In this document: positions 1 to 64,000 of the stretch, piece after piece
How positions within the stretch are numbered: the stretch's first letter is position 1
Layout: the number at the start of each line of letters is the position of its first letter
Assembly (NCBI RefSeq): GCF_000278275.1
Contig: NZ_JH725147.1
Coordinates: forward strand, 62,001 to 126,000
Source of the DNA: Bartonella tamiae Th239
GTDB taxonomy: Bacteria > Pseudomonadota > Alphaproteobacteria > Rhizobiales > Rhizobiaceae
Direction: 5' to 3'
Length of the DNA stretch: 64,000 nt
Notes under the pieces: generated by a model
What the model was told of the DNA's origin: nothing
Databases searched by the model: none
Seen by the model: the letters and a program-made list of their open reading frames with translations, nothing else
Translations under genes and position numbers: made by a program

Positions 1-1
1 T

Positions 2-298
2 ATGGATATTATAGAAAACGCACTTTATCAGTGTGATCTCTTTGTATCAATTGGCACGTCTGTTACAGTTTATCCTGCTGCAAACTTTGTTTCAATGGCA
101 AAAGCCAATGGTGCAAAATCAATTGATATGAATTTAATGAGTGACACAAATCAAAACTGCACGCATCGCTACAATAGTCTGTTTAATCAATCAATCATTG
201 GTTCTGCCAGTCAAAGTGTCCCCAAATTTGTCTGTAATTTGTTACAAAAAAACGCTTTTGGCTTTAAAGCAATCGCAATAAAGTGCAGTTTAAATTAA
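2..298 (+). CDS. Sir2-family NAD-dependent protein deacylase, C-terminal part (cut by window edge)
   Basis: The visible 98 residues match the C-terminal half of bacterial Sir2/CobB deacylases. The stretch CDLFVSIGTS followed by VYPAANF is the conserved NAD-binding IGTS segment, and the later N-x-N-like region precedes the usual C-terminal helix. The family removes acyl groups from lysines using NAD+ in the cytoplasm. The catalytic His and any zinc Cys motif would lie upstream, outside the window. The reading frame is open to the left edge, so the first ATG here is probably internal and not the true start. The gene converges with the App1-type gene on the other strand. Confidence 0.8.
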   Translation: MDIIENALYQCDLFVSIGTSVTVYPAANFVSMAKANGAKSIDMNLMSDTNQNCTHRYNSLFNQSIIGSASQSVPKFVCNLLQKNAFGFKAIAIKCSLN

Positions 299-322
299 AC
301 ACACGTTTTTATAAAGATAAAT

Positions 323-1462
323 TTATTGTTTAATCTTATTTGCAGATTGCAAGTCTTTAAAAAAATTACGCATGTCATCAACCGAAGATGCGATAATCCA
401 AGTTTTTCGATCAAGACCGTTTAAGTGACGCTCAATTTCTATATAAGATTTTTTGGGTGTCGCATGACGAATGATAATTCCGTAAATTTGATCGGGAAAA
501 CGATGACCCAGATCGGCATAAATTGCAGGATCATTTTCAACTGAATCCCCAATGAGCAAAAATTTTCTTTTCGGATAGGCACGCAACAAACGTTCAATAC
601 TTCTTATTTTATGGGTACGAGATGCTTTTAATAAGGGAACAATATCACTCCAGCGCGTGGCTTCTCTTAAATGCATTGTTCCAAGCGGATAGTTATTTTC
701 AATCATAAACTCATGCAAAACAGGAAAAAGTTGTATCGGAGATGAAGAGACATAGTGATAAGCAACATCATTATTTATATTGATCTCACGGTAAAAATTT
801 GCCATTTGATCAATGGCCGTAAAATCATTTAAAAATGTATTGATTAAAAGTTGGCGTTTATCAACAACAAAAGAATGTTTAATCGTATCGTCAATATCAG
901 AAATCACAGATAGTCCTGTTGGAGGGGCATAAATGGCAACGGCAATATCTGCATTATTTGTTTTTCCAATATTGGCAGGATAAAAATAAAGCCGTTTGAT
1001 GCTTTGTTTATTATCCAATTTTACAGGTGCTAAAATATGACTGCGCCCATTGCTCGCAGTTTTTGGCATTTTATGAATATAATTGTCTTCATCTTGAACA
1101 AAAACTTCCTTGCCGCGCTCTGAATCAACCCGAAAGAGTTGCGTACGCGCATAAAGTTGACGACGCTCTGCGGCAGTCAAAGCCGACATATCAATGCCCA
1201 AAAAAAGTGCAAGAATATGGGTTAACCCACGCCGTTTTTCTTTTTCATAAACCCATGTTTGGATACCGGCTAAAATATCACCATTATCATTTTGATAAGC
1301 AATGTCTGGTAAAAACATCACAAATTCATCAGGTTTAAGATGACTTTCGGCTGAAGATGCACTTGCAAGTGGAAATGCCATGCCAAGTGCAACAAACAAC
1401 TTACGCAATGTGCGCATTTGTTGCTGGTCAGTATTTTGGGAAGTTTTGTTTTTTTCACGCAT
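323..1462 (-). CDS. App1-type phosphatase (DUF2183) with signal peptide
   Basis: The 379-residue protein carries the HAD-like App1 catalytic signature: DIDDT near residues 189-193, a SSSP motif (YHYVSSSPIQ) and, near the C-terminus, LLIGDSVENDP, which supplies the acidic HAD motif. A hydrophobic segment ending in an Ala/Ser-rich cleavage region (about residues 20-38) suggests export to the periplasm. In yeast the App1 domain is a phosphatidate phosphatase; the bacterial substrate is not known. The chosen ATG has a GAGG seven bases upstream. It lies 23 nt downstream of the ArsC-like gene on the same strand, so the two may be co-transcribed. Confidence 0.8.
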   Translation of the reverse strand: MREKNKTSQNTDQQQMRTLRKLFVALGMAFPLASASSAESHLKPDEFVMFLPDIAYQNDNGDILAGIQTWVYEKEKRRGLTHILALFLGIDMSALTAAERRQLYARTQLFRVDSERGKEVFVQDEDNYIHKMPKTASNGRSHILAPVKLDNKQSIKRLYFYPANIGKTNNADIAVAIYAPPTGLSVISDIDDTIKHSFVVDKRQLLINTFLNDFTAIDQMANFYREININNDVAYHYVSSSPIQLFPVLHEFMIENNYPLGTMHLREATRWSDIVPLLKASRTHKIRSIERLLRAYPKRKFLLIGDSVENDPAIYADLGHRFPDQIYGIIIRHATPKKSYIEIERHLNGLDRKTWIIASSVDDMRNFFKDLQSANKIKQ

Positions 1463-1485
1463 CCCTTGACCTCAACACAACACTT

Positions 1486-1854
1486 TTATTCAGAACCAAT
1501 CAACAATTCACTGACACTTTCTGCAGGTCGACAAAGCGCTACTCCATGAGGACAAACCACAATAGGGCGATTAATCAATTCTGGATTTTCATGCATTTTT
1601 TGCGCAATATAATCATCCGACAATGATTGATCATCCAATGAAAATTCGTGATATTTTTTTTCTTTCACACGTAAAAAATCACGAATGGACATATCAGCGC
1701 GTTGTGCAAGCTGTAAAAGCATTTCAATGCGCGGCGGTGTCTTTAAATATTCAATAATATGTGGCTCATAGCCAAGTGCACTGACCAAACGGACAACATT
1801 ACACGACGTTGAACACTGACGATTATGATAAATAATAACGTCAAATTGTGACAT
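1486..1854 (-). CDS. ArsC-family glutaredoxin-dependent reductase
   Basis: This 122-residue ArsC/Spx-fold protein has the catalytic motif HNRQCSTS with the nucleophilic Cys at residue 14, and a C-terminal NRPIVVCPHGVALCRP segment with the conserved Arg residues that bind the oxyanion. Family members reduce arsenate to arsenite with glutathione and glutaredoxin, although many chromosomal single-copy members have no proven arsenic role. I chose the ATG at 1854 because GGGGA lies six bases upstream; another in-frame ATG two codons earlier sits too close to it. The open frame continues further upstream only because it runs through the tRNA-Leu gene. No arsB or arsR neighbours are seen. Confidence 0.82.
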   Translation of the reverse strand: MSQFDVIIYHNRQCSTSCNVVRLVSALGYEPHIIEYLKTPPRIEMLLQLAQRADMSIRDFLRVKEKKYHEFSLDDQSLSDDYIAQKMHENPELINRPIVVCPHGVALCRPAESVSELLIGSE

Positions 1855-1911
1855 AGTCATTCCCCTTTTACTGTCTTTATACAGTGTTTTGAGGAAATCC
1901 GAAACCGGATT

Positions 1912-1996
1912 TGGTGCGGGTGGTCGGACTCGAACCGACACTCCTCTCGGAACCAGATTTTGAGTCTGGCGCGTCTACCAGTTCCACCACACCCGC
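1912..1996 (-). tRNA. tRNA-Leu (anticodon CAA)
   Basis: On the minus strand the sequence begins GCGGGTG and ends CACCCGC followed by discriminator A and an encoded CCA. The anticodon stem CCAGA/TCTGG encloses the loop CTCAAAA, which gives the anticodon CAA. A long variable arm (GGTTCCGAGAGGAGT region) and the GGTTCGAGTCC T-arm are as expected for a class II leucine tRNA. It is transcribed in the same direction as the downstream arsC-like gene. Confidence 0.95.
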
Positions 1997-2169
1997 ATCG
2001 ATGAAGTGAAGACACAAAATTTGTGTCAAGAACAGTGCACTATATTATCAACTAGGAGTTCGTCAACTGTTTCGTGCATAGAATATCAATTTTCTTATCA
2101 CTTTTTAAAAACTTACTGGATATTCTTGCCGCACACCATTAAACAAGCATAAAAATGGACAAAAAGTAA

Positions 2170-2757
2170 ATGTTGAAAAGATTGACAAATTGGACGCTTT
2201 CACTCGCTGCAAGAAAATCTGCACAATATTGGTTGGCCTTCATTGCTTTTATTGAAAGTTCTATTTTTATTATTCCTGCGGATGTCCTTTATATTCCCAT
2301 GGCTTTGGTCAGACGCGATAAAGCCTATTATTATGCGATAATTGCAACTGTTTTTTCTGTTTTAGGGGGGATTGCAGGTTGGCTTATTGGTCATTTTGCT
2401 TATGAAGCTATTGCCAAACCCGTGCTTGAATTTTACGGCAAATACGAAAGTTTTGAAGCACTACGCAGCACGACGAGTTTAGAAATTATACTTCTTCTTC
2501 TTATTACTTCAGGTTTATCGCACCTTCCACCCATAAAAGTTGTTACAATATTAGCTGGTGTTATTGGTATTGATATATGGGTGTTTATTCTTTCTGCAAT
2601 TTTGGCGCGCGGCGCGCGTTTTTATCTTTTAGCATGGATTATTCGTAAATATGGTGACGTTATGCTTGATTATGTCTTGCCAAGACTAAAATGGTTTATC
2701 ATTATTGGATGTCTTGGGCTTGTGATAGTCTATAGTCTTTATAAAATATTTTTATAA
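2170..2757 (+). CDS. YqaA/DedA-like membrane protein (VTT domain)
   Basis: The 195-residue integral membrane protein belongs to the YqaA branch of the DedA/SNARE-associated (VTT) superfamily. It shows the re-entrant loop style sequence FIESSIFIIPADVLYIPMAL near the N-terminus, a glycine-rich GGIAGWLIGHFAYEAI segment, and later LITSGLSHLPPIKVVTILAGVIG. DedA proteins flip or move lipid carriers such as C55-P in the inner membrane. The specific substrate of YqaA members is not established. It is followed 12 nt later by dsbB and then gluQ, probably one operon. Confidence 0.8.
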   Translation: MLKRLTNWTLSLAARKSAQYWLAFIAFIESSIFIIPADVLYIPMALVRRDKAYYYAIIATVFSVLGGIAGWLIGHFAYEAIAKPVLEFYGKYESFEALRSTTSLEIILLLLITSGLSHLPPIKVVTILAGVIGIDIWVFILSAILARGARFYLLAWIIRKYGDVMLDYVLPRLKWFIIIGCLGLVIVYSLYKIFL

Positions 2758-2769
2758 GAGATTTAAAAC

Positions 2770-3312
2770 ATGGTGGATCTAACTATTTTGACCAAACCAA
2801 TTCACGCTTTTCAAACATGGATGGCATTTGTATTGGCTTTTTTTATGGCTTTTATTGTCGGTTTTGCATTATGGTTAGAACATAGTAAAGGGTATATGCC
2901 TTGCAAGCTTTGTCTTGAAGAGCGTGATCCCTATTATATAGGAATTGCACTGGCACTTTTTATTGGTTTTTTAGCACATAAACGTGTTTCTGGCTTTACA
3001 GTAAGATGTATGTTTTTATTTTTATCTGTTTTAATGTTTTATAGCTTTGGTCTGGCACTTTATCATACAGGCATTGAATTCAAAATTTGGAAAGGACCAA
3101 GCGATTGCTCTTCCAGCGTTACTGCCATAACACAAAATGCGAGCGATTTATTATCTAGCCTTAATTCAAAACGTCCGCCTGCTTGCGATAAAGCCGCTGG
3201 CTATATAATGGGGCTGTCTTTTGCAACATGGAACGGTATTTGTAGTCTTATCGTCTCATTTATCGCTGTAATCACTGCCTTCAAACGGACATCAAAAGAT
3301 GTCAGGGACTAG
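2770..3312 (+). CDS. DsbB-family disulfide bond formation protein
   Basis: This 180-residue protein has the four-helix topology of DsbB, with two periplasmic cysteine pairs. The CKLC motif lies at residues 45-48 and a second pair at about C113 and C139, separated by a Ser/Asn-rich loop. DsbB re-oxidises DsbA and passes the electrons to quinone in the inner membrane. The sequence GYMPCKLCLEERDPYY resembles the DsbB active-site segment (PCxLCxxER). The gene ends inside gluQ with a 14-nt overlap, so translation is probably coupled. No dsbA is seen in the window. Confidence 0.85.
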   Translation: MVDLTILTKPIHAFQTWMAFVLAFFMAFIVGFALWLEHSKGYMPCKLCLEERDPYYIGIALALFIGFLAHKRVSGFTVRCMFLFLSVLMFYSFGLALYHTGIEFKIWKGPSDCSSSVTAITQNASDLLSSLNSKRPPACDKAAGYIMGLSFATWNGICSLIVSFIAVITAFKRTSKDVRD

Positions 3313-4177
3313 CAATGTCCATTTACGCTTTGCACCAAGCCCCAATGGTTATCTTCATTTAGGTCATGCGTATAGTGCCTTACTCAATGCGAAAATCGCA
3401 CAAAATCTTAACGGGAATTTTTCTTTAAGATTAGAAGATATAGATCAAAAACGCTGCGCACCACATTTTGAACAGGCTTTAATCGAAGACCTTAATTGGC
3501 TTGGTCTTTCATTTCCTATGCCAATTCGGCGTCAAAGTGAACATTTTGACGTTTATCAAGACGCTTTAAATACATTCATCAAAGAAGACCTCGTTTATCC
3601 CGCATTTATGACTCGTCGTAACATTATAAAGACGATTGAAGAAGCGCGTAAAAATGGAAAACTCTGGCCGCATGCTCCAGATGGAACCCCGCATTATCCT
3701 CATCATGAGCGTTATAGAAGCATGGGCAAAAGACAGCGTTTAATGACCTCTGGCATTCCTTTTTCTTGGCGTCTCAATATGGAACGCGCACAACAATATA
3801 TTGCAGATGATCTTTATTTTCTACAGTATGATCATGACAAGACGACATATATAAAAGCAAAACCTGAATTATGGGGGGATATAATTATTGCACGAAATAC
3901 GATACCAACAAGCTATCATTTAGCCTGTGTGGTTGATGATGCAGTACAAGACATAAGCCACGTTATACGCGGACAAGACTTATATCATGCAACATCCATT
4001 CATTGTCTTTTGCAAAAAATTCTAAAATTGAACCATCCGCAATATTTTCATCATCCATTGATTTTGGATGAAAAGGGCGAAAAACTTTCAAAAAGCAAAC
4101 ACCATAAAAATTTAAAAACATTGCGCCAAGAGGGTTTTACTGTTAAAAATCTTTTATCGCTTTTGCCTCCTTTTTAA
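3299..4177 (+). CDS. gluQ: glutamyl-Q tRNA(Asp) synthetase
   Basis: The 292-residue protein is a truncated class I glutamyl-tRNA synthetase paralogue. The HIGH-type motif is in FAPSPNGYLHLGHA (residues 11-24) and the KMSKS-type motif is KLSKSK at about residue 262. The anticodon-binding domain of GltX is absent, as in all GluQRS enzymes. These charge glutamate onto queuosine in tRNA-Asp. Unusually, the zinc-site cysteines (C-x-C then Y-x3-C in E. coli) are replaced: YPCFC is YPAFM and the later Cys is lost in the YPHHERY segment. The start overlaps dsbB; ATG and overlap favour it. It is the last gene of a yqaA-dsbB-gluQ operon. Confidence 0.88.
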   Translation: MSGTSNVHLRFAPSPNGYLHLGHAYSALLNAKIAQNLNGNFSLRLEDIDQKRCAPHFEQALIEDLNWLGLSFPMPIRRQSEHFDVYQDALNTFIKEDLVYPAFMTRRNIIKTIEEARKNGKLWPHAPDGTPHYPHHERYRSMGKRQRLMTSGIPFSWRLNMERAQQYIADDLYFLQYDHDKTTYIKAKPELWGDIIIARNTIPTSYHLACVVDDAVQDISHVIRGQDLYHATSIHCLLQKILKLNHPQYFHHPLILDEKGEKLSKSKHHKNLKTLRQEGFTVKNLLSLLPPF

Positions 4178-4259
4178 GGCCTAAAATAAAAAGAAAGTCT
4201 TTTCATTGTTCTTCTAAACCAATAATGTGATGTCATGTAGCGACTTCATAGAGATTATT

Positions 4260-4751
4260 ATGCTTATTCGACATGCTGAAGAAAAAGACTTAAATGCAAT
4301 TACTGCTATTTATAATGATGCGGTTGAACATACCTTAGCGATATGGAATGAGCAAAAAGTGAGCGTTGATGAACGCATAACATGGTGGAAAAAGCGTCAA
4401 AGCGCGCAATATCCTGTTCTTGTTGCGTGTGATGGGGAACAGCTTTGCGGATATGCAAGCTATGGACCGTTCCGACCTTTTGAAGGATATAAATTTTCTG
4501 CAGAATTGTCGCTTTATATTGATAGACGATTTCGTTCTCAAGGTATTGGTAAAAAACTCTTACGGGCTTTGATCGATCACGCAAAAAATAACTCAATACA
4601 TGTTCTTATAGCTGGCATAGAATCTAGCAATCAAGCGTCAATTGGCTTGCATCATCATTTTGGTTTTGAAGTAACAGCAACAATGCCAGAAGTCGGATAT
4701 AAAAAAGGACAATGGCTCAATCTTATCTTGATGCAAAAAACAATCATTTAA
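4260..4751 (+). CDS. GNAT N-acetyltransferase, phosphinothricin/methionine sulfoximine acetyltransferase-like
   Basis: The 163-residue single-domain GNAT protein begins MLIRHAEEKDLNAI, typical of the phosphinothricin/methionine sulfoximine acetyltransferase group. It has the WWKKR segment, the SLYIDRRFRSQGIGKKLL acetyl-CoA binding loop (RxxGxG/A) and the C-terminal HHHFGFEVTATMPEVGYK region found in that group. Members acetylate amino groups of glutamate analogues or amino acids with acetyl-CoA in the cytoplasm; the actual substrate is unknown. The ATG at 4260 was chosen over an upstream GTG because homologues begin here. It stands alone, 82 nt after gluQ. Confidence 0.8.
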   Translation: MLIRHAEEKDLNAITAIYNDAVEHTLAIWNEQKVSVDERITWWKKRQSAQYPVLVACDGEQLCGYASYGPFRPFEGYKFSAELSLYIDRRFRSQGIGKKLLRALIDHAKNNSIHVLIAGIESSNQASIGLHHHFGFEVTATMPEVGYKKGQWLNLILMQKTII

Positions 4752-5229
4752 AAAATAATCTTCCTTATTTTACAAAAACGTTTCCCTTAAGGTGTGTTTT
4801 CATCATGTTTTCATAAAACATAATCAAGCAAACACTTACAAACCAAGCTTTCATTATCAAATTGTACTCTAAGAAAACCATCAAAACGTAATGATAATTT
4901 TTCGCATTTTATTATTCAAAGGTCGTCACTTGGAACACTCTATATCTATAACCATCCTTGCACTTTTTTCACCAAATGTCTGATGATCATTATAATAAAA
5001 GTCCCAAACTATATTTAGTGATTGATGCTTTTGTTCTTTGTCAATAAATCACATTCATCCACAAGACAATATTTATCCATAAGTTTGAAACATTATCATG
5101 ACATAATAGAGCGCTGCTCAAACCAGTTTTAAGTCTCATATTACCTAATTTTATCTTATCACATCATTTAAGATTGACATTTGTATGAAATTCCATAATT
5201 TAGAATCGTTCTAAATATGGAATAACAGA
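4752..5229. other. intergenic region upstream of mbfA
   Basis: This is a 478-base AT-rich stretch between the GNAT gene and mbfA. Apart from the Irr-type element at its right end I see no open frame of note, RNA gene or strong terminator. Confidence 0.5.
5199..5215 (+). promoter_or_regulatory. iron-control element (Irr box, ICE) upstream of mbfA
   Basis: The sequence is the perfect 17-base palindrome TTTAGAATCGTTCTAAA. It matches the ICE consensus TTTAGAA-N3-TTCTAAA bound by the haem-dependent iron regulator Irr in rhizobia. It ends only 14 bases before the mbfA ATG, so binding would cover the promoter or the transcription start and block expression. In Bradyrhizobium and Agrobacterium Irr is known to repress mbfA under low iron. 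The inference here is that mbfA is switched on when iron is plentiful. Confidence 0.85.
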
Positions 5230-6216
5230 ATGTTTCATCGTTTTTTTACACCAAAATTAAAACAACCCTTTCCTTCCCTTACAGAAAAAGAAATTTTAGC
5301 GCTCGCTATTTCTTCAGAAGAAGATGATGAACGCATCTATCTTAATTATGCCGATGGCTTGCGTGATGAATATCCTGAATTTGCGCAAATATTTGAAAAA
5401 ATGGCAGAAGAAGAAAATCACCATAGAAGACGCTTAATTGATCTTTTTATAAAACGATTTGGAACGCATATTCCTCTTATACGGCGTGAACATGTCAGTG
5501 GGTATTACAATCGACAGCCTGATTGGCTCATACGTCCACTTGGTATTCATAAAGTCCGTGAAGCGGCGAGTGAAATGGAAGACCAATCTGCCCGCTTTTA
5601 CCAAACAGCAGCTATGCAAACCCAAGACGCTGAAACACGAAAATTATTGGGTGATCTTGCAATGGAGGAAAAACACCATGAACATATGGCATATCAATTA
5701 AAAGAAAAATATACACCCGACACAGTTCAAGAAAAGGCTCAAGCACTAGAACATAAAAAATTTTTGCTCACATGGGTACAACCCGGGCTCGCTGGTCTCA
5801 TGGATGGATCTGTTTCAACTTTGGCACCGATTTTTGCTGCAGCTTTTGCAACAGGCGATACACGACAAACCTTTCTTGTTGGCTTATCGGCTTCCCTTGG
5901 AGCAGGCATTTCCATGGGATTTACAGAAGCCACACATGATGATGGAAAATTATCTGGTCGCGGTTCTCCTTTCAAAAGAGGTCTTGCCAGTGGTATTATG
6001 ACAACATTGGGCGGATTAGGACATGCTCTGCCCTTTCTTATTCCTCATTTTTCAGTTGCCACAGCCATTGCATTTCTCATTGTTTTTTTTGAATTATGGG
6101 CCATTGTATGGATACAGCACAAATTTATGGAAACACCCTTTTGGCGCGCTTCGCTTCAAGTCATTTTGGGTGGTGCACTTGTTTTTGCAACAGGTATTTT
6201 GATTGGCAATGCATGA
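5230..6216 (+). CDS. mbfA: membrane-bound ferritin MbfA (rubrerythrin-VIT1 fusion iron exporter)
   Basis: The 328-residue protein has two parts. The N-terminal ferritin-like domain has di-iron motifs EENHH (61-65) and EEKHH (146-150) plus further Glu-rich helices. The C-terminal domain from about residue 180 is a VIT1/CCC1-type membrane domain with PGLAGLMDGSVSTLAPIF and the GLSASLGAGISMG segment. In rhizobia MbfA exports ferrous iron from the cytoplasm and protects against iron and peroxide stress. The ATG at 5230 has only a weak upstream purine stretch, but it matches the family N-terminus. A perfect Irr box lies just upstream. Single-gene unit. Confidence 0.92.
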   Translation: MFHRFFTPKLKQPFPSLTEKEILALAISSEEDDERIYLNYADGLRDEYPEFAQIFEKMAEEENHHRRRLIDLFIKRFGTHIPLIRREHVSGYYNRQPDWLIRPLGIHKVREAASEMEDQSARFYQTAAMQTQDAETRKLLGDLAMEEKHHEHMAYQLKEKYTPDTVQEKAQALEHKKFLLTWVQPGLAGLMDGSVSTLAPIFAAAFATGDTRQTFLVGLSASLGAGISMGFTEATHDDGKLSGRGSPFKRGLASGIMTTLGGLGHALPFLIPHFSVATAIAFLIVFFELWAIVWIQHKFMETPFWRASLQVILGGALVFATGILIGNA

Positions 6217-6465
6217 TAATGAAATTCAGATAAATATTATAATTTTTGGATCATAGATAAAGACATCTTGCTCGTTACTTCAAAAGACACAGATTTATTT
6301 TTATATATCATATCCCTATAGTCGACAATTATTTTAACATGTTTTTATCGCATAAGACTTTCGTTTATATTCTGACACAATCTAACACTAATTTCAGGAT
6401 CTATAAATTTGATAGAGTCCATTTTTGGTGGTTTGTGTTTCATTGGTTCGAGGGAGGATTGACCA

Positions 6466-7224
6466 ATGAATGATTTAGTTTTGTTGAGCGAAAATCAGAT
6501 GGCACGGATATCACCCTTTTCCAACTTTCTCACGGAGTTTTTCGTGTTGATAACCAGTGTGGTGACAGCAGTATTGTCTATGTCATTAAGCATGGTCTGC
6601 AATGCAAAGATGCACCTGTTGGCTATGGTCGGCATAAAACACTCTATAAACGTTTTATCCGCTGGAGCCGAATGGGTGTGTTTGACCGCATCTTTACAGC
6701 CCTTGCTGGGCAAGACCCAAAGCCTCAACGTATCACGATTGATGCCACACATCTCAAGGCACACCGCACGGCAGCACGCCTCTTAAAAAGGGGATGTTCC
6801 CCGCCACATCGGGCGCACGAAAGGTAGCTTGAGCTCAAAACGGCATACAGTCTGCAATCAAGATAGAAAGCCCATATACCGGCTTTGATCAGAAGGACAG
6901 ATGAGTGACTATAAGGGTGCCGCTCTTCTGTTGCCGGTTCTGCCAGATACACACGAACTCGTAATCGACCGGGGTTATGATGCAGACTGATTCCGTCAGG
7001 CATTGTTTGACAGAAACATCAACGCCTGTATTCCTCCAAGAAAGGGAAGGAACACGCATATCCACTTTGAAAGACACCTCTATAGGTACCGCCATAAGAT
7101 TGAGAAGCTATTGGCAAAATTTAAGGACTGGCGTTGCATTGCAACACACTATGACCGATGCGCACATACATTCTTCTCGGCTATTTGCATCGCCGCTACC
7201 CTCATCTTCTATCTTAATGAATAA
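6466..7224 (+). pseudogene. degraded IS5-family (IS427-like) transposase
   Basis: Pieces of one DDE transposase can be read in successive frames. The N-terminal part begins MNDLVLLSENQMARISPF. A middle part contains KHGLQCKDAPVGYGRHKTLYKRFIRWSRMGVFDRIF and then TIDATHLKAHRTAARLLK with the first catalytic Asp. The C-terminal part reads MSDYKGAALLLPVLPDTHELVIDRGYDAD, a UGA where Trp is expected, then FRQALFDRN and PRKGRN, ending FYLNE. At least two frameshifts and one stop make it non-functional. I could not define terminal inverted repeats with confidence. It sits between mbfA and dut and explains the lack of an intact gene there. Confidence 0.85.
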
Positions 7225-7389
7225 GTCATGAGTCTCATCTATGTGCTACAAAAAAACTGTCGCATAGTTTCTCAAAGCGTGTGTCATAAAAACTTCAACT
7301 GTGTTTTTAATGTATAAGAAGATATGTAGCCTTGCATCAAAATGTCATTCAAATTAGTATTTTTTTAAGTATTTCATAAGGATAGCATC

Positions 7390-7860
7390 ATGTCTCATAA
7401 TACCCATCACCCCAAGCTATTTATCCGACGTCTCAAACATTCTCATGGTCTTGATCTGCCTCATTATGCAACAGCAGGATCAGCTGGTATGGATTTACGT
7501 GCTGCCATATTAGAAAATGAAGATCTTATCATTGTACCAGGAAAACGGCTTTTGGTGCCAACGGGTCTAATCTTTATCCTACCCAATGGTTTTGAAGCAC
7601 AAATCAGGCCTCGTTCGGGTCTTGCTTTCAATAATGGCGTCACTTGTTTAAATACGCCAGGTACGATTGATTGCGATTATCGCGGCGAAATCAAAGTTTT
7701 ATTGATCAATCTTGGCGATGAACCTTTTGTCATCAAGCGCGGTCAGCGTATTGCACAAGCCATTATTGCTCCAGCTCCACAGATTTTGATTGAAGAAACA
7801 ACACGACAAGATGAAACAGATAGAGGCACATCAGGGTTTGGCTCAACAGGCATTCACTAA
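7390..7860 (+). CDS. dut: deoxyuridine 5'-triphosphate nucleotidohydrolase (dUTPase)
   Basis: The 156-residue protein contains all five trimeric dUTPase motifs: [11 protein letters not shown] (I), PRSGLAF (II), [19 protein letters not shown] (III), RIAQAII (IV) and the C-terminal [10 protein letters not shown] arm (V). The enzyme splits dUTP to dUMP and pyrophosphate, which keeps uracil out of DNA and feeds dTMP synthesis. The ATG at 7390 follows AAGGATAGCATC, a usable ribosome site. It is a single gene facing the convergent formate dehydrogenase operon. Confidence 0.95.
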
Positions 7861-8207
7861 TTTAAAAAACTTGCAGCCTTCATATATGATTTCAATAAAC
7901 TTCTACTGCTTTAAAAACCATCTACTTAACTAAAATGAAATAAAAGTTAATGACCATTTTCACATATTTGAAGTGTATTATTACGAAAAATATCGTTACG
8001 TTTAACGCATTTTTAAACAAACAATAAATAAAGAAAAAAGTTTTTTTATCAGACTTCATATACGTATAATGTTTTTATTTCTTTACAACAAACAAGTTTT
8101 AATTTTATTAAAACTCTTTAAAAAAACCTGCAAATGTTTTATAATTTTGCAGGTTTTTCTTTTGAAATTTTAAAATATACTTTCAAAAAATAAAAACTGA
8201 ATTGGTC
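7861..8207. other. convergent intergenic region between dut and the fdh operon
   Basis: This is 347 bases of very AT-rich DNA. The only clear structure is the inverted repeat described as a terminator near its right end; no gene is seen. Confidence 0.5.
8121..8158. terminator. bidirectional rho-independent terminator (dut / fdh operon)
   Basis: AAAAACCTGCAAA pairs with TTTGCAGGTTTTT around an AT-rich loop. The flanking A and T runs let it act in both directions between the convergent dut and fdh transcripts. Confidence 0.8.
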
Positions 8208-8894
8208 TTATTTTTTGAGATCCTTGATCTCACGATTTTTCAACATTGAATCATACCATTTACGATGATGTGCCCACGCAAAACCACCAGACACTTTTCC
8301 CTTAACCATTGCTCGTAAAGATCCACGAATCCAATAAACAGCATACATGTGCATGACCCAAATGGCGATAATACCTGCGGCAACCAAAGAATGAATGATT
8401 AATGCATAACGTTGCCATTCTATCGGAACGAAAGGCGCAAAATAGGCTTGCCAAACCATTAAGCCTGAAACAATGAGAATGATTAATCCAAAAGACATAG
8501 CCCAAAAAATACACTTTTGACCAAAATTATATTTACCAACAGGCGGTAATTTTTCTTCATTGCCTTCTAAAACATCTTTCATCTGCATTGCCCATTGCAA
8601 ATCAGATTTTTCCCAGATATTTAATCGCCAAAAGCGGAAAAATAACCCAAAAAAACTTAAAAGCATAACAATGCCAATATAAGGATGGATCATCCGAACA
8701 ACCTGCCCTCCGCCAAAAAGATTGGCAAGTGGGAAAAGAAACGGCCAATACATAATCAACCCTGTCAAAGCTAAAAGGATCATTGATCCAGCCGCTATCC
8801 AATGGTTTATACGTGCTCCACGCGTATAACGATCAACAACCACAGGACTACCACGGTGAATCCTATCACCTTTTTCATAAAGCTTATTTTTCAT
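8208..8894 (-). CDS. formate dehydrogenase gamma subunit, cytochrome b556
   Basis: The 228-residue membrane protein matches the FdnI/FdoI cytochrome b556 family. It has four hydrophobic segments and haem-ligand histidines in RINHWIAAGSMILLALTG, MIHPYIGIVML, LIIHSLVAAGIIAIWVMHMYAVYW. It anchors the dehydrogenase to the inner membrane and passes electrons from the FeS subunit to quinone. Translation is assigned to the ATG at 8894, inside the last codons of fdhB (11-nt overlap), because a longer frame would run deep into fdhB and add no family sequence. Last gene of the fdhA-fdhB-gamma operon, followed by a terminator. Confidence 0.9.
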   Translation of the reverse strand: MKNKLYEKGDRIHRGSPVVVDRYTRGARINHWIAAGSMILLALTGLIMYWPFLFPLANLFGGGQVVRMIHPYIGIVMLLSFFGLFFRFWRLNIWEKSDLQWAMQMKDVLEGNEEKLPPVGKYNFGQKCIFWAMSFGLIILIVSGLMVWQAYFAPFVPIEWQRYALIIHSLVAAGIIAIWVMHMYAVYWIRGSLRAMVKGKVSGGFAWAHHRKWYDSMLKNREIKDLKK

Positions 8895-9831
8895 GATCGC
8901 TGTCCTCCAAAGCTTTTTCCGCCTCGTTTTCATCATGTTGTTTGACGCGTGTCGGTCCCATAAACAAAGCGTGAGCTGCTGCTCCTGCAATAGCAGCGCC
9001 AATAGCACCAAGCCCAAGATATTTGGAAACACCTTTCCATGTTTTAACGATCGGCGAAATACGCGGCTCTTCAGGTAAGTTTGAATAAATATTGGGTTGA
9101 TCCGCATGATGAAGAACATACATCACGTGTGTGCCACCAACGCCTTCAGGATCATAAAGTCCAGCATTTTCATAACCGCGATTGTTAAGATCAGCAATAC
9201 GATCTTTTGCATGTTCTTTCAAATCTGCTTTTGCACCGAACATAATCGCCTCAGTGGGACAAGATTTTGCACATGCAGGGATTTGACCAACAGCAATACG
9301 ATCTGAACATAAAGTGCATTTATAAGCTTTATGATCCTTTTTCGAAATACGCGGAATATTGAAAGGACATCCTTTCACGCAATATCCACAACCAATACAT
9401 TTATCGTGATCAAAATCGACGATCCCATTTGAATATTGCACGATGGCTCCTGGCGAAGGGCATGCAGTAAGACAGCCAGGTTCTGCGCAATGCATGCAAC
9501 CATCCTTACGGATAAGCCATTCAAATGTGTCAGTTTCAGGATTGACCCATTCGCTAAAACGCATAATTGTGAATGCTTCAGGAGTTAAATCATGCGGATT
9601 ATCATAAACACCGACATTGGTTTCAATTTCAGGACTGAGATCATTCCATTCTGAACACGCAGATTGACACGCTTTACAGCCAATACATCTTGAAACATCA
9701 ATGAGTTTAGCGACAGGTTCGAGTTGCCGCTTAGGCTCTGGCACAGTTGATGCAGAAGAACGAATATAGTCATCTGGACCAAATTGTTGAACAATCACAT
9801 CCTGTGTTGGAGGATTAATGTTAATATTCAT
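8884..9831 (-). CDS. formate dehydrogenase beta subunit, 4x[4Fe-4S] protein
   Basis: The 315-residue protein has sixteen cysteines in four ferredoxin-like clusters: C49-C59 (CIGCKACQSAC), C112-C124 (CMHCAEPGCLTAC), C145-C155 (CIGCGYCVKGC) and C172-C191 (CTLC then CAKSC). A C-terminal hydrophobic helix (about residues 272-292, GLGAIGAAIAGAAAHALFMG) anchors it on the periplasmic face. This is the FdnH/FdoH architecture, wiring the selenoenzyme to the cytochrome. The start codon overlaps the fdhA stop by four bases (ATGA). It should be exported as a passenger with the Tat-targeted alpha subunit. Confidence 0.93.
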   Translation of the reverse strand: MNININPPTQDVIVQQFGPDDYIRSSASTVPEPKRQLEPVAKLIDVSRCIGCKACQSACSEWNDLSPEIETNVGVYDNPHDLTPEAFTIMRFSEWVNPETDTFEWLIRKDGCMHCAEPGCLTACPSPGAIVQYSNGIVDFDHDKCIGCGYCVKGCPFNIPRISKKDHKAYKCTLCSDRIAVGQIPACAKSCPTEAIMFGAKADLKEHAKDRIADLNNRGYENAGLYDPEGVGGTHVMYVLHHADQPNIYSNLPEEPRISPIVKTWKGVSKYLGLGAIGAAIAGAAAHALFMGPTRVKQHDENEAEKALEDSDHEK

Positions 9832-12800
9832 GCTTCAGACCTCCCATCGGCATCAATAGGTGCCCTTGATTTTTCCATATTCACCAAAAAGGCTTTAAAT
9901 TCTGGTGTTTGAGAATTGGCATCGCCAACAAAAGGTGTCAAAGAATTAGGACCAAAACCTTTTTTGGCAGCGCCGACAAACCCCCAATGCAAAGGTATAC
10001 CTATGACATGAACGGATTTTCCATCACATATGAGCGGGCGAATACGTTTTGTTACAAGCGCTTTGGCATAAACTTCACCACGTTTATTCCAAACTTTAAC
10101 CCAATCTCCCTTCACAACACCTTTTTCTGCTGCCAATTCTTCAGAGATTTCAACAAAAAACTGAGGTTGAAGAGATGCATTAATGCGATTATTTTTCGTC
10201 CAATAATGGAAATGCTCTGTCAGACGATAAGAGGTTGCAGCAAATGGAAACTCTTCACTGTTTCCCATCTGCTTTAAATCTTCGTCAAAAACACGAGCAA
10301 CAGGGTTCCCACGAATATTTGGTGCAACAGGGTTAACAATGGGCGATTCAAACGGTTCATAGTGAACAGGAAATGGTCCGTCACGCAAGCCACCAAGCGA
10401 AAACAACCGTGCTGAACCTTCTGCGTTCATGATAAATGGACCAACATCTCGTGGATTTGAAGCGGGTGGAATGTCAGGCACATCAAAGCCTGTCCATTTT
10501 GTCCCGTCCCACTCGATAATTTTACGACTTGGGTCCCATGACTTACCGTCAATATCTGAAGACGCGCGATTATAAAGAATACGACGATTGGCAGGCCATG
10601 CAAATGTCCATTTAGGATAAAGTCCACTTTCATCATAATCTGTATTATCACGAAGAGCCATTATATTGCCCTCTTCCGTAAAACTTCCTGAATAAACCCA
10701 ACACCCTGCCGCAGTAGTCCCATCATTCCGCAATTCAGCAAAACCTGACAATTGTTTGCCTTTTTCAAGAATTTTTTTGGTCGGATCGTTTGGATCATAC
10801 ACATCTTCAAGAACATAGCCATTCATTTCTTTGGCAAGTTCTTCAGATAAAGGATTATTTTCATCCGCATATGGCCAATAAAGATTGACAATCGGATCAG
10901 GGTAAACACCGCCTTCTTCCTGATACAATTTTTTCAATCGTAACCAAATTTGAGCCATAATCCAAGTATCATATTTGGCTTCTCCCGGTAGGTTCTGACC
11001 TGGCCAATGCCATTGCAACCAACGCCCAGAATTAACAACTGCACCTTCATCTTCTGCGAATGAACTAGAAGGCAGTTGAAAAACTTCCGTTTGAATGTCT
11101 GCTGGATCAACATCGTTAAAATCACCATGATTTTCCCAAAAGCGCGCAGTTTCTGTCTCAATTGGATCCATCACAACAAGATATTTTAGTTTGCCTAAAG
11201 CACGTTGAACTTTTTTACGATTTGGAAACGCCAAGACAGGATTGAAACCTTGACAGAAATAGCCTGTCATTTTCCCATGATCCATAAGATCAAAAGCTTT
11301 GAGGATGTCATAATTGGCAATATCAAGCTTAGGCAAATAATCATAGGCCCAATCATTTTCCTTGGTCGCTGCATCACCCCACAAAGATTTCATTAAAGAA
11401 ATAAAAAATTTATCGTAATTTTGCCAATAGCTTACCTGATTGGGTCGCGTAGGTGCATATTTGCGTGTTAGAAAATAGGTTTTTAAATCTGTCTCATCCT
11501 CAAGTGGAATATTCATATATCCGGGAAGCAAATTTGACATCAGTCCAATATCTGTCAAACCTTGAATATTTGAATGACCACGAAGCGCATTCATACCACC
11601 ACCACGTACACCAATATTGCCAAGAATAAGTTGCAACATAGCCATGGTGCGAATATTTTGTGATCCTTTAGAATGTTGCGTCCAACCCAATGCATACATT
11701 GAGGTCATTGTTTTGGTTGGTGTTGAACATTCTGCAATCATCTCGCAAATTTTAAGGAATTTTTCCTTGGGCGTACCACAAATACGTTCAACAAATTCTG
11801 GTGTATAAGCACTGACGTGTTTTTTAAGCATTTGCCACACACAACGCGGATGCGTCAATGTTTCATCAGTTTTGGCAAAACCATCTTCACCCACTTCATA
11901 GGCCCATGATGAACGATCATAATCGCGTTTTTCTTCATCATAACCACTAAATAGGCCTTCGTTGAAATCAAATTCTTCCTTAACAATTAATCCAGCATTG
12001 GTAAAATGCTTCACATAGTCATGCTGAACCTTATCATTACTCATACAATAATGAATAACCCCTGATAAAAAGGCAATATCAGTTCCTTGGCGGATCGGCG
12101 CATAATAATCAGCAACGGATGCAGAACGCGTAAAACGCGGATCAACAACAATGAGCTTGGCACCGCGATTTTCTTTCGCATGCGTTACCCATTTAAAACC
12201 ACAAGGATGGGCTTCAGCAGCATTGCCGCCCATAATGATAACAAGATCAGTTGAACGGATATCCGTCCAAGCATTTGTCATTGCACCACGACCAAAAGTT
12301 GGGCCCAGACTGGACACCGTTGGGCCGTGTCAAACGCGCGCCTGATTATCAAATGCAAGCATTCCGCTTGAGCGCACAACCTTATATGTTACAAAAGCGG
12401 TTTCGTTTGTGGTGGCAGATGCGGCAAGGAACCCCGTCGTCAACCAACGATTAACGGTTTGTCCTTTTTGATTTTTTTCAACAAAATTCGCATCGCGATC
12501 ATCTTTCATGTAACGGGCGATTTTATCAAGCGCTTCATCCCATGTTGTGTCTTCAAAATGATCAGAACCCGGGCGGCGCACTTTTGGCTTGGTAATACGG
12601 CTCTTAGAATGAATCGTATCCAATAATGCTGCACCTTTCGGACACAAAGTTCCACGATTGGTCGGATGATCAACATCACCTTCTACGTGAACAACTTTGG
12701 CATTGCCTTCTTGCAGTGAACCTTTTGAATAAAGGATAATGCCACAAGCAACGGAACAATATGTACAGGTTTGGCGCGTTTGTGTCGTGGACGCAAGCTT

Positions 12801-12926
12801 AAATGGTCTAATTGCAGAGGCTGCTGCAGCTTCTGCTTGACTAAAACCAAGCGATCCGAGAGCGGTCGCACCAACACCCGCACCAGCACCCTTCAAAAAG
12901 GTACGACGCGAGATTTCAATATTCAT
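9828..12926 (-). CDS. formate dehydrogenase alpha subunit, selenocysteine-containing (in-frame UGA)
   Basis: Read through the UGA at 12330-12332, this is one 1032-residue protein of the FdnG/FdoG type. Order of features: a Tat signal SRRTFLKG (residues 6-13); a [4Fe-4S] site C54, C57, C61, C95; the Mo/W-bis-MGD domains; and Sec at residue 199 in the family context NQARV-U-HGPTV. The frame is the same on both sides of the UGA, and homology continues without a gap. It oxidises formate to CO2 in the periplasm and passes electrons to the beta subunit. The ATG follows GAGGAA. A SECIS-like hairpin sits just after the UGA, and the selA, selB, selC, selD and fdhE genes are nearby. An automatic caller that does not know Sec would split it into two genes. 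Confidence 0.95.
12301..12332 (-). promoter_or_regulatory. bacterial SECIS element within fdhA
   Basis: Immediately after the UGA the mRNA can form a hairpin: GG, a bulged U at position 17 counted from the U of UGA, then GUCC, the loop AGUCU, then GGGC and CC. The distance, the bulged U17 and the AGUCU loop agree with the SelB-binding hairpin known from E. coli fdnG/fdhF. This should recruit SelB with Sec-tRNA and decide for Sec insertion over termination. Seen by eye, not folded by program. Confidence 0.8.
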
Positions 12927-13341
12927 CGAAAATTCCTCAATATATACATGTCTTATTTGCCTTAGAATAGAAGCTTTCTAATCTTATGTCAAAGACATTG
13001 GCGCTAACAAACGCAAAAACCTGCTCAATTTGTTTTAAAAAATGTTATCTTGCACATCAATTTAAATTCCCCATGAGGATGGAAAACCCAAAAAAAAGTG
13101 AAATAAAGCAAACACGCATTATAGTTACTGATTAATACATGAATAAATATTATACTTATTCATATTATGTCAAAAAACAGACACGTCAACGTGAAAATTT
13201 TGCCAACTAAAGACTCTTTTGAAAAGATGCACACCAAAAATCAATATTGACATTCATCGTGAACGGATTGATCGTACATTGATCATCGTCATAAATAGCG
13301 TATGATTTCTTTATATTCATTTTTATTTAAAAAAAGGACAT
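12927..13341. other. divergent promoter region between fdhA and selD
   Basis: This 415-base region should hold the promoters of the fdh operon (leftward) and of selD (rightward). I see a perfect 10-base palindrome TCAATATTGA at 13241-13250 and a repeated ATTGATC at about 13268 and 13280, near selD. None fits an FNR/FixK box (TTGAT-N4-ATCAA). No gene or RNA is recognised. Confidence 0.4.
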
Positions 13342-14388
13342 ATGATGACACCCATCCGTTTGACAAGTCTTGCCCACGGTGGGGGTTGCGGTTGTAAGCT
13401 TGCGCCCTCCATTTTGCAAAAAATGCTCAAAAACCAACCGAGCTTCGGACCTTTTGAGCATTTGCTCGTGGGGACAGATACCAATGACGATGCCGCAGTT
13501 TATGCGCTCGATGATGAAACATGCATTATTGCAACAACTGATTTTTTTATGCCTATGGTGGATAATGCCAAAACGTTTGGTCAAATTGCTGCAACCAACG
13601 CTATTTCTGATATTTATGCAATGGGTGGAAAACCAATTATGGCGCTGGCCATTTTGGGTATGCCGATTGATAAATTAGACCCTTTAATTGTCGCTGATAT
13701 TTTAGCAGGTGGACGTGAAAAAGCTGCTGAAGCAGGCATTGCTGTGGCTGGTGGTCACTCTATTGATTGCCCAGAACCTGTTTACGGACTCGCTGTCATA
13801 GGTATATGCAAAAAAAGCCAACTACGCCGTAATAACCAAGCGAAGATCGGTGACAAATTGGTATTATTAAAAGCTTTAGGTGTTGGAATATATTCATCTG
13901 CATTTAAAAAGGATGCTTTATCTGAAAATGCCTATCAAGAAATGATAAAATCAATGACACAGCTCAATAAAATTGGAACTGAGCTTGGCAACCAATCTGA
14001 TGTTCACGCATTAACAGATGTTACAGGTTTTGGAATTTTAGGTCATAGTTTAGAAATGGCAGAGGGTTCAGGCGTTGAAATTCAATTAAATTTTTCAAAA
14101 TTACCTTTTTTATCTCAAGCACAAATATTGGCACAAAAAGGTTTTGTAACGGGTGCCTCACATCGCAATTGGGACAGTTATGGTCATAAAATAATTTTGC
14201 CAGAAAAATTGGAAGACTTTCAGCGTCATCTCTTAACAGATCCTCAAACATCTGGTGGCTTATTAATATCTGTGAGCGCAAAAAAAGCGGATGAGTTGGT
14301 TCAAAAAGCTCAAAACGAAGGTTATAACCATGCAAAAATTATTGGTGAGGTTCATGAAGGATCCTACAGAGTTCGTATAAACGAATGA
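13342..14388 (+). CDS. selD: selenide, water dikinase
   Basis: The 348-residue protein makes selenophosphate from selenide and ATP, the selenium donor for SelA. The N-terminal GGGCGCK has catalytic Cys16 and Lys19, so it is a cysteine form and does not itself need Sec. Further family segments are GTDTNDDAAVYAL, ATTDFFMPMVD, NAISDIYAMGG, AGGHSID and DVTGFGILGH. ATG at 13342, with a second ATG right after, follows AAAAAGGAC. It is divergent from fdhA and separate from selAB. No selenouridine synthase gene (mnmH) is in the window, so the local use of its product is selenocysteine. Confidence 0.96.
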   Translation: MMTPIRLTSLAHGGGCGCKLAPSILQKMLKNQPSFGPFEHLLVGTDTNDDAAVYALDDETCIIATTDFFMPMVDNAKTFGQIAATNAISDIYAMGGKPIMALAILGMPIDKLDPLIVADILAGGREKAAEAGIAVAGGHSIDCPEPVYGLAVIGICKKSQLRRNNQAKIGDKLVLLKALGVGIYSSAFKKDALSENAYQEMIKSMTQLNKIGTELGNQSDVHALTDVTGFGILGHSLEMAEGSGVEIQLNFSKLPFLSQAQILAQKGFVTGASHRNWDSYGHKIILPEKLEDFQRHLLTDPQTSGGLLISVSAKKADELVQKAQNEGYNHAKIIGEVHEGSYRVRINE

Positions 14389-14828
14389 TATAATACTATG
14401 TTTGCTGTTGATACATGCCTGACCCCTTTTTTTAAGACTGTTCAATCTAGTCATGATTTTTTTGAAATGATGGCTAATATTAAAAAAAATACTGTCAATG
14501 ACATCTTTAATGAGAAAATTGTCGGTATTTATTTAATAAAATTGTGAAAAAAAACTTTTTTTACATAATTTTTCTTTTTTTTTTAAAAAAATGCTTGGCA
14601 TTTTATACGAACATCGTTAGGTTCAAATTTATCAGCAGATATGTTGCGGAGCATCGCGAGCAATCGTTTTCCAACTGCTGTTTGAGATTTTCAGAAAAAT
14701 TGATTAGAGCTTGATTGACTTTCAGGACATATAATCAAATTGGATATCGGTCATAAGCCGCTTTATCCTATGTTGAAAATACAAGATTTATACACCAACA
14801 AATGATAAGGCATCCAAAAGAGATTATT
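14389..14828. other. intergenic region between selD and the DUF4167 gene
   Basis: A 440-base stretch with long A and T runs around 14550-14590. A 49-codon frame at 14398-14547 (+) has no ribosome site and no recognisable homology. A 34-codon open stretch on the minus strand (14583 to about 14690) reads like protein (AVGKRLLAMLRNIS) but has no start. They may be decayed gene fragments; I do not call them. Confidence 0.35.
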
Positions 14829-15515
14829 ATGAGGCCACAGCAAAATAGGCGCATGCGCGGACGCAATAACAATAATGGAAACAATAACAATCGGCGCGGT
14901 CCAAATCCACTCTCTCGAAATTATGAAAGCAATGGACCTGATGTTAAAATACGCGGAAACGCACAGCATATTGCTGATAAATATGCCGCTTTAGCACGAG
15001 ATGCTCAAGCCTCAGGTGATAGAGTTATTGCAGAAAACTATCTGCAACATGCTGAACATTACACACGTATAATTTTAGCTGCACAAGCACAAATGCCACA
15101 AACACCTCCACGTGAAGAAACATTGGAGGATGAAAATGATGACAATACACGGATTGATCACGCAGGTGAAAATGATCATAATGACTCAAATGCTGAGAGT
15201 TCACAAAGTTTAGACAATAGTCCTCAGCCAAAAATTGAAGAGGTTCGTGCTGAAGTTGCTTTATCTGAGAATGATGATATCGCTGAAAAAAGAGAACCTG
15301 TAAAACGTCAGCGTCGTGCACCTCGTCGCAAAACTTCACAATTGTCGGAAAATGACCATCAAGAAGATGAAAAAATCGAAACTGTTTCCCAAGCAGAACA
15401 CAATGCGTCTGAAGACATCTCACAAAGTGGCGATACTCTTGTAGAAGAAGAGAAAAAACCTCGTCGTCGGCGTGTTGTCAAAACAAAGGTACAAAAAGCC
15501 GAAGAAGAAGTTTAA
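14829..15515 (+). CDS. DUF4167 domain protein, RNA-binding-like basic/acidic protein
   Basis: The 228-residue protein has an N-terminal DUF4167 domain, with a basic Asn/Arg-rich tract (RGRNNNNGNNNNRRG) and then DVKIRGNAQHIADKYAALARDAQASGD, GLU-rich linkers, and a basic C-terminal tail (RRAPRRK, KKPRRRRVVK). The family is found throughout Hyphomicrobiales, usually near prfA/prmC; its function is unknown, though the composition suggests nucleic acid binding. The ATG at 14829 fits the family start MRPQQ and follows AAGAGA; an upstream in-frame ATG adds nine residues without homology. Here the usual prfA/prmC neighbours are absent. Confidence 0.82.
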   Translation: MRPQQNRRMRGRNNNNGNNNNRRGPNPLSRNYESNGPDVKIRGNAQHIADKYAALARDAQASGDRVIAENYLQHAEHYTRIILAAQAQMPQTPPREETLEDENDDNTRIDHAGENDHNDSNAESSQSLDNSPQPKIEEVRAEVALSENDDIAEKREPVKRQRRAPRRKTSQLSENDHQEDEKIETVSQAEHNASEDISQSGDTLVEEEKKPRRRRVVKTKVQKAEEEV

Positions 15516-16251
15516 ATAAGTATAATCTTTTTATAAGAATGAAATTTTCAAAAACGATTTTTAATCTTTGCAAACCTCTTATTGGCTTTGAGCAGGACAA
15601 ACTCTCTTGACATCTTGCGCATTTAAAAAAAATAATTGTGGTCACATAAGTTTTATATATTAAATCTTGACCAAATCTATCAACTTATATAAATTTTTAG
15701 CAATATTTATAGAGTGGTTGGCTATGTCATTTTTTTTAAGCTTTTATCTCTTTGTATTTATTATTCTGGTGCAAAAGAGAATAAGAGTTCAAATTTTATG
15801 AAGCAATGGACAAAAGACTTTGAAAGCCTTTTGGGCTCATAACAAACCCGTTTGCATGATTGTTGATGCACATGAACGTCTTGAAGACAAGAATGCAAAT
15901 ATTATGACCTTATGGATGAAATCCCATAAAGATACGCTTCAAAAGAAAATTTTATCAATAATTTATATTGCAAATGACGAAAAAGAATTTGAAAAATTTC
16001 ATATAAAATACAAAAAGTGAAAAAACATTTCCATACCTAATGACAGTGGTTCAATCTTTAAAAAATACGAAAGAAATCGCCAATTCAAATATTATCGTTC
16101 ATGACTAAACCATAAGACTTAATTTTAAGATTGTTTCCTTTAGTCTTTATTAAATGAAGTGTTTATCACATCATTATTATCATCAAACGTATCTCAAGAT
16201 TATAATGGCGCTGAGCGTATATATAAGCCAGGCGGCATGACTCTATAATAA
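15516..16251. other. gene-poor stretch with a possible decayed small gene
   Basis: This stretch holds no recognised gene. Between about 15799 and 16020 (+) there are two overlapping frames, MKQWTKDFESLLGS and, one base shifted, KAFWAHNKPVCMIVDAHERLEDKNAN to FHIKYKK. Together they look like a short coding sequence broken by a frameshift. I cannot assign a family. A short hydrophobic frame (MSFFLSFYLFVFIILVQK) lies just before at 15724. Likely gene remains next to the IS insertion. Confidence 0.35.
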
Positions 16252-16259
16252 AAATTTAT
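16252..16259. repeat. 8-bp target-site duplication, left copy
   Basis: AAATTTAT directly abuts the left terminal repeat of the IS element, and the same eight bases follow its right end at 16968-16975. This indicates a recent, undecayed insertion. Confidence 0.9.
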
Positions 16260-16967
16260 GGGGCTGTCCTAGATAATTGCTATGAACTATCTCTTACTAA
16301 TTGTTTTAAAAGGGAAAATTGAACTTTTGGGTCACTGTTGTTAAAACGCCATTCACATTCTTTCAAAAATAGATAAAAATGTTCTCGAGGAATACCATTA
16401 AATTTACGTAAATGGCGCTTAGCTTGGTTCCAAAAATTCTCAATTCCATTGATATGATTGTGCTTATCTGCAAATAATTTGCTATGATTAATACGATAAT
16501 GAGTAAACTCACTGACGTCAAGAACATCATAACTGCGATAAGTATCGGTATAAACTATGCTATCAGGTTTGACATGCTCCTTAATAATAGGAACTAAGGT
16601 GACGGCTCGAGTATTGGGAACTAAAACCGTATAAAACTTGCCATCACGCTTTAAAAGCCCAAATACTGGTACTTTTCCCAAAGCTCCTCGTCCACGCTTC
16701 CCCTTGCGCCTTCCTCCAAAATAAGATTCGTCAGCTTCAACTTCACCTTCAAACATTTCCAAATGATCACTATGAAGATAAATCAGACAACGAAGGCGAT
16801 GAAAATAATAAGCAGCCGTTGTTTTGTTAACACCAACTAAGGCAGCTGCCGTTCTCGCTGTTGAACCAGCTATAAATAATTCTATAAGCTTGCATTGCTT
16901 ATACCAACTTAAACGACTTTTTCTCATGGGCTAACCTTAGATAATTTACGTTATCTAGGACAGCCCC
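16260..16967 (-). mobile_element. complete IS1595-family insertion sequence (708 bp)
   Basis: Both ends carry the identical 17-bp inverted repeat GGGGCTGTCCTAGATAA (16260-16276 and, reversed, 16951-16967). The element is flanked by the 8-bp direct repeat AAATTTAT. It contains one intact transposase gene on the minus strand and nothing else, the usual layout of small IS1595-type elements, which make 8-bp duplications. It inserted 43 bp from the 3' end of selC, so it may influence or insulate transcription leaving the selAB-selC operon. Confidence 0.93.
16280..16927 (-). CDS. IS1595-family transposase (ISXO2-like)
   Basis: The 215-residue protein has an N-terminal helix-turn-helix-like part (STARTAAALVGVNKTTAAYYFHRL) and an ISXO2/DDE-N domain. 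Its catalytic positions appear to be VEADESYFGGRRKG (Asp), YTDTYRSY (Asp) and HINGIENFWNQAKRHLRKFNG (the N/E-rich third motif). The frame is intact from ATG to stop, and the element has perfect ends, so it is probably active or was until recently. Confidence 0.93.
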   Translation of the reverse strand: MRKSRLSWYKQCKLIELFIAGSTARTAAALVGVNKTTAAYYFHRLRCLIYLHSDHLEMFEGEVEADESYFGGRRKGKRGRGALGKVPVFGLLKRDGKFYTVLVPNTRAVTLVPIIKEHVKPDSIVYTDTYRSYDVLDVSEFTHYRINHSKLFADKHNHINGIENFWNQAKRHLRKFNGIPREHFYLFLKECEWRFNNSDPKVQFSLLKQLVRDSS

Positions 16968-16975
16968 AAATTTAT
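16968..16975. repeat. 8-bp target-site duplication, right copy
   Basis: AAATTTAT immediately right of the IS1595-type element repeats the left flank exactly. Confidence 0.9.
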
Positions 16976-17010
16976 AGTTCTCGTATAAACACCCGTTAAG
17001 CGGATCAATA

Positions 17011-17106
17011 TGGCGGAAGAGCATGGGAGTCGAACCCACCAAAGACCGTCTCACGGCCCCTTACGGCTTTGAAGGCCGCACTCATCACCGGATGAAAAGC
17101 CCTTCC
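17011..17106 (-). tRNA. selC: selenocysteine tRNA (anticodon UCA)
   Basis: The 96-base minus-strand sequence has every mark of tRNA-Sec. It has an 8-bp acceptor stem (GGAAGGGC/GCTCTTCC) with discriminator G and encoded CCA, and a long D stem (TTCATC/GATGAG) with a four-base loop CGGT. The anticodon stem CGGC/GCCG holds the loop CTTCAAA (anticodon TCA), the variable arm is six bp (GGCCGT/ACGGTC), and the T-arm is GTGGG-TTCGACT-CCCAT. It reads UGA for Sec in fdhA. It lies 37 nt after selB on the same strand, probably in the same transcript. Confidence 0.95.
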
Positions 17107-17143
17107 AACTTTGTTATGGTATTTTTTATAACAATCTGCAAGT

Positions 17144-19072
17144 TTAATGATCGTTAAAAAGATTAAAACGATGCGGATTAAGACGACGTCGATCACCTTT
17201 ACGAATGGTAACACCGTGTCGATCAAAAAATTCCAAAAGTAAAATTGCGATCTTACGACCATTATGAAGCGCATCGCGTAAATCGGCAGCAGTAAAAAAA
17301 CCATTAGATTGAGTAAGCTGAATAGTATGCATTTGACGAACAATCTCATGCAGAACCTCACGTGGAAAAAAGTAATCTTGCGCCACTTCATAAACACGCC
17401 CCATACGTGAAGCAGATTTTAAAATTTGACGCATATCATTTTCATCAATTGACAATAAAGTCGCAAAATCACGCGTACGGCTTGGTCGAAAGCGATCTTC
17501 ACCCACTAAATTAGTATGAACATATTGAAAAATTTTCTCGTCTTCATCGCTCAGTTTTGCCTCATGACTGGATAGACCAATCCATGCACCTTGTATTTTT
17601 AAGACTTGGGCCTCAATTTCCGTTTGGAGAAAAGCACGAAAAAAGGGCATTTTTATTTCTGGAGCAATATCACGGCGTAGTTTTTCAAGTCCAATACCAA
17701 AAAGATCAGGGGTGTTGTCATGAAAATCTTTTAAATACTCTAAAATTTTATGCTTTAATATATTTTGATGTGTTTGCGTCATGACAAAACGCTCACGTCC
17801 AAAATGAAAACTGCAAAACGCTTCTGAAGAAAGAACAGTCTTAGCCTCATCTTCAGTTAAGTTACGCGCACGGCAAAATGGAATCCATTCAATGCCAAAT
17901 GGGAACACTTTAAGAAGATCATTTAACGCGGTTCTGTCATCTTTTTGTTCCATTGCTTTTAAAACAGCGAGCCGCTCAGGCGTTTTACGTTTTCTCGCTG
18001 GTGCAAAAGGATCAAGAATCTCACCTCCACCGATAGTGCGGCTTGCGCTCGTATCACGTATGATAAAACGATCACCAACAACAGCAATAACAGGTTTATC
18101 CGTTACAATCTGACAATAGGCTTTTTCACCGGCTGTAACACTGTCTTTATCCAAAAAAACAAGACGTGCGCTGATGTCTTGTGCATTATGATGAAAATGA
18201 ACAGGAAACCATTGCGTTAAAGGTTTTTTTTCTGTTTCGACGATTCTCACAGACCCATCAAAACGCATTGTTGGATGATCAAGAAAGGGATCAAGAACAA
18301 CCATACCACGCTTTATTGATGTTTTATCAACCCGTTCACCAACAAGATTTAAAGCGGCTCGATCACCTGACTGCGCTTGTTGTGCGTTTTCATCTTGCAC
18401 ATGAATAGAACGCAATCGTATGGGCATATGGATAGGCCCGACAATCAACTTATCATTCTCAAATGCTTGTCCTGAAATGACCCGACCTGTTACAATGGTG
18501 CCAGCGCCCGCAAGCGTAAAAATACGATCAATAACATGTCGAAATCGACCCGTGACCTTAAGATTTGGCTTCTCTATTGCCGCCTTTTCAATCACGGCAC
18601 GCAGCTTAGCAATTCCCATTCCTGTTTTTGAAGAAACCGCTATCATTGGCGCATCTTGTAAAAATGTATTATGAAGAAACACTTTCACATCTTGCCTTAA
18701 TGCATTTAAGCGTTTTTCATCAACCAAATCACTACGCGTTAAGACAACAATACCATGGTGAATATTAAGAAGTTTTAAAATCTCAAAATGTTCACGCGTT
18801 TGTGGCATAATCCCATCATCTGCAGCAATAACAAGCATAGCAAAATCAATACTGCCAGCACCGCTTACCATTGTATGAATAAGCTTTTCATGACCTGGAA
18901 CATCAACAAAACCGATGCGTTGACCACTTTCTAAAGTTTGATAAGCAAAACCTAATTCAATAGTAATGCCCCGTTGCTTTTCTTCAAGCAAACGATCGGT
19001 ATCAACACCGGTTAAAGCACGAATGAGGGTGGTTTTACCATGGTCAATATGACCAGCTGTTCCTATTATCAT
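17144..19072 (-). CDS. selB: selenocysteine-specific translation elongation factor
   Basis: The 642-residue protein starts [22 protein letters not shown] (P-loop), with switch region RGITIELGF and [12 protein letters not shown]; the nucleotide specificity motif is TRSD instead of the common NKxD/TKxD. EF-Tu-like beta domains follow, and the C-terminal half holds the winged-helix domains that bind the SECIS hairpin, ending [23 protein letters not shown]. It carries Sec-tRNA to the ribosome. Start codon lies 9 nt downstream of selA, so the two are co-transcribed and probably coupled; selC follows. Confidence 0.96.
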
Positions 19073-19081
19073 TTTTTTTAT

Positions 19082-20455
19082 TCAATCAAGATTAGCGATA
19101 AATTGGTCATGATCTCTCAAGCATCTTAGATCAAGTAATAAAGCATCATCATGAAAACGGCCAATAACTGGAATGGGTAAATTACGTAACCGCTTTGCCA
19201 AAATATTTAAAGAACTTCCAGAGTGAGCCGCTCGAATAGATAAACCAAAGCTTTCTAACGTTTGTGTAGGCAAAGCACCTGAACCAATCTGACTTAAACA
19301 TGGCACAACATCAATCTGATAGTCAGGGGTAAAATAAGCACTTACGGCGCGGCATAGCTTATGTGCTTGAGAGGCAATCTCATTTTTTGAACGCGATAAA
19401 AAACGCAATGTTGGAATTGTTTTATGACGCGTATCATGATTGCGATAAAGACGCAAAACCGCTTCTAAAGCCGCCAGCCTTATCTTATCAACGCGTAAAC
19501 TTCTTTTTAAAGGATTACGATTAATAGCCGCAATCATATCTGCATTACCAATAATAAACCCAATTTGAGGTCCACCTAAAAGCTTGTCGCCAGAAAATGT
19601 CACAATATCAGCACCCGATTTGATTGTTTCTTGCACAGTTGGTTCTCTTTTTAAACCATAGTGATGAAGATCAACCAATGTACCCGATCCAAGATCTTCA
19701 ATCATCGGAACACAATGCTTTTTCGCAAGAGATGATAATTGAGCTGTTGATACACTTTGTGTAAATCCTTCAATGCTATAATTTGATGTATGCACCTTTA
19801 ATAAAAGAGCCGTTTCTTCATCAATTGCCTGCTCATAATCATGACAATGCGTTCGGTTTGTCGTACCTACTTCTGTTAAATGACATCCTGCACTTTCCAT
19901 AATATCAGGCATGCGAAAAGACCCGCCAATTTCAATCAATTCACCACGTGATATAATGGCGTTGCTTTTTTTTTGGCTTAATGTGTTCAAGACTAAAAAA
20001 AGTGCTGCCGCATTATTGTTAACCAAAGTGGCGTCTTCGGCACCTGTTAATTCACAAATCAACGATCTTAAATGATCGTCACGTTCTCCTCTTTTGCCTG
20101 TTTCTAAATCAAATTCTAACGATACAGTCTCACGCATAGCGCATATTGCCGCCTCAATTGCTGCCTCAGGCAATTGCGCACGCCCAAGATTTGTATGTAA
20201 AATTGTTCCTGTTAAATTAAAAACAGCTCGTAATGAAGATAAAGAGTCTGCCTCCAAACGCTCAAAAGCCATTGCTGCTAATTGTTCTATAGTATGGGCA
20301 TTTCGCCCATTTTTTAAAAAGAGCCTTTCATCAGCAAGTGTTGCACGAATAGCATCCAACGTTGCGCATCGTCCAAATTTTTTTTGAGCATCCCGTGCAA
20401 CCGCTTCTTGCATAATTGCATCAACAGAGGGAAGAGATGAAAAATCAATGACCAT
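19082..20455 (-). CDS. selA: L-seryl-tRNA(Sec) selenium transferase
   Basis: The 457-residue PLP enzyme has the N-terminal SelA domain (RAVFNLTGTILHTNLGRAQLPEAA), the PLP lysine at K291 in VTFSGDKLLGGPQIG, and the family segment ISRGELIEIGGSFRMPDIM. It converts Ser-tRNA(Sec) to Sec-tRNA(Sec) with selenophosphate from SelD. Its ATG follows the fdhE stop codon without a gap (TAA ATG), pointing to translational coupling. Length is normal for the family. Confidence 0.96.
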   Translation of the reverse strand: MVIDFSSLPSVDAIMQEAVARDAQKKFGRCATLDAIRATLADERLFLKNGRNAHTIEQLAAMAFERLEADSLSSLRAVFNLTGTILHTNLGRAQLPEAAIEAAICAMRETVSLEFDLETGKRGERDDHLRSLICELTGAEDATLVNNNAAALFLVLNTLSQKKSNAIISRGELIEIGGSFRMPDIMESAGCHLTEVGTTNRTHCHDYEQAIDEETALLLKVHTSNYSIEGFTQSVSTAQLSSLAKKHCVPMIEDLGSGTLVDLHHYGLKREPTVQETIKSGADIVTFSGDKLLGGPQIGFIIGNADMIAAINRNPLKRSLRVDKIRLAALEAVLRLYRNHDTRHKTIPTLRFLSRSKNEIASQAHKLCRAVSAYFTPDYQIDVVPCLSQIGSGALPTQTLESFGLSIRAAHSGSSLNILAKRLRNLPIPVIGRFHDDALLLDLRCLRDHDQFIANLD

Positions 20456-21370
20456 TTAATAACCGATCAAAAATGGATTAAATGCGCCACGTTTAAATGA
20501 ATTATTGTTCTTCATCAGCATATCAAGAGCAATAGAACCAATATCATCAGCAAAAACATCAAATGATGAATCTTTTTGATGATTCATTTGTTTACAATAA
20601 TCGCCACATTCATCACATGTTTCTGCCAAAATACTACCGGGGCCTCCTTCAATTTCTTTATAACCAATACCCTTTGTTTGCACACAAAACGTACATTTGA
20701 TACGCACATAATGCCAAAGCGTTCCACAATATAGACAGGAACAAAATCGAGCGCCTTCAGCTGACGGCCATCCCACAATCATGCTGGCTGAATGTGTGCC
20801 ACCACATGCAGGACAAAGATTGTGTTCAAAAGCCTGTAACTTTTTTGTATCCAGCTTTTGCGTCGCCAGAGTTAAAATAATTTGTAAGGCACCTGTAACA
20901 AAAATATGTTGTGCTATTGTGTCATCTGGTATCTTTTGCTCAATTATATGAGAAGCCCAAAGCGACCAATTATTTTCATTTGTAAGCGTATTTTCTAAAG
21001 CCATTCGACTGCCCGTTTGTAACGGCGCTTTATTAAGTCTCTCTAAAAATGAACGCATAACTTCTTTAAAAAGTGGAAGATGAATCAAAGCTGACCGTTC
21101 AATCGGTGGCATTTTGAAAGAATGCGCACGTTCTGTATCAATGGTTGGAAAATTCGCATTCCGAAAATTATCTGCAACATCTTGTTGCGCTTTTGTAAAA
21201 AATTTTAAAAATTCAACATAATCTTTTATAGGACTTGTTTTAGCAAGTTTCTCAAAACGCAGATGTCTTTTTTCAAAAATCTTATGAATATCAGGCAATT
21301 GGGCAAATGGCGGATTGCGCATATGGCCAACATTGGTCATGTCGCCTTCAAATTTTTTATTACGCGGCAT
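20456..21370 (-). CDS. fdhE: formate dehydrogenase accessory protein FdhE
   Basis: The 304-residue protein matches FdhE, the rubredoxin-like maturation factor that interacts with the alpha subunits of respiratory formate dehydrogenases before Tat export. Its cysteine pairs are CPAC, CLYC, CTFC and CDEC/CGDYC, in the spacing of the family, with the conserved GWPSAEGARFCSC region. It forms the head of fdhE-selA-selB-selC, which mirrors the functional link between FDH maturation and Sec synthesis. A GGAG lies about 11 bases before the ATG. There is a 94-nt gap to exbD upstream and no clear terminator in it. Confidence 0.92.
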   Translation of the reverse strand: MPRNKKFEGDMTNVGHMRNPPFAQLPDIHKIFEKRHLRFEKLAKTSPIKDYVEFLKFFTKAQQDVADNFRNANFPTIDTERAHSFKMPPIERSALIHLPLFKEVMRSFLERLNKAPLQTGSRMALENTLTNENNWSLWASHIIEQKIPDDTIAQHIFVTGALQIILTLATQKLDTKKLQAFEHNLCPACGGTHSASMIVGWPSAEGARFCSCLYCGTLWHYVRIKCTFCVQTKGIGYKEIEGGPGSILAETCDECGDYCKQMNHQKDSSFDVFADDIGSIALDMLMKNNNSFKRGAFNPFLIGY

Positions 21371-21464
21371 GTTAAGGTATACTCCAATTAAAACGATTCA
21401 AATATATAACCGTAAAATGAAGCTTATCCAACTCAGTGTCTATAAAAAATATCGTCTTAAAAAA

Positions 21465-21896
21465 TTATTGCGCAGCAGCAGGTTGTTCTAAGCCAACCAA
21501 ACCTATCTTCAAATAACCTGAACTTTTCAAATTATTCAATAATCTCATCAAACCACCATATTCAACGCCTTGATCGCCACGAATAAAAATTTTCGTCTCA
21601 CGATTATTTTCAGTTAAGCGATCCAAAGTTGTTTTTAAACTATCCATAGAAACATTTTCTTCACCAACATAAAGTGATTGGTCTTTTTGCAATGTTACAT
21701 AAACAGGCTTATCAGGTCGCGGCTGAGAAGATGCAGCAGCAGTCGGTAATTGTATTGGTATATCACTTGTCGCAAGTGGTGCTGCCACCATAAATATAAT
21801 AAGCAAAACAAGGATAACATCAATAAAAGGTGTTACATTAATGTCATGATTTACATCAAGTTCATCATTATCAAGATCAGCAAGTTTGGCAGCCAT
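21465..21896 (-). CDS. exbD: ExbD-type biopolymer transport protein
   Basis: The 143-residue protein has a short cytoplasmic N-terminus, one transmembrane helix preceded by DINVTPFIDVILVLLIIFMV (with the conserved Asp of the proton path) and a periplasmic domain. It is the ExbD/TolR fold. With ExbB it uses the proton gradient to energise TonB-dependent uptake, often of haem or iron. It begins 5 nt after exbB. No tonB gene or TonB receptor is seen here; a separate TolQR pair is present at 36-38 kb. Confidence 0.9.
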   Translation of the reverse strand: MAAKLADLDNDELDVNHDINVTPFIDVILVLLIIFMVAAPLATSDIPIQLPTAAASSQPRPDKPVYVTLQKDQSLYVGEENVSMDSLKTTLDRLTENNRETKIFIRGDQGVEYGGLMRLLNNLKSSGYLKIGLVGLEQPAAAQ

Positions 21897-21901
21897 TCAT
21901 T

Positions 21902-23059
21902 CTACTCCGCAGCGATAGACAGATTAGGATGTGAAGAATTTTTTTGACGCACTTTACGATAATCTAAATCACGACTTACCAACCGTTCAATACCCGCAGA
22001 AACATCAACCAATTGTTGACGATACCCCGTTATGGAACGGGCAAAAATATTATAGATGATAACCGCGGGAATTGCCGCAACAAGACCAATAGCTGTTGCA
22101 AGTAACGCTTCAGCAATACCAGGAGCTACAACTGCAAGATTGGTTGTGTGGGCTTGAGAAATCCCAATAAATGAATTCATAATACCCCAAACAGTCCCAA
22201 ACAAACCAACAAAAGGACTAATAGCACCAATTGTTGCAAGAGGACCTGTACCAAAAGACATACGCCGACCAGCGCCAGCAACAAGACGAGAAAGTACAGA
22301 GCCTAAACGTTCTTTCAAACCATCAACACCTGCCTCATCTAAAACTGCTAGCGACGCCTGAACTTCCTTTTCAGCGGCAAGAACAAGATCCGCACCGATA
22401 CTGCTTTGCTCTTTCATTGCTGTCGAAAGCTCGGACAAACTGCCAGAATAATTGACGGCATGAAGGGCTATACGCGCTTTTCTTTTCGCAGATGAAATTT
22501 CGACAGTTTTGACCAGCCATATTGTCCAAGTTGCAACAGATGCAAGGGCCAATCCTATCATCACAGACTTCACCACCCAATCGGCTGCTAAAAACATACC
22601 AATTGGTGAAAGATCATGAGAAACAGATGCGTTTATTTGTGGCGATGATGATGCTGATTCTCCCCCATTTGCTAATTGTAGTGCAGGAAGAGACTGTGCA
22701 GTGTTTGGTGCAGTCTGCTCTATATTTTGGGATGTTTGAATATTTGGAACGTCTCCACCAATAATAATTTGTTGTGATGACACTGAAGGTTGAAGACTAT
22801 TGGGTTGCGAAGATTCTACGTTATGTAAAGGTTGCGATATATCAGATGCAACCTCAACAGAATTTGAAAGAGGTGAAGCAGAAAATTGAGGAATATTTTG
22901 TTGGTTTTGTCCAGAATTTTGTATTGTTTCCATCAAAGGCGCACTCTGTTGCCCTATTTGTGAAGTGCTTTCTTGTGCTTGCGCCCCTTGATGATATGAT
23001 AACAGAGTGAAAAATGTTACGATCGCTCCAGTCAACATTCTTTTACAAAGAAGTACCAT
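21902..23059 (-). CDS. exbB: ExbB-type proton channel protein with long periplasmic N-terminus
   Basis: The 385-residue protein has an N-terminal signal-like helix (TGAIVTFFTLLSYHQGAQAQ). About 110 residues of Gln/Ser/Asn-rich low-complexity sequence follow, and then the three-helix MotA/TolQ/ExbB domain, with LATIGAISPFVGLFGTVWGIMNSF and IAEALLATAIGLVAAIPAVIIYN. Long N-terminal extensions occur in ExbB of several alphaproteobacteria; their role is not known. It precedes exbD by 5 nt. Confidence 0.9.
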   Translation of the reverse strand: MVLLCKRMLTGAIVTFFTLLSYHQGAQAQESTSQIGQQSAPLMETIQNSGQNQQNIPQFSASPLSNSVEVASDISQPLHNVESSQPNSLQPSVSSQQIIIGGDVPNIQTSQNIEQTAPNTAQSLPALQLANGGESASSSPQINASVSHDLSPIGMFLAADWVVKSVMIGLALASVATWTIWLVKTVEISSAKRKARIALHAVNYSGSLSELSTAMKEQSSIGADLVLAAEKEVQASLAVLDEAGVDGLKERLGSVLSRLVAGAGRRMSFGTGPLATIGAISPFVGLFGTVWGIMNSFIGISQAHTTNLAVVAPGIAEALLATAIGLVAAIPAVIIYNIFARSITGYRQQLVDVSAGIERLVSRDLDYRKVRQKNSSHPNLSIAAE

Positions 23060-23189
23060 TCTGCTCGCCTTTTAAACTTTCATTTTTTAGTCGAGATATA
23101 TTAAGCAAGATTAATATGATAAATCAAGTCATGTTTTAAAATTTATAAATTTTTTAAAAATAGCGTCAAAAGAACAAAAAAAATTATCA

Positions 23190-24496
23190 TCAATCCGCAT
23201 ATTCATCGGTAATCAGAATGGCGCGAAAATCATTAACATTTGTTCCCGTAGGTCCTGTTACAAATAAATCATCAGAAGCATAAAAAGCTACCCATGCGTT
23301 ATGATCTTTTAATAATTGCTCACCGTGATACCCTTTTTTTTGCATATGATAGACACTATACCCATCACAAAATGCCCCAGCATTATCTTCTGAACCATCT
23401 GTATCAGCAGCAAGTGCGAATATCTGTTTTTCCCCTTTTATGGCTAAAGCAAATGCTAATAAAAATTTACTATTACGACCCCCTTTGCTTTTTGAAATAG
23501 CTATATCCTTGCTATGATGAAACAGTGTGACCGAAGTTTCACCACCTGATAAAAGAACAATTGGTTTTTGAAACGGTTGATTGTTATTGGCTATATTTTT
23601 CGCCAAAGCTGCATGCATAGAACCAATGTCTTTTGCTTCACCTTCAATACTGTCTGATAAGATTACGGCTTCAACACCTTTTTTACGTGCATATGCGGCA
23701 GCAGCATCAAGTGATTTTGCAGCTGATGCTACAATATAAGATTCATGCGTTTTAAAAATCGGATCATCCGCTGTTAGGTTTTTACTATCGGATTTTTCCA
23801 AACGATTCATAATATGTTTTGGTAAGTCTATATTATAATATTCTATAAATTGACGAGCATCAGAACTTGTTGAACGATCGGCAATAGTGGGCCCAGAAGC
23901 AACCATTTCTTTAAAATCACCTGGAATATCTGATACTATAAAAGTTACCACTTTTGCAGGTGCGGCCAAAGCTGCCAAACGACCGCCTTTTATTTGCGAA
24001 AATTGTTTTCTAATCGTATTCATCACCCCAATAGGTGCCCCACTTTTTAACAAAGCATCATTGATTAAAATTTCATCTTCAAGCGTTAAGCCCACGCAAG
24101 GCGCTGGTAAAAGTGCAGAACCACCGCCACTAATAAGCGTAATAACAAGATCATTTTCGTGAAGATTTTCAACCAATTTCATGATTATTTGAGATGCTTT
24201 TAATCCATTTTCGTCAGGCACAGGGTGTGCAGCTTCCAAAACTTCGATATTGGTTGTTTGACACCCATAACCATAGCGCGTGACAACAGCGCCTTGCAAA
24301 GGAGGATAGCCCTTTTTTTGCCATGTTTGTTCTAAAAAAGCTGCCATTTGTGCTGCGCCTTTACCTGCACCCACAACAATTGTTTTGCCCAAAGGCGGTT
24401 TTGGGAGGTGTTTTTCCATCATATATTGTGGATTAGCAGCTTCAACAGCCTTATCAAAAAGATCTTTTAAAACAGTCGCTTATTACTATTGATCAC
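23190..24496 (-). pseudogene. glycerate 2-kinase (GckA/TtuD, MOFRL family), N-terminal frameshift
   Basis: From 24422 downward, 410 residues match the MOFRL glycerate kinase family: GKTIVVGAGKGAAQMAAFL, ISGGGSALLPAP, GGETSVTL and ADTDGSEDNAGAF. The family starts about 25 residues earlier. Upstream sequence supplies them, but in two frames. From the GTG at 24496, behind a strong GGAGGAA, one reads VINSNKRLF; after one extra base at the T4 run (24469-24472) it would continue LKDLFDKAVEAANPQYMMEK in the main frame. As printed, the product either starts at the internal ATG, missing its first helix, or is lost. Homopolymer sequencing error is a real alternative. Normal role: D-glycerate to 2-phosphoglycerate. 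Confidence 0.75.
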
Positions 24497-24687
24497 ACGA
24501 AAATTCCTCCACAAGCGCATCGCTTAATAAAGCATCTTAACCAACTTTATTGAAATATTTAAGAAAAAACTAAAAATTCAATCCTATCTGCCTATTTTAA
24601 TGTTATAAACATGAAATGGGTGTGTAACCCCATAGTGTTAAAAGGTGCATGAAGCGCCATAATTTTAATTGCAAGTAGGGAGTCACC

Positions 24688-25002
24688 ATGATGGCTAAAG
24701 AAAACGCAACACAAGCAGAAAAAGACCTTCAAGCTCAAGTGGAGCAATTGCGTAAAGAAATTTCGCAAATAACCTCAACCCTCGGTGAAGTCGGTTCAGA
24801 AAAACTTCATCAAGTAAAAGATAAAGCTGGTCGCCTTTACGCATCAGCTAAAGCAAATGGAGAAGAGGCTGTTTCTCAAGCCAAAGAAAAAATCCATGAT
24901 CTTGAAGGACAGGTTTCCGAGTGTGTTCGCAATAAACCAGTCACCAGTCTTGCAGTTGCTGCAGGGGTTGGTTTTCTTATAGCGTTGCTTGTACGGCGAT
25001 AA
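24688..25002 (+). CDS. DUF883 (ElaB/YqjD-like) membrane-anchored protein
   Basis: The 104-residue protein has an N-terminal coiled coil (AEKDLQAQVEQLRKEISQI), an Ala/Lys-rich amphipathic middle and a C-terminal hydrophobic helix (VTSLAVAAGVGFLIALLVRR) with the GxGxxxG-like DUF883 motif. ElaB/YqjD proteins of E. coli bind ribosomes through the N-terminus and the inner membrane through the C-terminus in stationary phase. The ATG follows GGGAGTCACC. The next gene starts right after its stop codon. Confidence 0.8.
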   Translation: MMAKENATQAEKDLQAQVEQLRKEISQITSTLGEVGSEKLHQVKDKAGRLYASAKANGEEAVSQAKEKIHDLEGQVSECVRNKPVTSLAVAAGVGFLIALLVRR

Positions 25003-25443
25003 GTGATGTTGCGGCTTATCGCGCCGCTCATTAGCGGTATTGCAAGTGGAAGTGTGAAATCGGCTGTAAAGCGCACGCGTGATCAAGTTATATGCTACGC
25101 TGTTGTTGGTTTTGCACTCATTGTCGCTTTGATTTTTTTATGTGTCACAGCTTTTATTGCTCTTACTTGGGTTGTAAAACCTATTTTTGCAGGTGCAATT
25201 TTATGTGGGTTTTGGGTTGGTGTGGCGTTGATCGCATTGCTTATTGGGCGCACAATTGCAGCAAAACGTAAGAAAATTTATGAAAAGCAACTTGATGAAG
25301 AACGTGGCAGTCTCATTGTGGCATCAGTTGCATCAGCAATTCCTGCGCTTTTTGGTAATAAAAAAGTTCTAAAAATTGCCATTCCTTTAATATCAATCGC
25401 CGCATTGAGTTTATGGAATAAGAGCAAACATAAAAAGAAATAA
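25003..25443 (+). CDS. small holin-superfamily-like membrane protein
   Basis: The 146-residue protein has two to three hydrophobic helices (VVGFALIVALIFLCVTAFIALTW and AGAILCGFWVGVALIALLIG), a basic cytoplasmic loop (AAKRKKIYEKQLDEERG) and a C-terminal hydrophobic region with a Lys-rich tail. This resembles the phage-holin-family / DUF1469 proteins that often accompany DUF883 genes. Function is unknown; nothing phage-like surrounds it. The start codon abuts the DUF883 stop and a terminator follows, so the two form a small operon. Confidence 0.6.
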   Translation: MMLRLIAPLISGIASGSVKSAVKRTRDQVICYAVVGFALIVALIFLCVTAFIALTWVVKPIFAGAILCGFWVGVALIALLIGRTIAAKRKKIYEKQLDEERGSLIVASVASAIPALFGNKKVLKIAIPLISIAALSLWNKSKHKKK

Positions 25444-25458
25444 ACGACATAGAATTTA

Positions 25459-25490
25459 AAAGCCGGCTTGTGAACATGCCGGCTTTTTTT
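25459..25490 (+). terminator. rho-independent terminator after the DUF883 operon
   Basis: AAAGCCGGC pairs with GCCGGCTTT around TTGTGAACAT and is followed by a T run. It ends the rightward operon and may also serve the leftward Omp25-like gene. Confidence 0.85.
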
Positions 25491-25507
25491 ATTTTTCAGT
25501 CCTGTTT

Positions 25508-26233
25508 TTAAAAAGCATAACGAAAACCTATTTTGACATCATGTGATGTCAAATGGTTCAATGTGATTGTATCAAAATCACCAAATTCACCTGTCTTTGC
25601 TTGACCAAGGTCATTATAACTATAACCGACATCTAAAATAAGTTTTTCATTTAAAGCAATCCCAACACCTGCATGCAAAGCCCATGCAAAATCCCATTTT
25701 GTATGGGATTGAGATGTCTTCAATGAGTCATGTGTTTTGACAGAAAAACCTGACACATGATGGCTCACCGCACCCAGTCCGGCACCGAGATAAGGTGTCA
25801 TTTTGCTTATAGTTAAAAGATCAACATAAACATTTGTCATTAAAACTAAAGAAGAAACATCACCACTATAACGACGTACGTCAATCCCATTCACATCACG
25901 ACCACGGAGCTTATTTTTTCTGCGATAGTCGATTGTTGCATCAAGACGCAAAAGATCGTTTAACGCATAACCAAGACCTATCCCTCCAAGAAATGTGTCT
26001 TTGATGTCGCCTCGATTTTTCCAAAAATAAGGAGAAAAATCATCTTTTTGACGCAAATGACTTAAACGAGATATGCTAGAAAATGCACCGCCAATATAAG
26101 CTTTGGTATAAAACTTGCCACTTTGTTCAGTAAATTTTAGTTCTGGCACATTATTTAAATCAATATCAGATGCATAAGTATAACAGCTCATACTCGTTAA
26201 AAAAAATGCCAAAAGCCCTCGTTTTATTGTCAT
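25508..26233 (-). CDS. Omp25-type outer-membrane beta-barrel protein
   Basis: The 241-residue protein begins MTIKRGLLAFFLTSMSCYTYA, a signal peptide, and continues as an eight-strand-like barrel with alternating residues. Motifs typical of the Omp25/31 family are AYIGGAFSSIS, GGIGLGYALNDLLRLDATIDYRRKN, MTPYLGAGLGAVSHH and the C-terminal HDVKIGFRYAF ending in Phe. It is an outer-membrane protein; Bartonella/Brucella relatives are surface antigens. The ATG at 26233 follows GAGG by seven bases. Single gene. Confidence 0.8.
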   Translation of the reverse strand: MTIKRGLLAFFLTSMSCYTYASDIDLNNVPELKFTEQSGKFYTKAYIGGAFSSISRLSHLRQKDDFSPYFWKNRGDIKDTFLGGIGLGYALNDLLRLDATIDYRRKNKLRGRDVNGIDVRRYSGDVSSLVLMTNVYVDLLTISKMTPYLGAGLGAVSHHVSGFSVKTHDSLKTSQSHTKWDFAWALHAGVGIALNEKLILDVGYSYNDLGQAKTGEFGDFDTITLNHLTSHDVKIGFRYAF

Positions 26234-26939
26234 GGTAAGCCTCATGCTAAAGCTGCACAAACACAGAATGTCTTTAGCTTCTTTTAGGCAGTAAAAGTTA
26301 ACGTGCTCTTAACCATATTTTTTAACACACTATTTTCTATAAATTTTTTAATTGCTCTCTAAGTTTTTTAAAATGCAATCCACAAAGAGGAATATCATTC
26401 ATTTAAACTTTTATGATATGAACTTTATTACAGTGTAAACTTAGGCTTTGTATCTATTCACCTTATAGAGTTATCAAACAATTAATTGATGTGATATCTT
26501 CATTGCTCATTGTAAAATAAGTTATTCATATACTGAAAGGTAGAGTGCTTCTTTAAAAAAAATCTTTAGCAGACTGAATAATATATAAGGTGTAGCTCAC
26601 ATTTTTTGATAAGCGAACTTATTAAACGAAGCTATAATATTTGAAAGGAATGTACCCTATAGGATATATCAGAAAATGACAAAATTTGCGTCACAAGCAC
26701 TCAATCATTTTTATATAAACTGAAAATAAAATATACGGAATTCACCCACTTAAATTTATAATTTAAAAAATGTGAAGATTAATTTAAAATATTTCCGCCC
26801 TAAAAATTAAACAACAACACGTCTCATAGATGGGTAAATAAGTCTATAAGGAATTGATAAATAAGCTTAATAGAGAATAATGCTTTCAAAAAACAAAGCA
26901 CCATTTTAAATTTAAGCATGACATCATAAGTTTAAAAAA
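26234..26939. other. 706-base non-coding stretch between the Omp25-like gene and glmM
   Basis: It is extremely AT-rich. I find no credible open frame, tRNA, repeat or strong terminator. The right part should contain the transcript end of glmM, and the left part the promoter of the barrel gene. Confidence 0.4.
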
Positions 26940-28292
26940 TTAAAGTGAATCGCGCACAGACATAATCGTGTCGGCAATGTCATCCACGAGATTTTCGATC
27001 AACTTATCATCATCACCTTCAGCCATCACCCTTATCAAGGGTTCAGTGCCTGAAGGACGAATGACAAGACGTCCATTTTTTAGTAAGCGTTTTTCTGCAT
27101 TTTTGATGGCACTTTTAACAGTATCATCATTCAACGCTGTGCCATTATGAACACGAATGTTTTTTAATATTTGAGGAACAGGATCAAAACGATGACAAAG
27201 TTCACTTAAAGGCAATTGTGTTTCCTTTGAACACCCTAAAATTTGTAAAGCAGAAACCAAACCATCACCCGTTGTACCATAATCAGATAATACAATATGG
27301 CCAGACTGTTCCCCACCAATATTAAAACCATGCTGGCGCATATGTTCAACCACATACCGATCACCAACTTTTGTACGCGCCATGGTGAGACCTTTTGTTG
27401 TTAAAAACCGTTCAAGACCAAGATTAGACATCACGGTAGAAACAATACCACCACCACGCAAAAGTCCGTTATTTTGCCATTGTTCGGCAATCACGGCCAT
27501 AAGTTGATCTCCGTCAATGACACGTCCTTTTTCATCAACCATCAAAACACGATCACCATCACCATCAAGTGCAATACCTGCATCAGCACGCACTTCATTG
27601 ACTTTGCGCGTAAGAGAGATAGGATCTGTTGATCCGCAATCTTCATTAATATTTTTGCCGTTTGGTGTATCATGAATTGTTATGACTTCTGCACCCAATT
27701 CCCATAATGCTAAAGGTGCAACTTTATAAGCAGCACCATTGGCACAATCAACCACGATACGCATCCCATCAAGACGGACATCACGCGGCAGTGTTCTTTT
27801 AGCAAATTCGATATAGCGATAAATATCACCCTCAACACGTTTTGCGCGCCCTATTTCGGCTTGAGTTGCGAGTTCATCTGTCATATCGGATTCAATAAGT
27901 TTTTCGATCTTCATTTCCATATCATCGGAAAGTTTGAATCCATCAGGACCAAAAAGTTTAAGACCATTGTCATAGAATGCATTATGAGAGGCAGAAATCA
28001 TCACACCAATATCAGCACGCATTGATCGGCACAACATAGCAACCGCAGGCGTTGGGATTGGACCCAATAAAAACACTTCCATGCCCGCAGCAGTAAAACC
28101 TGCCACCATGGCATTTTCAAGCATATATCCTGAAAGGCGTGTATCTTTTCCAATTACAACGCGACCACGTCGACCTTGATTACGAAACAAAATGCCAACC
28201 GCCATACCCACTTTCATCGCAACGTCAACAGTCATTGGAAAATGATTGGCTTTGCCGCGAATTCCATCCGTACCAAAATATTTACGTGACAT
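26940..28292 (-). CDS. glmM: phosphoglucosamine mutase
   Basis: The 450-residue protein has the phosphohexomutase landmarks: [10 protein letters not shown] at the N-terminus, the phospho-serine S102 in [13 protein letters not shown], the metal loop DGDGDR (243-248), the sugar-binding GGEQSGH and the phosphate-binding [12 protein letters not shown]. It makes glucosamine-1-phosphate for UDP-GlcNAc, a precursor of peptidoglycan and LPS. Placed after ftsH in the same direction, an order conserved in the Rhizobiales; here a terminator separates them. Confidence 0.97.
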
Positions 28293-28480
28293 TTTATCTG
28301 CCCTTCTGCACTCTTATATAGGGTATTTTATTGCTTAATATATGAAACGAATAAGATAAAACTTTTCATTTCGTCACTTTAACACATAATATTTATCATG
28401 AATCTTATCTTATAACCAAAATAGGCAAATAATAAGTCAGAATTTAATTAAAAAGGTTAATAATTGCATACTAAACAATT

Positions 28481-28507
28481 AAAAAAGGCAGCCTATGCTG
28501 CCTTTTT
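28481..28507 (-). terminator. rho-independent terminator after ftsH
   Basis: GGCAGC-CTAT-GCTGCC with flanking A6 and T5 runs lies 33 bases past the ftsH stop codon. It would work in either direction and separates ftsH from glmM. Confidence 0.88.
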
Positions 28508-28539
28508 CTTTAAAGCTATTCAAGATATAGAATTAAACA

Positions 28540-30507
28540 TCAAAGATCGGATTTAGGGTTTTCATCATCTGATGTTTTCGTTTTTGACGTTTCTTTTTCT
28601 TCAGAAGTTTTTTTTGAAGACGCTTTCGGCTTAGCGGATGTTTTACCCGTTTTTGGGACTGTCGATGAACGCGTATTTGCTGCATCATTTCCCAAATCTC
28701 GTGAAGGTGCTTTGCCTGCGATCACTTCTTGAATTTCCGCACCAGTTAATGTTTCATATTCTAACAAACCCTCTGCAAGAGCAATCCATTGTTTTTTCTT
28801 GGTTGTAAGTATTTTTGTTGCTGTTTTATACGCTTCATCGGTTAAACGACGTACTTCCGCATCAATCACTCTTGCTGTATCTTCTGAAACAGCCAGTTCC
28901 CGACCACCTTGGCCTAAATATCTGTCTTCTTGATTTTCTCCATAAGCAACATAGCCAAGTTTATCAGAAAAACCCCAGCGTGTTATCATTGCACGAGCGA
29001 GTTTTGTCGCTTGCTCAATATCAGATGACGCACCTGATGTAATATGATCTTTACCAAATTTGAGTTCTTCGGCAACACGTCCTCCCATCAAAATAGCTAA
29101 ACGTGAAACCATTGAGCGATAACTCATGGAATAACGATCCCCTTCTGGCAATTGCATCACCATACCGAGGGCACGACCACGAGGAACGATTGTTGCTTTA
29201 TGGACAGGATCCGTATCAGGAACGCTAATAGCAATAATCGCATGACCCGCTTCATGATGCGCTGTCAATTCTTTTTCTGCTTGTGTCATAGCACTTGAAC
29301 GACGCTCAGCCCCCATAAGTACCTTGTCTTTAGCATCCTCAAATTCTTGCATTGTGACCAAGCGCTTATCACGACGTGCGGCCATTAATGAAGCCTCATT
29401 GACAAGATTCATCAAATCTGCCCCTGAAAAACCAGGAGTTCCACGTGCCAAAACGCGAAGATCCACATTTGGCGCTAACGGAACATTGCGAACATGCACC
29501 TTTAAGATTTGCTCGCGTCCAGCAACATCAGGATTAGGAACAACCACTTGTCGGTCAAAACGACCCGGGCGCAACAATGCAGGATCCAAAACATCTGGTC
29601 TGTTTGTTGCAGCAATCAAGATAATGCTTTCATTCGGCTCAAACCCATCCATTTCAACCAAAAGTTGGTTTAAGGTTTGTTCCCTTTCATCATTACCGCC
29701 ACCAATACCAGCTCCACGATGACGACCAACAGCATCAATTTCATCAATAAAAATGATACATGGAGCGTTCTTTTTTGCTTGTTCAAACATATCACGCACA
29801 CGGCTGGCGCCAACGCCAACAAACATTTCAACAAAATCAGAACCTGATATTGTAAAAAAAGGAACATTGGCTTCACCAGCAACCGATCGAGCCAGCAAAG
29901 TTTTCCCTGTTCCGGGAGGGCCGACCAGCAAAACACCACGTGGTATACGCCCACCGAGACGCTGAAACTTTTGAGGTTCACGTAAAAATTCCACAATTTC
30001 TTGCAGATCGTCTTTTGCTTCATCAACACCTGCAACGTCTTGAAAGGTTATCCGACCATGAGCTTCTGTAAGAAGTTTTGCCTTAGACTTGCCAAACCCC
30101 ATAGCACCACGAGATCCACCCTGCATTTGTCGCATAAAGAAAATCCATACACCAACAATAATAATCACAGGCAGCAAGGATAAAAATATACTCATAAATG
30201 CGCTATTGCCAGTATTTTCTGGTTCTGCTTTTACGTTTACATTTTTTCTTTCAAGCCGTTCCACAAGATTAGGATCATTTGGTGCAAAAGTTTGAATTTT
30301 TTGGTTGTTGACCGTTTCACCCATCAAACGTTGCCCTTGAATGGTCACATTTCGGATTTCGTTATTATCAACTTGTTGTAAAAATTCTGAATAAGATTTT
30401 TGAGTAGCGCCGCCAGTTTGGTTATTGCCATTAAATAAGGAGAATAGGGCAATGAGCATGAGCGCAATAATTCCCCATACAATGATAGAACGATAATTTG
30501 AATTCAT
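28540..30507 (-). CDS. ftsH: ATP-dependent zinc metalloprotease FtsH
   Basis: The protein has two N-terminal membrane helices around a periplasmic domain, then an AAA+ module with Walker A GPPGTGKT, Walker [13 protein letters not shown], arginine-finger segment and the M41 zinc site HEAGH. The C-terminus is a Lys/Ser/Thr-rich tail. The membrane protease degrades unneeded membrane and regulatory proteins. I take the ATG at 30507 ([12 protein letters not shown], 655 residues), which has GGA about seven bases upstream, over an in-frame TTG five codons earlier. It follows tilS. Confidence 0.97.
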
Positions 30508-30614
30508 ATTGGGTCCATTCAATCAATTATGCTTAGTCAGAAAAATATAGCAGTAACATATGTGTTAGAGATGCTGTTGCCAAGGCATAGCATGTGCATT
30601 TTCTATCGATTCAT

Positions 30615-31961
30615 TCAGGTTTTTTGCACTTCTGGTGTATATGAGGGCAAATATCTTTCAAAAATTGGATGCAAAACTTCAAATAATGGAAAATCATAAG
30701 AAGAGATAAGCCAGCCGAAAGGATGCATGAATCGCTCACATGTAATATTTTTCAGTCTTGTAAATCCACCCGTCAATACTGGAATTTCAATATCTGAATG
30801 TGAATAAAGAGCAAGCGAGCTTAATAATGACAAAAAATGTATCTCTGATTTTTTGATTCCTTGACGCTCAGCGACACTATGAATATCACAATATGAGGGT
30901 GTTGCAGCACGCAATGGTCTATCATCATGATTATCAATACGAAAACGGCTGTCCCAAACACGACACAGTCCTACTGGCACAATGCTTGCACTTTGATGAC
31001 GCGCTTCTCGCCAAAAACGAAGCGTGTTTTTAGTTTTTTCAATAATACAACCAAGCAATGTAAAGCGGTAAGGCGTGTCATGATGCTTTTGCATCTGTGT
31101 TTTTATATAATGAATTTGCGATATTGTCGGCAAAAAGAGCGCGCCCCCCATGATTGAAGCAATGACTCCAATGACGAAAGGATAATCTTTATCGTTGACA
31201 ATAGAAAAGGAGGGTTCTTTCAAGATGCACAATGCATGTTGCATGGAAAGGTCAAGATTACGGATCAAATGTGCTGCCGATAAGGATTGCTTTAACCGCT
31301 CTTTTGCTGCAGTTTTTATTTCAAGCGCAATTCTATCAATATCCTGTTCACTTAGACTTTGACGAATCCGAACCCTTTCATAATGAGGGTTTTCATTCGT
31401 CGGATCATCAATCCAGTCTTGCTTTTTTGTTAATAAGTAATGTCGTAATTCTTCTCTTTTTATATTTAACAATGGTCGTATCAAACGTATTTTTCGCATA
31501 AGAAGTGATTCTCGTGGCATACATGCAAGCCCTCGACCTTTCCCCCGATAAAGACGCATTTGATAGGTTTCTGCCTGATCATTTAATGTGTGGCCTGTCA
31601 GGATCATATCAGCATTAGATTTTTCAGCTTGCGAAACCAATAAACCATAACGTGCAATGCGTGCTTGATGAGATAAACCTGATTGTCCTCGCCCATCAAC
31701 CCAACAAACAGTTTGATGTTCTATTCCTATTTTTTGACATAAAGAAGCGACTTGTTCAGCTTCCAAAGCTGATTCTGGACGCAAACGATGATCAACTGTT
31801 ACAGCAAGAATTTTTGGCGCCTGATCCCATTTTGCCAGAAAATCGCGCAAGAGAAACAAAAGAGCCGTCGAATCGCTCCCACCTGAAATAGCCACGATAA
31901 CGGTTTGACAGTCATTAAAATCGGATTTTTGAAAGATTTTTTCTGATAAATCTACTGACAC
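30615..31961 (-). CDS. tilS: tRNA(Ile)-lysidine synthase
   Basis: The 448-residue protein carries the N-type PP-loop SGGSDST at residues 26-32, plus TVDHRLRPES and TGHTLNDQAETYQMRLYRGKGRGLACMP typical of TilS. It modifies C34 of the minor tRNA-Ile to lysidine so that AUA is read as Ile. The C-terminal half is diverged, as is common. The start overlaps the ybgF stop by 10 nt, which suggests translational coupling with the Tol-Pal cluster upstream. Confidence 0.95.
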   Translation of the reverse strand: MSVDLSEKIFQKSDFNDCQTVIVAISGGSDSTALLFLLRDFLAKWDQAPKILAVTVDHRLRPESALEAEQVASLCQKIGIEHQTVCWVDGRGQSGLSHQARIARYGLLVSQAEKSNADMILTGHTLNDQAETYQMRLYRGKGRGLACMPRESLLMRKIRLIRPLLNIKREELRHYLLTKKQDWIDDPTNENPHYERVRIRQSLSEQDIDRIALEIKTAAKERLKQSLSAAHLIRNLDLSMQHALCILKEPSFSIVNDKDYPFVIGVIASIMGGALFLPTISQIHYIKTQMQKHHDTPYRFTLLGCIIEKTKNTLRFWREARHQSASIVPVGLCRVWDSRFRIDNHDDRPLRAATPSYCDIHSVAERQGIKKSEIHFLSLLSSLALYSHSDIEIPVLTGGFTRLKNITCERFMHPFGWLISSYDFPLFEVLHPIFERYLPSYTPEVQKT

Positions 31962-32941
31962 TTGTTCCGACTTTGCTCATCTTTTACCCGTTTGAGAACG
32001 GCAGGTTCAACATTATCATAGCGTTTTGACACTTCAGCAAAAGTTGCACAAGCGACTTTTTCCTCTTTGAGCTCAGACATTGTCATACCTAATTTTAATA
32101 AATTTTCAGGACCACGTGGCGAGTCCTTATAATTACGTTGCACGTCAATAAATGCTTGTGCTGCTTCACGATAACGCTTTTGACCATATAAAGATTCACC
32201 CAACCAAAAACTAGCATCCCCAATCATTGGATCCGATGGATAACGCTCCTGAAAGGTTCGAAAAACAGATTCAGCCGCACGGTAATCTCCTGCTAAAATA
32301 TGCCGATATCCTATATCATACAATTCTTTTGACGTCGATGTCTCAGGTACCGTAGTTAACATATTGCCTCCTTGCGGAGGTGATTGTGTTTGAGGCGGAG
32401 GATTATCTGCCTTTAAAATATTTCCATCCTTATCAAAATGTATTTTATCCTCATTTGCGGGCAATTTTTGTTCAGAAGAAGACTGGTTTTGACCGATATC
32501 AACACCCGGTAAAGCATTCATTCGTGATGCATTTTGAGAAGAGTGTTTGTCTTCTGTTTGTGGTTGTTGAACAATTGGCGCGACATTGTCATCGGAAGGC
32601 GTATGAGACAATTGTCTCATTTCTTCTTGCATTTGCAACACCATGAAGTTGAGCTCTTCAACTTTTCCAGTAAGCTCACGGACTTTTTGTTCAAGATCAC
32701 TGATCCGACCTTCATTGCCTTGTCCATTATGAGAAGGAGCATATTGGATTTTTTTAGAAAGACCTGACATTCTATTAGATAATGGAAAGTCCTCAGCGAT
32801 ATGAGACAAAATTTGTGAGCGTATTGGTGCTGAACGCGCTGGTAAAAGTGCTGTTAATGTTAAAGTTGGCACCAAAACAGTGGCCAATAATGTTTTTTGA
32901 AATGAACGATTAACAAATTTTGAACGTTGACCAAGATCCAT
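31952..32941 (-). CDS. ybgF: Tol-Pal system protein YbgF (CpoB)
   Basis: The 329-residue periplasmic protein has a signal region (LLATVLVPTLTLTALLPARSA), a short coiled-coil trimerisation part (RISDLEQKVRELTGKVEELNFMVLQMQEEMRQL) and a C-terminal TPR domain from ELYDIGYRHILAGDYRAAESVF onward. CpoB links the Tol machinery to peptidoglycan synthesis during division. The ATG at 32941 (MDLGQRSK) follows AAGGGTAATGTC; a longer in-frame start would enter the terminator hairpin after pal. Located between pal and tilS as in Brucella. Confidence 0.9.
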   Translation of the reverse strand: MDLGQRSKFVNRSFQKTLLATVLVPTLTLTALLPARSAPIRSQILSHIAEDFPLSNRMSGLSKKIQYAPSHNGQGNEGRISDLEQKVRELTGKVEELNFMVLQMQEEMRQLSHTPSDDNVAPIVQQPQTEDKHSSQNASRMNALPGVDIGQNQSSSEQKLPANEDKIHFDKDGNILKADNPPPQTQSPPQGGNMLTTVPETSTSKELYDIGYRHILAGDYRAAESVFRTFQERYPSDPMIGDASFWLGESLYGQKRYREAAQAFIDVQRNYKDSPRGPENLLKLGMTMSELKEEKVACATFAEVSKRYDNVEPAVLKRVKDEQSRNKCQ

Positions 32942-33005
32942 GACATTACCCTTAACATATAGTACAATAATCTTATTTATCTTGAGACTTCGGCAGAAGT
33001 TTGTC

Positions 33006-33041
33006 ATGAAAAAAAGCGGCACAAGGGCCGCTTTTTTTCAT
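33006..33041 (-). terminator. strong inverted repeat/terminator between pal and ybgF
   Basis: ATGAAAAAAAGCGGC is perfectly inverted as GCCGCTTTTTTTCAT around a six-base loop. This 15-bp stem with T run would end transcripts from pal, and leaves ybgF-tilS dependent on read-through or on its own promoter. Confidence 0.85.
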
Positions 33042-33067
33042 AGCAATTGTGACAGTCTTTATAAAAC

Positions 33068-33568
33068 TTAACGTGCAGGTCCTGTATTAAGAACAGTAAC
33101 AGCTCGTCGGTTTTGATTCCAACAAGAAGCAGCATCACACACAGCAACGGGTCTTTCTTTACCATAAGAGATTGTTCTCATACGATTTGCTGGTATACCT
33201 TGGGAGATAAGGTAATCACGGGCTGCAACCGCACGACGCTGACCAAGAGCAATATTATATTCACGTGTACCGCGTTCATCAGAATGACCTTCTACCGTGA
33301 TTGTATATTGTGGATAGCGCTGAAGCCATTGAGCTTGACGAGAAAGTGTTTGCTGTGCATCAGCACGAATGCTTGATGAGTTTAGATCAAAAAATACGCG
33401 ATCACCAACATTAACCGTGAAATCTTGTTGGGAACCTGGTTGAGCGTTATTAAATCCTAAAGCATTAGGATCATTCATTGCGTTTTTATTGGCACAACCC
33501 GAAAGAACGAGCAAAAAGAAAAACACGACAATAAATGGATTGCGAGCAATGTTTTGAATACGGCTCAT
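33068..33568 (-). CDS. pal: peptidoglycan-associated lipoprotein Pal
   Basis: The 166-residue lipoprotein has the lipobox LVLSGC with Cys25, a short linker and an OmpA-like peptidoglycan-binding domain (RVFFDLNSSSIRADAQQTLSRQAQWLQ, then VEGHSDERGTREYNIALGQRRA). It anchors the outer membrane to peptidoglycan and binds TolB. It comes 267 nt downstream of tolB; the gap has no other gene. Confidence 0.96.
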   Translation of the reverse strand: MSRIQNIARNPFIVVFFFLLVLSGCANKNAMNDPNALGFNNAQPGSQQDFTVNVGDRVFFDLNSSSIRADAQQTLSRQAQWLQRYPQYTITVEGHSDERGTREYNIALGQRRAVAARDYLISQGIPANRMRTISYGKERPVAVCDAASCWNQNRRAVTVLNTGPAR

Positions 33569-33835
33569 GTGCCGATACTCCTTAAGGTTTTGTTGATCTT
33601 TTTTTTGTTTAACCCATGTTCCTTAAAACGTGGTCAACATATCTGGTTAATGTAATCTTACTTATCATTTTTTTTAAACAAATGACAGCTTTTAGATTGA
33701 TTAAATAGAGCCATAAAATTTTTAACAAAGATATCATTGTCATTCATCAGCAACTCTTTTTACTTTCAATCATAAAAGACATTTCGCGCTAAAATAACCT
33801 CATGCAAAAAAATTTAAAAGGGCTATATTCACGCA

Positions 33836-35176
33836 TCAATCTAAGAGAGGTGACCATGCCGGATCAGAAGCATCATTGGGTGTCGGCAATTGCCGTTCAT
33901 TGCGACCAGTAATATCAATGGTATAAATTTTAGGACCCTGCCCTTGGTTTTGTTTGAAAAACATTATGACACGCCCATTTGGTGCCCATGTAGGGCCTTC
34001 ATTATGAAAACCCGTGGTCAAAAGTCGCTCCCCCTGTCCATCAGGACGCATGACGCCAATTGAAAATTGACCTTGTGACAATTTTGTAAAGGCAATATAA
34101 TCACCACGTGGAGACCAAACAGGAGTAGAATAACTTCCATCACCAAAAGAAATACGCTGTTGGTTCGTGCCATCCGCATTCATAACATATATTTGCTGGC
34201 GCCCACCGCGATCAGATTCAAAAACGATTTGACTACCATCAGGTGAATAGGAAGCTGCCGTATCAATCGCACTTGTTGTCGTCAAACGCGTGGTCGATTG
34301 GGAACGCAAATCCATTGTATATATATTGGCACTCCCATTATCTTGCAAAAGACTCATGATAACTTTTTGCCCATCTGGTGAAAAGCGCGGCGCAATCGTC
34401 ATATTTGGAAAAGTCCCAACAAGTTCTCGCTGTCCCATTTCAATCTGTTGTAGATAGACTTTAGGAACATTGTTTCCTGAATATGCCATATAAGTTATTT
34501 CTTGACGTGTTGGCGAAAATCTTGGTGTTAAAACCAATTCGCTTCCGTTGGTTAAATATGTCAAATTGGCACCATCTTGATCCATAATCGCCAAACGCTT
34601 AATACGTGCAGTGGCAGGTCCTGTTTCATCGACGAATACGATGCGAGTATCAAAATAGCCTTGTTCACCAGTCATTCTTTGATAAATTGCATCGGCAATA
34701 ATGTGCGCAACGCGTCGCCAACTTTGTGGCGTTGTATAAAATTGCCGCCCCTCCAATTGCTGTCCGCTATACACATCCCATAAACGAAATTCTATACGCA
34801 ATCGACCATCTGGCTCTATATTCACGCGTCCAGTTGCCACACCTTGTGCGCCAATTTGTTGCCAATCGCTAAAACGCGGTTGCACATCAGGATTAGATAT
34901 ACGTTCAAGAAATGATGTTTTATCGATAGGGGCAAACAAGCCTGAACGCTCAAGATCCGCCTCAACCACTGCGGAAATATTACGGCCGACATCATCACCT
35001 GCTAAAAATTCTGTCACAGCGATAGGAATTGCATTAAAATTACCACCTGTGACATCAACCTTGAGCTGTGCAAAAGCAGGCATAACATAAAAAGCCAGAG
35101 CCAAAATAGGCAGAAAAAAGCGTGATAAAAAATTTATGACGTTCATATTTAAGAGTACCCGTGTTTGTCTTTTCAT
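33836..35176 (-). CDS. tolB: Tol-Pal system beta-propeller protein TolB
   Basis: The protein is a periplasmic TolB: an N-terminal domain ([21 protein letters not shown], then [14 protein letters not shown]) and a six-bladed propeller with repeated SPDGQ/SP-G motifs such as [13 protein letters not shown] and [17 protein letters not shown]. It connects TolA and Pal. The start is unclear: possible starts lie from 35224 (TTG) down to 35146 ([11 protein letters not shown]). I use the ATG at 35176 (MKRQTR), which gives a basic n-region before the signal helix ending MPAFAQ. The frame overlaps or abuts the tolA stop codon. Confidence 0.93.
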
Positions 35177-35220
35177 CATCATGTCATCAACAAAAATTTT
35201 ACGCATATCAACCATCACAT

Positions 35221-36333
35221 TCAATCAAATGGATTCAAAATCATTTCAATATCTCGCCACATACCATATTTATCAGCGGGCAAAGGAAAAGGAGTACATC
35301 GTGAAATTGCAGCGCGTGCCTGATTAATGCCAATTTCTTGCTGGCGTGTATCTCCGCCAATGGCAGATAATTGAGGTTGACCATCAAGCATGCCGTCAAT
35401 TTTCAAACGAAAACCCGCTTTTATTCTTAAATTACTCGCTGTTCCACCGCCAAGCGCCGCAAGATCAAAATTGCTTCTAATACATTGTGAAACAATATTA
35501 GCAAATGTTTGTGCCAAATGCTGATCATTATGGACATTTCTTTGCCCACCCAAAGCAGCAGGTCCTTGCGAGCGCGCAACACCTCCACCCGATGTACGCG
35601 TTCTATCAACCAAAACTTGTTCGTTCATCGCCAAAATATCATCAATACTGTCTTCTCCTTTTGGTTTAGCAGCAGGTTGAGCGGCAACAGGATCTGGTCT
35701 TTTAATTGGCAGTGGGGCAATATCAGGCAAAATTGGCGTAGAATCCTTTTCCTGATCCACAATTTTTTCTGGCACCGTGGCTGTTTCATCGTGTGCTTCA
35801 TCAGCTTCTTGCGATTCTAACGCAGGTGTTGCTGCGTTAGCATCATGATTCTCTAAAATTTCTTGCGCATTTTGATGATTATCATCATCGGTTTGTTCTT
35901 GTTGTGAAGGTTCTTCAGCCTTAACATTATCATCGGGCTGAGGCATCTCATTAGCCTTAAGATCACTTACATCAACAGGCGGCACAACCATTGTTTCACC
36001 ATCTTTTTCACCTGAGGGAGGTGGGGTTGACTCAACGTCGCGATCTTTTTCTTCTGGTTTTAATGGTGCTTGCGTATCCACATTACCATCACCAACATGT
36101 TCAGCATTATCGATAACTTCTGGTTTTTGCGTTGGTTTAGGTGCAGAAATATCCGCTTTAGGAGCAGTCATATCGCCTTTTTGAATGGCTAATTCATCTT
36201 CAATCGGTACTAAAGAAACAGGAAGCGGTTCACTCATTTGTTCATTAAAATCGATTGGCGAGGAAAGGCTAAAAAAACCCAATCCAAGAATAATCACATG
36301 CGCTGCAACCGATGTTAAGAGACTGACTTTCAT
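35221..36333 (-). CDS. tolA: Tol-Pal system protein TolA
   Basis: The 370-residue protein has an N-terminal membrane helix ([17 protein letters not shown]), a long acidic Pro/Glu/Asp-rich periplasmic linker and a C-terminal TonB-like domain ([21 protein letters not shown] to the C-terminus). It spans the periplasm and transmits energy from TolQR to Pal/TolB. The linker has a different composition from E. coli TolA (Pro/acidic and not Ala/Lys-rich helical), which is usual in Rhizobiales. Confidence 0.93.
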
Positions 36334-36407
36334 GATGTACTTTTATCACTATTTCAATTGTTTTGGCTTATGATCTTCTATTGAGACATAGACCAAAAAC
36401 ACCACGA

Positions 36408-36869
36408 TTATTGCTGCGGCAAACTTGCCAAAGCAACATTTGAAAAACCTGCTTTTTGAATTGTCGCTAAAAGGTCCAAAATTTTTTGATATTCAATCAT
36501 TTTTGCCCCACGCACAACAATACGCTGTTTGGAAGCCTCACTTCCCGTATCTGTCACTGCTTTTAATTTCGCAATAACCTCTTCCGCTGTTGTATAATAT
36601 TCTTCATTTACTGCAAATTTCCCCTCATCATCTATAGACACAGTTAATGGCTGCGTATCAGCATTGATAGGACCTGCTTGTGTTTGTGGCAAATCAAGCG
36701 GCACACCATTCACCAATAAGGGTGCAGAGACCATGAAAATAATGAGCAAAACAAGCATCACATCAACAAATGGTGTTACATTTATTTCACTCATCAAGCC
36801 GCCATGACCTCTGCCGCGCCTTGAAGACCGACGTGATCCTCTTTGTGATGATCCAAGTGACATACCCAT
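36408..36869 (-). CDS. tolR: Tol-Pal system protein TolR
   Basis: The 153-residue protein has a basic N-terminal tail (SSQRGSRRSSRRGRGHGG), then SEINVTPFVDVMLVLLIIFMV with the key proton-path Asp, and a periplasmic domain. With TolQ it forms the stator that energises TolA. It is the paralogue of the exbD gene at 21.5 kb. Spacing of 34 nt to tolQ and 74 nt to tolA fits one operon. Confidence 0.95.
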   Translation of the reverse strand: MGMSLGSSQRGSRRSSRRGRGHGGLMSEINVTPFVDVMLVLLIIFMVSAPLLVNGVPLDLPQTQAGPINADTQPLTVSIDDEGKFAVNEEYYTTAEEVIAKLKAVTDTGSEASKQRIVVRGAKMIEYQKILDLLATIQKAGFSNVALASLPQQ

Positions 36870-36903
36870 AAAATAAGCTTCCTCAATCGTGAATATTCAT
36901 AAT

Positions 36904-37617
36904 TTAAGCAGAGTGGTGTGATGTTAACTTTTCATCAATTTGACGTGAGAGAATCGCAGAAAACTCATCGGCAAAACCTTCCATTTGCGCAGTTAATTTA
37001 CCTGCATCGCCCGAAAGTTTATTATAAGCAATAACAGCGGGTATGGCTGCCAAAAGCCCAATAGCGGTTGCAAGTAAGGCTTCTGCAATTCCAGGGGCAA
37101 CGATTGCCAAAGATGTATTTTTTGATGCAGCAATTGATTGGAAAGAGCTCATAATACCAACAACTGTGCCAAAAAGTCCGATAAATGGTGCTGAAGAACC
37201 AACTGTTGCTAAAAAACCTAAGCGACTTTCAAGTTTATCGCTTTCACGTGAGAGAGCGATATCCATCGCTTTATCAATACGACTTTGCAAACCAATAGGA
37301 GAACGTGCACCTTTTTCAAGTGACTTTTTCCATTCACTCATCGCAGCGACAAAGACCGAAGCCATGCCAGAAACATAGCGTTCATTTAGATTTTTATAAA
37401 GATCTTCAAGAGATTGTCCTGACCAAAAAATTTGTTCGAAACGTCCCATTGCGCGACGAATACGCGCATAAGAAATAACTTTATCGATTATGATTGCCCA
37501 GCTCCATATTGAAGCCAAAAGCAAACCTATCATCACAGCCTTCACAATCCAATTGGCTTGCATAAAAAGACTCCAGATACCTATTGTGTCTGGATCTGCT
37601 AATTCTATTCCTGGCAT
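36904..37617 (-). CDS. tolQ: Tol-Pal system protein TolQ
   Basis: The 237-residue inner membrane protein has three transmembrane helices and the TolQ/ExbB signature LGFLATVGSSAPFIGLFGTVVGIMSSF followed by IAEALLATAIGLLAAIPAVIAYN. It forms the proton channel with TolR. It is the first gene of tolQRAB-pal. ybgC, usually directly upstream, is here 3 kb away because glnHPQ lies between. Confidence 0.95.
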   Translation of the reverse strand: MPGIELADPDTIGIWSLFMQANWIVKAVMIGLLLASIWSWAIIIDKVISYARIRRAMGRFEQIFWSGQSLEDLYKNLNERYVSGMASVFVAAMSEWKKSLEKGARSPIGLQSRIDKAMDIALSRESDKLESRLGFLATVGSSAPFIGLFGTVVGIMSSFQSIAASKNTSLAIVAPGIAEALLATAIGLLAAIPAVIAYNKLSGDAGKLTAQMEGFADEFSAILSRQIDEKLTSHHSA

Positions 37618-38005
37618 ATTTTATTCATCCCTGAATCCAAACGCCCGGCACATAACCGGGCGAAATACTGGTGAAATTTTTCTCACACTTAAACGCCACA
37701 AGCATATGAAACAAAAACATTCCATCTTCACATTATGCTTATTACGTTTAAATTTGGTGAAACAAAGGCTAAAACCAGATATTCTGGCAACATTTCTTTC
37801 TTAAAAGACCCTATTCTATTATGGTTAACAAATCGTAATGATCATGAGTATAGTTTTAATATAAAATAATGAAAAATAATGATTTAAATAGCACGTTTAA
37901 AATAAAAGCACTTTTAAAGAATAGGCAATATGATCATATTGCATCGCACAAATATTCGAAAAATTTTATTATATTTTTAGACAATGCTAAAGATAAACGA
38001 TATGC
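37618..38005 (-). other. tolQ upstream region with a GC-rich hairpin
   Basis: This 388-base region should contain the tolQ promoter and the end of the glnQ transcript. At 37642-37662 there is a perfect seven-bp stem CGCCCGG/CCGGGCG with a seven-base loop, about 25 bases before the tolQ ATG. It lacks a T run on either side, so it is a poor terminator and would lie in the tolQ leader RNA. The rest is AT-rich without a gene. Confidence 0.45.
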
Positions 38006-38740
38006 TTAGTTCACATTCTTTAAAAAATCTTTCAAACGTTGATTTGTAGGATTTTCAATCATCTCCACAGGATCACCATCAACGCTAATTTTGCCGTGTT
38101 CCATAAAAATCAAACGAGAGCCAACATCTTTGGCAAAACCTACTTCATGGGTTACAACAATCATCGTCATACCTTCTAGAGCAAGCTCTTGCATCACTTT
38201 AAGCACTTCTTGGCGCAATTCTGGATCCAGTGCTGATGTTGGCTCATCAAAAAGCATCAACTTGGGTCTAACGGCCAAAGCTCGTGCAATAGCAATACGC
38301 TGTTGTTGTCCACCTGACAATTCGGACGGATAATGATCAGCGCGTTCTGCAAGTCCCACTTTTTCTAAAAGAATACGCGCTTGTGCATAAGCTTCCTTTT
38401 TAGAGGTTCCGCGCACCTCACGCGGGCCAAAAGCAATATTTTCTATTGCTGTCATTTGAGGAAAAAGATTAAATTGTTGAAACACCATGCCAGCTTCTTG
38501 GCGAATTTGATGCACCGTGCGATGTCCACCCAAAACACTTAAACCATCAACGATAAGATCACCACCATTAATGGTTTCAAGCGCATTAATACAACGCAAT
38601 AATGTTGATTTCCCTGAGCCTGAAGGACCTATTAAAACAACAACTTCGCCCGTTTTGATTGTAAGATCAACATGATCAAGCACCACAAGTTGATCAAATC
38701 GTTTTGAGACTTTTTTAAATTCAACAATCGGTTCGCTCAT
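38006..38740 (-). CDS. glnQ: polar amino acid (glutamine-type) ABC transporter ATP-binding protein
   Basis: The 244-residue ATPase has Walker A GPSGSGKST, the signature LSGGQQQRIAIARAL, Walker B LMLFDEPTSALDPE and the H-loop VTHEVGFA. It belongs to the polar amino acid transport group and is the ATPase of the glnHPQ set. The start overlaps the glnP stop by four bases. Together with the closely GlnH-like binding protein this is most likely a glutamine importer. Confidence 0.88.
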   Translation of the reverse strand: MSEPIVEFKKVSKRFDQLVVLDHVDLTIKTGEVVVLIGPSGSGKSTLLRCINALETINGGDLIVDGLSVLGGHRTVHQIRQEAGMVFQQFNLFPQMTAIENIAFGPREVRGTSKKEAYAQARILLEKVGLAERADHYPSELSGGQQQRIAIARALAVRPKLMLFDEPTSALDPELRQEVLKVMQELALEGMTMIVVTHEVGFAKDVGSRLIFMEHGKISVDGDPVEMIENPTNQRLKDFLKNVN

Positions 38741-39405
38741 AACATACGGATCCGTTTTTCAATAATGCGCAATAAAATGGTCAAAGAGACCGTGAGAATA
38801 AGATAAAGAACGGCAACTGTAGAAAGTATCTCAACATAATTATAATTTGTTGAAGCAATTTCAGTCGCCCGACGCATAAGCTCAGCAATGCTAACAACCG
38901 ATAAAAGCGATGTATCTTTTAGCGATATAATACATTGATTGCCTAAAGGCGGTATCATGCGGCGCCAAGCAATAGGAAGTATAACCTTAAAAACAACTTT
39001 CCAAGAAGGTAACCCTAATGCCAAACCCGCTTCTCGCAATCCATTATGAACAGATAAAAGTGCCCCTCTCACAATTTCAGCCATATAAGCCGCAGAATTG
39101 ATCATAATCGTAATAATCCCTGCGGTAACGGCATCAAAACGAATATGGAAACCAAAAAAGGATATTTGCGGCAGCGCAAAATAAATAAACATGACCTGCA
39201 AAATCATCGGCGTACCGCGGATAATTTCAATATAGATCAGTGCGATAAAATTTAAGATTGGCAGACGATAGGCACGTGCCATACCTAAAAACAAGCCTAA
39301 TATAAACCCAGATGGAATACCCAAGACGGATATAAGAAGCGTTAATTTTACACCATCAAGCAGTGTTGGTAGCGCATTATAAACTGCGTTCCAATCGAAA
39401 CTCAT
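38737..39405 (-). CDS. glnP: glutamine-type ABC transporter permease
   Basis: The 222-residue permease has the His/Glu/Gln family TM pattern and the ATPase-coupling EAA loop (GLREAGLALGLPSWKVVFKVILPIAWRRMIPPLGNQ). It forms the membrane channel for the amino acid delivered by GlnH. Positioned 65 nt after glnH and overlapping glnQ by 4 nt, so one operon. Confidence 0.88.
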   Translation of the reverse strand: MSFDWNAVYNALPTLLDGVKLTLLISVLGIPSGFILGLFLGMARAYRLPILNFIALIYIEIIRGTPMILQVMFIYFALPQISFFGFHIRFDAVTAGIITIMINSAAYMAEIVRGALLSVHNGLREAGLALGLPSWKVVFKVILPIAWRRMIPPLGNQCIISLKDTSLLSVVSIAELMRRATEIASTNYNYVEILSTVAVLYLILTVSLTILLRIIEKRIRML

Positions 39406-39470
39406 TCTTTTCCCTTTTAAAAGTGTTGGATCGCACCCCTTTAGACTGTCCGATCCAATTTCACAAGACT

Positions 39471-40211
39471 TTATTCAGGTTTTTCACCAAACCACTTTTC
39501 ATAAATTCTGTCATATGTGCCATTTTCTTTAAGATTTTTAAGTGAAGTATTGTACTTTTCAACCAAATCACTTCCTTTGCGAAATGCCGCACCATATTTT
39601 TGAGCTTCCATTGGCTTACCAATGATTTTTACCTTATCCTTGCCACCCGTCGCAGCATAATAAAGTACATTGGGTGCATCATGAAGCACACCATCAACCC
39701 GACCTGTTTGTAATTCCATAAAAGCATTATCAATATTTGGGAATTGGCGTCTTTCAGAATCTTTAAAATGTTCCGTTGCATAAGGCACTGATCCTGTTCC
39801 TGTTTTCAAGGCGATAATTTTTCCATCAATGTCATCAACAGATTTTATATCGCTATCTGCACGCACAAGTAGCAACAAACCACTATTGTAATAAGGATCA
39901 GAAAAATCAACAACTTTTGCCCGCGCATCAGTAATAGACATTCCTGCCATGGCAACATCAATTTGGCCTGCTTGAACACCCGGAACGATACCCGCAAAAT
40001 CCATGGGTTGAAGTTTATATGTTACACCCATATCCTTTGCTATGGCATCCCATAATTCAACATCAAAACCGACATAGTCGTCACCTTGTTTAAAACTAAA
40101 GGGTACAAAAGCCGTGTCTGTCGCAAAGATTAAATCTTTTGCCAAAGCCTGTCCACTGAACGTTAAAGAAGCTGTCAAAGCAAGTGCTGTAAATAATTTT
40201 TTTATAGTCAT
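39471..40211 (-). CDS. glnH: glutamine-binding periplasmic protein GlnH-like
   Basis: The 246-residue protein has a signal peptide (MTIKKLFTALALTASLTFSGQALA) and a type II solute-binding fold. The mature start DLIFATDTAFVPFSFKQGDDYVGFDVELWDAIAKDMG, the motifs KTGTGSVPYA and FPNIDNAFMELQTGRVDGVLHD are very close to enterobacterial GlnH as I remember it. This supports glutamine as ligand. The ATG at 40211 follows GGGGAAAGAG; in-frame codons upstream are not family sequence. First gene of the operon. Confidence 0.88.
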   Translation of the reverse strand: MTIKKLFTALALTASLTFSGQALAKDLIFATDTAFVPFSFKQGDDYVGFDVELWDAIAKDMGVTYKLQPMDFAGIVPGVQAGQIDVAMAGMSITDARAKVVDFSDPYYNSGLLLLVRADSDIKSVDDIDGKIIALKTGTGSVPYATEHFKDSERRQFPNIDNAFMELQTGRVDGVLHDAPNVLYYAATGGKDKVKIIGKPMEAQKYGAAFRKGSDLVEKYNTSLKNLKENGTYDRIYEKWFGEKPE

Positions 40212-40593
40212 CTCTTTCCCCATATTAAAATTTTGTCTCTTTTTAGCTGTCAAAAAAGGATCAGAAATTTTTTGATCGCTCATGTATAAACATATTATGT
40301 CTTTTTTAAAAGCAATAGGCAAGGTTGGTGATGGAACAACAAAAAACATAAAATAATGTTTTTAAAAATCATTTATTTTAGTATTTTAAATTTTTTTTAC
40401 ACAAAAATTTTTAATAAAAAAGTAAATATAAAATTATAATAAAGTATCATCTATGAAAATAGAAAGATAAGAGATATACATCTTAAAAAGATTTATCTTC
40501 ATTAAGTAATTATATCATATATTTTTCATCTTTATGATTTAGATAGATTATAATTCATATGGCTAAAAACATAAAAAACGAAAGCTCATATTT
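40212..40593. other. glnH upstream region
   Basis: A 382-base, exceptionally AT-rich region between glnH and ybgC. It should carry the glnHPQ promoter. No gene, RNA or terminator stands out. Confidence 0.4.
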
Positions 40594-41055
40594 TTATTTA
40601 TCTATTGACCTTATATAAGGTTGCCATTTTTCAATAAAATCTTTTGGAAAACGTCTTGGCCGTCCTTGATCATTAATTAAAGCTACATCAACATGCGCAA
40701 AAACCAAAATCTGTTCCTGACAAAGTACAGATTGCGCCATTTCAATGCGCGCGCCACTCATATGATCAATGCGTGTTTCTATAATGAGATGATCATCGAT
40801 ATACGCAGGTTTTTTAAAATCAATTGTCATTTTACGCACGATCCAAACAATTTTTTCACCCAAAATACCTTGTGCAAGTGCATGGTGATGAATATTGCTT
40901 ACTCTTAAAAATTCACTGCGCCCGCGTTCAAGAAATTCCAGATAACGACCGTGATAAACAACACCCGAAAAATCTGTATCTGCAAAATAAACACGCGCAT
41001 CCAAACGATGAACACCGTTAACAATCGTCCCGCTAAAAGCGACATTTTCAGTCAT
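40594..41055 (-). CDS. ybgC: tol-pal system-associated acyl-CoA thioesterase YbgC
   Basis: The 153-residue hot-dog fold protein has the 4HBT motif [29 protein letters not shown] with the catalytic Asp. It is a short-chain acyl-CoA thioesterase linked to the Tol-Pal system. The ATG at 41055 overlaps the ruvB stop by eight bases (ATGACTGA), and a longer frame upstream lies inside ruvB. In related genomes it is directly followed by tolQ; here glnHPQ intervenes. Confidence 0.92.
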
Positions 41056-42091
41056 TATTGTCACCAAATAAACCAATCTGATGGGTTGCCACATCGGGCG
41101 GAACTGCGAGCCCAATATGCTGCCACGCTTTGCGCGTCATAACTCTACCTCGCGGTGTCCTTTGAATAAAGCCTTGTTGTATAAGATACGGCTCAATAAT
41201 ATCTTCAATCGCATCACGCGGTTCAGACAACCCTGCTGCTATAGTTTCAATTCCAACAGGTCCACCACCAAAATTTTCAGCAATCATCAACAAATAGCGT
41301 CGATCTAGCTCATCCAATCCGAGACTATCCACTTCCAATCGCGACAAGGCTTCATCTGCAATCGTGCGATCAATCGTTTGAACTTTTGCCACCATCGCAA
41401 AATCACGCACGCGCCGTAAAAGACGGCCTGCAATACGTGGTGTACCACGCGCACGCAATGCTATCTCACGCGCACCGTCAGCCGCAATTGACATTTGAAA
41501 AATACGCGCCCCACGTCTCACAATATATTGCAATTCTTCAACTGTGTAAAAATTAAGCCTGACAGGAATACCAAAACGATCACGCAAAGGTGTCGTTAAT
41601 AACCCCAAACGTGTGGTGGCAGCAACAAGTGTAAATTTTGCTAAATCAATCTTAACAGAACGCGCTGCAGGCCCCTCACCAATAATTAAATCCAACTGAA
41701 AATCTTCCATTGCAGGATAAAGAATTTCTTCAACAGCAGGACTAAGACGATGAATTTCGTCAATAAAAAGAACATCACGTTCTTCTAAATTCGATAAAAG
41801 TGCCGCTAAGTCACCAGCTTTTGCAATAACAGGCCCAGAGGTTGAACGAAAATTAACACCCAATTCTTTCGCCATAATTTGTGCAAGCGTTGTCTTCCCA
41901 AGTCCCGGTGGTCCAACAAAAAGCACATGATCCAAAGCTTCATTTCTAGTTTTTGCCGCTTCTATAAATACTTTTAAATTGGCGCGAGCAGCCTCTTGAC
42001 CAACAAACTCATCCAAGCCTTGGGGGCGCAATGAGTGATCACTATCTTCACCATGTTTATCTGCAGAAAGTAGCCGTTGCGTATCATCCAT
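41048..42091 (-). CDS. ruvB: Holliday junction branch migration ATPase RuvB
   Basis: The 347-residue AAA+ protein begins with the RuvB N-terminal [28 protein letters not shown]. It has Walker [10 protein letters not shown], Walker [11 protein letters not shown] and the C-terminal winged helix ([21 protein letters not shown]). It drives branch migration with RuvA. It lies nine nt after ruvA and overlaps ybgC. Confidence 0.97.
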
Positions 42092-42100
42092 TTTAACACG

Positions 42101-42715
42101 TTACCTTGAAAGTTCTTTCAAGCCAAGCCGTATCAGTTTGGCAGAATCTGCATCATTTCCTGCCTCCCGAACAGCCAATGCAATTGCATCTGCCGCCATG
42201 TCGCGTGAATAGCCTAAATTTTCAAGAGCAGACACCGCATCAAGAATAGGCTGACTTGTGACACCTTCTCCAACGTCTTGTTTAAAACTTGAAGTCACCC
42301 CTTCCACAGAAAGAGCGGGGGCTTTATTCTTAAGTTCACTAACGATACGTTCAGCTACTCTTTTTCCAACACCTGGCGCACGACTGATCATCGCAATATC
42401 GCGTAATGCAATAGCATTTGCAATTTCTGAAGGCGAAAGAGTTCCAATAATTGCTAAAGCGACTTTAGCTCCAACACCTTGGACATTTTGTAACAGCCGA
42501 AACCATAGTTGCTCACTTTTTGCTTTAAAACCAAAAAGTCGAATCGCATCTTCACGAACCTGCGTTTCAATAAAAAGCTCAATTTTTTGCCCTTGCTCAG
42601 GCAATGAACCAAAAACACGCAAAGGTAAAAAAACAACATAACCAACGCCTTGTACGTCAAGAATGATGTGATCTTCATCAATTGTGTCTACCAAACCTTT
42701 TAATTTTCCAATCAT
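42101..42715 (-). CDS. ruvA: Holliday junction DNA helicase RuvA
   Basis: The 204-residue protein starts [28 protein letters not shown], followed by two helix-hairpin-helix motifs ([18 protein letters not shown] and [20 protein letters not shown]) and a C-terminal domain that contacts RuvB. The start overlaps the ruvC stop by four bases. Confidence 0.97.
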
Positions 42716-43221
42716 GCAATTGCTTTCAAACGGTGTGATAAACTCTTACGATTATGCGCATGACAAATTGCAATAGCCAAGGCATCGGCCGCATCACTGC
42801 TATCAAAATACGCACGCGGCATTAAAACTTTAACCATCATATGAATTTGCTGTTTTTCACCATGTCCGACACCTATAACCGCTTTTTTAACAGCATTTGG
42901 CGCATATTCAGAAACCGGCAAACCCGCTTGTGCTGGAACCAATAATGCAATGCCACGCGCTTGCCCGAGTTTTAACGTGGCACCTGCATCCTTGTTCACA
43001 AATGTATGCTCAACAGCAGCTTCATATGGTCTATAATGATGAAGAATATCGGAAAGCCCTTGATGAATTTGACATAAGCGCGAGGCCAAATCACATTTTT
43101 CATCTGATTTGACAGTTCCTGATGCGATAAATTTTAAATTATTACCCAAATAATCAACAACGCCCCACCCCGTGCGTCTTAAACCAGGATCAATCCCTAT
43201 GATGCGAATCGCTTTTTCCAT
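42712..43221 (-). CDS. ruvC: crossover junction endodeoxyribonuclease RuvC
   Basis: The 169-residue nuclease has the RNase H-like fold motif [19 protein letters not shown] with the first catalytic Asp, [23 protein letters not shown] with the Glu, and [16 protein letters not shown] with the last acidic residues. It resolves Holliday junctions. I take the ATG at 43221 (MEKAIRII) since homologues start there; in-frame ATGs upstream (43245) are possible. Confidence 0.95.
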
Positions 43222-43296
43222 AAAAGCAAATCTAACGTCTTTCATCACAATTGAACAGTCAAATAAGAACAAAAAGGAAACAAAGTATATAAGACG

Positions 43297-43815
43297 TTAA
43301 TCGTCTTGAAAAGCCGCCTTTAACAAATTGATTCTTTCACTCACGGGGTTATGACAAATACCATTTTCAGCTAAAGCATTTTCAACATCTTGATCCATAT
43401 GGCGAACGCGTTCTTCAAGCCTGATAGAAAGATCAACCAGTCGACGAAAATCTATAGGCAGCTCTTGCCAATTGATATGATCTTTACTCAAACAGGGTGT
43501 ATTTAATGAAACCTTGGCTTTTTCTTGTCGAATTTGTTCTGGCGTCATCTCATCTTCACGTGCTGCCCGAAAAAGCAAAAGCCATGATGCAACCTGCATA
43601 AGGCGTGTGCTCATACGCATTGCTTCACTGGCATAAAGCGCCGATGCTTCACCAGAGAGTGCGCGCGATGCAATTTTGCCGTTGCCATCAATATAGGCAG
43701 CCGTTTCTTCAATAAGAGCCATACCTTCTTGATAAAGACATCCAAAAGCATGATCAAATGCACCATGCTCAAACATGACGATTGTATTGTCATTACGCAA
43801 TCGTTGCCGCTTCAC
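43297..43815 (-). CDS. rcdA: DUF1465 family protein, RcdA-like cell-cycle adaptor
   Basis: The 172-residue protein matches DUF1465 (LYQEGMALIEETAAYIDGNGKIASRALSGEASALYASEAMRMSTRLMQVASWLL). In Caulobacter this family member, RcdA, is an adaptor for ClpXP-dependent CtrA degradation. The GTG start follows GGAG by seven bases. The function in this organism is inferred by family only. It stands 24 nt upstream of where the ruvC transcript begins and could be its operon leader. Confidence 0.82.
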   Translation of the reverse strand: MKRQRLRNDNTIVMFEHGAFDHAFGCLYQEGMALIEETAAYIDGNGKIASRALSGEASALYASEAMRMSTRLMQVASWLLLFRAAREDEMTPEQIRQEKAKVSLNTPCLSKDHINWQELPIDFRRLVDLSIRLEERVRHMDQDVENALAENGICHNPVSERINLLKAAFQDD

Positions 43816-44002
43816 TCAATTACTCCATGTTACTTTTAAAATCTCAAACGGCATAAACGTCATATTAGTTTCATAATTTAAATCAATGGCGCCATTTGAG
43901 CAGATCATCATGAGAAAAAGACATGCACAAATAAATTATGTTTCGCAATATAATCCTTAAGCCAAGGTTAACGCGAAAGAACGTCAAAAATTTGACGATG
44001 CT

Positions 44003-45265
44003 TTACGCATCTTGAAGAGAATTGTCCGTGTTCTTTTTTGGGTCAACATATGTATGATGCGTTATACGCATTTTAGGTTCCAATATGAGATGGTCTTGCT
44101 GCGCGGTTTGGATAAGGCTTTTTTCAGTGACCTTGTCTTTTGGCAAAGGAAGCTTGGCTTTCATTTGCAAAGTGGCAATTTTTACCCATTCAAGATAATA
44201 AGCAACGGCAAATTGAATAACAAGCCCCGTAGCAATCAAGAGCGTATCATAATAAAAACCACTTGGATGAACTGTTTTTAACACTTGTCCCCCCATAGCC
44301 AAAATCGTCCCTGTGACAAATACTGCAAGACCATGTTTACCAAGAATGGCTAAAGGGTTTAGTGGGGAGAGTGCTGCCAAACGATTAATTTGCGGGATCA
44401 TAACCACAACATAAGCCAGAGATAAAATATGCAAAAGACGGGGGATACTGACAAATGTTTTGTTAAATCCTGTTAAGGTTGAAGGCATCCCCATTGTCGG
44501 ATTGATCCACCACCAACTCAAACGAACCCATAATAAAGAAAGAATAAGATAGGTAATGGCACTAATAAGCAAAAGAGGGTGATAAAATAACCGTCCATCT
44601 TTTTTAATTTTAATAATTGAAACCAACCCAATAACAAATACCAATTGCCAAGATAAGGGATTGAGGAACCACAAACCTTTTGTCGGGTAATTATGTGGTG
44701 CCAAACCATAAAAGCCAGCAATGAGATAAAGACCTATAGAAAGCAACACTAAAAGCTTCATGCTTTTATGCGCTAAATAAAGCATAAAAGGCGCAAAAAG
44801 CATCAATACCATATAAAGCGATAAAATATTATTATACCCAAGCTGATGACCAAGTGTCACAATACCTAAAAGTGCTTGTGCTGGTTCTTTGAGCAGGGTT
44901 GGAATATTGTTAACACGCAAAAGCTCAGGATGGCTGAAAAAAATAGCCGCTGATATAAAAATTGCTAAACTTATAAGCGTTGTTAATATATGTGTTGAAT
45001 AAAGCGTCGCACTGCGCCGCCAAAGTTTCAGAGCAACAAAAAGCCGATTTTCACCGCTAAATTTTGTACCATAAGCAAGACCAACAGCAATACCCGATAT
45101 TAAAACAAAAGCTTCAGTCGAATCAGAAAAGCCCAAATTTTTATGCGTGATCCATCCGTAAATAGTCCCTGGCACGTGATTGATAAAGATTGTTAATAAA
45201 GCAAGCGCTCTAAAAACATCAATCCGTGTATCTCTGGTTTGTGGCACAAATTGCTTCATAGGCAT
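44003..45265 (-). CDS. OpgC-type membrane acyltransferase (glucan succinyltransferase-like)
   Basis: The 420-residue protein has about ten transmembrane helices and starts TRDTRIDVFRALALLTIFINHVPG, the OpgC signature, followed by NLGFSDSTEAFVLISGIAVGLAYG. OpgC proteins add succinyl groups to periplasmic glucans in Proteobacteria and Rhizobiales. The last 50 residues are cytoplasmic and charged. It is a single gene, divergent from the thiE-like gene. No opgG/opgH or cyclic glucan synthase is near. Confidence 0.82.
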   Translation of the reverse strand: MPMKQFVPQTRDTRIDVFRALALLTIFINHVPGTIYGWITHKNLGFSDSTEAFVLISGIAVGLAYGTKFSGENRLFVALKLWRRSATLYSTHILTTLISLAIFISAAIFFSHPELLRVNNIPTLLKEPAQALLGIVTLGHQLGYNNILSLYMVLMLFAPFMLYLAHKSMKLLVLLSIGLYLIAGFYGLAPHNYPTKGLWFLNPLSWQLVFVIGLVSIIKIKKDGRLFYHPLLLISAITYLILSLLWVRLSWWWINPTMGMPSTLTGFNKTFVSIPRLLHILSLAYVVVMIPQINRLAALSPLNPLAILGKHGLAVFVTGTILAMGGQVLKTVHPSGFYYDTLLIATGLVIQFAVAYYLEWVKIATLQMKAKLPLPKDKVTEKSLIQTAQQDHLILEPKMRITHHTYVDPKKNTDNSLQDA

Positions 45266-45484
45266 CAGACCCTTAAGGTTTCTTTTGCGGCAATCACCGC
45301 ATTTGGCACCATAGATAACTGATTATGCGACAAAAAGGAGTCGAAATTGCATTCCATACGATCACTTTTCCTTCCATCTTGAAATCATTGGTCGGATCAA
45401 TTGAAATTATGATAAGAAAAGATTAGGGGATGAAATGATACACTTGCCCTAATTCATCCTTTTTAATGCGATAAGAAATCTATC

Positions 45485-46144
45485 ATGAGTAAAGACCAAA
45501 AAACTATTCAGCCACGTCTCATTTTAACACTTAATGTACGTCGTTCCATAGACAAAAAATTACTTGCTTCTCTCTTAGAGCAGGGAAAGTTTGCCAGTGT
45601 CATTCTTTATGAGCAAAACTGCGATGAGTTTTTTTTACAAAAAAAGGCTGAAGAATATATAGAGATGATTCAATCCAAAAATCTTGCTGCCCTTATTGCA
45701 AACGATAGCCGCATTGCAGGGCGTGTCAAAGCTGACGGTGTGCATATCGAAACCAAAGGAGATGATTTACGTCTGATCTTGGAAAGCAAGCATAACACAA
45801 TGATTAAAGGTGTTGGCAATATACGTGACCGCCATAGCGCAATGGAAATAGGTGAATATGAACCCGATTATTTGTTTTTCGGTAAATTAGGAGCCGATCA
45901 AAAGCCTGATCCCCATCCGCGCAATCTTACACTTGGGCAATGGTGGGCGCATTTGATGGAAATCCCAGCGATTGTTCAAGCAGGAACAGAGATTGAAAGC
46001 CTCAATCAGGTTTTAGAAACAAAGGCAGAATTTATTGCTATAGAAAATCTTCTTTTTCAATCTGAAACACCAGAAAACACCCTTAATGCACTTCATACAA
46101 AAATGCAGCATTGGCATGAAAATTTTGAGGACATAGTAGAATGA
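45485..46144 (+). CDS. thiamine phosphate synthase-like (ThiE/TenI fold) protein
   Basis: The 219-residue TIM-barrel protein matches the ThiE/TenI superfamily (AALIANDSRIAGRVKADGVHI, then GVGNIRDRHSAMEIGEYEPDYLFFGKLGADQKPDPHPR). Classical ThiE residues (QLRxK, SCH near the phosphate site) are not clearly kept, and no other thi genes are near. It may have another role, as for TenI. It is annotated as thiE in relatives, often next to a Sel1 gene and efp as here. The stop overlaps the next ATG by four bases. Confidence 0.7.
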   Translation: MSKDQKTIQPRLILTLNVRRSIDKKLLASLLEQGKFASVILYEQNCDEFFLQKKAEEYIEMIQSKNLAALIANDSRIAGRVKADGVHIETKGDDLRLILESKHNTMIKGVGNIRDRHSAMEIGEYEPDYLFFGKLGADQKPDPHPRNLTLGQWWAHLMEIPAIVQAGTEIESLNQVLETKAEFIAIENLLFQSETPENTLNALHTKMQHWHENFEDIVE

Positions 46145-47124
46145 AAAAACTTGCGCTTTTATGTCTATCACCTGTTTTTTTTATCACTTTAACGCAATTT
46201 ATTATGGCGCAATCTAACGACACCCCACAAAAAGGCGCAAAACCAACGGCAAGACCACAAGCAAAAAATGAATTTGTGTTAAAATCAGGAGAATATGATA
46301 GCGCCTATGACAATTATATTGCAGGAAATTATTTAACTGCCTTTACCGAAGCCCTTGAAAGAGCAGAAAATGGTGATCCGACAGCACAAACACTTGTTGG
46401 CCGTATGTACAGTGAAGGCTATGCTGTCTCACTTGATGGAGCGCGTGCAGCACTTTGGTTTGAACGTGCAGCAAAACAAGGTGATCCTCAAGCGCAACTG
46501 CGTTATGGCTTAATCCTCTTTAATGGCAAATTTGTCACTAAAAACCAGCAAGAAGGTGAAGATTATGTCCGCCGTGCTGCCAATGCGGGCGTGCCTGAAG
46601 CTTATTTTTATTATGGACAGCTTTTAATGAATAAAGTCCATATTGATGATGCATTGGATGTTGGTTTGACATGGTTTTTAAAAGGCGCATCTCTTGGGGA
46701 TCCTGATGCAGCTTTTGCAGCAGCGCAAATCTTTGCACGCGGCACATCAAAACGACCACGCAATGATGACAATGCTAGAAAGTTAATGGAAGCAGCAGCA
46801 GCAAAAGATCATGTTCCCGCACAATTAATGCTTGCACGTTGGATGGTAGAAGGACGGGGTGGACCTCGAGATTATCAAGCAGCTTTTAATATTCTTCTTT
46901 CAAATGCGAGTAAAATGATTGCCCCAGCTCAAATCAATCTGGCTCGTCTTTACCGCGATGGTATTGGGACAAATGGTGACACAATAACAGCAGCTGCATG
47001 GTATATGGTCGCGCAGCAAGCCAAAATGGAAGCTCCTGATTTACAATCCATGCTGGAAGGCATGTCGGATGAACAACTTAAAAATGCTGAGCAAAAAGCC
47101 ATCAAATTGATGCCAGTCCTTTAA
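46141..47124 (+). CDS. Sel1-repeat protein, exported
   Basis: The 327-residue protein has an N-terminal signal peptide (LALLCLSPVFFITLTQFIMAQ) and at least five Sel1-like alpha-alpha repeats with the AxxWFxxAAxxGDxxAQ consensus: AALWFERAAKQGDPQAQLRYG, TWFLKGASLGDPDAAFAAA, and NARKLMEAAAAKDHVPAQLMLA. Sel1 proteins act as periplasmic or cytoplasmic protein-interaction scaffolds; in rhizobia some control exopolysaccharide. No exact function is claimed. It is coupled to the thiE-like gene and followed by efp. Confidence 0.85.
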   Translation: MKKLALLCLSPVFFITLTQFIMAQSNDTPQKGAKPTARPQAKNEFVLKSGEYDSAYDNYIAGNYLTAFTEALERAENGDPTAQTLVGRMYSEGYAVSLDGARAALWFERAAKQGDPQAQLRYGLILFNGKFVTKNQQEGEDYVRRAANAGVPEAYFYYGQLLMNKVHIDDALDVGLTWFLKGASLGDPDAAFAAAQIFARGTSKRPRNDDNARKLMEAAAAKDHVPAQLMLARWMVEGRGGPRDYQAAFNILLSNASKMIAPAQINLARLYRDGIGTNGDTITAAAWYMVAQQAKMEAPDLQSMLEGMSDEQLKNAEQKAIKLMPVL

Positions 47125-47232
47125 AATGAAACACCCCTCTTGCACAAGGAGCGATTTTATGGTCTTGAAAATGCTGTAACAGCCTCATATTCAATGGCTA
47201 TATTATTTATCATTAAATATCGGACGAAAATT

Positions 47233-47796
47233 ATGAAAATTAATGGCAATGAAATTCGACCCGGAAACGTGATTGAGCATAATGGTGGCCTTTGGGCTGC
47301 GGTAAAATGCAATGCAGTTAAACCGGGAAAAGGTGGTGCTTTCAATCAGGTTGAATTAAAAAACCTCATTGATGGCACCAAACTTAATGAACGTTTCCGC
47401 GCAGCTGAAACTGTTGAAAAAGTAAGATTGGAACAAAAAGATTTCACATTTCTTTATGAACAAGGTGACACACTTGTTTTTATGGATTCAGAAACTTATG
47501 CTCAGCTTGAACTTCAAAAAGATTTTGTCGGCGACCGTGCAGCGTTTTTGCAAGATGGTATGACGGTGACCGTGGAACTTTATGAAGAAAAACCCATTGG
47601 TATATCACTTCCAGATCATGTCACGTTGACAATTACTGAAGCAGATCCTGTGGTTAAAGGACAGACTGCGGCTTCATCATATAAGCCAGCAATTTTAGAA
47701 AATGGCATCCGTATTTTGGTTCCTCCCTTTATCTCATCAGGCGAAAAAATTATCGTCGATACGAACGAACTCATTTATCTGCGTCGTGCAGATTAA
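47233..47796 (+). CDS. efp: elongation factor P
   Basis: The 187-residue protein starts [37 protein letters not shown] with the modifiable Lys in KPGKG, and ends in domain III ([35 protein letters not shown]). It relieves ribosome stalling at polyproline stretches. The ATG at 47233 is the family start; a longer frame upstream is unrelated. The modification genes (epmA/epmB) are not in the window. Confidence 0.96.
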
Positions 47797-47809
47797 AAGG
47801 TCTTAAACT

Positions 47810-48601
47810 ATGGCGCGTTCTGCGATTATGAATGTTATGGTGCAAGCGGCTATGAAAGCTGGCCGCTCGCTCGCCCGCGATTATGGTGAAGTACAAAATC
47901 TTCAGGTTTCTTTAAAAGGACCCGCAGATTATGTTAGTCAAGCTGATCGCAAGGCAGAAGATATTGTTAAAAATGAATTGATAAAAGCACGCCCTGATTA
48001 TGGTTTCTTGATGGAAGAATCAGGAGAAATTATCGGTGCGGATACACAACATCGTTTTATTGTTGATCCTCTTGATGGAACAACCAATTTTCTACACGGT
48101 ATTCCATTTTTTGGTGTTTCCATAGCAATGGAACGTCAAGGACAAGTCGTCGCTGGTGTTATTTATAATCCAGCATTAGATGAATTGTTTACGGCAGAAC
48201 GTGGCGGCGGTGTTTTTCTCAATGATCGTCGCATGCGTGTTGCTGGGCGACGCAAGTTAGAAGATTGTGTAATTGGGACTGGTGTCCCTCATCTTGGCCG
48301 CGGTCAACACGGTCATTATTTAATAGAATTGCGCAATGTCATGAGCGAGGTTGCAGGCATTCGCCGCATGGGCGCAGCAGCACTTGATCTTGCTTATGTT
48401 GCAGCAGGTCGTCTTGATGGTTTTTGGGAAGATGATCTTCAACCATGGGATATGGCTGCTGGCATGCTTATGGTGCGAGAGGCTGGAGGCTTTGTCACTG
48501 ACAAAGACAATGGTCAAAATATCTTTGAGAAAAAAAATATTATTGCAGGCAATGAGCTGATTCACGCTGCTTTAATGAAAACCTTAAAAAAACCGCTTTA
48601 A
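47810..48601 (+). CDS. suhB: inositol-1-monophosphatase family protein (SuhB-like)
   Basis: The 263-residue protein has the metal-binding motifs of the IMPase fold: EESGE, DPLDGTTNF and WEDDLQPWDMAAGMLMVREAGG. In other bacteria SuhB also helps the Nus complex in rRNA transcription. Here it follows efp by 13 nt and is the last gene in the thiE-like/sel1/efp/suhB run, with a terminator behind it. Confidence 0.93.
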   Translation: MARSAIMNVMVQAAMKAGRSLARDYGEVQNLQVSLKGPADYVSQADRKAEDIVKNELIKARPDYGFLMEESGEIIGADTQHRFIVDPLDGTTNFLHGIPFFGVSIAMERQGQVVAGVIYNPALDELFTAERGGGVFLNDRRMRVAGRRKLEDCVIGTGVPHLGRGQHGHYLIELRNVMSEVAGIRRMGAAALDLAYVAAGRLDGFWEDDLQPWDMAAGMLMVREAGGFVTDKDNGQNIFEKKNIIAGNELIHAALMKTLKKPL

Positions 48602-49046
48602 AACACGAAACCTGCCGGCATTATTGAACGGCAGGATCGTTTTATCTTAATCTTTAAAATTTATCATCTTCAACATATTTTTCATCTGACATAATCTTTT
48701 TATATTGCCACACATTTTGTATCGTAAAAATTGTGGTGTTTCATGATATTTAATCAGTGTTATGAGAATTACGCACATAGAAATCAAACATCTCATCCGT
48801 TACAAAGATTTTTATCTTACTTGAAAAGATCTAAAACAGTTTTTTTAAAAAATATGAAAGATGTTGATCATGGATAAGATTACAAAAGGCTTTTATTCCC
48901 CTTTAATGCAGAAGAGCACCATTTGATCTTAAACTAAAAATACCGTCAATGCTTAAAGAGACTTAAAAAGATCAGATCATTGCGCGGCAAAAAATGGGCA
49001 AACACAAATTATAAATCAAAGAGAATTTTGAAGCTTTCAACAATAT
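48602..49046. other. convergent intergenic region (suhB / ABC exporter)
   Basis: A 445-base AT-rich region with the suhB terminator hairpin at its left end. No further gene or RNA is recognised. Confidence 0.4.
48611..48642 (+). terminator. hairpin terminator after suhB
   Basis: CCTGCCG pairs with CGGCAGG around an eleven-base loop and is followed by ATCGTTTTAT. The T run is short, so termination is probable but not certain. Confidence 0.65.
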
Positions 49047-50840
49047 TTAATGCGAAAATTGTAATTTTGCCAAACGCGCATAAAGACCATTTTTAGCGAC
49101 AAGCTCATCATGTGTTCCTTGTTCTACAATTATGCCACCATCAATAACTAAAATACGATCTGCTTTTAAAATTGTTGCCAAACGATGTGCAATGACCAAC
49201 GTTGTGCGGCCTTCCATCAATCTCTCTAAGGATTTTTGAACCAGCATTTCGCTTTCTGCATCAAGAGCTGATGTTGCCTCATCAAGCAACAATAAGGGTG
49301 CATCACGTAAAAGAGCACGTGCAATGGCGATACGCTGTTTTTGTCCACCTGAAAGTGTTATACCACGTTCACCAACTTGCGTTTCAAAGCCATCTTTTAA
49401 AGCAAAAATAAAATCCGTTGCATTGGCTGCTTTTGCGGCGGCTTCAATTTGACGGTCATCGGCATTTTCACATCCAAAAGCAATATTCTCACGCAATGTT
49501 CCATTAAAAATCGCAACATCTTGAGGCACATAGGCAATACGCATTCGTAAATCATGAGGATCAGCTTTGGTCACATCTATCCCATCAAATGAGATAATTC
49601 CTTTTTGTGGATCATAAAAGCGTAAAATTAATGAAAAAATTGTGCTTTTACCTGCGCCAGAAGGACCGACAAAGGCAATTTTTTCACCAGCTTTTACTGA
49701 AAACGAAAAATTCTTTAAAGCAGGCTGAGTTAAACGCGTTGGATAGGCAAAATCAACATGATCAAATTGCACGGCGCCTTTTGCAGGATGTGGCATTTTT
49801 AAAGGTGTAGACGGTTTAATAACATCAGATTTTTCAACTAAAATTTCAGCCAACCTTTCTGCCGCTCCTGATGCTTGCGCAAGCTCAGCCCCCACTTCTG
49901 ATAATTGTCCAAACGCACTTGCACCAAAAACAGCATAAAGGACAAATTGTCCTAAAGTTCCTGGTGTCATCGTGTTGTGTAAAACATCATTTGATCCAAT
50001 CCACAGCACTGCTACAACACTGCTAAACACTAAAAATATTGCAAAACCTGTTAAAAAAGCACGCGATAATATTGATCCTTTTGCTGCTTGAAATGCACGA
50101 TAAACAAGCAAAGAAAATCTCTTATTAATCTCTTTTTCTGCAGTAAAAGCCTGTATAGTGCGAATAGCACTGACCTGTTCAGACGCCAATGCGGTTGCAT
50201 CCGCCAAGCGGTCTTGTGCCAAACGCGTTCTTAATCGAACCTTACGACCAAAAACAATAATAGGAATAACAATGATGGGAATGGCCACCAAAACCATGGC
50301 CGATAGTTTTGGACTGGTGACGGTCATCATAATGATGGCACCAACCGCCATAATCATATTGCGTAAGGAAACAGAAGCTGTTGCACCTACAGCCGATTTT
50401 ATCTGTGTTGTATCCGCCGATAAACGGGAAATAATTTCTCCCGAATGAGAGCGATCAAAAAATTCGGGTGATAGTGTTGTGATATGGTGAAAAACATCAC
50501 GACGCAAATCAGCGACAACATTTTCTCCAAGTGTGATGACAGAATAATAACGCCCCGCAGAAGCGAGCGCTAAAATTGCCGCCAACAAAAACAATACGCC
50601 AAAATAAGAATTTATCATGGTGCCATCACCATAAGAAAAACCATGGTCAAGCATGCGACGAATAGCAATAGGTAAAACTAACATCACAAGAGCGGCAACA
50701 ATTAGTGAAACTGCGGCAGCAATCGCCAATTTTTTGTAACGCAATAGATAAGGTAATAATGTTGAAAGAGGACGCAAATTGCTTTTTTTGCGTTTTATTG
50801 TCTTATTTTCGGTATTTTTAGCGTCCGTCTGACTATCCAT
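49047..50840 (-). CDS. ABC exporter, MsbA/LmrA-type (permease-ATPase fusion)
   Basis: The 597-residue half-transporter has six transmembrane helices in its N-terminal half (LAIAAAVSLIVAALVMLVLPIAI onward, with GENVVADLRRDVFHHITTL intracellular loop). The C-terminal ATPase has Walker A GPSGAGKST, signature LSGGQKQRIAIARALLRD and Walker B LLLLDEATSALD. As a homodimer it would export a lipid or other hydrophobic compound; the substrate is not known. Monocistronic and divergent from rpmE. Confidence 0.9.
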   Translation of the reverse strand: MDSQTDAKNTENKTIKRKKSNLRPLSTLLPYLLRYKKLAIAAAVSLIVAALVMLVLPIAIRRMLDHGFSYGDGTMINSYFGVLFLLAAILALASAGRYYSVITLGENVVADLRRDVFHHITTLSPEFFDRSHSGEIISRLSADTTQIKSAVGATASVSLRNMIMAVGAIIMMTVTSPKLSAMVLVAIPIIVIPIIVFGRKVRLRTRLAQDRLADATALASEQVSAIRTIQAFTAEKEINKRFSLLVYRAFQAAKGSILSRAFLTGFAIFLVFSSVVAVLWIGSNDVLHNTMTPGTLGQFVLYAVFGASAFGQLSEVGAELAQASGAAERLAEILVEKSDVIKPSTPLKMPHPAKGAVQFDHVDFAYPTRLTQPALKNFSFSVKAGEKIAFVGPSGAGKSTIFSLILRFYDPQKGIISFDGIDVTKADPHDLRMRIAYVPQDVAIFNGTLRENIAFGCENADDRQIEAAAKAANATDFIFALKDGFETQVGERGITLSGGQKQRIAIARALLRDAPLLLLDEATSALDAESEMLVQKSLERLMEGRTTLVIAHRLATILKADRILVIDGGIIVEQGTHDELVAKNGLYARLAKLQFSH

Positions 50841-51009
50841 CTTTGATTGTGCCCTTGTGCTATTGCTCTTGCTGATGTATAGGCAACACCAGAATTTTTA
50901 CAATTGTCTGGTTCATGTCCAGATTTTGTTTATCAAATATACAATCTTATCGCATTATGAAATTCAATCATGCGATATTTTGTTACAGTAAAAGCAGGAA
51001 GTTTGCGTC

Positions 51010-51231
51010 ATGAAAGCTGATATTCATCCCGATTACCACACAATTAAAGTTGTAATGACAGATGGCACCGAATATTTCACCCGTTCAACATGGGGAAAAG
51101 AAGGTGATACACTGAACCTTGATATTGATCCCACAACACATCCAGCTTGGACAGGTGGATCACAAACGCTGGTTGATCGTGGTGGTCGCGTTTCCAAGTT
51201 TAAAAATCGATTTGGAAATCTTGGTATTTAA
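51010..51231 (+). CDS. rpmE: 50S ribosomal protein L31
   Basis: The 73-residue protein starts [27 protein letters not shown] and continues [16 protein letters not shown] and [11 protein letters not shown], the L31 pattern. It lacks the zinc-binding cysteines, so it is the Cys-less (C-) form. It has its own ribosome site AGCAGGAAG and a strong terminator follows. Confidence 0.96.
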
Positions 51232-51260
51232 TATAATACGCCTAAGCGTTGAACGAATCA

Positions 51261-51286
51261 AAAACCCGCTTACAAGCGGGTTTTTT
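51261..51286 (+). terminator. rho-independent terminator after rpmE
   Basis: AAAACCCGCT and AGCGGGTTTT flank the loop TACA, followed by a run of Ts. It lies 30 bases after the rpmE stop. Confidence 0.9.
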
Positions 51287-51401
51287 ATTTGTTTTCTTTG
51301 AAACATCACAATGATTGAGCATTTAAAAATGTTCAGCTTATTTTTTGCACCTTTAATATAAAACCACACGATGTGTGAGAAAAAGGCATATTAAAATGAG
51401 T

Positions 51402-51433
51402 AAAAAGACGCCTTTTAAAAAGAGCGTCTTTTT
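51402..51433 (-). terminator. rho-independent terminator after the yebC-like gene
   Basis: AAAAAGACGC and GCGTCTTTTT form a ten-bp stem around a twelve-base loop, with flanking A/T runs, 27 bases past the stop codon. Confidence 0.85.
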
Positions 51434-51460
51434 GCATGAAAATTGCCTATAGAAAAACAT

Positions 51461-52207
51461 TTAAGCAGATAGTTTTGCTAAAACTTCATCACTGACTTCA
51501 AAATTAGCATAAACATTTTGCACATCGTCATCATCTTCAAGCGTAGAAATCAATCTTAAAACAGATTGCGCTTTTTCTTCATCAACAGCGGCACCCGTTG
51601 TTGGTTTCCATACAGTTTTAATTGATTCGGCTTCACCTAATGCTGTTTCAAGCGCTTTTGAAACCTCTCCAATATCTTCAAAAGCACAAATGATAACATG
51701 GCCTTCTTCGTCAGATTGGACATCTTCTGCCCCTGCTTCAATGGCTGCTTCCATAACCGTGTCATTGTCACCAGCGTCAACCTTATAGATAATTTCACCC
51801 ACACGATTAAACATAAAGCCAACTGAACCCGTTTCCCCTAAAGCTCCTCCAGATTTTGTAAAGGCTGCGCGCACATTTGAGGCTGTACGGTTACGATTAT
51901 CTGTTAAAGCTTCAACAATAACAGCCACCCCAGCTGGTCCGTAACCTTCATAGCGCACTTCATCATAATTTTCTGCGTCACCACCTGATGCTTTTTTAAT
52001 CGCGCGTTCAATATTATCTTTTGGCATAGACTGTGATTTCGCGTTCTGTACAGCCAATCGCAATCGCGGATTCATTGCTGGATCTGGTGCACCCTGCTTC
52101 GCAGCAACAGTGATTTCACGAGCAAGTTTAGAGAACATTTTGGAGCGCATCGCATCCTGACGACCTTTACGATGCATGATATTTTTAAATTGTGAATGGC
52201 CTGCCAT
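51461..52207 (-). CDS. YebC/PmpR-family transcriptional regulator
   Basis: The 248-residue protein starts [32 protein letters not shown], the near-invariant start of YebC/PmpR (TACO1) proteins, and contains [23 protein letters not shown]. The family includes DNA-binding regulators and translation-related TACO1 proteins. In other genomes yebC precedes ruvC; here it is about 8 kb away. It lies 138 nt after the ymdB-like gene on the same strand. Confidence 0.94.
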
Positions 52208-52345
52208 GGCTCACCTTTCAGATTTTGCGACAAAGAGGCATATCTTTATAACAAAGGACTATCTCTGCCGAACAGTGTTTCTTATTCTGAACATCTCTCT
52301 TATACGAAAAACACTTTTAAAGGTAAAGAGAGACACAAGCCCAAC

Positions 52346-53167
52346 TCACCAGAAATCAGGCATAATTTTTTGCAAGCGTGGGCCAATACGTAACGGACTG
52401 ACTTTTTCAGCAAGACCCGTCTTATCGGATATTTCAACGGCCAATCCGCAAATGGTTGCGGGTCCATGAGCAGGCTCATAACGACCACGAGGAATTTTTG
52501 TGACAAAACGATTGAGCGGTTCTTCCTTATCCATTCCAAGGGAAGAATCATAATCTCCACACATGCCCGCATCCGACATATAAGCCGTGCCACCATTTAA
52601 AATTTGTGCATCGGCTGTCGGAATATGGGTGTGTGTTCCAACAACAACACTGACACGCCCATCAAGAAAATGACCAAAACATTGTTTTTCACTTGTCGCT
52701 TCAGCATGAAAATCAAAAATTGCAGCGTCCACATGCTCACCTAGAGGACAATCCCCAATGATTTTTTCTGCTGTCTCAAAAGGATCATCAAGATCAGGAT
52801 GCATAAAGACACGCCCCATAACATTGGCAACCAAAATACGCGCACCATTTTTAGCTGTGTAAATGCCTGATCCCTTACCCGCTGTCCCTCGTGGAAAGTT
52901 CGCTGGCCTTAAAAAGGCGTCGGCATAATTGGCATAATTCAATGTTTCTTTCTGATCAAATGCATGATTGCCTGTCGTAACAACATCGGCGCCTGCTTCT
53001 AATGTTTCATGATAAATACGCTCAGTAATGCCAAAGCCAGAAGCCGCATTTTCACCGTTCACAACGACAAAATCCAGTTGCAACTTTTCAATCAAAAGCG
53101 GCAGTTTTTCAAAAACGGCCACGCGCCCTGTTTTGCCAACCATATCGCCTAAAAATAAAAATCTCAT
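52346..53167 (-). CDS. YmdB-like metallophosphoesterase (TIGR00282)
   Basis: The 273-residue protein starts MRFLFLGDMVGKTGR and contains VVNGENAASGFGITE, TTGNHAFDQKE, FDFHAEATSEK and VVGTHTHIPTADAQILNGGTAYMSDAGM. These metal-site signatures define the TIGR00282 family (Bacillus YmdB, a cyclic nucleotide phosphodiesterase of bimetallic type). The ATG at 53167 fits family starts. It overlaps nothing and comes 20 nt after the cyclo-ligase gene, likely one operon. Confidence 0.88.
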   Translation of the reverse strand: MRFLFLGDMVGKTGRVAVFEKLPLLIEKLQLDFVVVNGENAASGFGITERIYHETLEAGADVVTTGNHAFDQKETLNYANYADAFLRPANFPRGTAGKGSGIYTAKNGARILVANVMGRVFMHPDLDDPFETAEKIIGDCPLGEHVDAAIFDFHAEATSEKQCFGHFLDGRVSVVVGTHTHIPTADAQILNGGTAYMSDAGMCGDYDSSLGMDKEEPLNRFVTKIPRGRYEPAHGPATICGLAVEISDKTGLAEKVSPLRIGPRLQKIMPDFW

Positions 53168-53187
53168 TGAACCTTTGTAAACATAAA

Positions 53188-53763
53188 TTAAAAAATGCGC
53201 AAACCGCTTTCCGTCCAAATCATATTTAAAGGCACATCATGGGTTTCAGCAGGAATAACGGCAAATTTTTGACAGTCAAAAGCAAGACCAATCAATAAAG
53301 GTTTATGTCCCATTTTGTTCATATCCTTCAAAGCTCGATCATAAAATCCTTTGCCATAACCAAGACGATTGCCTTGATCATCAAAAGCTGAAAGCGGCAT
53401 CAAAATAAGATCCGGAATAACACAAGCAGAATTTTGTGAAGGACCATATGTACCAAAGCCAACATCAATCAAAACACTGTCTTCATCATATAAGCGAAAT
53501 ATCATTGTGTGTTCATCGATAAGTGCTGGAAGGGCGCATTGTAAGCCTTCTTTTTTGAGAGCGTCTAACAAGGGGCGTGGATCAATTTCACTACGTATTG
53601 GCCAAAACCCTGCTATGATTCTTTTATCTTTTAAAAACGGCTTCAATACATCTCTTTGGTATGCAAGCTTTTTTGAAATTTCCAAACGTTCTTCAAATGC
53701 CATTGCATCACGGCGTTTTAACGCATCCAAACGAAGATTTTTTTTATTATTCACCATACGCAT
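53188..53763 (-). CDS. 5-formyltetrahydrofolate cyclo-ligase
   Basis: The 191-residue protein has the family core: IIAGFWPIRSEIDPRPLLDAL and PDLILMPLSAFDDQGNRLGYGKGFYDRAL. The enzyme converts 5-formyl-THF to 5,10-methenyl-THF with ATP. ATG at 53763 chosen; another ATG two codons later is possible. In many Proteobacteria this gene (fau/ygfA) lies directly after the 6S RNA gene, and a structured RNA is present upstream here. Confidence 0.9.
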   Translation of the reverse strand: MRMVNNKKNLRLDALKRRDAMAFEERLEISKKLAYQRDVLKPFLKDKRIIAGFWPIRSEIDPRPLLDALKKEGLQCALPALIDEHTMIFRLYDEDSVLIDVGFGTYGPSQNSACVIPDLILMPLSAFDDQGNRLGYGKGFYDRALKDMNKMGHKPLLIGLAFDCQKFAVIPAETHDVPLNMIWTESGLRIF

Positions 53764-54554
53764 ATTATTTTTCAAAAAAATTACTGCTTAAAATAACATC
53801 ATTTTTCGATGTATTTTCATAAAAATAAACAGCAATTTGACCAAATATTTAATAATGATCTTAGCAACATATGTTTAATATGTGATATTTAATCCATTAT
53901 CATGGCTCATCAATACCAAAAATCTTGCAAGCTGATGTGTAGTGAAATGTAAAAGTGTATAATAAGTTTTTTCACCAATGATCATAGTTCTTTTATAAAC
54001 AACGACCATCATCTCACACGATAGACCAACACGGTGCGTAAAATACCTAAAAGAATATTCTATAATAAAAGGGCTCTCATCATAAGATTTCTTTTTTAAA
54101 ATGATTTCTTAAAACTTGATGATTCCTTATATAAAGAAAGTGCGAACCACAGCAACCGATGGACTCATTTTGATCCCGGGTACCTACAAAGTAGGTGGGC
54201 ACCATATGAGAAGGCTCACGAGCCTTCCCAGGGACAGTTCCCTTAGAGATCAGTAAGGCCCCGGGGATGCAGTTGTTCCTGTCGAGAAGCGCAGAACGCA
54301 AAAACCAATATAGTATAATTTATCAAATTTACCAGTGCAGAAAATGAACAAGATTTAAGCTAAATTTTTAAAACAGTGATGAAATAGATCCTATTCTTAA
54401 AAGCAATTTCTTATAAGATAAAATCTTCTGATGATAATCAACTTTTTAAAAAGGCGAACCAGTGAACATCATTTCAAATATAATAAGCATTACTACAATC
54501 TTATCAATAAAAAGGAGATAAATTTAAGGATCTGCAATGGATCAAAGACGTCAT
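53764..54554. other. region upstream of the cyclo-ligase, holding the 6S RNA candidate
   Basis: Apart from the structured RNA at about 54140-54303, this region is AT-rich and has no recognised gene. The part at 54304-54554 should hold the RNA's promoter and the end of the TPR gene transcript. Confidence 0.4.
54140..54303 (-). ncRNA. ssrS: probable 6S RNA
   Basis: This block is far richer in G+C than its surroundings and has no coding sense. On the minus strand it folds by eye into an arm with the hairpins AAGGCT-CGTG-AGCCTT and ACCTAC-TTT-GTAGGT, between CCCCGGGGCCTTACTGATC and CCCGGGATC. A partial closing stem forms between GAAC/AAC near the 5' end and GTT/GTTC near the 3' end. A long hairpin with an open middle, about 160-200 nt, directly before the fau/ygfA gene on the same strand is the usual setting of 6S RNA. 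6S binds RNA polymerase in stationary phase. Ends are approximate. Confidence 0.65.
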
Positions 54555-55253
54555 TTATATTGCTTGAGGTGTTTCTGCTTCCAAAATTTCACCCACGCGA
54601 TTTTGCGCCCTACGCATTTGGGGATAATAATTAAGCGCGTCTTCATAAGCTTTTAACGCCAATTGTTTGCGATCCGTCATTTCCATAATAGATCCTAAAA
54701 GCATAAGCGCATTATAATTGCGCGGCTCCAAACGTAATGCTTCATTAAGATCGAACATGGCAAGTTTAAGATCATTTAGCTGCATATGAACCGCAGCACG
54801 CCGCATCCAACCTTCGGCATAATCAGGCTTTAAAGCCACAATATTATCTAAAAAATCAAGGGCAAGCGCATAATTTTGTTCATAAATGCCATCTTCAGCC
54901 CATTGCATCATTAAATCCACCGCATCACTTCCCGACTGGCTCCAAAGTCCTTGAATTTGACGGCTAATTTTTAAAGCATCATTGACATTCGCCGTTTTTT
55001 TTAAAACAGAAAACAACCGATCAAGCTCTGCTTTTTTACGTTCCGCTGCATTTTGATCTTTGCCAAGATCAGGCAATACTTCATCCGGGTTAGGCTTTTC
55101 AGGAATAATTTCTTCAGGCGACAGCACTGGTGCGTCAGGATCTTCTTGTGGCGGAAGCTCAGGCAAACCTTGAGCATAAACCTTCAAACAAAACACTCCA
55201 ATGATCAAAGCAAGAAAAATAATTGAAAGCTTATTACGCATGAGACCAGTCAC
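54555..55253 (-). CDS. TPR-repeat protein, exported
   Basis: The 232-residue protein has a signal peptide (LSIIFLALIIGVFCLKVYAQ), a Pro/acidic linker and three TPR units (YALALDFLDNIVALKPDYAEGWMRRA; LAMFDLNEALRLEPRNYNALMLLG; LALKAYEDALNYYPQMRRAQNR). It is a periplasmic protein-interaction module of unknown partner; similar single TPR lipoprotein-like genes are common in Rhizobiales. A GTG start at 55253 has GGAA upstream; an ATG four codons later is a possible alternative. Confidence 0.75.
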   Translation of the reverse strand: MTGLMRNKLSIIFLALIIGVFCLKVYAQGLPELPPQEDPDAPVLSPEEIIPEKPNPDEVLPDLGKDQNAAERKKAELDRLFSVLKKTANVNDALKISRQIQGLWSQSGSDAVDLMMQWAEDGIYEQNYALALDFLDNIVALKPDYAEGWMRRAAVHMQLNDLKLAMFDLNEALRLEPRNYNALMLLGSIMEMTDRKQLALKAYEDALNYYPQMRRAQNRVGEILEAETPQAI

Positions 55254-55450
55254 AAATTTCCAAAATATAATGCTTAAATATTATAAGAATAAACCAACAT
55301 CACGCTAAATTAAAATTAAGGCAATGCGATGTTTTTCTCAATATTTATCTACAAAACATAAGCATATTGATCTTAAAAATGAGCTTTTATTTTTAATAAA
55401 TGATAAATGAGAATGCATACAAAATATGAGACACATAAAATTGTGATTAT

Positions 55451-55478
55451 AAAAAAGGCTCCTATTGGAGCCTTTTTT
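55451..55478 (-). terminator. rho-independent terminator after rpmJ
   Basis: AAAAAAGGCTCC and GGAGCCTTTTTT form a twelve-bp stem with loop TATT, starting 13 bases past the rpmJ stop. Confidence 0.92.
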
Positions 55479-55490
55479 AAACGGTTAAAA

Positions 55491-55616
55491 TCAACCTTGA
55501 CGTGCTTTAAAACGTGGATTGGTCTTATTAATGATATAAACACGACCCTTACGGCGAACCATGCGGTTGTCGCGGTGACGCGCCATAAGCGCTTTAAGCG
55601 AATTTTTAATTTTCAT
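55491..55616 (-). CDS. rpmJ: 50S ribosomal protein L36 (41 residues)
   Basis: The minus strand encodes [19 protein letters not shown] followed by [22 protein letters not shown], the L36 sequence of the alternative, 41-residue Cys-poor form common in alphaproteobacteria. The ribosomal protein sits in the large subunit. ATG at 55616; GGTGAT lies just upstream. It ends with a strong terminator. No gene overlaps it. Confidence 0.95.
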
Positions 55617-55784
55617 TTTAATCACCTTTATACCCTCATTGGGGTAATTTTAAATTGAGGCAAAGTGAAATGGCTCAATTTCGAGCTAAAAATATATTAT
55701 ATAAGTAACGTATTATTTTGGTTCTTGTCAAGTGCAAATGATTCAAGTGACAGAGCTTTTGCCGCAACAAGATCATTATGATCC

Positions 55785-56858
55785 TTATTTTATAAGTCTG
55801 GTTATATGCCCCATTTTACGATTTGGGCGGCTTTCATCTTTCCCATAGATATGAATCAATGTTTGGGGTTCATTAAGAAGTGTTTCCCATTTAAAAACAT
55901 CATCACCGATTAAATTTTCCATTATACAATTGCTATGACGATGTGGCTCACCCAAAGGTAATCCTGCCACAGCGCGCACATGATTTTCAAACTGAGAAAT
56001 CAAACACGCCGCTTCTGTCCAATGTCCTGAATTATGGACGCGTGGAGCAAATTCATTGGCAATCACCGAACCATCTTCCATCACAAAAAATTCCACCCCA
56101 ATCACCCCGATATAATCAAAAGCTTCAAGCACTTTTTGAGTGTATGCCTGTGCTTGAGTGATCGTTTTTTGAGACAAATTTGCAGGCACATGTGAACTGT
56201 GCAATATGCCATTTTGATGACGATTTTCGGGGCTATCATAAAAAACAGTTTTGCCATGACTATCACGCGCACCAATGACCGAAATTTCTTTTGTAAAAGG
56301 TACAAGCCCTTCCAAAATTGCGGGCGCATAAGAAATCATTTTTAAAATCTCTTCATCATCTATTTTTTCTGTCTGTTTTAAACGCACCTGCCCTTTCCCA
56401 TCATAGCCAAAACGGCGAGTTTTTAAAATGGCATCACCACCTAATTCTTTCAAACCTTCAAGAAGCGATTGAGAAGTATCGATCAACCGCCAAGGTGCTG
56501 TTTCAATACCGAGTGCATTTAAAAATTGTTTTTCAAAATAACGATCCTGAGCGATATGCAGCGCTTTGGGATGAGGCTGAAGAATCGTTTTTTCTTTCAA
56601 TCGATCCAATGCAGATGCTGGCACATTTTCAAACTCATAGGTAATGACGTGACACATTTTGGCCAATTCATCCAATGCTTTTTTATCATCGTAAGGCGCA
56701 ATGATATGGTGCCATGCGATATCACCCGCTGGACAGTTTTGAGCTGGTTCTAAAATGATTGATCGAAATCCAAGCCGCGCGGCTGCCACTGACATCATCC
56801 GCGCCAGTTGACCACCACCAATAAAACCAATAGCGTCTCCGACTTTAAGACTGGCCAT
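55785..56858 (-). CDS. purK: N5-carboxyaminoimidazole ribonucleotide synthase
   Basis: The 357-residue ATP-grasp enzyme starts [21 protein letters not shown] and carries [31 protein letters not shown] and [26 protein letters not shown]. It makes N5-CAIR from AIR, bicarbonate and ATP in purine synthesis. The ATG at 56858 follows GAGG by seven bases and overlaps the purE stop by 14 nt. Confidence 0.95.
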
Positions 56859-57372
56859 GTGAAGCCTCACTGGTTGTCATTTCATCAAAAGGAAATTCTG
56901 CCACTGCATCTGTTTGTTTTTGTCGCCATTCATCAAAACGTTGTGCCAATTGAACATCATAAATCGACAATATAGAAGCCGCCAATAAAGCTGCATTGAT
57001 CGCCCCTGCTTTGCCAATTGCCAAAGTTCCAACGGGAATACCAGCGGGCATTTGGACAATAGATAGTAAAGAATCCTGCCCAGATAAAGCTCGTGATTGC
57101 ACAGGCACACCTAAAACCGGCAAAGCGGTCATAGCCGCAGTCATACCCGGCAAATGGGCAGCGCCGCCTGCCCCCGCGATAATAATTTTAAAGCCTGCTT
57201 TTTTTGCGTTCTTTGAGAAATCAACCAAACGATCTGGTGTGCGATGAGCTGATATAATACGTGTTTCAAAGCCAATTTTAAGCTCCTTTAACGTATCAGC
57301 AGCATGGTGCATTGTATCCCAATCCGACTGGCTCCCCATGATTATGGCGATATCTTTTTGCTTTTCATTCAT
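56845..57372 (-). CDS. purE: N5-carboxyaminoimidazole ribonucleotide mutase
   Basis: The 175-residue protein contains [51 protein letters not shown] and the ending typical of class I PurE. It rearranges N5-CAIR to CAIR. It is co-transcribed with purK (overlap), purE first. It starts 21 nt after the DUF465 gene. Confidence 0.95.
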
Positions 57373-57393
57373 GGTTTATTCCTCATTCATGAA

Positions 57394-57597
57394 TCAGGCG
57401 ATAATGTCGGGAATAATCCGATCTTCAAGTTTATGAATACGATCTTTTAAATCCAATTTTTTCTTTTTCATACGTTGAACACAAAGACGATCAGAGCCTA
57501 CCTTTATCATTGCCTCAATTGCAGCATCAAAATCGGCATGATCTTGCTTTAAGCGTGCAAGCGTTAATTTAATATCGGCCTGTTCCTGCTCGGACAT
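57394..57597 (-). CDS. DUF465/YdcH-like small protein
   Basis: The 67-residue protein is a helical hairpin with the DUF465 pattern: LARLKQDHADFDAAIEAM, then LCVQRMKKKKLDLKDRIHKLED. The function is unknown. It lies on the same strand 21 nt before purE and faces a similar protein divergently at 57840. Confidence 0.8.
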   Translation of the reverse strand: MSEQEQADIKLTLARLKQDHADFDAAIEAMIKVGSDRLCVQRMKKKKLDLKDRIHKLEDRIIPDIIA

Positions 57598-57839
57598 GGT
57601 GGTCGTCCTCAAATTCTTTCATGAAATACCATACAAAGATTATGAAAATTTATGTGTTCATCTTCATAATTATTGCGCCTATATCATAATTTATGGATTT
57701 GCGGAAATTTTAAATCTCTCACTTTTTAAAATTATTTTTATTTATCGACAAACAATCATAAAGGTGCCAAATTTATTCTCTTGGATAAAAGACTACGAAA
57801 AATAAAAGTCCATGAGTGGAAACTAAAGGAGTTACTTTT

Positions 57840-58010
57840 ATGGGAATTGAAGCACATATAGAAGCTATGGCACGCAAACATGAAGATCTTGAAACAAAAA
57901 TTGAAGATGCTATTACCGCCCCTTCAATTGATGATTTGACGATCAGTGATCTCAAACGAAAAAAACTTATGCTCAAAGATGCTATCGAAAAATTGAAATC
58001 AGAATCTTAA
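57840..58010 (+). CDS. DUF465/YdcH-like small protein
   Basis: The 56-residue helical hairpin (HIEAMARKHEDLETKIEDA and ISDLKRKKLMLKDAIEKLK) belongs to DUF465. The ATG follows AAAGGAG, a strong ribosome site. It is divergent from the 67-residue relative at 57394-57597, with a 242-base shared promoter region, and may form coiled-coil pairs with it. Function unknown. Confidence 0.8.
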   Translation: MGIEAHIEAMARKHEDLETKIEDAITAPSIDDLTISDLKRKKLMLKDAIEKLKSES

Positions 58011-58209
58011 AAAAGATCAGAAATTTATTAGCCTTTCTTGCAAAACAGCCCATAGTGAAATGGGTCTTTTAAGAGAGGCGTTTCAAGATTCTTTTTAAAA
58101 AAGTGACAAAATATAATTTTTTTCTTTTATGACATTCTACCTTTAAACATTATATTCAGTCGTAATACATTTCAAAAAACACAGAAATATCGTTTAAAGA
58201 AAGATACCA

Positions 58210-59208
58210 ATGATTATACCCAAAATGATGCGCGCCATTTCCATAAGGGGCGCAGGTGGTCCTGAAGTTTTAAAACAGGTTCATATGCCTGTTCCATCAA
58301 TCAAAGATGATGAAATTCTTATTCAAATTCATGCAGCGGGCGTCAATCGTCCTGATGTTGCACAAAGACAAGGCACGTATCCACCACCGCCTGATGCTTC
58401 ACCTTTACCCGGTTTGGAAGTCGCTGGAAAAGTTGTCAATATAGGGAAAAATGTTTCACGGTTTCACTGTGGTGATCATGTGACAGCGCTTGTCGCAGGA
58501 GGCGGTTATGCCGAATATGTTTCGGTGGCAAGCAGCAATGCTTTACCCGTTCCAAAGGGGTTTAACTTTATTCAAGCAGCAGCATTGCCAGAAACTTTTT
58601 TTACCGTATGGAGTAATGTATTTGATCGTGGCAAACTTCAATCAGGGGATGTTTTTCTTGTTCACGGCGGCACTTCAGGCATTGGCACCACAGCCATTCA
58701 ACTTGCGAAAGCTTTTGGCGCAAAAGTCATTGCAACAGCAGGTTCAAAACAAAAATGTGATGCATGTTTAAAACTTGGAGCTGATCTTGCGATTAATTAT
58801 CGTGAACGAGATTTTGTTGAAGACATCCAAAACTATACGGATAAAAAAGGGGTAAATGTTATTCTTGATATGGTTGGCGGCGACTATGCAGAAAAGAATT
58901 ATAAAATAGCCGCAAACGATGCCCATATTGTCCAAATTGCCGTCTTAAATGGCGCTAAGGCAAATGTTAATCTTGGATATCTCATGGTTAAACGCCTCAT
59001 TCATACAGGATCAACTTTAAGAATTCGTGATACCGCCTTTAAAGCTGATATTGCAAAATCTCTTTATCAAAAAGTATGGCCCTTGCTTGAAGAGGGTAAA
59101 ATTACACCAATCATTGATCAAGTCTTTTCACTAAACGATGTTGAAAAAGCACATGAACGTATGGAAACAAGCAAACATATTGGTAAAATTATTTTGAAAA
59201 TTGTTTAA
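58210..59208 (+). CDS. NAD(P)H-quinone oxidoreductase, zinc-free MDR family (PIG3-type)
   Basis: The 332-residue protein has an MDR fold with PGLEVAGKVVNIGKNVSRFHCGDHVTALVAGGGYAEYV and the NADPH-binding VHGGTSGIGTTAIQLAKAFGAKVIATAGS. It lacks the structural and catalytic zinc ligands, as quinone reductases do. The close similarity to PIG3/TP53I3 and QorA suggests reduction of quinones or enones with NADPH. Single gene, followed 135 nt later by trcR. Confidence 0.88.
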   Translation: MIIPKMMRAISIRGAGGPEVLKQVHMPVPSIKDDEILIQIHAAGVNRPDVAQRQGTYPPPPDASPLPGLEVAGKVVNIGKNVSRFHCGDHVTALVAGGGYAEYVSVASSNALPVPKGFNFIQAAALPETFFTVWSNVFDRGKLQSGDVFLVHGGTSGIGTTAIQLAKAFGAKVIATAGSKQKCDACLKLGADLAINYRERDFVEDIQNYTDKKGVNVILDMVGGDYAEKNYKIAANDAHIVQIAVLNGAKANVNLGYLMVKRLIHTGSTLRIRDTAFKADIAKSLYQKVWPLLEEGKITPIIDQVFSLNDVEKAHERMETSKHIGKIILKIV

Positions 59209-59343
59209 TAAAGCTAAGGAACTTAGCAGTTTGACTTGTTGTTTTTTTATTTTCAGTTTATAAGAGCGCAAGAATTCCCGGAAAAAATGTGGTCTAATCC
59301 ACGTCCCGCTATACCGGAGCGGGCGAATAAGAGGATATATGTC

Positions 59344-60021
59344 ATGGCAATGCAACTTTTAATGCCCAAAGCGACCGCCGTATGGCTGGTTGATAATACC
59401 GCGCTTTCTTTTGACCAGATTGCAACTTTTTGCAAATTACACCCTCTTGAGGTAAAAGCCATTGCTGATGGTGAATCAGCACAAGGCATTAAAGGGCTGG
59501 ATCCAATCAATACAGGACAATTGTCCCGTGATGAAATTGAACGAGGGGAAAAAGATCCCAATCACCGTTTAAAGCTTTCTGAACCCAAAGTGCGTATTCC
59601 TGAAAGTAAGCGAAAAGGTCCACGCTATACACCTCTTTCCAAGCGCCAAGATCGACCAAATGCAATTTTATGGTTGGTGCGCAACCACCCTGAATTAAAA
59701 GATGCACAAATTTCTCGTCTTATTGGCACAACAAAAGCCACAATTGAACAAATCCGTGAAAGGACGCATTGGAATTCAGCTAATTTGAGCCCGCTTGATC
59801 CTGTGACATTGGGATTATGCTCACAGATTGATCTTGATATTGAAGTTCAAAAAGCGATGAAAAATCGTCCAGCACCCGCGCCTGAAGACGGCACATTGCT
59901 TCCAGCATCGGCGACAGAAAATCTTGACATCAATTATGAGGACGAGCTTGATGCCGATAAGGTTTTTGCCAAACTATCTTCTTTAAAAAATGACAAGAAT
60001 GACGAGACTTCAGATCAATAA
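59344..60021 (+). CDS. cell cycle transcriptional regulator TrcR (DUF1013)
   Basis: The 225-residue protein has the DUF1013 signature: MPKATAVWLVDNTALSFDQIATFCKLHPLEVKAIADGE, then AILWLVRNHPELKDAQISRLIGTTKATIEQIRERTHWN, which is helix-turn-helix-like. It is one of the conserved alphaproteobacterial proteins; in Sinorhizobium and Brucella it is reported as an essential cell-cycle regulator (TrcR). The ATG at 59344 follows GAGGATATATGTC. It ends with a terminator at 60053. Confidence 0.85.
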   Translation: MAMQLLMPKATAVWLVDNTALSFDQIATFCKLHPLEVKAIADGESAQGIKGLDPINTGQLSRDEIERGEKDPNHRLKLSEPKVRIPESKRKGPRYTPLSKRQDRPNAILWLVRNHPELKDAQISRLIGTTKATIEQIRERTHWNSANLSPLDPVTLGLCSQIDLDIEVQKAMKNRPAPAPEDGTLLPASATENLDINYEDELDADKVFAKLSSLKNDKNDETSDQ

Positions 60022-60052
60022 AATTTAAACCGATTTATGGAATGTTAAGACG

Positions 60053-60090
60053 TCAAAGTCCTATAATGAGGACTTTGATAGCGTTTTTAA
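60053..60090 (+). terminator. rho-independent terminator after the trcR gene
   Basis: TCAAAGTCCT is perfectly inverted as AGGACTTTGA with loop ATAATG, followed by TAGCGTTTTT. Confidence 0.85.
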
Positions 60091-60215
60091 AGTCTAAATT
60101 ACACTTAATACTGAATAAAATGATCACAGCAAAGTCATGATAATTTTGCATATAGTAGAATTATTTCCTGAGCCAAGCTGTGATTGTTTGATTTGATATA
60201 TTAGCTCAAATTCAG

Positions 60216-60655
60216 TTATTGACCATTTGGAAATGCAGTTAGCGATCGGTCTTTATATTTCAAAAATATCCACTCATAATTTTTGTTCTTTTGATACACA
60301 TGCTCAATTCTAGAAAATGGTAAATAGCCAGAGCGATCAATGTGCCTTCACGAATAAACTTTGCAAAAGCATTCTCACGCACTTTACGTGCCTCATCACT
60401 TTCTGAATCAAATATTATACTCGTGTTTGGATCGTTAAATTGGATCAGTCAATGAACGATGTCGCCAGAAAAGACGAGTTTTACATCGCCATTATTTAAC
60501 GTATAAAATATGCTACAAGTTGTGTGTCCTGGATGCAGTGTTGCCATTATGACGGGAAGAATTTCTAAATTTCGTTGGAAAGAACGGTGTATTATTATTG
60601 CCTCAAGCTGTAGCAATAGGAGGTATAACACATGCAATATATTTATTTTCCCCAT
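60216..60655 (-). pseudogene. decayed MBL-fold metallo-hydrolase gene (C-terminal part)
   Basis: On the minus strand MATLHPGHTTCSIFYTLNNGDVKLVFSGDIVH matches the last metal-binding part of MBL-fold hydrolases (typical GHTPGH, then GDIVH). A UGA at 60449-60451 interrupts it. The same frame then goes on with LIQFNDPNTSIIFDSESDEARKVRENAFAKF, and after a frameshift near 60330 with FSRIEHVYQKNKNYEWIFLKYKDRS, the usual C-terminus. The N-terminal half with HxHxDH is missing or unreadable. This looks like a lost gene. Confidence 0.75.
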
Positions 60656-60689
60656 AAGGTCAATTGGTCATTAAAAAAATCGTTTCATC

Positions 60690-61228
60690 AAGCCTTTATA
60701 GACAAAAAAACGCAACTCTTTTCAAGAATATGACACATCGGCGCCTTTATTAACACAAGAAAAAGCCCAAAAAAGTTTAAGATTTTATATTCTTATGACG
60801 GTTTTTTAGTCATTTTCATGTTGCCGATTACGTTGCTGTCCCATGATCTTGCAAAGGTGATTGATCAAGTACTCTGTTTAACTGGCGCCCTAATGGCTTT
60901 AAGTGGTGTTATTATTGCCATTATTTTTTAGCCCGTATCCATTATCGCACTAAAAGCCTGTTGGAAGAATGAATTTACCCGCCTCAACAATCTTTGTCTT
61001 GGTGCTTTTTTATCAACTGTCGGTCTTACGGTACCCAGCATTCTTGGCATATCTTTGATCACCAAAGAACATATCTTAATGGGATTAAATCCGATTGAAA
61101 TTTTACTATTTATGGCAACAATGGTAATTGCTTGTTTTCATTTTAGTGGCAAAGCGACGTCTTTTTTGGTTGAGATTGTCCATTTATGTATTTTTTTCGT
61201 TTATAGTGTAAGTTTATTTTTCCAATAA
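60690..61228 (+). pseudogene. decayed ChaA-type Ca2+/H+ (Na+/H+) antiporter gene (C-terminal part)
   Basis: On the plus strand LPITLLSHDLAKVIDQVLCLTGALMALSGVIIAIIF, a TAG at 60929-60931, then SIIALKACWKNEFTRLNNLCLGAFLSTVGLTVPSIL, then GLNPIEILLFMATMVIACF and LVEIVHLCIFFVYSVSLFFQ. This is the second half of a ChaA/CaCA exchanger in near-complete order, but stopped inside and frameshifted further upstream. The N-terminal half is missing. It lies back to back with the MBL remnant; the two decayed together. Confidence 0.72.
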
Positions 61229-61589
61229 ATCATAACAAAATAAGCACCATTTTTTCTGCTGTTCTTATACACTTCTGGACAGAAATAATAAAAAACGATT
61301 TTAAGAGCTCGTTTATGACAACGATATATAAGTGTTAAATCTTCAATAGTGCCATCATGACAATATTTTAAAGAAATAAAGTTTATAAAAATGAATGAGA
61401 CCATTCTTCATATCAAGTTAATGAATAATTTCGTGAAGAATGAATATTTTTAAAAGGTGCATGAGTTTTTTGAAGAATAAGCATTCCTATATGCTATCAT
61501 AAAAACTTGAAGACCATGTCCATAAAAATAAAGTATGACATAAAAAAGCTCCCAATGGGAGCTTTTTAAAATTATTGTGTTAGCCTTTA
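61229..61589. other. gap between ChaA remnant and porin
   Basis: No gene recognised. A 67-codon frame (61201-61404, minus) has no ribosome site and no family match. The porin terminator is at the right end. Confidence 0.4.
61543..61567 (-). terminator. rho-independent terminator after the porin gene
   Basis: AAAAAGCTCCC and GGGAGCTTTTT with loop AAT, 22 bases past the porin stop codon. Confidence 0.9.
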
Positions 61590-62717
61590 TTAAAAATCAC
61601 GTTGAATACGAAGTGCACCGCCTACACCATCAGAACCACGCAATTCTGAATGAAGATCATTCCATTTATGGTAGCTCACTTCAGGCATAACAGTTAAACC
61701 TGGTGTTAGCTCATAAGCAACGTTTGCAGTTGTATAGGTATTTCCTACACCTTCATAAGCCAATTGAAAGTTGCCAATGGCTTTAGGTGTGAATACATAA
61801 GATGCACCAAACCAACCGACCCATTTGCCGCCCCATGTACCGTAAAAACTATCAACCGCACGAACACCCTTACGACCATCCGTTATCAAGCTTGAAAGAT
61901 CGTCAACATCTTCATAATAGGTTTCGTTCAAATCTTTATAAGCACCCATGACCCAAATGTTCAAACGGTCCGTAAGATTTAAGCTTACTTTTGCTTTACC
62001 AATCCAGGCTTCATTACGTGCATCATAAGCACCAGCACCTGTAATTGATCCCCAACCTTGATCAAATTTTGCACCAATCACAACATTTGGCGCATAATCA
62101 TCAATTTGGCCGTTATAGTCTGTGTCTTCATTACCACCTTGTTCCAAAGAAACCATAGCAATAAGACCATTACCCATTGCATAGGTATATTGGATCATAT
62201 TGGTACGATATGCACCACCTAATATGACGTCATCATTAATGAAATCACCATAGTAATCAAAAAATGTATTGATGGCGGACTCGTCAACACCAACATGCAA
62301 ACCACCAAGTTCAATATACCCAAAACGAAGCTCTGATGTTGTTGAATCGGAACCATTATCAAAATCGGAACGAAACTCAATATGTGAGCGCAATGTGCCG
62401 AGCTCAGTCTCAGTCGCTGTTGCAAATAAAAGATGCGCACGAACTTCCGTTTGCCAAGTTTTCGGATTCAGATCAGAACGTCTACGAGCTGAGACATCTT
62501 TACCGCCACCAACTTGCGCATAAATGAATCCACCGACACGCATGCATGTGTCTGTTCCTGGAATATAAAAATATCCTTCACCATAGGCATCACAGACACG
62601 CACATATTCTACAGGTTCTGGCTCTGCAAGATAAACATCAGCGGCTTGTGCGCCAAGTGTTTGTGTGCCGATAACGGCAGAAGAAATAAACAAAATTTTT
62701 GTGAATTTATTAAACAT
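61590..62717 (-). CDS. Omp2b-type alphaproteobacterial porin
   Basis: The 375-residue protein has a signal peptide (ILFISSAVIGTQTLGAQA) followed by the near-invariant mature start YLAEPEPVEYVRVCDAYGEG, then YFYIPGTDTCMRVGGFIYAQ with two Cys, and ends in Phe (RIQRDF). This is the trimeric porin of the Rhizobiales (porin_2/Omp2b), a 16-strand channel for small solutes. Monocistronic, with its own terminator. Surface loops are acidic and Asn-rich. Confidence 0.93.
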   Translation of the reverse strand: MFNKFTKILFISSAVIGTQTLGAQAADVYLAEPEPVEYVRVCDAYGEGYFYIPGTDTCMRVGGFIYAQVGGGKDVSARRRSDLNPKTWQTEVRAHLLFATATETELGTLRSHIEFRSDFDNGSDSTTSELRFGYIELGGLHVGVDESAINTFFDYYGDFINDDVILGGAYRTNMIQYTYAMGNGLIAMVSLEQGGNEDTDYNGQIDDYAPNVVIGAKFDQGWGSITGAGAYDARNEAWIGKAKVSLNLTDRLNIWVMGAYKDLNETYYEDVDDLSSLITDGRKGVRAVDSFYGTWGGKWVGWFGASYVFTPKAIGNFQLAYEGVGNTYTTANVAYELTPGLTVMPEVSYHKWNDLHSELRGSDGVGGALRIQRDF

Positions 62718-62924
62718 CGTCCCAATACCTCGATTGTATCACTGGAGTTTATAAGATCTTCGTCTCATAAGATGTGTATTTGCGTTTCATTATACGCCCA
62801 CCTTTTCCACCCCTGGACAAAAAGGAAGACATGATTTTTTGGATCATTTAATCAATATCCGTAAATTGCTTTACTGTATTTCAAAGGAAAATACTGTCAC
62901 AAAAATGAAACACTTAATTTAAAT

Positions 62925-62954
62925 AAGCCCAAAACAGAAGTTTTGGGCTTATAA
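62925..62954 (-). terminator. rho-independent terminator after the aldolase gene
   Basis: ATAAGCCCAAAAC and GTTTTGGGCTTAT form a 13-bp stem with loop AGAA, followed on the minus strand by a T-rich stretch. Confidence 0.85.
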
Positions 62955-62980
62955 ATACTCTATACTGTTAAAAATACTTT

Positions 62981-64000
62981 TTAAGCAGACTTTTCTTCTT
63001 CTTTAGACCATTTGCCTAATGCTGCAAGATAATTCATTTTTGCACGATGGGTAAAGGCTTTTTGGCCCAATTCAATATTTTCACGCTTTCCACCCCATGC
63101 TTGGATCGCAGCTGCCTGCAATGCCCGACCATAAGAAAAAGTCACATTCCACGGCAAATTGCCAAGAGCATTAATTGCAGAAAGATGCGCTGTTGCTTCT
63201 TCATCTGATTGACCACCAGAAAGAAAAGCAATTCCTGGAACTGTAGCTGGCACTGTTGTTTTAAGAACATGCACTGTTTTTTGCGCCACTTCTTCCACAG
63301 AGGCTTTGCGAGCATTTTTACCATCAATAACCATATTAGGTTTTAAAATTATACCTTCCATTTTAACATTGGCGGCAAATAATTCATCAAAAACTGTATG
63401 TAAAACAAAATCCGTAACCTCATAGCAACGATCAATCGAATGATTGCCAGGCTTACCATCCATTAAAATTTCAGGTTCAATAATCGGTACGATTTGTGCT
63501 TCCTGACATAATGCGGCATAACGTGCCAAGGCTTGAGCATTTTGACGAACCGCACCACGCGTTGGCAAATGCGATTGATCAATAGCAATCACACCGCGCC
63601 ATTTGGCAAAACGCGCTCCCAACTCATAATAGTCTTTTAAACGATTACGCAAACCGTCCAAACCCTCAGTAATGGTTTCATCGGCAAATGCGGCAAGAGG
63701 TTTAGCCCCTTCATCAACCTTAATTCCCGGTATCGACCCTGACGCTTTGATCAAATCGGTTAACATACGCCCGTCAGAAGCTTTTTGGCGAATGGTTTCA
63801 TCATACAAGATGACGCCAGAAATATATTTTTCCATTGCTTCTTTGGCAGTAAATAATAATTCACGATAATCGCGACGCGTTTCTTCCGTTGATTGAAGAT
63901 TAATAACATCAAAACGTGTTTTAATTGTACTTGTACTTTCATCGGCAGCAAGTATACCCTTGCCATTTGCCGTCAAAGCAATCGCAATATCTTCAAGACG
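62981..64000 (-). CDS. class I fructose-bisphosphate aldolase (N-terminus cut by window edge)
   Basis: At least 339 residues are visible, starting RLEDIAIALTANGKGILAADES and including the class I aldolase landmarks: GVILYDETIR, GIKVDEG, WRGVIAID, EPEILMDG, GIILKPNMV (Schiff-base Lys) and FLSGGQSDEEATAHLSAIN. It splits fructose 1,6-bisphosphate to DHAP and G3P. The first codons, and the promoter, lie beyond position 64000. Class I enzymes need no metal, unlike the class II enzyme more common in free-living bacteria; Bartonella and Brucella also carry class I. Confidence 0.92.
   Translation of the reverse strand, partial: RLEDIAIALTANGKGILAADESTSTIKTRFDVINLQSTEETRRDYRELLFTAKEAMEKYISGVILYDETIRQKASDGRMLTDLIKASGSIPGIKVDEGAKPLAAFADETITEGLDGLRNRLKDYYELGARFAKWRGVIAIDQSHLPTRGAVRQNAQALARYAALCQEAQIVPIIEPEILMDGKPGNHSIDRCYEVTDFVLHTVFDELFAANVKMEGIILKPNMVIDGKNARKASVEEVAQKTVHVLKTTVPATVPGIAFLSGGQSDEEATAHLSAINALGNLPWNVTFSYGRALQAAAIQAWGGKRENIELGQKAFTHRAKMNYLAALGKWSKEEEKSA

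Follow-up and report, generated by a model that had tools for sequence, protein, structure and literature searches.

The window, that is, the whole 64,000-nucleotide stretch of the Bartonella tamiae Th239 genome that was analyzed, carries a block of genes for a selenoprotein formate dehydrogenase (FDH) and for selenocysteine (Sec) decoding (Table 1). Eight genes named in a preliminary description of this DNA (fdhA, fdhH, fdhI, selD, selC, selB, selA, and fdhE) were all recovered at the positions claimed by use of NCBIfam, Rfam, and ARAGORN. The window proteins were identified with NCBIfam models, and all those named scored over cut-off; at scores this high, chance is no realistic alternative for the gene identities. 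The fdhI start at 8894 is our choice; the listed ORF, which extends to 9119, begins upstream, within fdhH.

Table 1. Features of the Sec/FDH island and its flanks (positions are those of the window)
Feature	Description	Position	Strand	Evidence or remark
dut	flank beyond fdhI	7390..7860	+	kept in Sec-positive Bartonella where the stretch extends that far
fdhI	cytochrome b gamma subunit	8208..8894	-	TIGR01583, 168.5 bits
fdhH	Fe-S beta subunit	8884..9831	-	TIGR01582, 472.6 bits
fdhA	catalytic selenoprotein subunit, 1032 residues	9828..12926	-	TIGR01553, 1431 bits
SECIS element	Rfam SECIS_3 (RF01989)	12277..12335	-	82.3 bits, E 5.6e-18
UGA	Sec codon 199 of fdhA, in frame	12330..12332	-	
selD	selenide water dikinase	13342..14388	+	TIGR00476, 419 bits; divergent from fdhA
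DUF4167 gene	embedded in the island	14802..15515	+	
IS1595-family element	insertion sequence	16260..16967	-	inverted ends, 8-bp target duplication AAATTTAT
selC	tRNA-Sec, anticodon tca	17011..17106	-	ARAGORN; Rfam RF01852, 73.2 bits
selB	Sec-specific elongation factor	17144..19072	-	TIGR00475, 430 bits
selA	Sec synthase	19082..20455	-	TIGR00474, 582 bits
fdhE	FDH maturation protein, four CX2C motifs	20456..21370	-	TIGR01562, 214 bits
exbD and exbB-like genes	flank beyond fdhE	21465..23059	-	kept in Sec-positive Bartonella where the stretch extends

Gene content and organization of the island

The in-frame UGA of fdhA was confirmed and is overlapped by a SECIS element; a bacterial SECIS was likewise found at the UGA in all six relatives searched. 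The fdhA product has a twin-arginine start, MNIEISRRTFLKG. With selA, selB, selC, and selD each present and open, the Sec-decoding system is complete, and the FdhH and FdhI partners and FdhE were all found in the cassette. The gene fdhD, described at first as missing from view, was located elsewhere in the same genome (C1:848519), as was moaA (C1:759853), the sole Mo-cofactor gene searched for. The coupling of a complete Sec system to a respiratory FDH in an AT-rich Bartonella genome, which the preliminary description had found unexpected, was borne out. Judged by its predicted products, the block is a respiratory (Fdh-N/O type) selenoprotein FDH cassette of a kind known from other Rhizobiaceae.

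The block is a complete module that probably works; the biochemistry is established for these families, and expression and activity are presumed here. SelD, SelA, tRNA-Sec, and SelB would place Sec at UGA-199 of FdhA, guided by the SECIS at the codon, while FdhE and FdhD would mature the molybdenum enzyme. The Tat system would then export the matured enzyme, and electrons from formate would pass through FdhH and FdhI to quinone.

Recomputed gaps of 0, 9, and 37 nt agree with the tight packing reported for fdhE-selA-selB-selC, and selD and fdhA point apart as described. The idea that the selD-fdhA intergenic region holds a conserved regulatory motif was rejected; when 10 such regions were aligned and judged by eye, no common block was found beyond a likely ribosome-binding site. 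The DUF4167 gene and the IS1595-family element inside the block are additions to the preliminary description. The IS1595-family element is a bystander; the selC 3′ end lies some 43 bp from the element and about 35 bp from its duplication. The island order and flanks are identical in the 13 other Sec-positive Bartonella genomes, to the limits of the contigs or stretches.

The closest comparison is with the cluster of fdoGHI and selABCD on pSymA of Sinorhizobium meliloti, as described in the part of PMC8124441 available. The genes of the island are the same as those of the fdoGHI-fdhE-selABC(D) cassettes of pSymA (compared by description) and other Rhizobiaceae, including a UGA-containing FdhA and a tRNA-Sec after selB, and the divergent position of selD beside fdhA is shared with part of the Rhizobiaceae family loci. 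The gene order differs: fdhA-fdhH-fdhI-fdhE-selA-selB form a single run in 33 of 40 family loci, whereas the loci of the window and other Sec-positive Bartonella are permuted and lack this run, with fdhE-selA-selB-selC separated from fdhA-fdhH-fdhI by the DUF4167 gene and selD. The window is also AT-rich and lies on a chromosome-sized contig, and its selC is not nested in selB (37-nt gap), unlike the arrangement given as common in Rhizobiales in the same partial source (PMC8124441). A tandem Sec/Cys fdhA pair was observed in one Bartonella metagenome-assembled genome (MAG) (contig NZ_CALYPR010000001.1).

Distribution and origin of the island

Of 71 Bartonella genomes, 14 have a SelB that exceeds the cut-off, and the same 14 carry the island. 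The FdhD-positive set (14/71) is identical, and the 13 genomes with MoaA over cut-off all fall within it; the Sec-positive genome without a MoaA match, G058, is 86% complete. None of SelB, FdhA, FdhD, or MoaA was found in the 57 Sec-negative Bartonella genomes at the thresholds used, with the FdhA profile detecting 11 of 14 control genomes. Across Rhizobiaceae, SelB was found in 47 of 394 genomes, representing 25 of 109 genera. The DUF4167 family is present in all 71 Bartonella genomes and gave no match in any of the 99 sampled loci from outside Bartonella, of which 69 span at least 9 kb. The thought that the island might be ordinary for its clade therefore stands for part of the genus and fails for the close relatives as a whole, 57 of 71 having lost it. 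Searches of the Bartonella literature for selenocysteine, FdhE, and FDH, with subscription papers partly covered, gave nothing on the trait by title or abstract among the matches listed.

The preliminary description had left open whether the block is a retained old trait or was acquired; trees, composition, and synteny favor retention and speak against recent acquisition. Phylogenies of SelA, SelB, and FdhA, to which SelD and FdhE were added, place the island with other Bartonella inside Rhizobiaceae. Mean GC3 is 0.280 for seven island genes and 0.271 for 17 other genes of the window. The island bears no foreign mark; its GC3 is like that of its neighbors, and its gene trees are nested in Rhizobiaceae.

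We consider it highly probable that the island was inherited from the last common Bartonella ancestor as a DUF4167-adjacent cassette, of which eubartonellae lost all but fdhE. This confidence covers the whole explanation: a complete and probably working module, native to the genus, lost on the eubartonella stem with fdhE retained. The gut-associated clade and the lineage of the window would have kept the ancestral cassette, while on the stem of the blood-borne eubartonellae FDH and Sec decoding would have disappeared together with FdhD and MoaA, presumably in a single loss that left fdhE behind. Gene content, distribution, synteny, trees, and dN/dS are the observations on which this scenario draws. 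In 20 DUF4167 loci of Sec-negative genomes searched at E-values up to 1, no island remnants were found besides fdhE, DUF4167, and one SelA match (32 residues, E 0.18, at a single locus).

Species relationships were drawn from ribosomal proteins, with one faulty ORF of 27 dropped to leave a matrix of 26 (IQ-TREE was run on 23 of the 65 taxa). Eubartonella monophyly, the five fdhE losses, and the UFBoot values all hold with the 26 ORFs. The placement of genome G000 is weak: it groups with the gut clade with 27 ORFs (FastTree 0.479) and with eubartonellae with 26 (FastTree 0.206, UFBoot 82). At the family level, G106 lies near Paracoccus and Neomegalonema in the FdhA, SelA, and SelB trees and with G299 in the ribosomal tree; such conflicts make an older transfer within Rhizobiaceae possible.

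That Sec-positive Bartonella gained the island after their split from eubartonellae, or from gammaproteobacteria, would suit the patchy distribution of SelB in Rhizobiaceae, and transfer of such modules has been inferred in the literature (PMC1794560 and PMC8124441, each available in part). We judge this very unlikely. An Aeromonadales MAG (L120), the one named gammaproteobacterium in a sampling that is thin by name, is placed, like the named betaproteobacteria, outside the alphaproteobacterial group by the trees of SelA, SelB, FdhA, and FdhE; the composition of the island is native; and the FdhE of Sec-negative genomes is sister to that of Sec-positive Bartonella, with the link to DUF4167 in common. 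Recent transfer and a gammaproteobacterial origin were accordingly rejected on trees, composition, and synteny.

fdhE retained in Sec-negative Bartonella

The selenium-dependent FDH module of the window is ordinary; the surprise is that fdhE is kept in Sec-negative genomes. An fdhE-like gene was found in 28 of the 57, every main eubartonella clade on the tree being represented, and 27 of the 28 frames are open (the fdhE of G016 is a piece only, with a stop). These orphans lie near DUF4167 in all 19 loci read of the 28, on its 5′ side, whereas fdhE of Sec-positive genomes lies 3′ of DUF4167, so that descent from an ancestral island requires a rearrangement. The 19 orphan FdhE proteins form one clade, sister to FdhE of Sec-positive Bartonella, and the two groups unite in a single clade (FastTree 0.922, UFBoot 99; IQ-TREE of 44 sequences, including all 19 orphans and 7 of 13 from Sec-positive Bartonella).

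All 28 orphans are below the TIGR01562 cut-off (131.5 bits against 187.65 for one tested). FdhE_N and FdhE_C pass in a Pfam scan of two orphans, and FdhE_central in one of these. One tested orphan matches PDB 2FIY (E 5.4e-15), the structure of FdhE, an iron-binding rubredoxin-like FDH chaperone. The four CX2C motifs of FdhE are kept in the orphans; the orphan genomes have no FdhA, FdhD, or MoaA match.

Selection on the orphans bears on their function. Their dN/dS has a median of 0.287 and a range of 0.16 to 0.42 (dS was usable in 141 of 171 pairs), which indicates purifying selection. Orphan fdhE, under such selection in about half of the Sec-negative genomes, more likely than not serves a purpose other than FDH. 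A bolder proposal, on which we are evenly balanced, is that once the eubartonella ancestor had lost FDH, Sec decoding, and MoaA, FdhE could have been re-employed as a CX2C metal-binding protein outside any FDH, for example, in handling iron or for a different Tat substrate.

A functionless, slowly decaying leftover is possible, if rather doubtful. The orphan median is about five times that of Sec-positive fdhE (0.058, 24 of 66 pairs), the family-conserved columns kept at 90% number 24 of 45 in orphans and 37 of 45 in Sec-positive genomes, and the stem of the orphan clade is long (0.81). Moreover, at least five losses on the tree and the stop in G016 mean that fdhE is dispensable in many lineages; no fdhE remnant was detected at E 0.01 in 7 of the 20 Sec-negative DUF4167 loci, those without fdhE. 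Counter to simple decay are the open frames, a dN/dS that stays at or below 0.42 in every usable pair, the spread over the main clades, and the eight metal-site cysteines of the CX2C motifs, which are invariant in all 19 orphans read. That orphan FdhE serves an FDH or other molybdoenzyme missed by the searches would fit its description as a periplasmic FDH maturation factor (PMC10609526, available in part) but is scarcely credible, as FdhA, the periplasmic FDH partner, was found in none of the 57 Sec-negative genomes by a profile that finds most controls, nor were FdhD or, over cut-off, MoaA.

These genomes are informative in two respects. Formate respiration and Sec decoding, with FdhD and MoaA, make up a whole trait whose loss maps to the eubartonella stem. 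There is also a natural experiment, in which a protein described as maturing periplasmic FDHs is kept under selection in genomes that gave no match to such an enzyme. The role of iron in FdhE is reported as undetermined in the part of PMC10609526 available, and the orphans offer a chance to study it apart from the usual client. Similar to the orphan SelD genes described in the available part of PMC5029168, orphan fdhE is a lone gene of a selenium trait that has outlived its system; unlike those, the leftover is an FDH chaperone, and its history includes a loss that a tree of the genus can locate.

Gene content of the island and its distribution within Bartonella

Every gene of the set named in the preliminary description (fdhA, fdhH, fdhI, selD, selC, selB, selA, and fdhE) was found in the window with curated model scores. 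The fdhA frame is read through a UGA at codon 199, a site at which a SECIS_3 element was identified; the FdhA N-terminus carries a twin-arginine motif, and tRNA-Sec was detected by two programs. Inside the island lie a DUF4167 gene and an insertion element of the IS1595 family, neither of which disrupts an island gene, and fdhD and moaA are encoded elsewhere in the same genome, outside the window.

Coordinates of the window and of features in the window and in a related metagenome-derived locus
Feature	Position	Description
Window	C1:62001-126000	Part of a 2.25-Mb genome; GC 0.388
Interrupted open frame	window 15800-16130	Between DUF4167 and the IS; perhaps a decayed gene
IS1595-family element	window 16260-16967	8-bp target duplication; just beyond the selC 3′ end
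Tandem fdhA copies	L057:14708-21439	Bartonella MAG; second fdhA directly 3′ of the first

SelB was detected above the cut-off in 14 of 71 Bartonella genomes (Sec+), FdhD was detected in an identical set of 14, and MoaA was above the cut-off in 13, the sole SelB/FdhD genome without it being G058, which is 86% complete. A profile search for FdhA covered 60 genomes, including (i) all 57 without SelB (Sec−), none of which matched; and (ii) G000, G003, and the outgroup G195, all of which did. The 57 absences track a single lineage and should not be counted as independent events. In the other 13 Sec+ genomes, the island order and flanks were found to be as in the window as far as the contigs or stretches extend, with contigs L055 and L056 ending within the island. 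The Sec site was UGA in all 11 first fdhA copies with an alignment spanning it, window included (the alignments of G046, G058, and G063 did not), and SECIS was found in all six relatives searched.

The MAG with two fdhA copies carries the UGA and SECIS in copy 1, while copy 2 has TGC (Cys) at the UGA position, a frame without stops, and no SECIS match at the gathering threshold. The copies share an identical 1286-bp tract and are 83-96% alike in 100-codon windows not wholly within it, a pattern that fits either gene conversion between the Sec and Cys copies or a metagenome assembly artefact.

Composition and family trees of the cassette

The mean GC3 of seven island genes (0.280) was similar to that of 17 other window genes (0.271, range 0.21-0.33) and thus gave no sign of foreign origin. 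Across Rhizobiaceae, SelB was present in 47 of 394 sampled genomes (25 of 109 genera), and 33 of the 40 loci read carried fdhA-fdhH-fdhI-fdhE-selA-selB as one run, usually followed by selC. Bartonella was nested in Rhizobiaceae beside genera G341, G418, G332, and others in the FdhA, SelA, SelB, SelD, and FdhE trees, with G195 as its next neighbour in the SelA, SelB, and FdhE trees (those of FdhA and SelD are without G195). Transfer has occurred within the family, as G106 and relatives clustered with Paracoccus and Neomegalonema in the FdhA, SelA, and SelB trees, whereas G106 joined G299 in the ribosomal tree. Of the two origins proposed in the preliminary description, an old trait or an acquired block, the trees and GC3 favour the former for Bartonella and do not support a recent acquisition. 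The selenium/formate dehydrogenase trait is old for Bartonella, and the island is an ordinary, native example of a known cassette.

An AT-rich Rhizobiaceae genus was also observed near Bartonella (L137, G195, and G096; GC 0.34 in L137). In its member G195, a distance of more than 200 kb separates fdhE-selA-selB from the UGA fdhA, and in G096 FdhE is present with SelB not found at the threshold used.

Loss of the cassette and the orphan fdhE

FdhE (TIGR01562) was found in 42 of the 71 Bartonella genomes: all 14 that are Sec+, and 28 of the 57 that are Sec−, the latter carrying what we term orphan fdhE. The orphan frame was open in 27 of 28; in G016 the match was partial and contained an internal TGA. 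Separately, fdhE of the Sec+ genome G046 (L233) was matched as two pieces in different frames, representing a frameshift or sequencing error. Outside Bartonella, three further family genomes (G096, G239, and G298) gave a match to FdhE but none to SelB at the thresholds used.

In all 19 orphan loci read, fdhE was near DUF4167 and divergent from it, the distance being 0.6-1.0 kb in 18 of them and 4.6 kb in the remaining one, G012; DUF4167 had no match in the set's 99 non-Bartonella loci, 69 of which are ≥9 kb. The 19 orphan FdhE formed a single clade (UFBoot 100), with the FdhE of Sec+ Bartonella as its sister group (UFBoot 99). This position and the DUF4167 link indicate that in the ancestor the cassette lay next to DUF4167 and that the eubartonellae, the blood-borne lineages, lost all of it but fdhE. 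One rearrangement has to be added, as fdhE and DUF4167 are arranged differently in Sec+ loci and in orphan loci.

The ribosomal-protein tree included 60 of the 71 genomes (12/14 Sec+, 28/28 orphan-fdhE, and 20/29 with neither). Orphan fdhE was found in every main clade of the eubartonellae, and its distribution implies five or more subsequent losses, also when the tree was repeated. G000 was placed with the gut-associated Sec+ clade in one tree (support 0.479) and with the eubartonellae in the repeat analysis (0.206 by FastTree; 82 UFBoot on 23 taxa); under either placement, a single loss on the stem of the eubartonellae is enough.

According to two published sources, FdhE is a rubredoxin that binds iron, carries four CX2C motifs and is systematically associated with periplasmic formate dehydrogenases (PMC10609526), and is required by E. 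coli Fdh-N and Fdh-O (PMC3160892). The eight CX2C cysteines were invariant in 19/19 orphan FdhE, but of the 45 columns conserved outside Bartonella the orphans kept only 24 at the 90% level, compared with 37 of 45 in Sec+ Bartonella. Using pairs with dS between 0.05 and 1.5, dN/dS was 0.16-0.42 for orphan fdhE (median 0.287; 141 of 171 pairs), and the Sec+ median was 0.058 (24 of 66 pairs, G046 excluded). The G012 sequence, with a stop near the end of the alignment (position 298 of 302), was retained. It is possible that the orphan FdhE is a slow leftover. An FdhE that, on these comparisons, is under selection where no formate dehydrogenase was detected is the unexpected part, and the loss of the island in most Bartonella together with the surviving fdhE is worth follow-up. 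Five Sec− loci (L200, L202, L206, L208, and L213) were also observed to have an ORF near DUF4167, which in L206 matches HWE histidine kinase; the ORFs around it resemble, as named by eye and not by search, response-regulator and sigma-factor genes.
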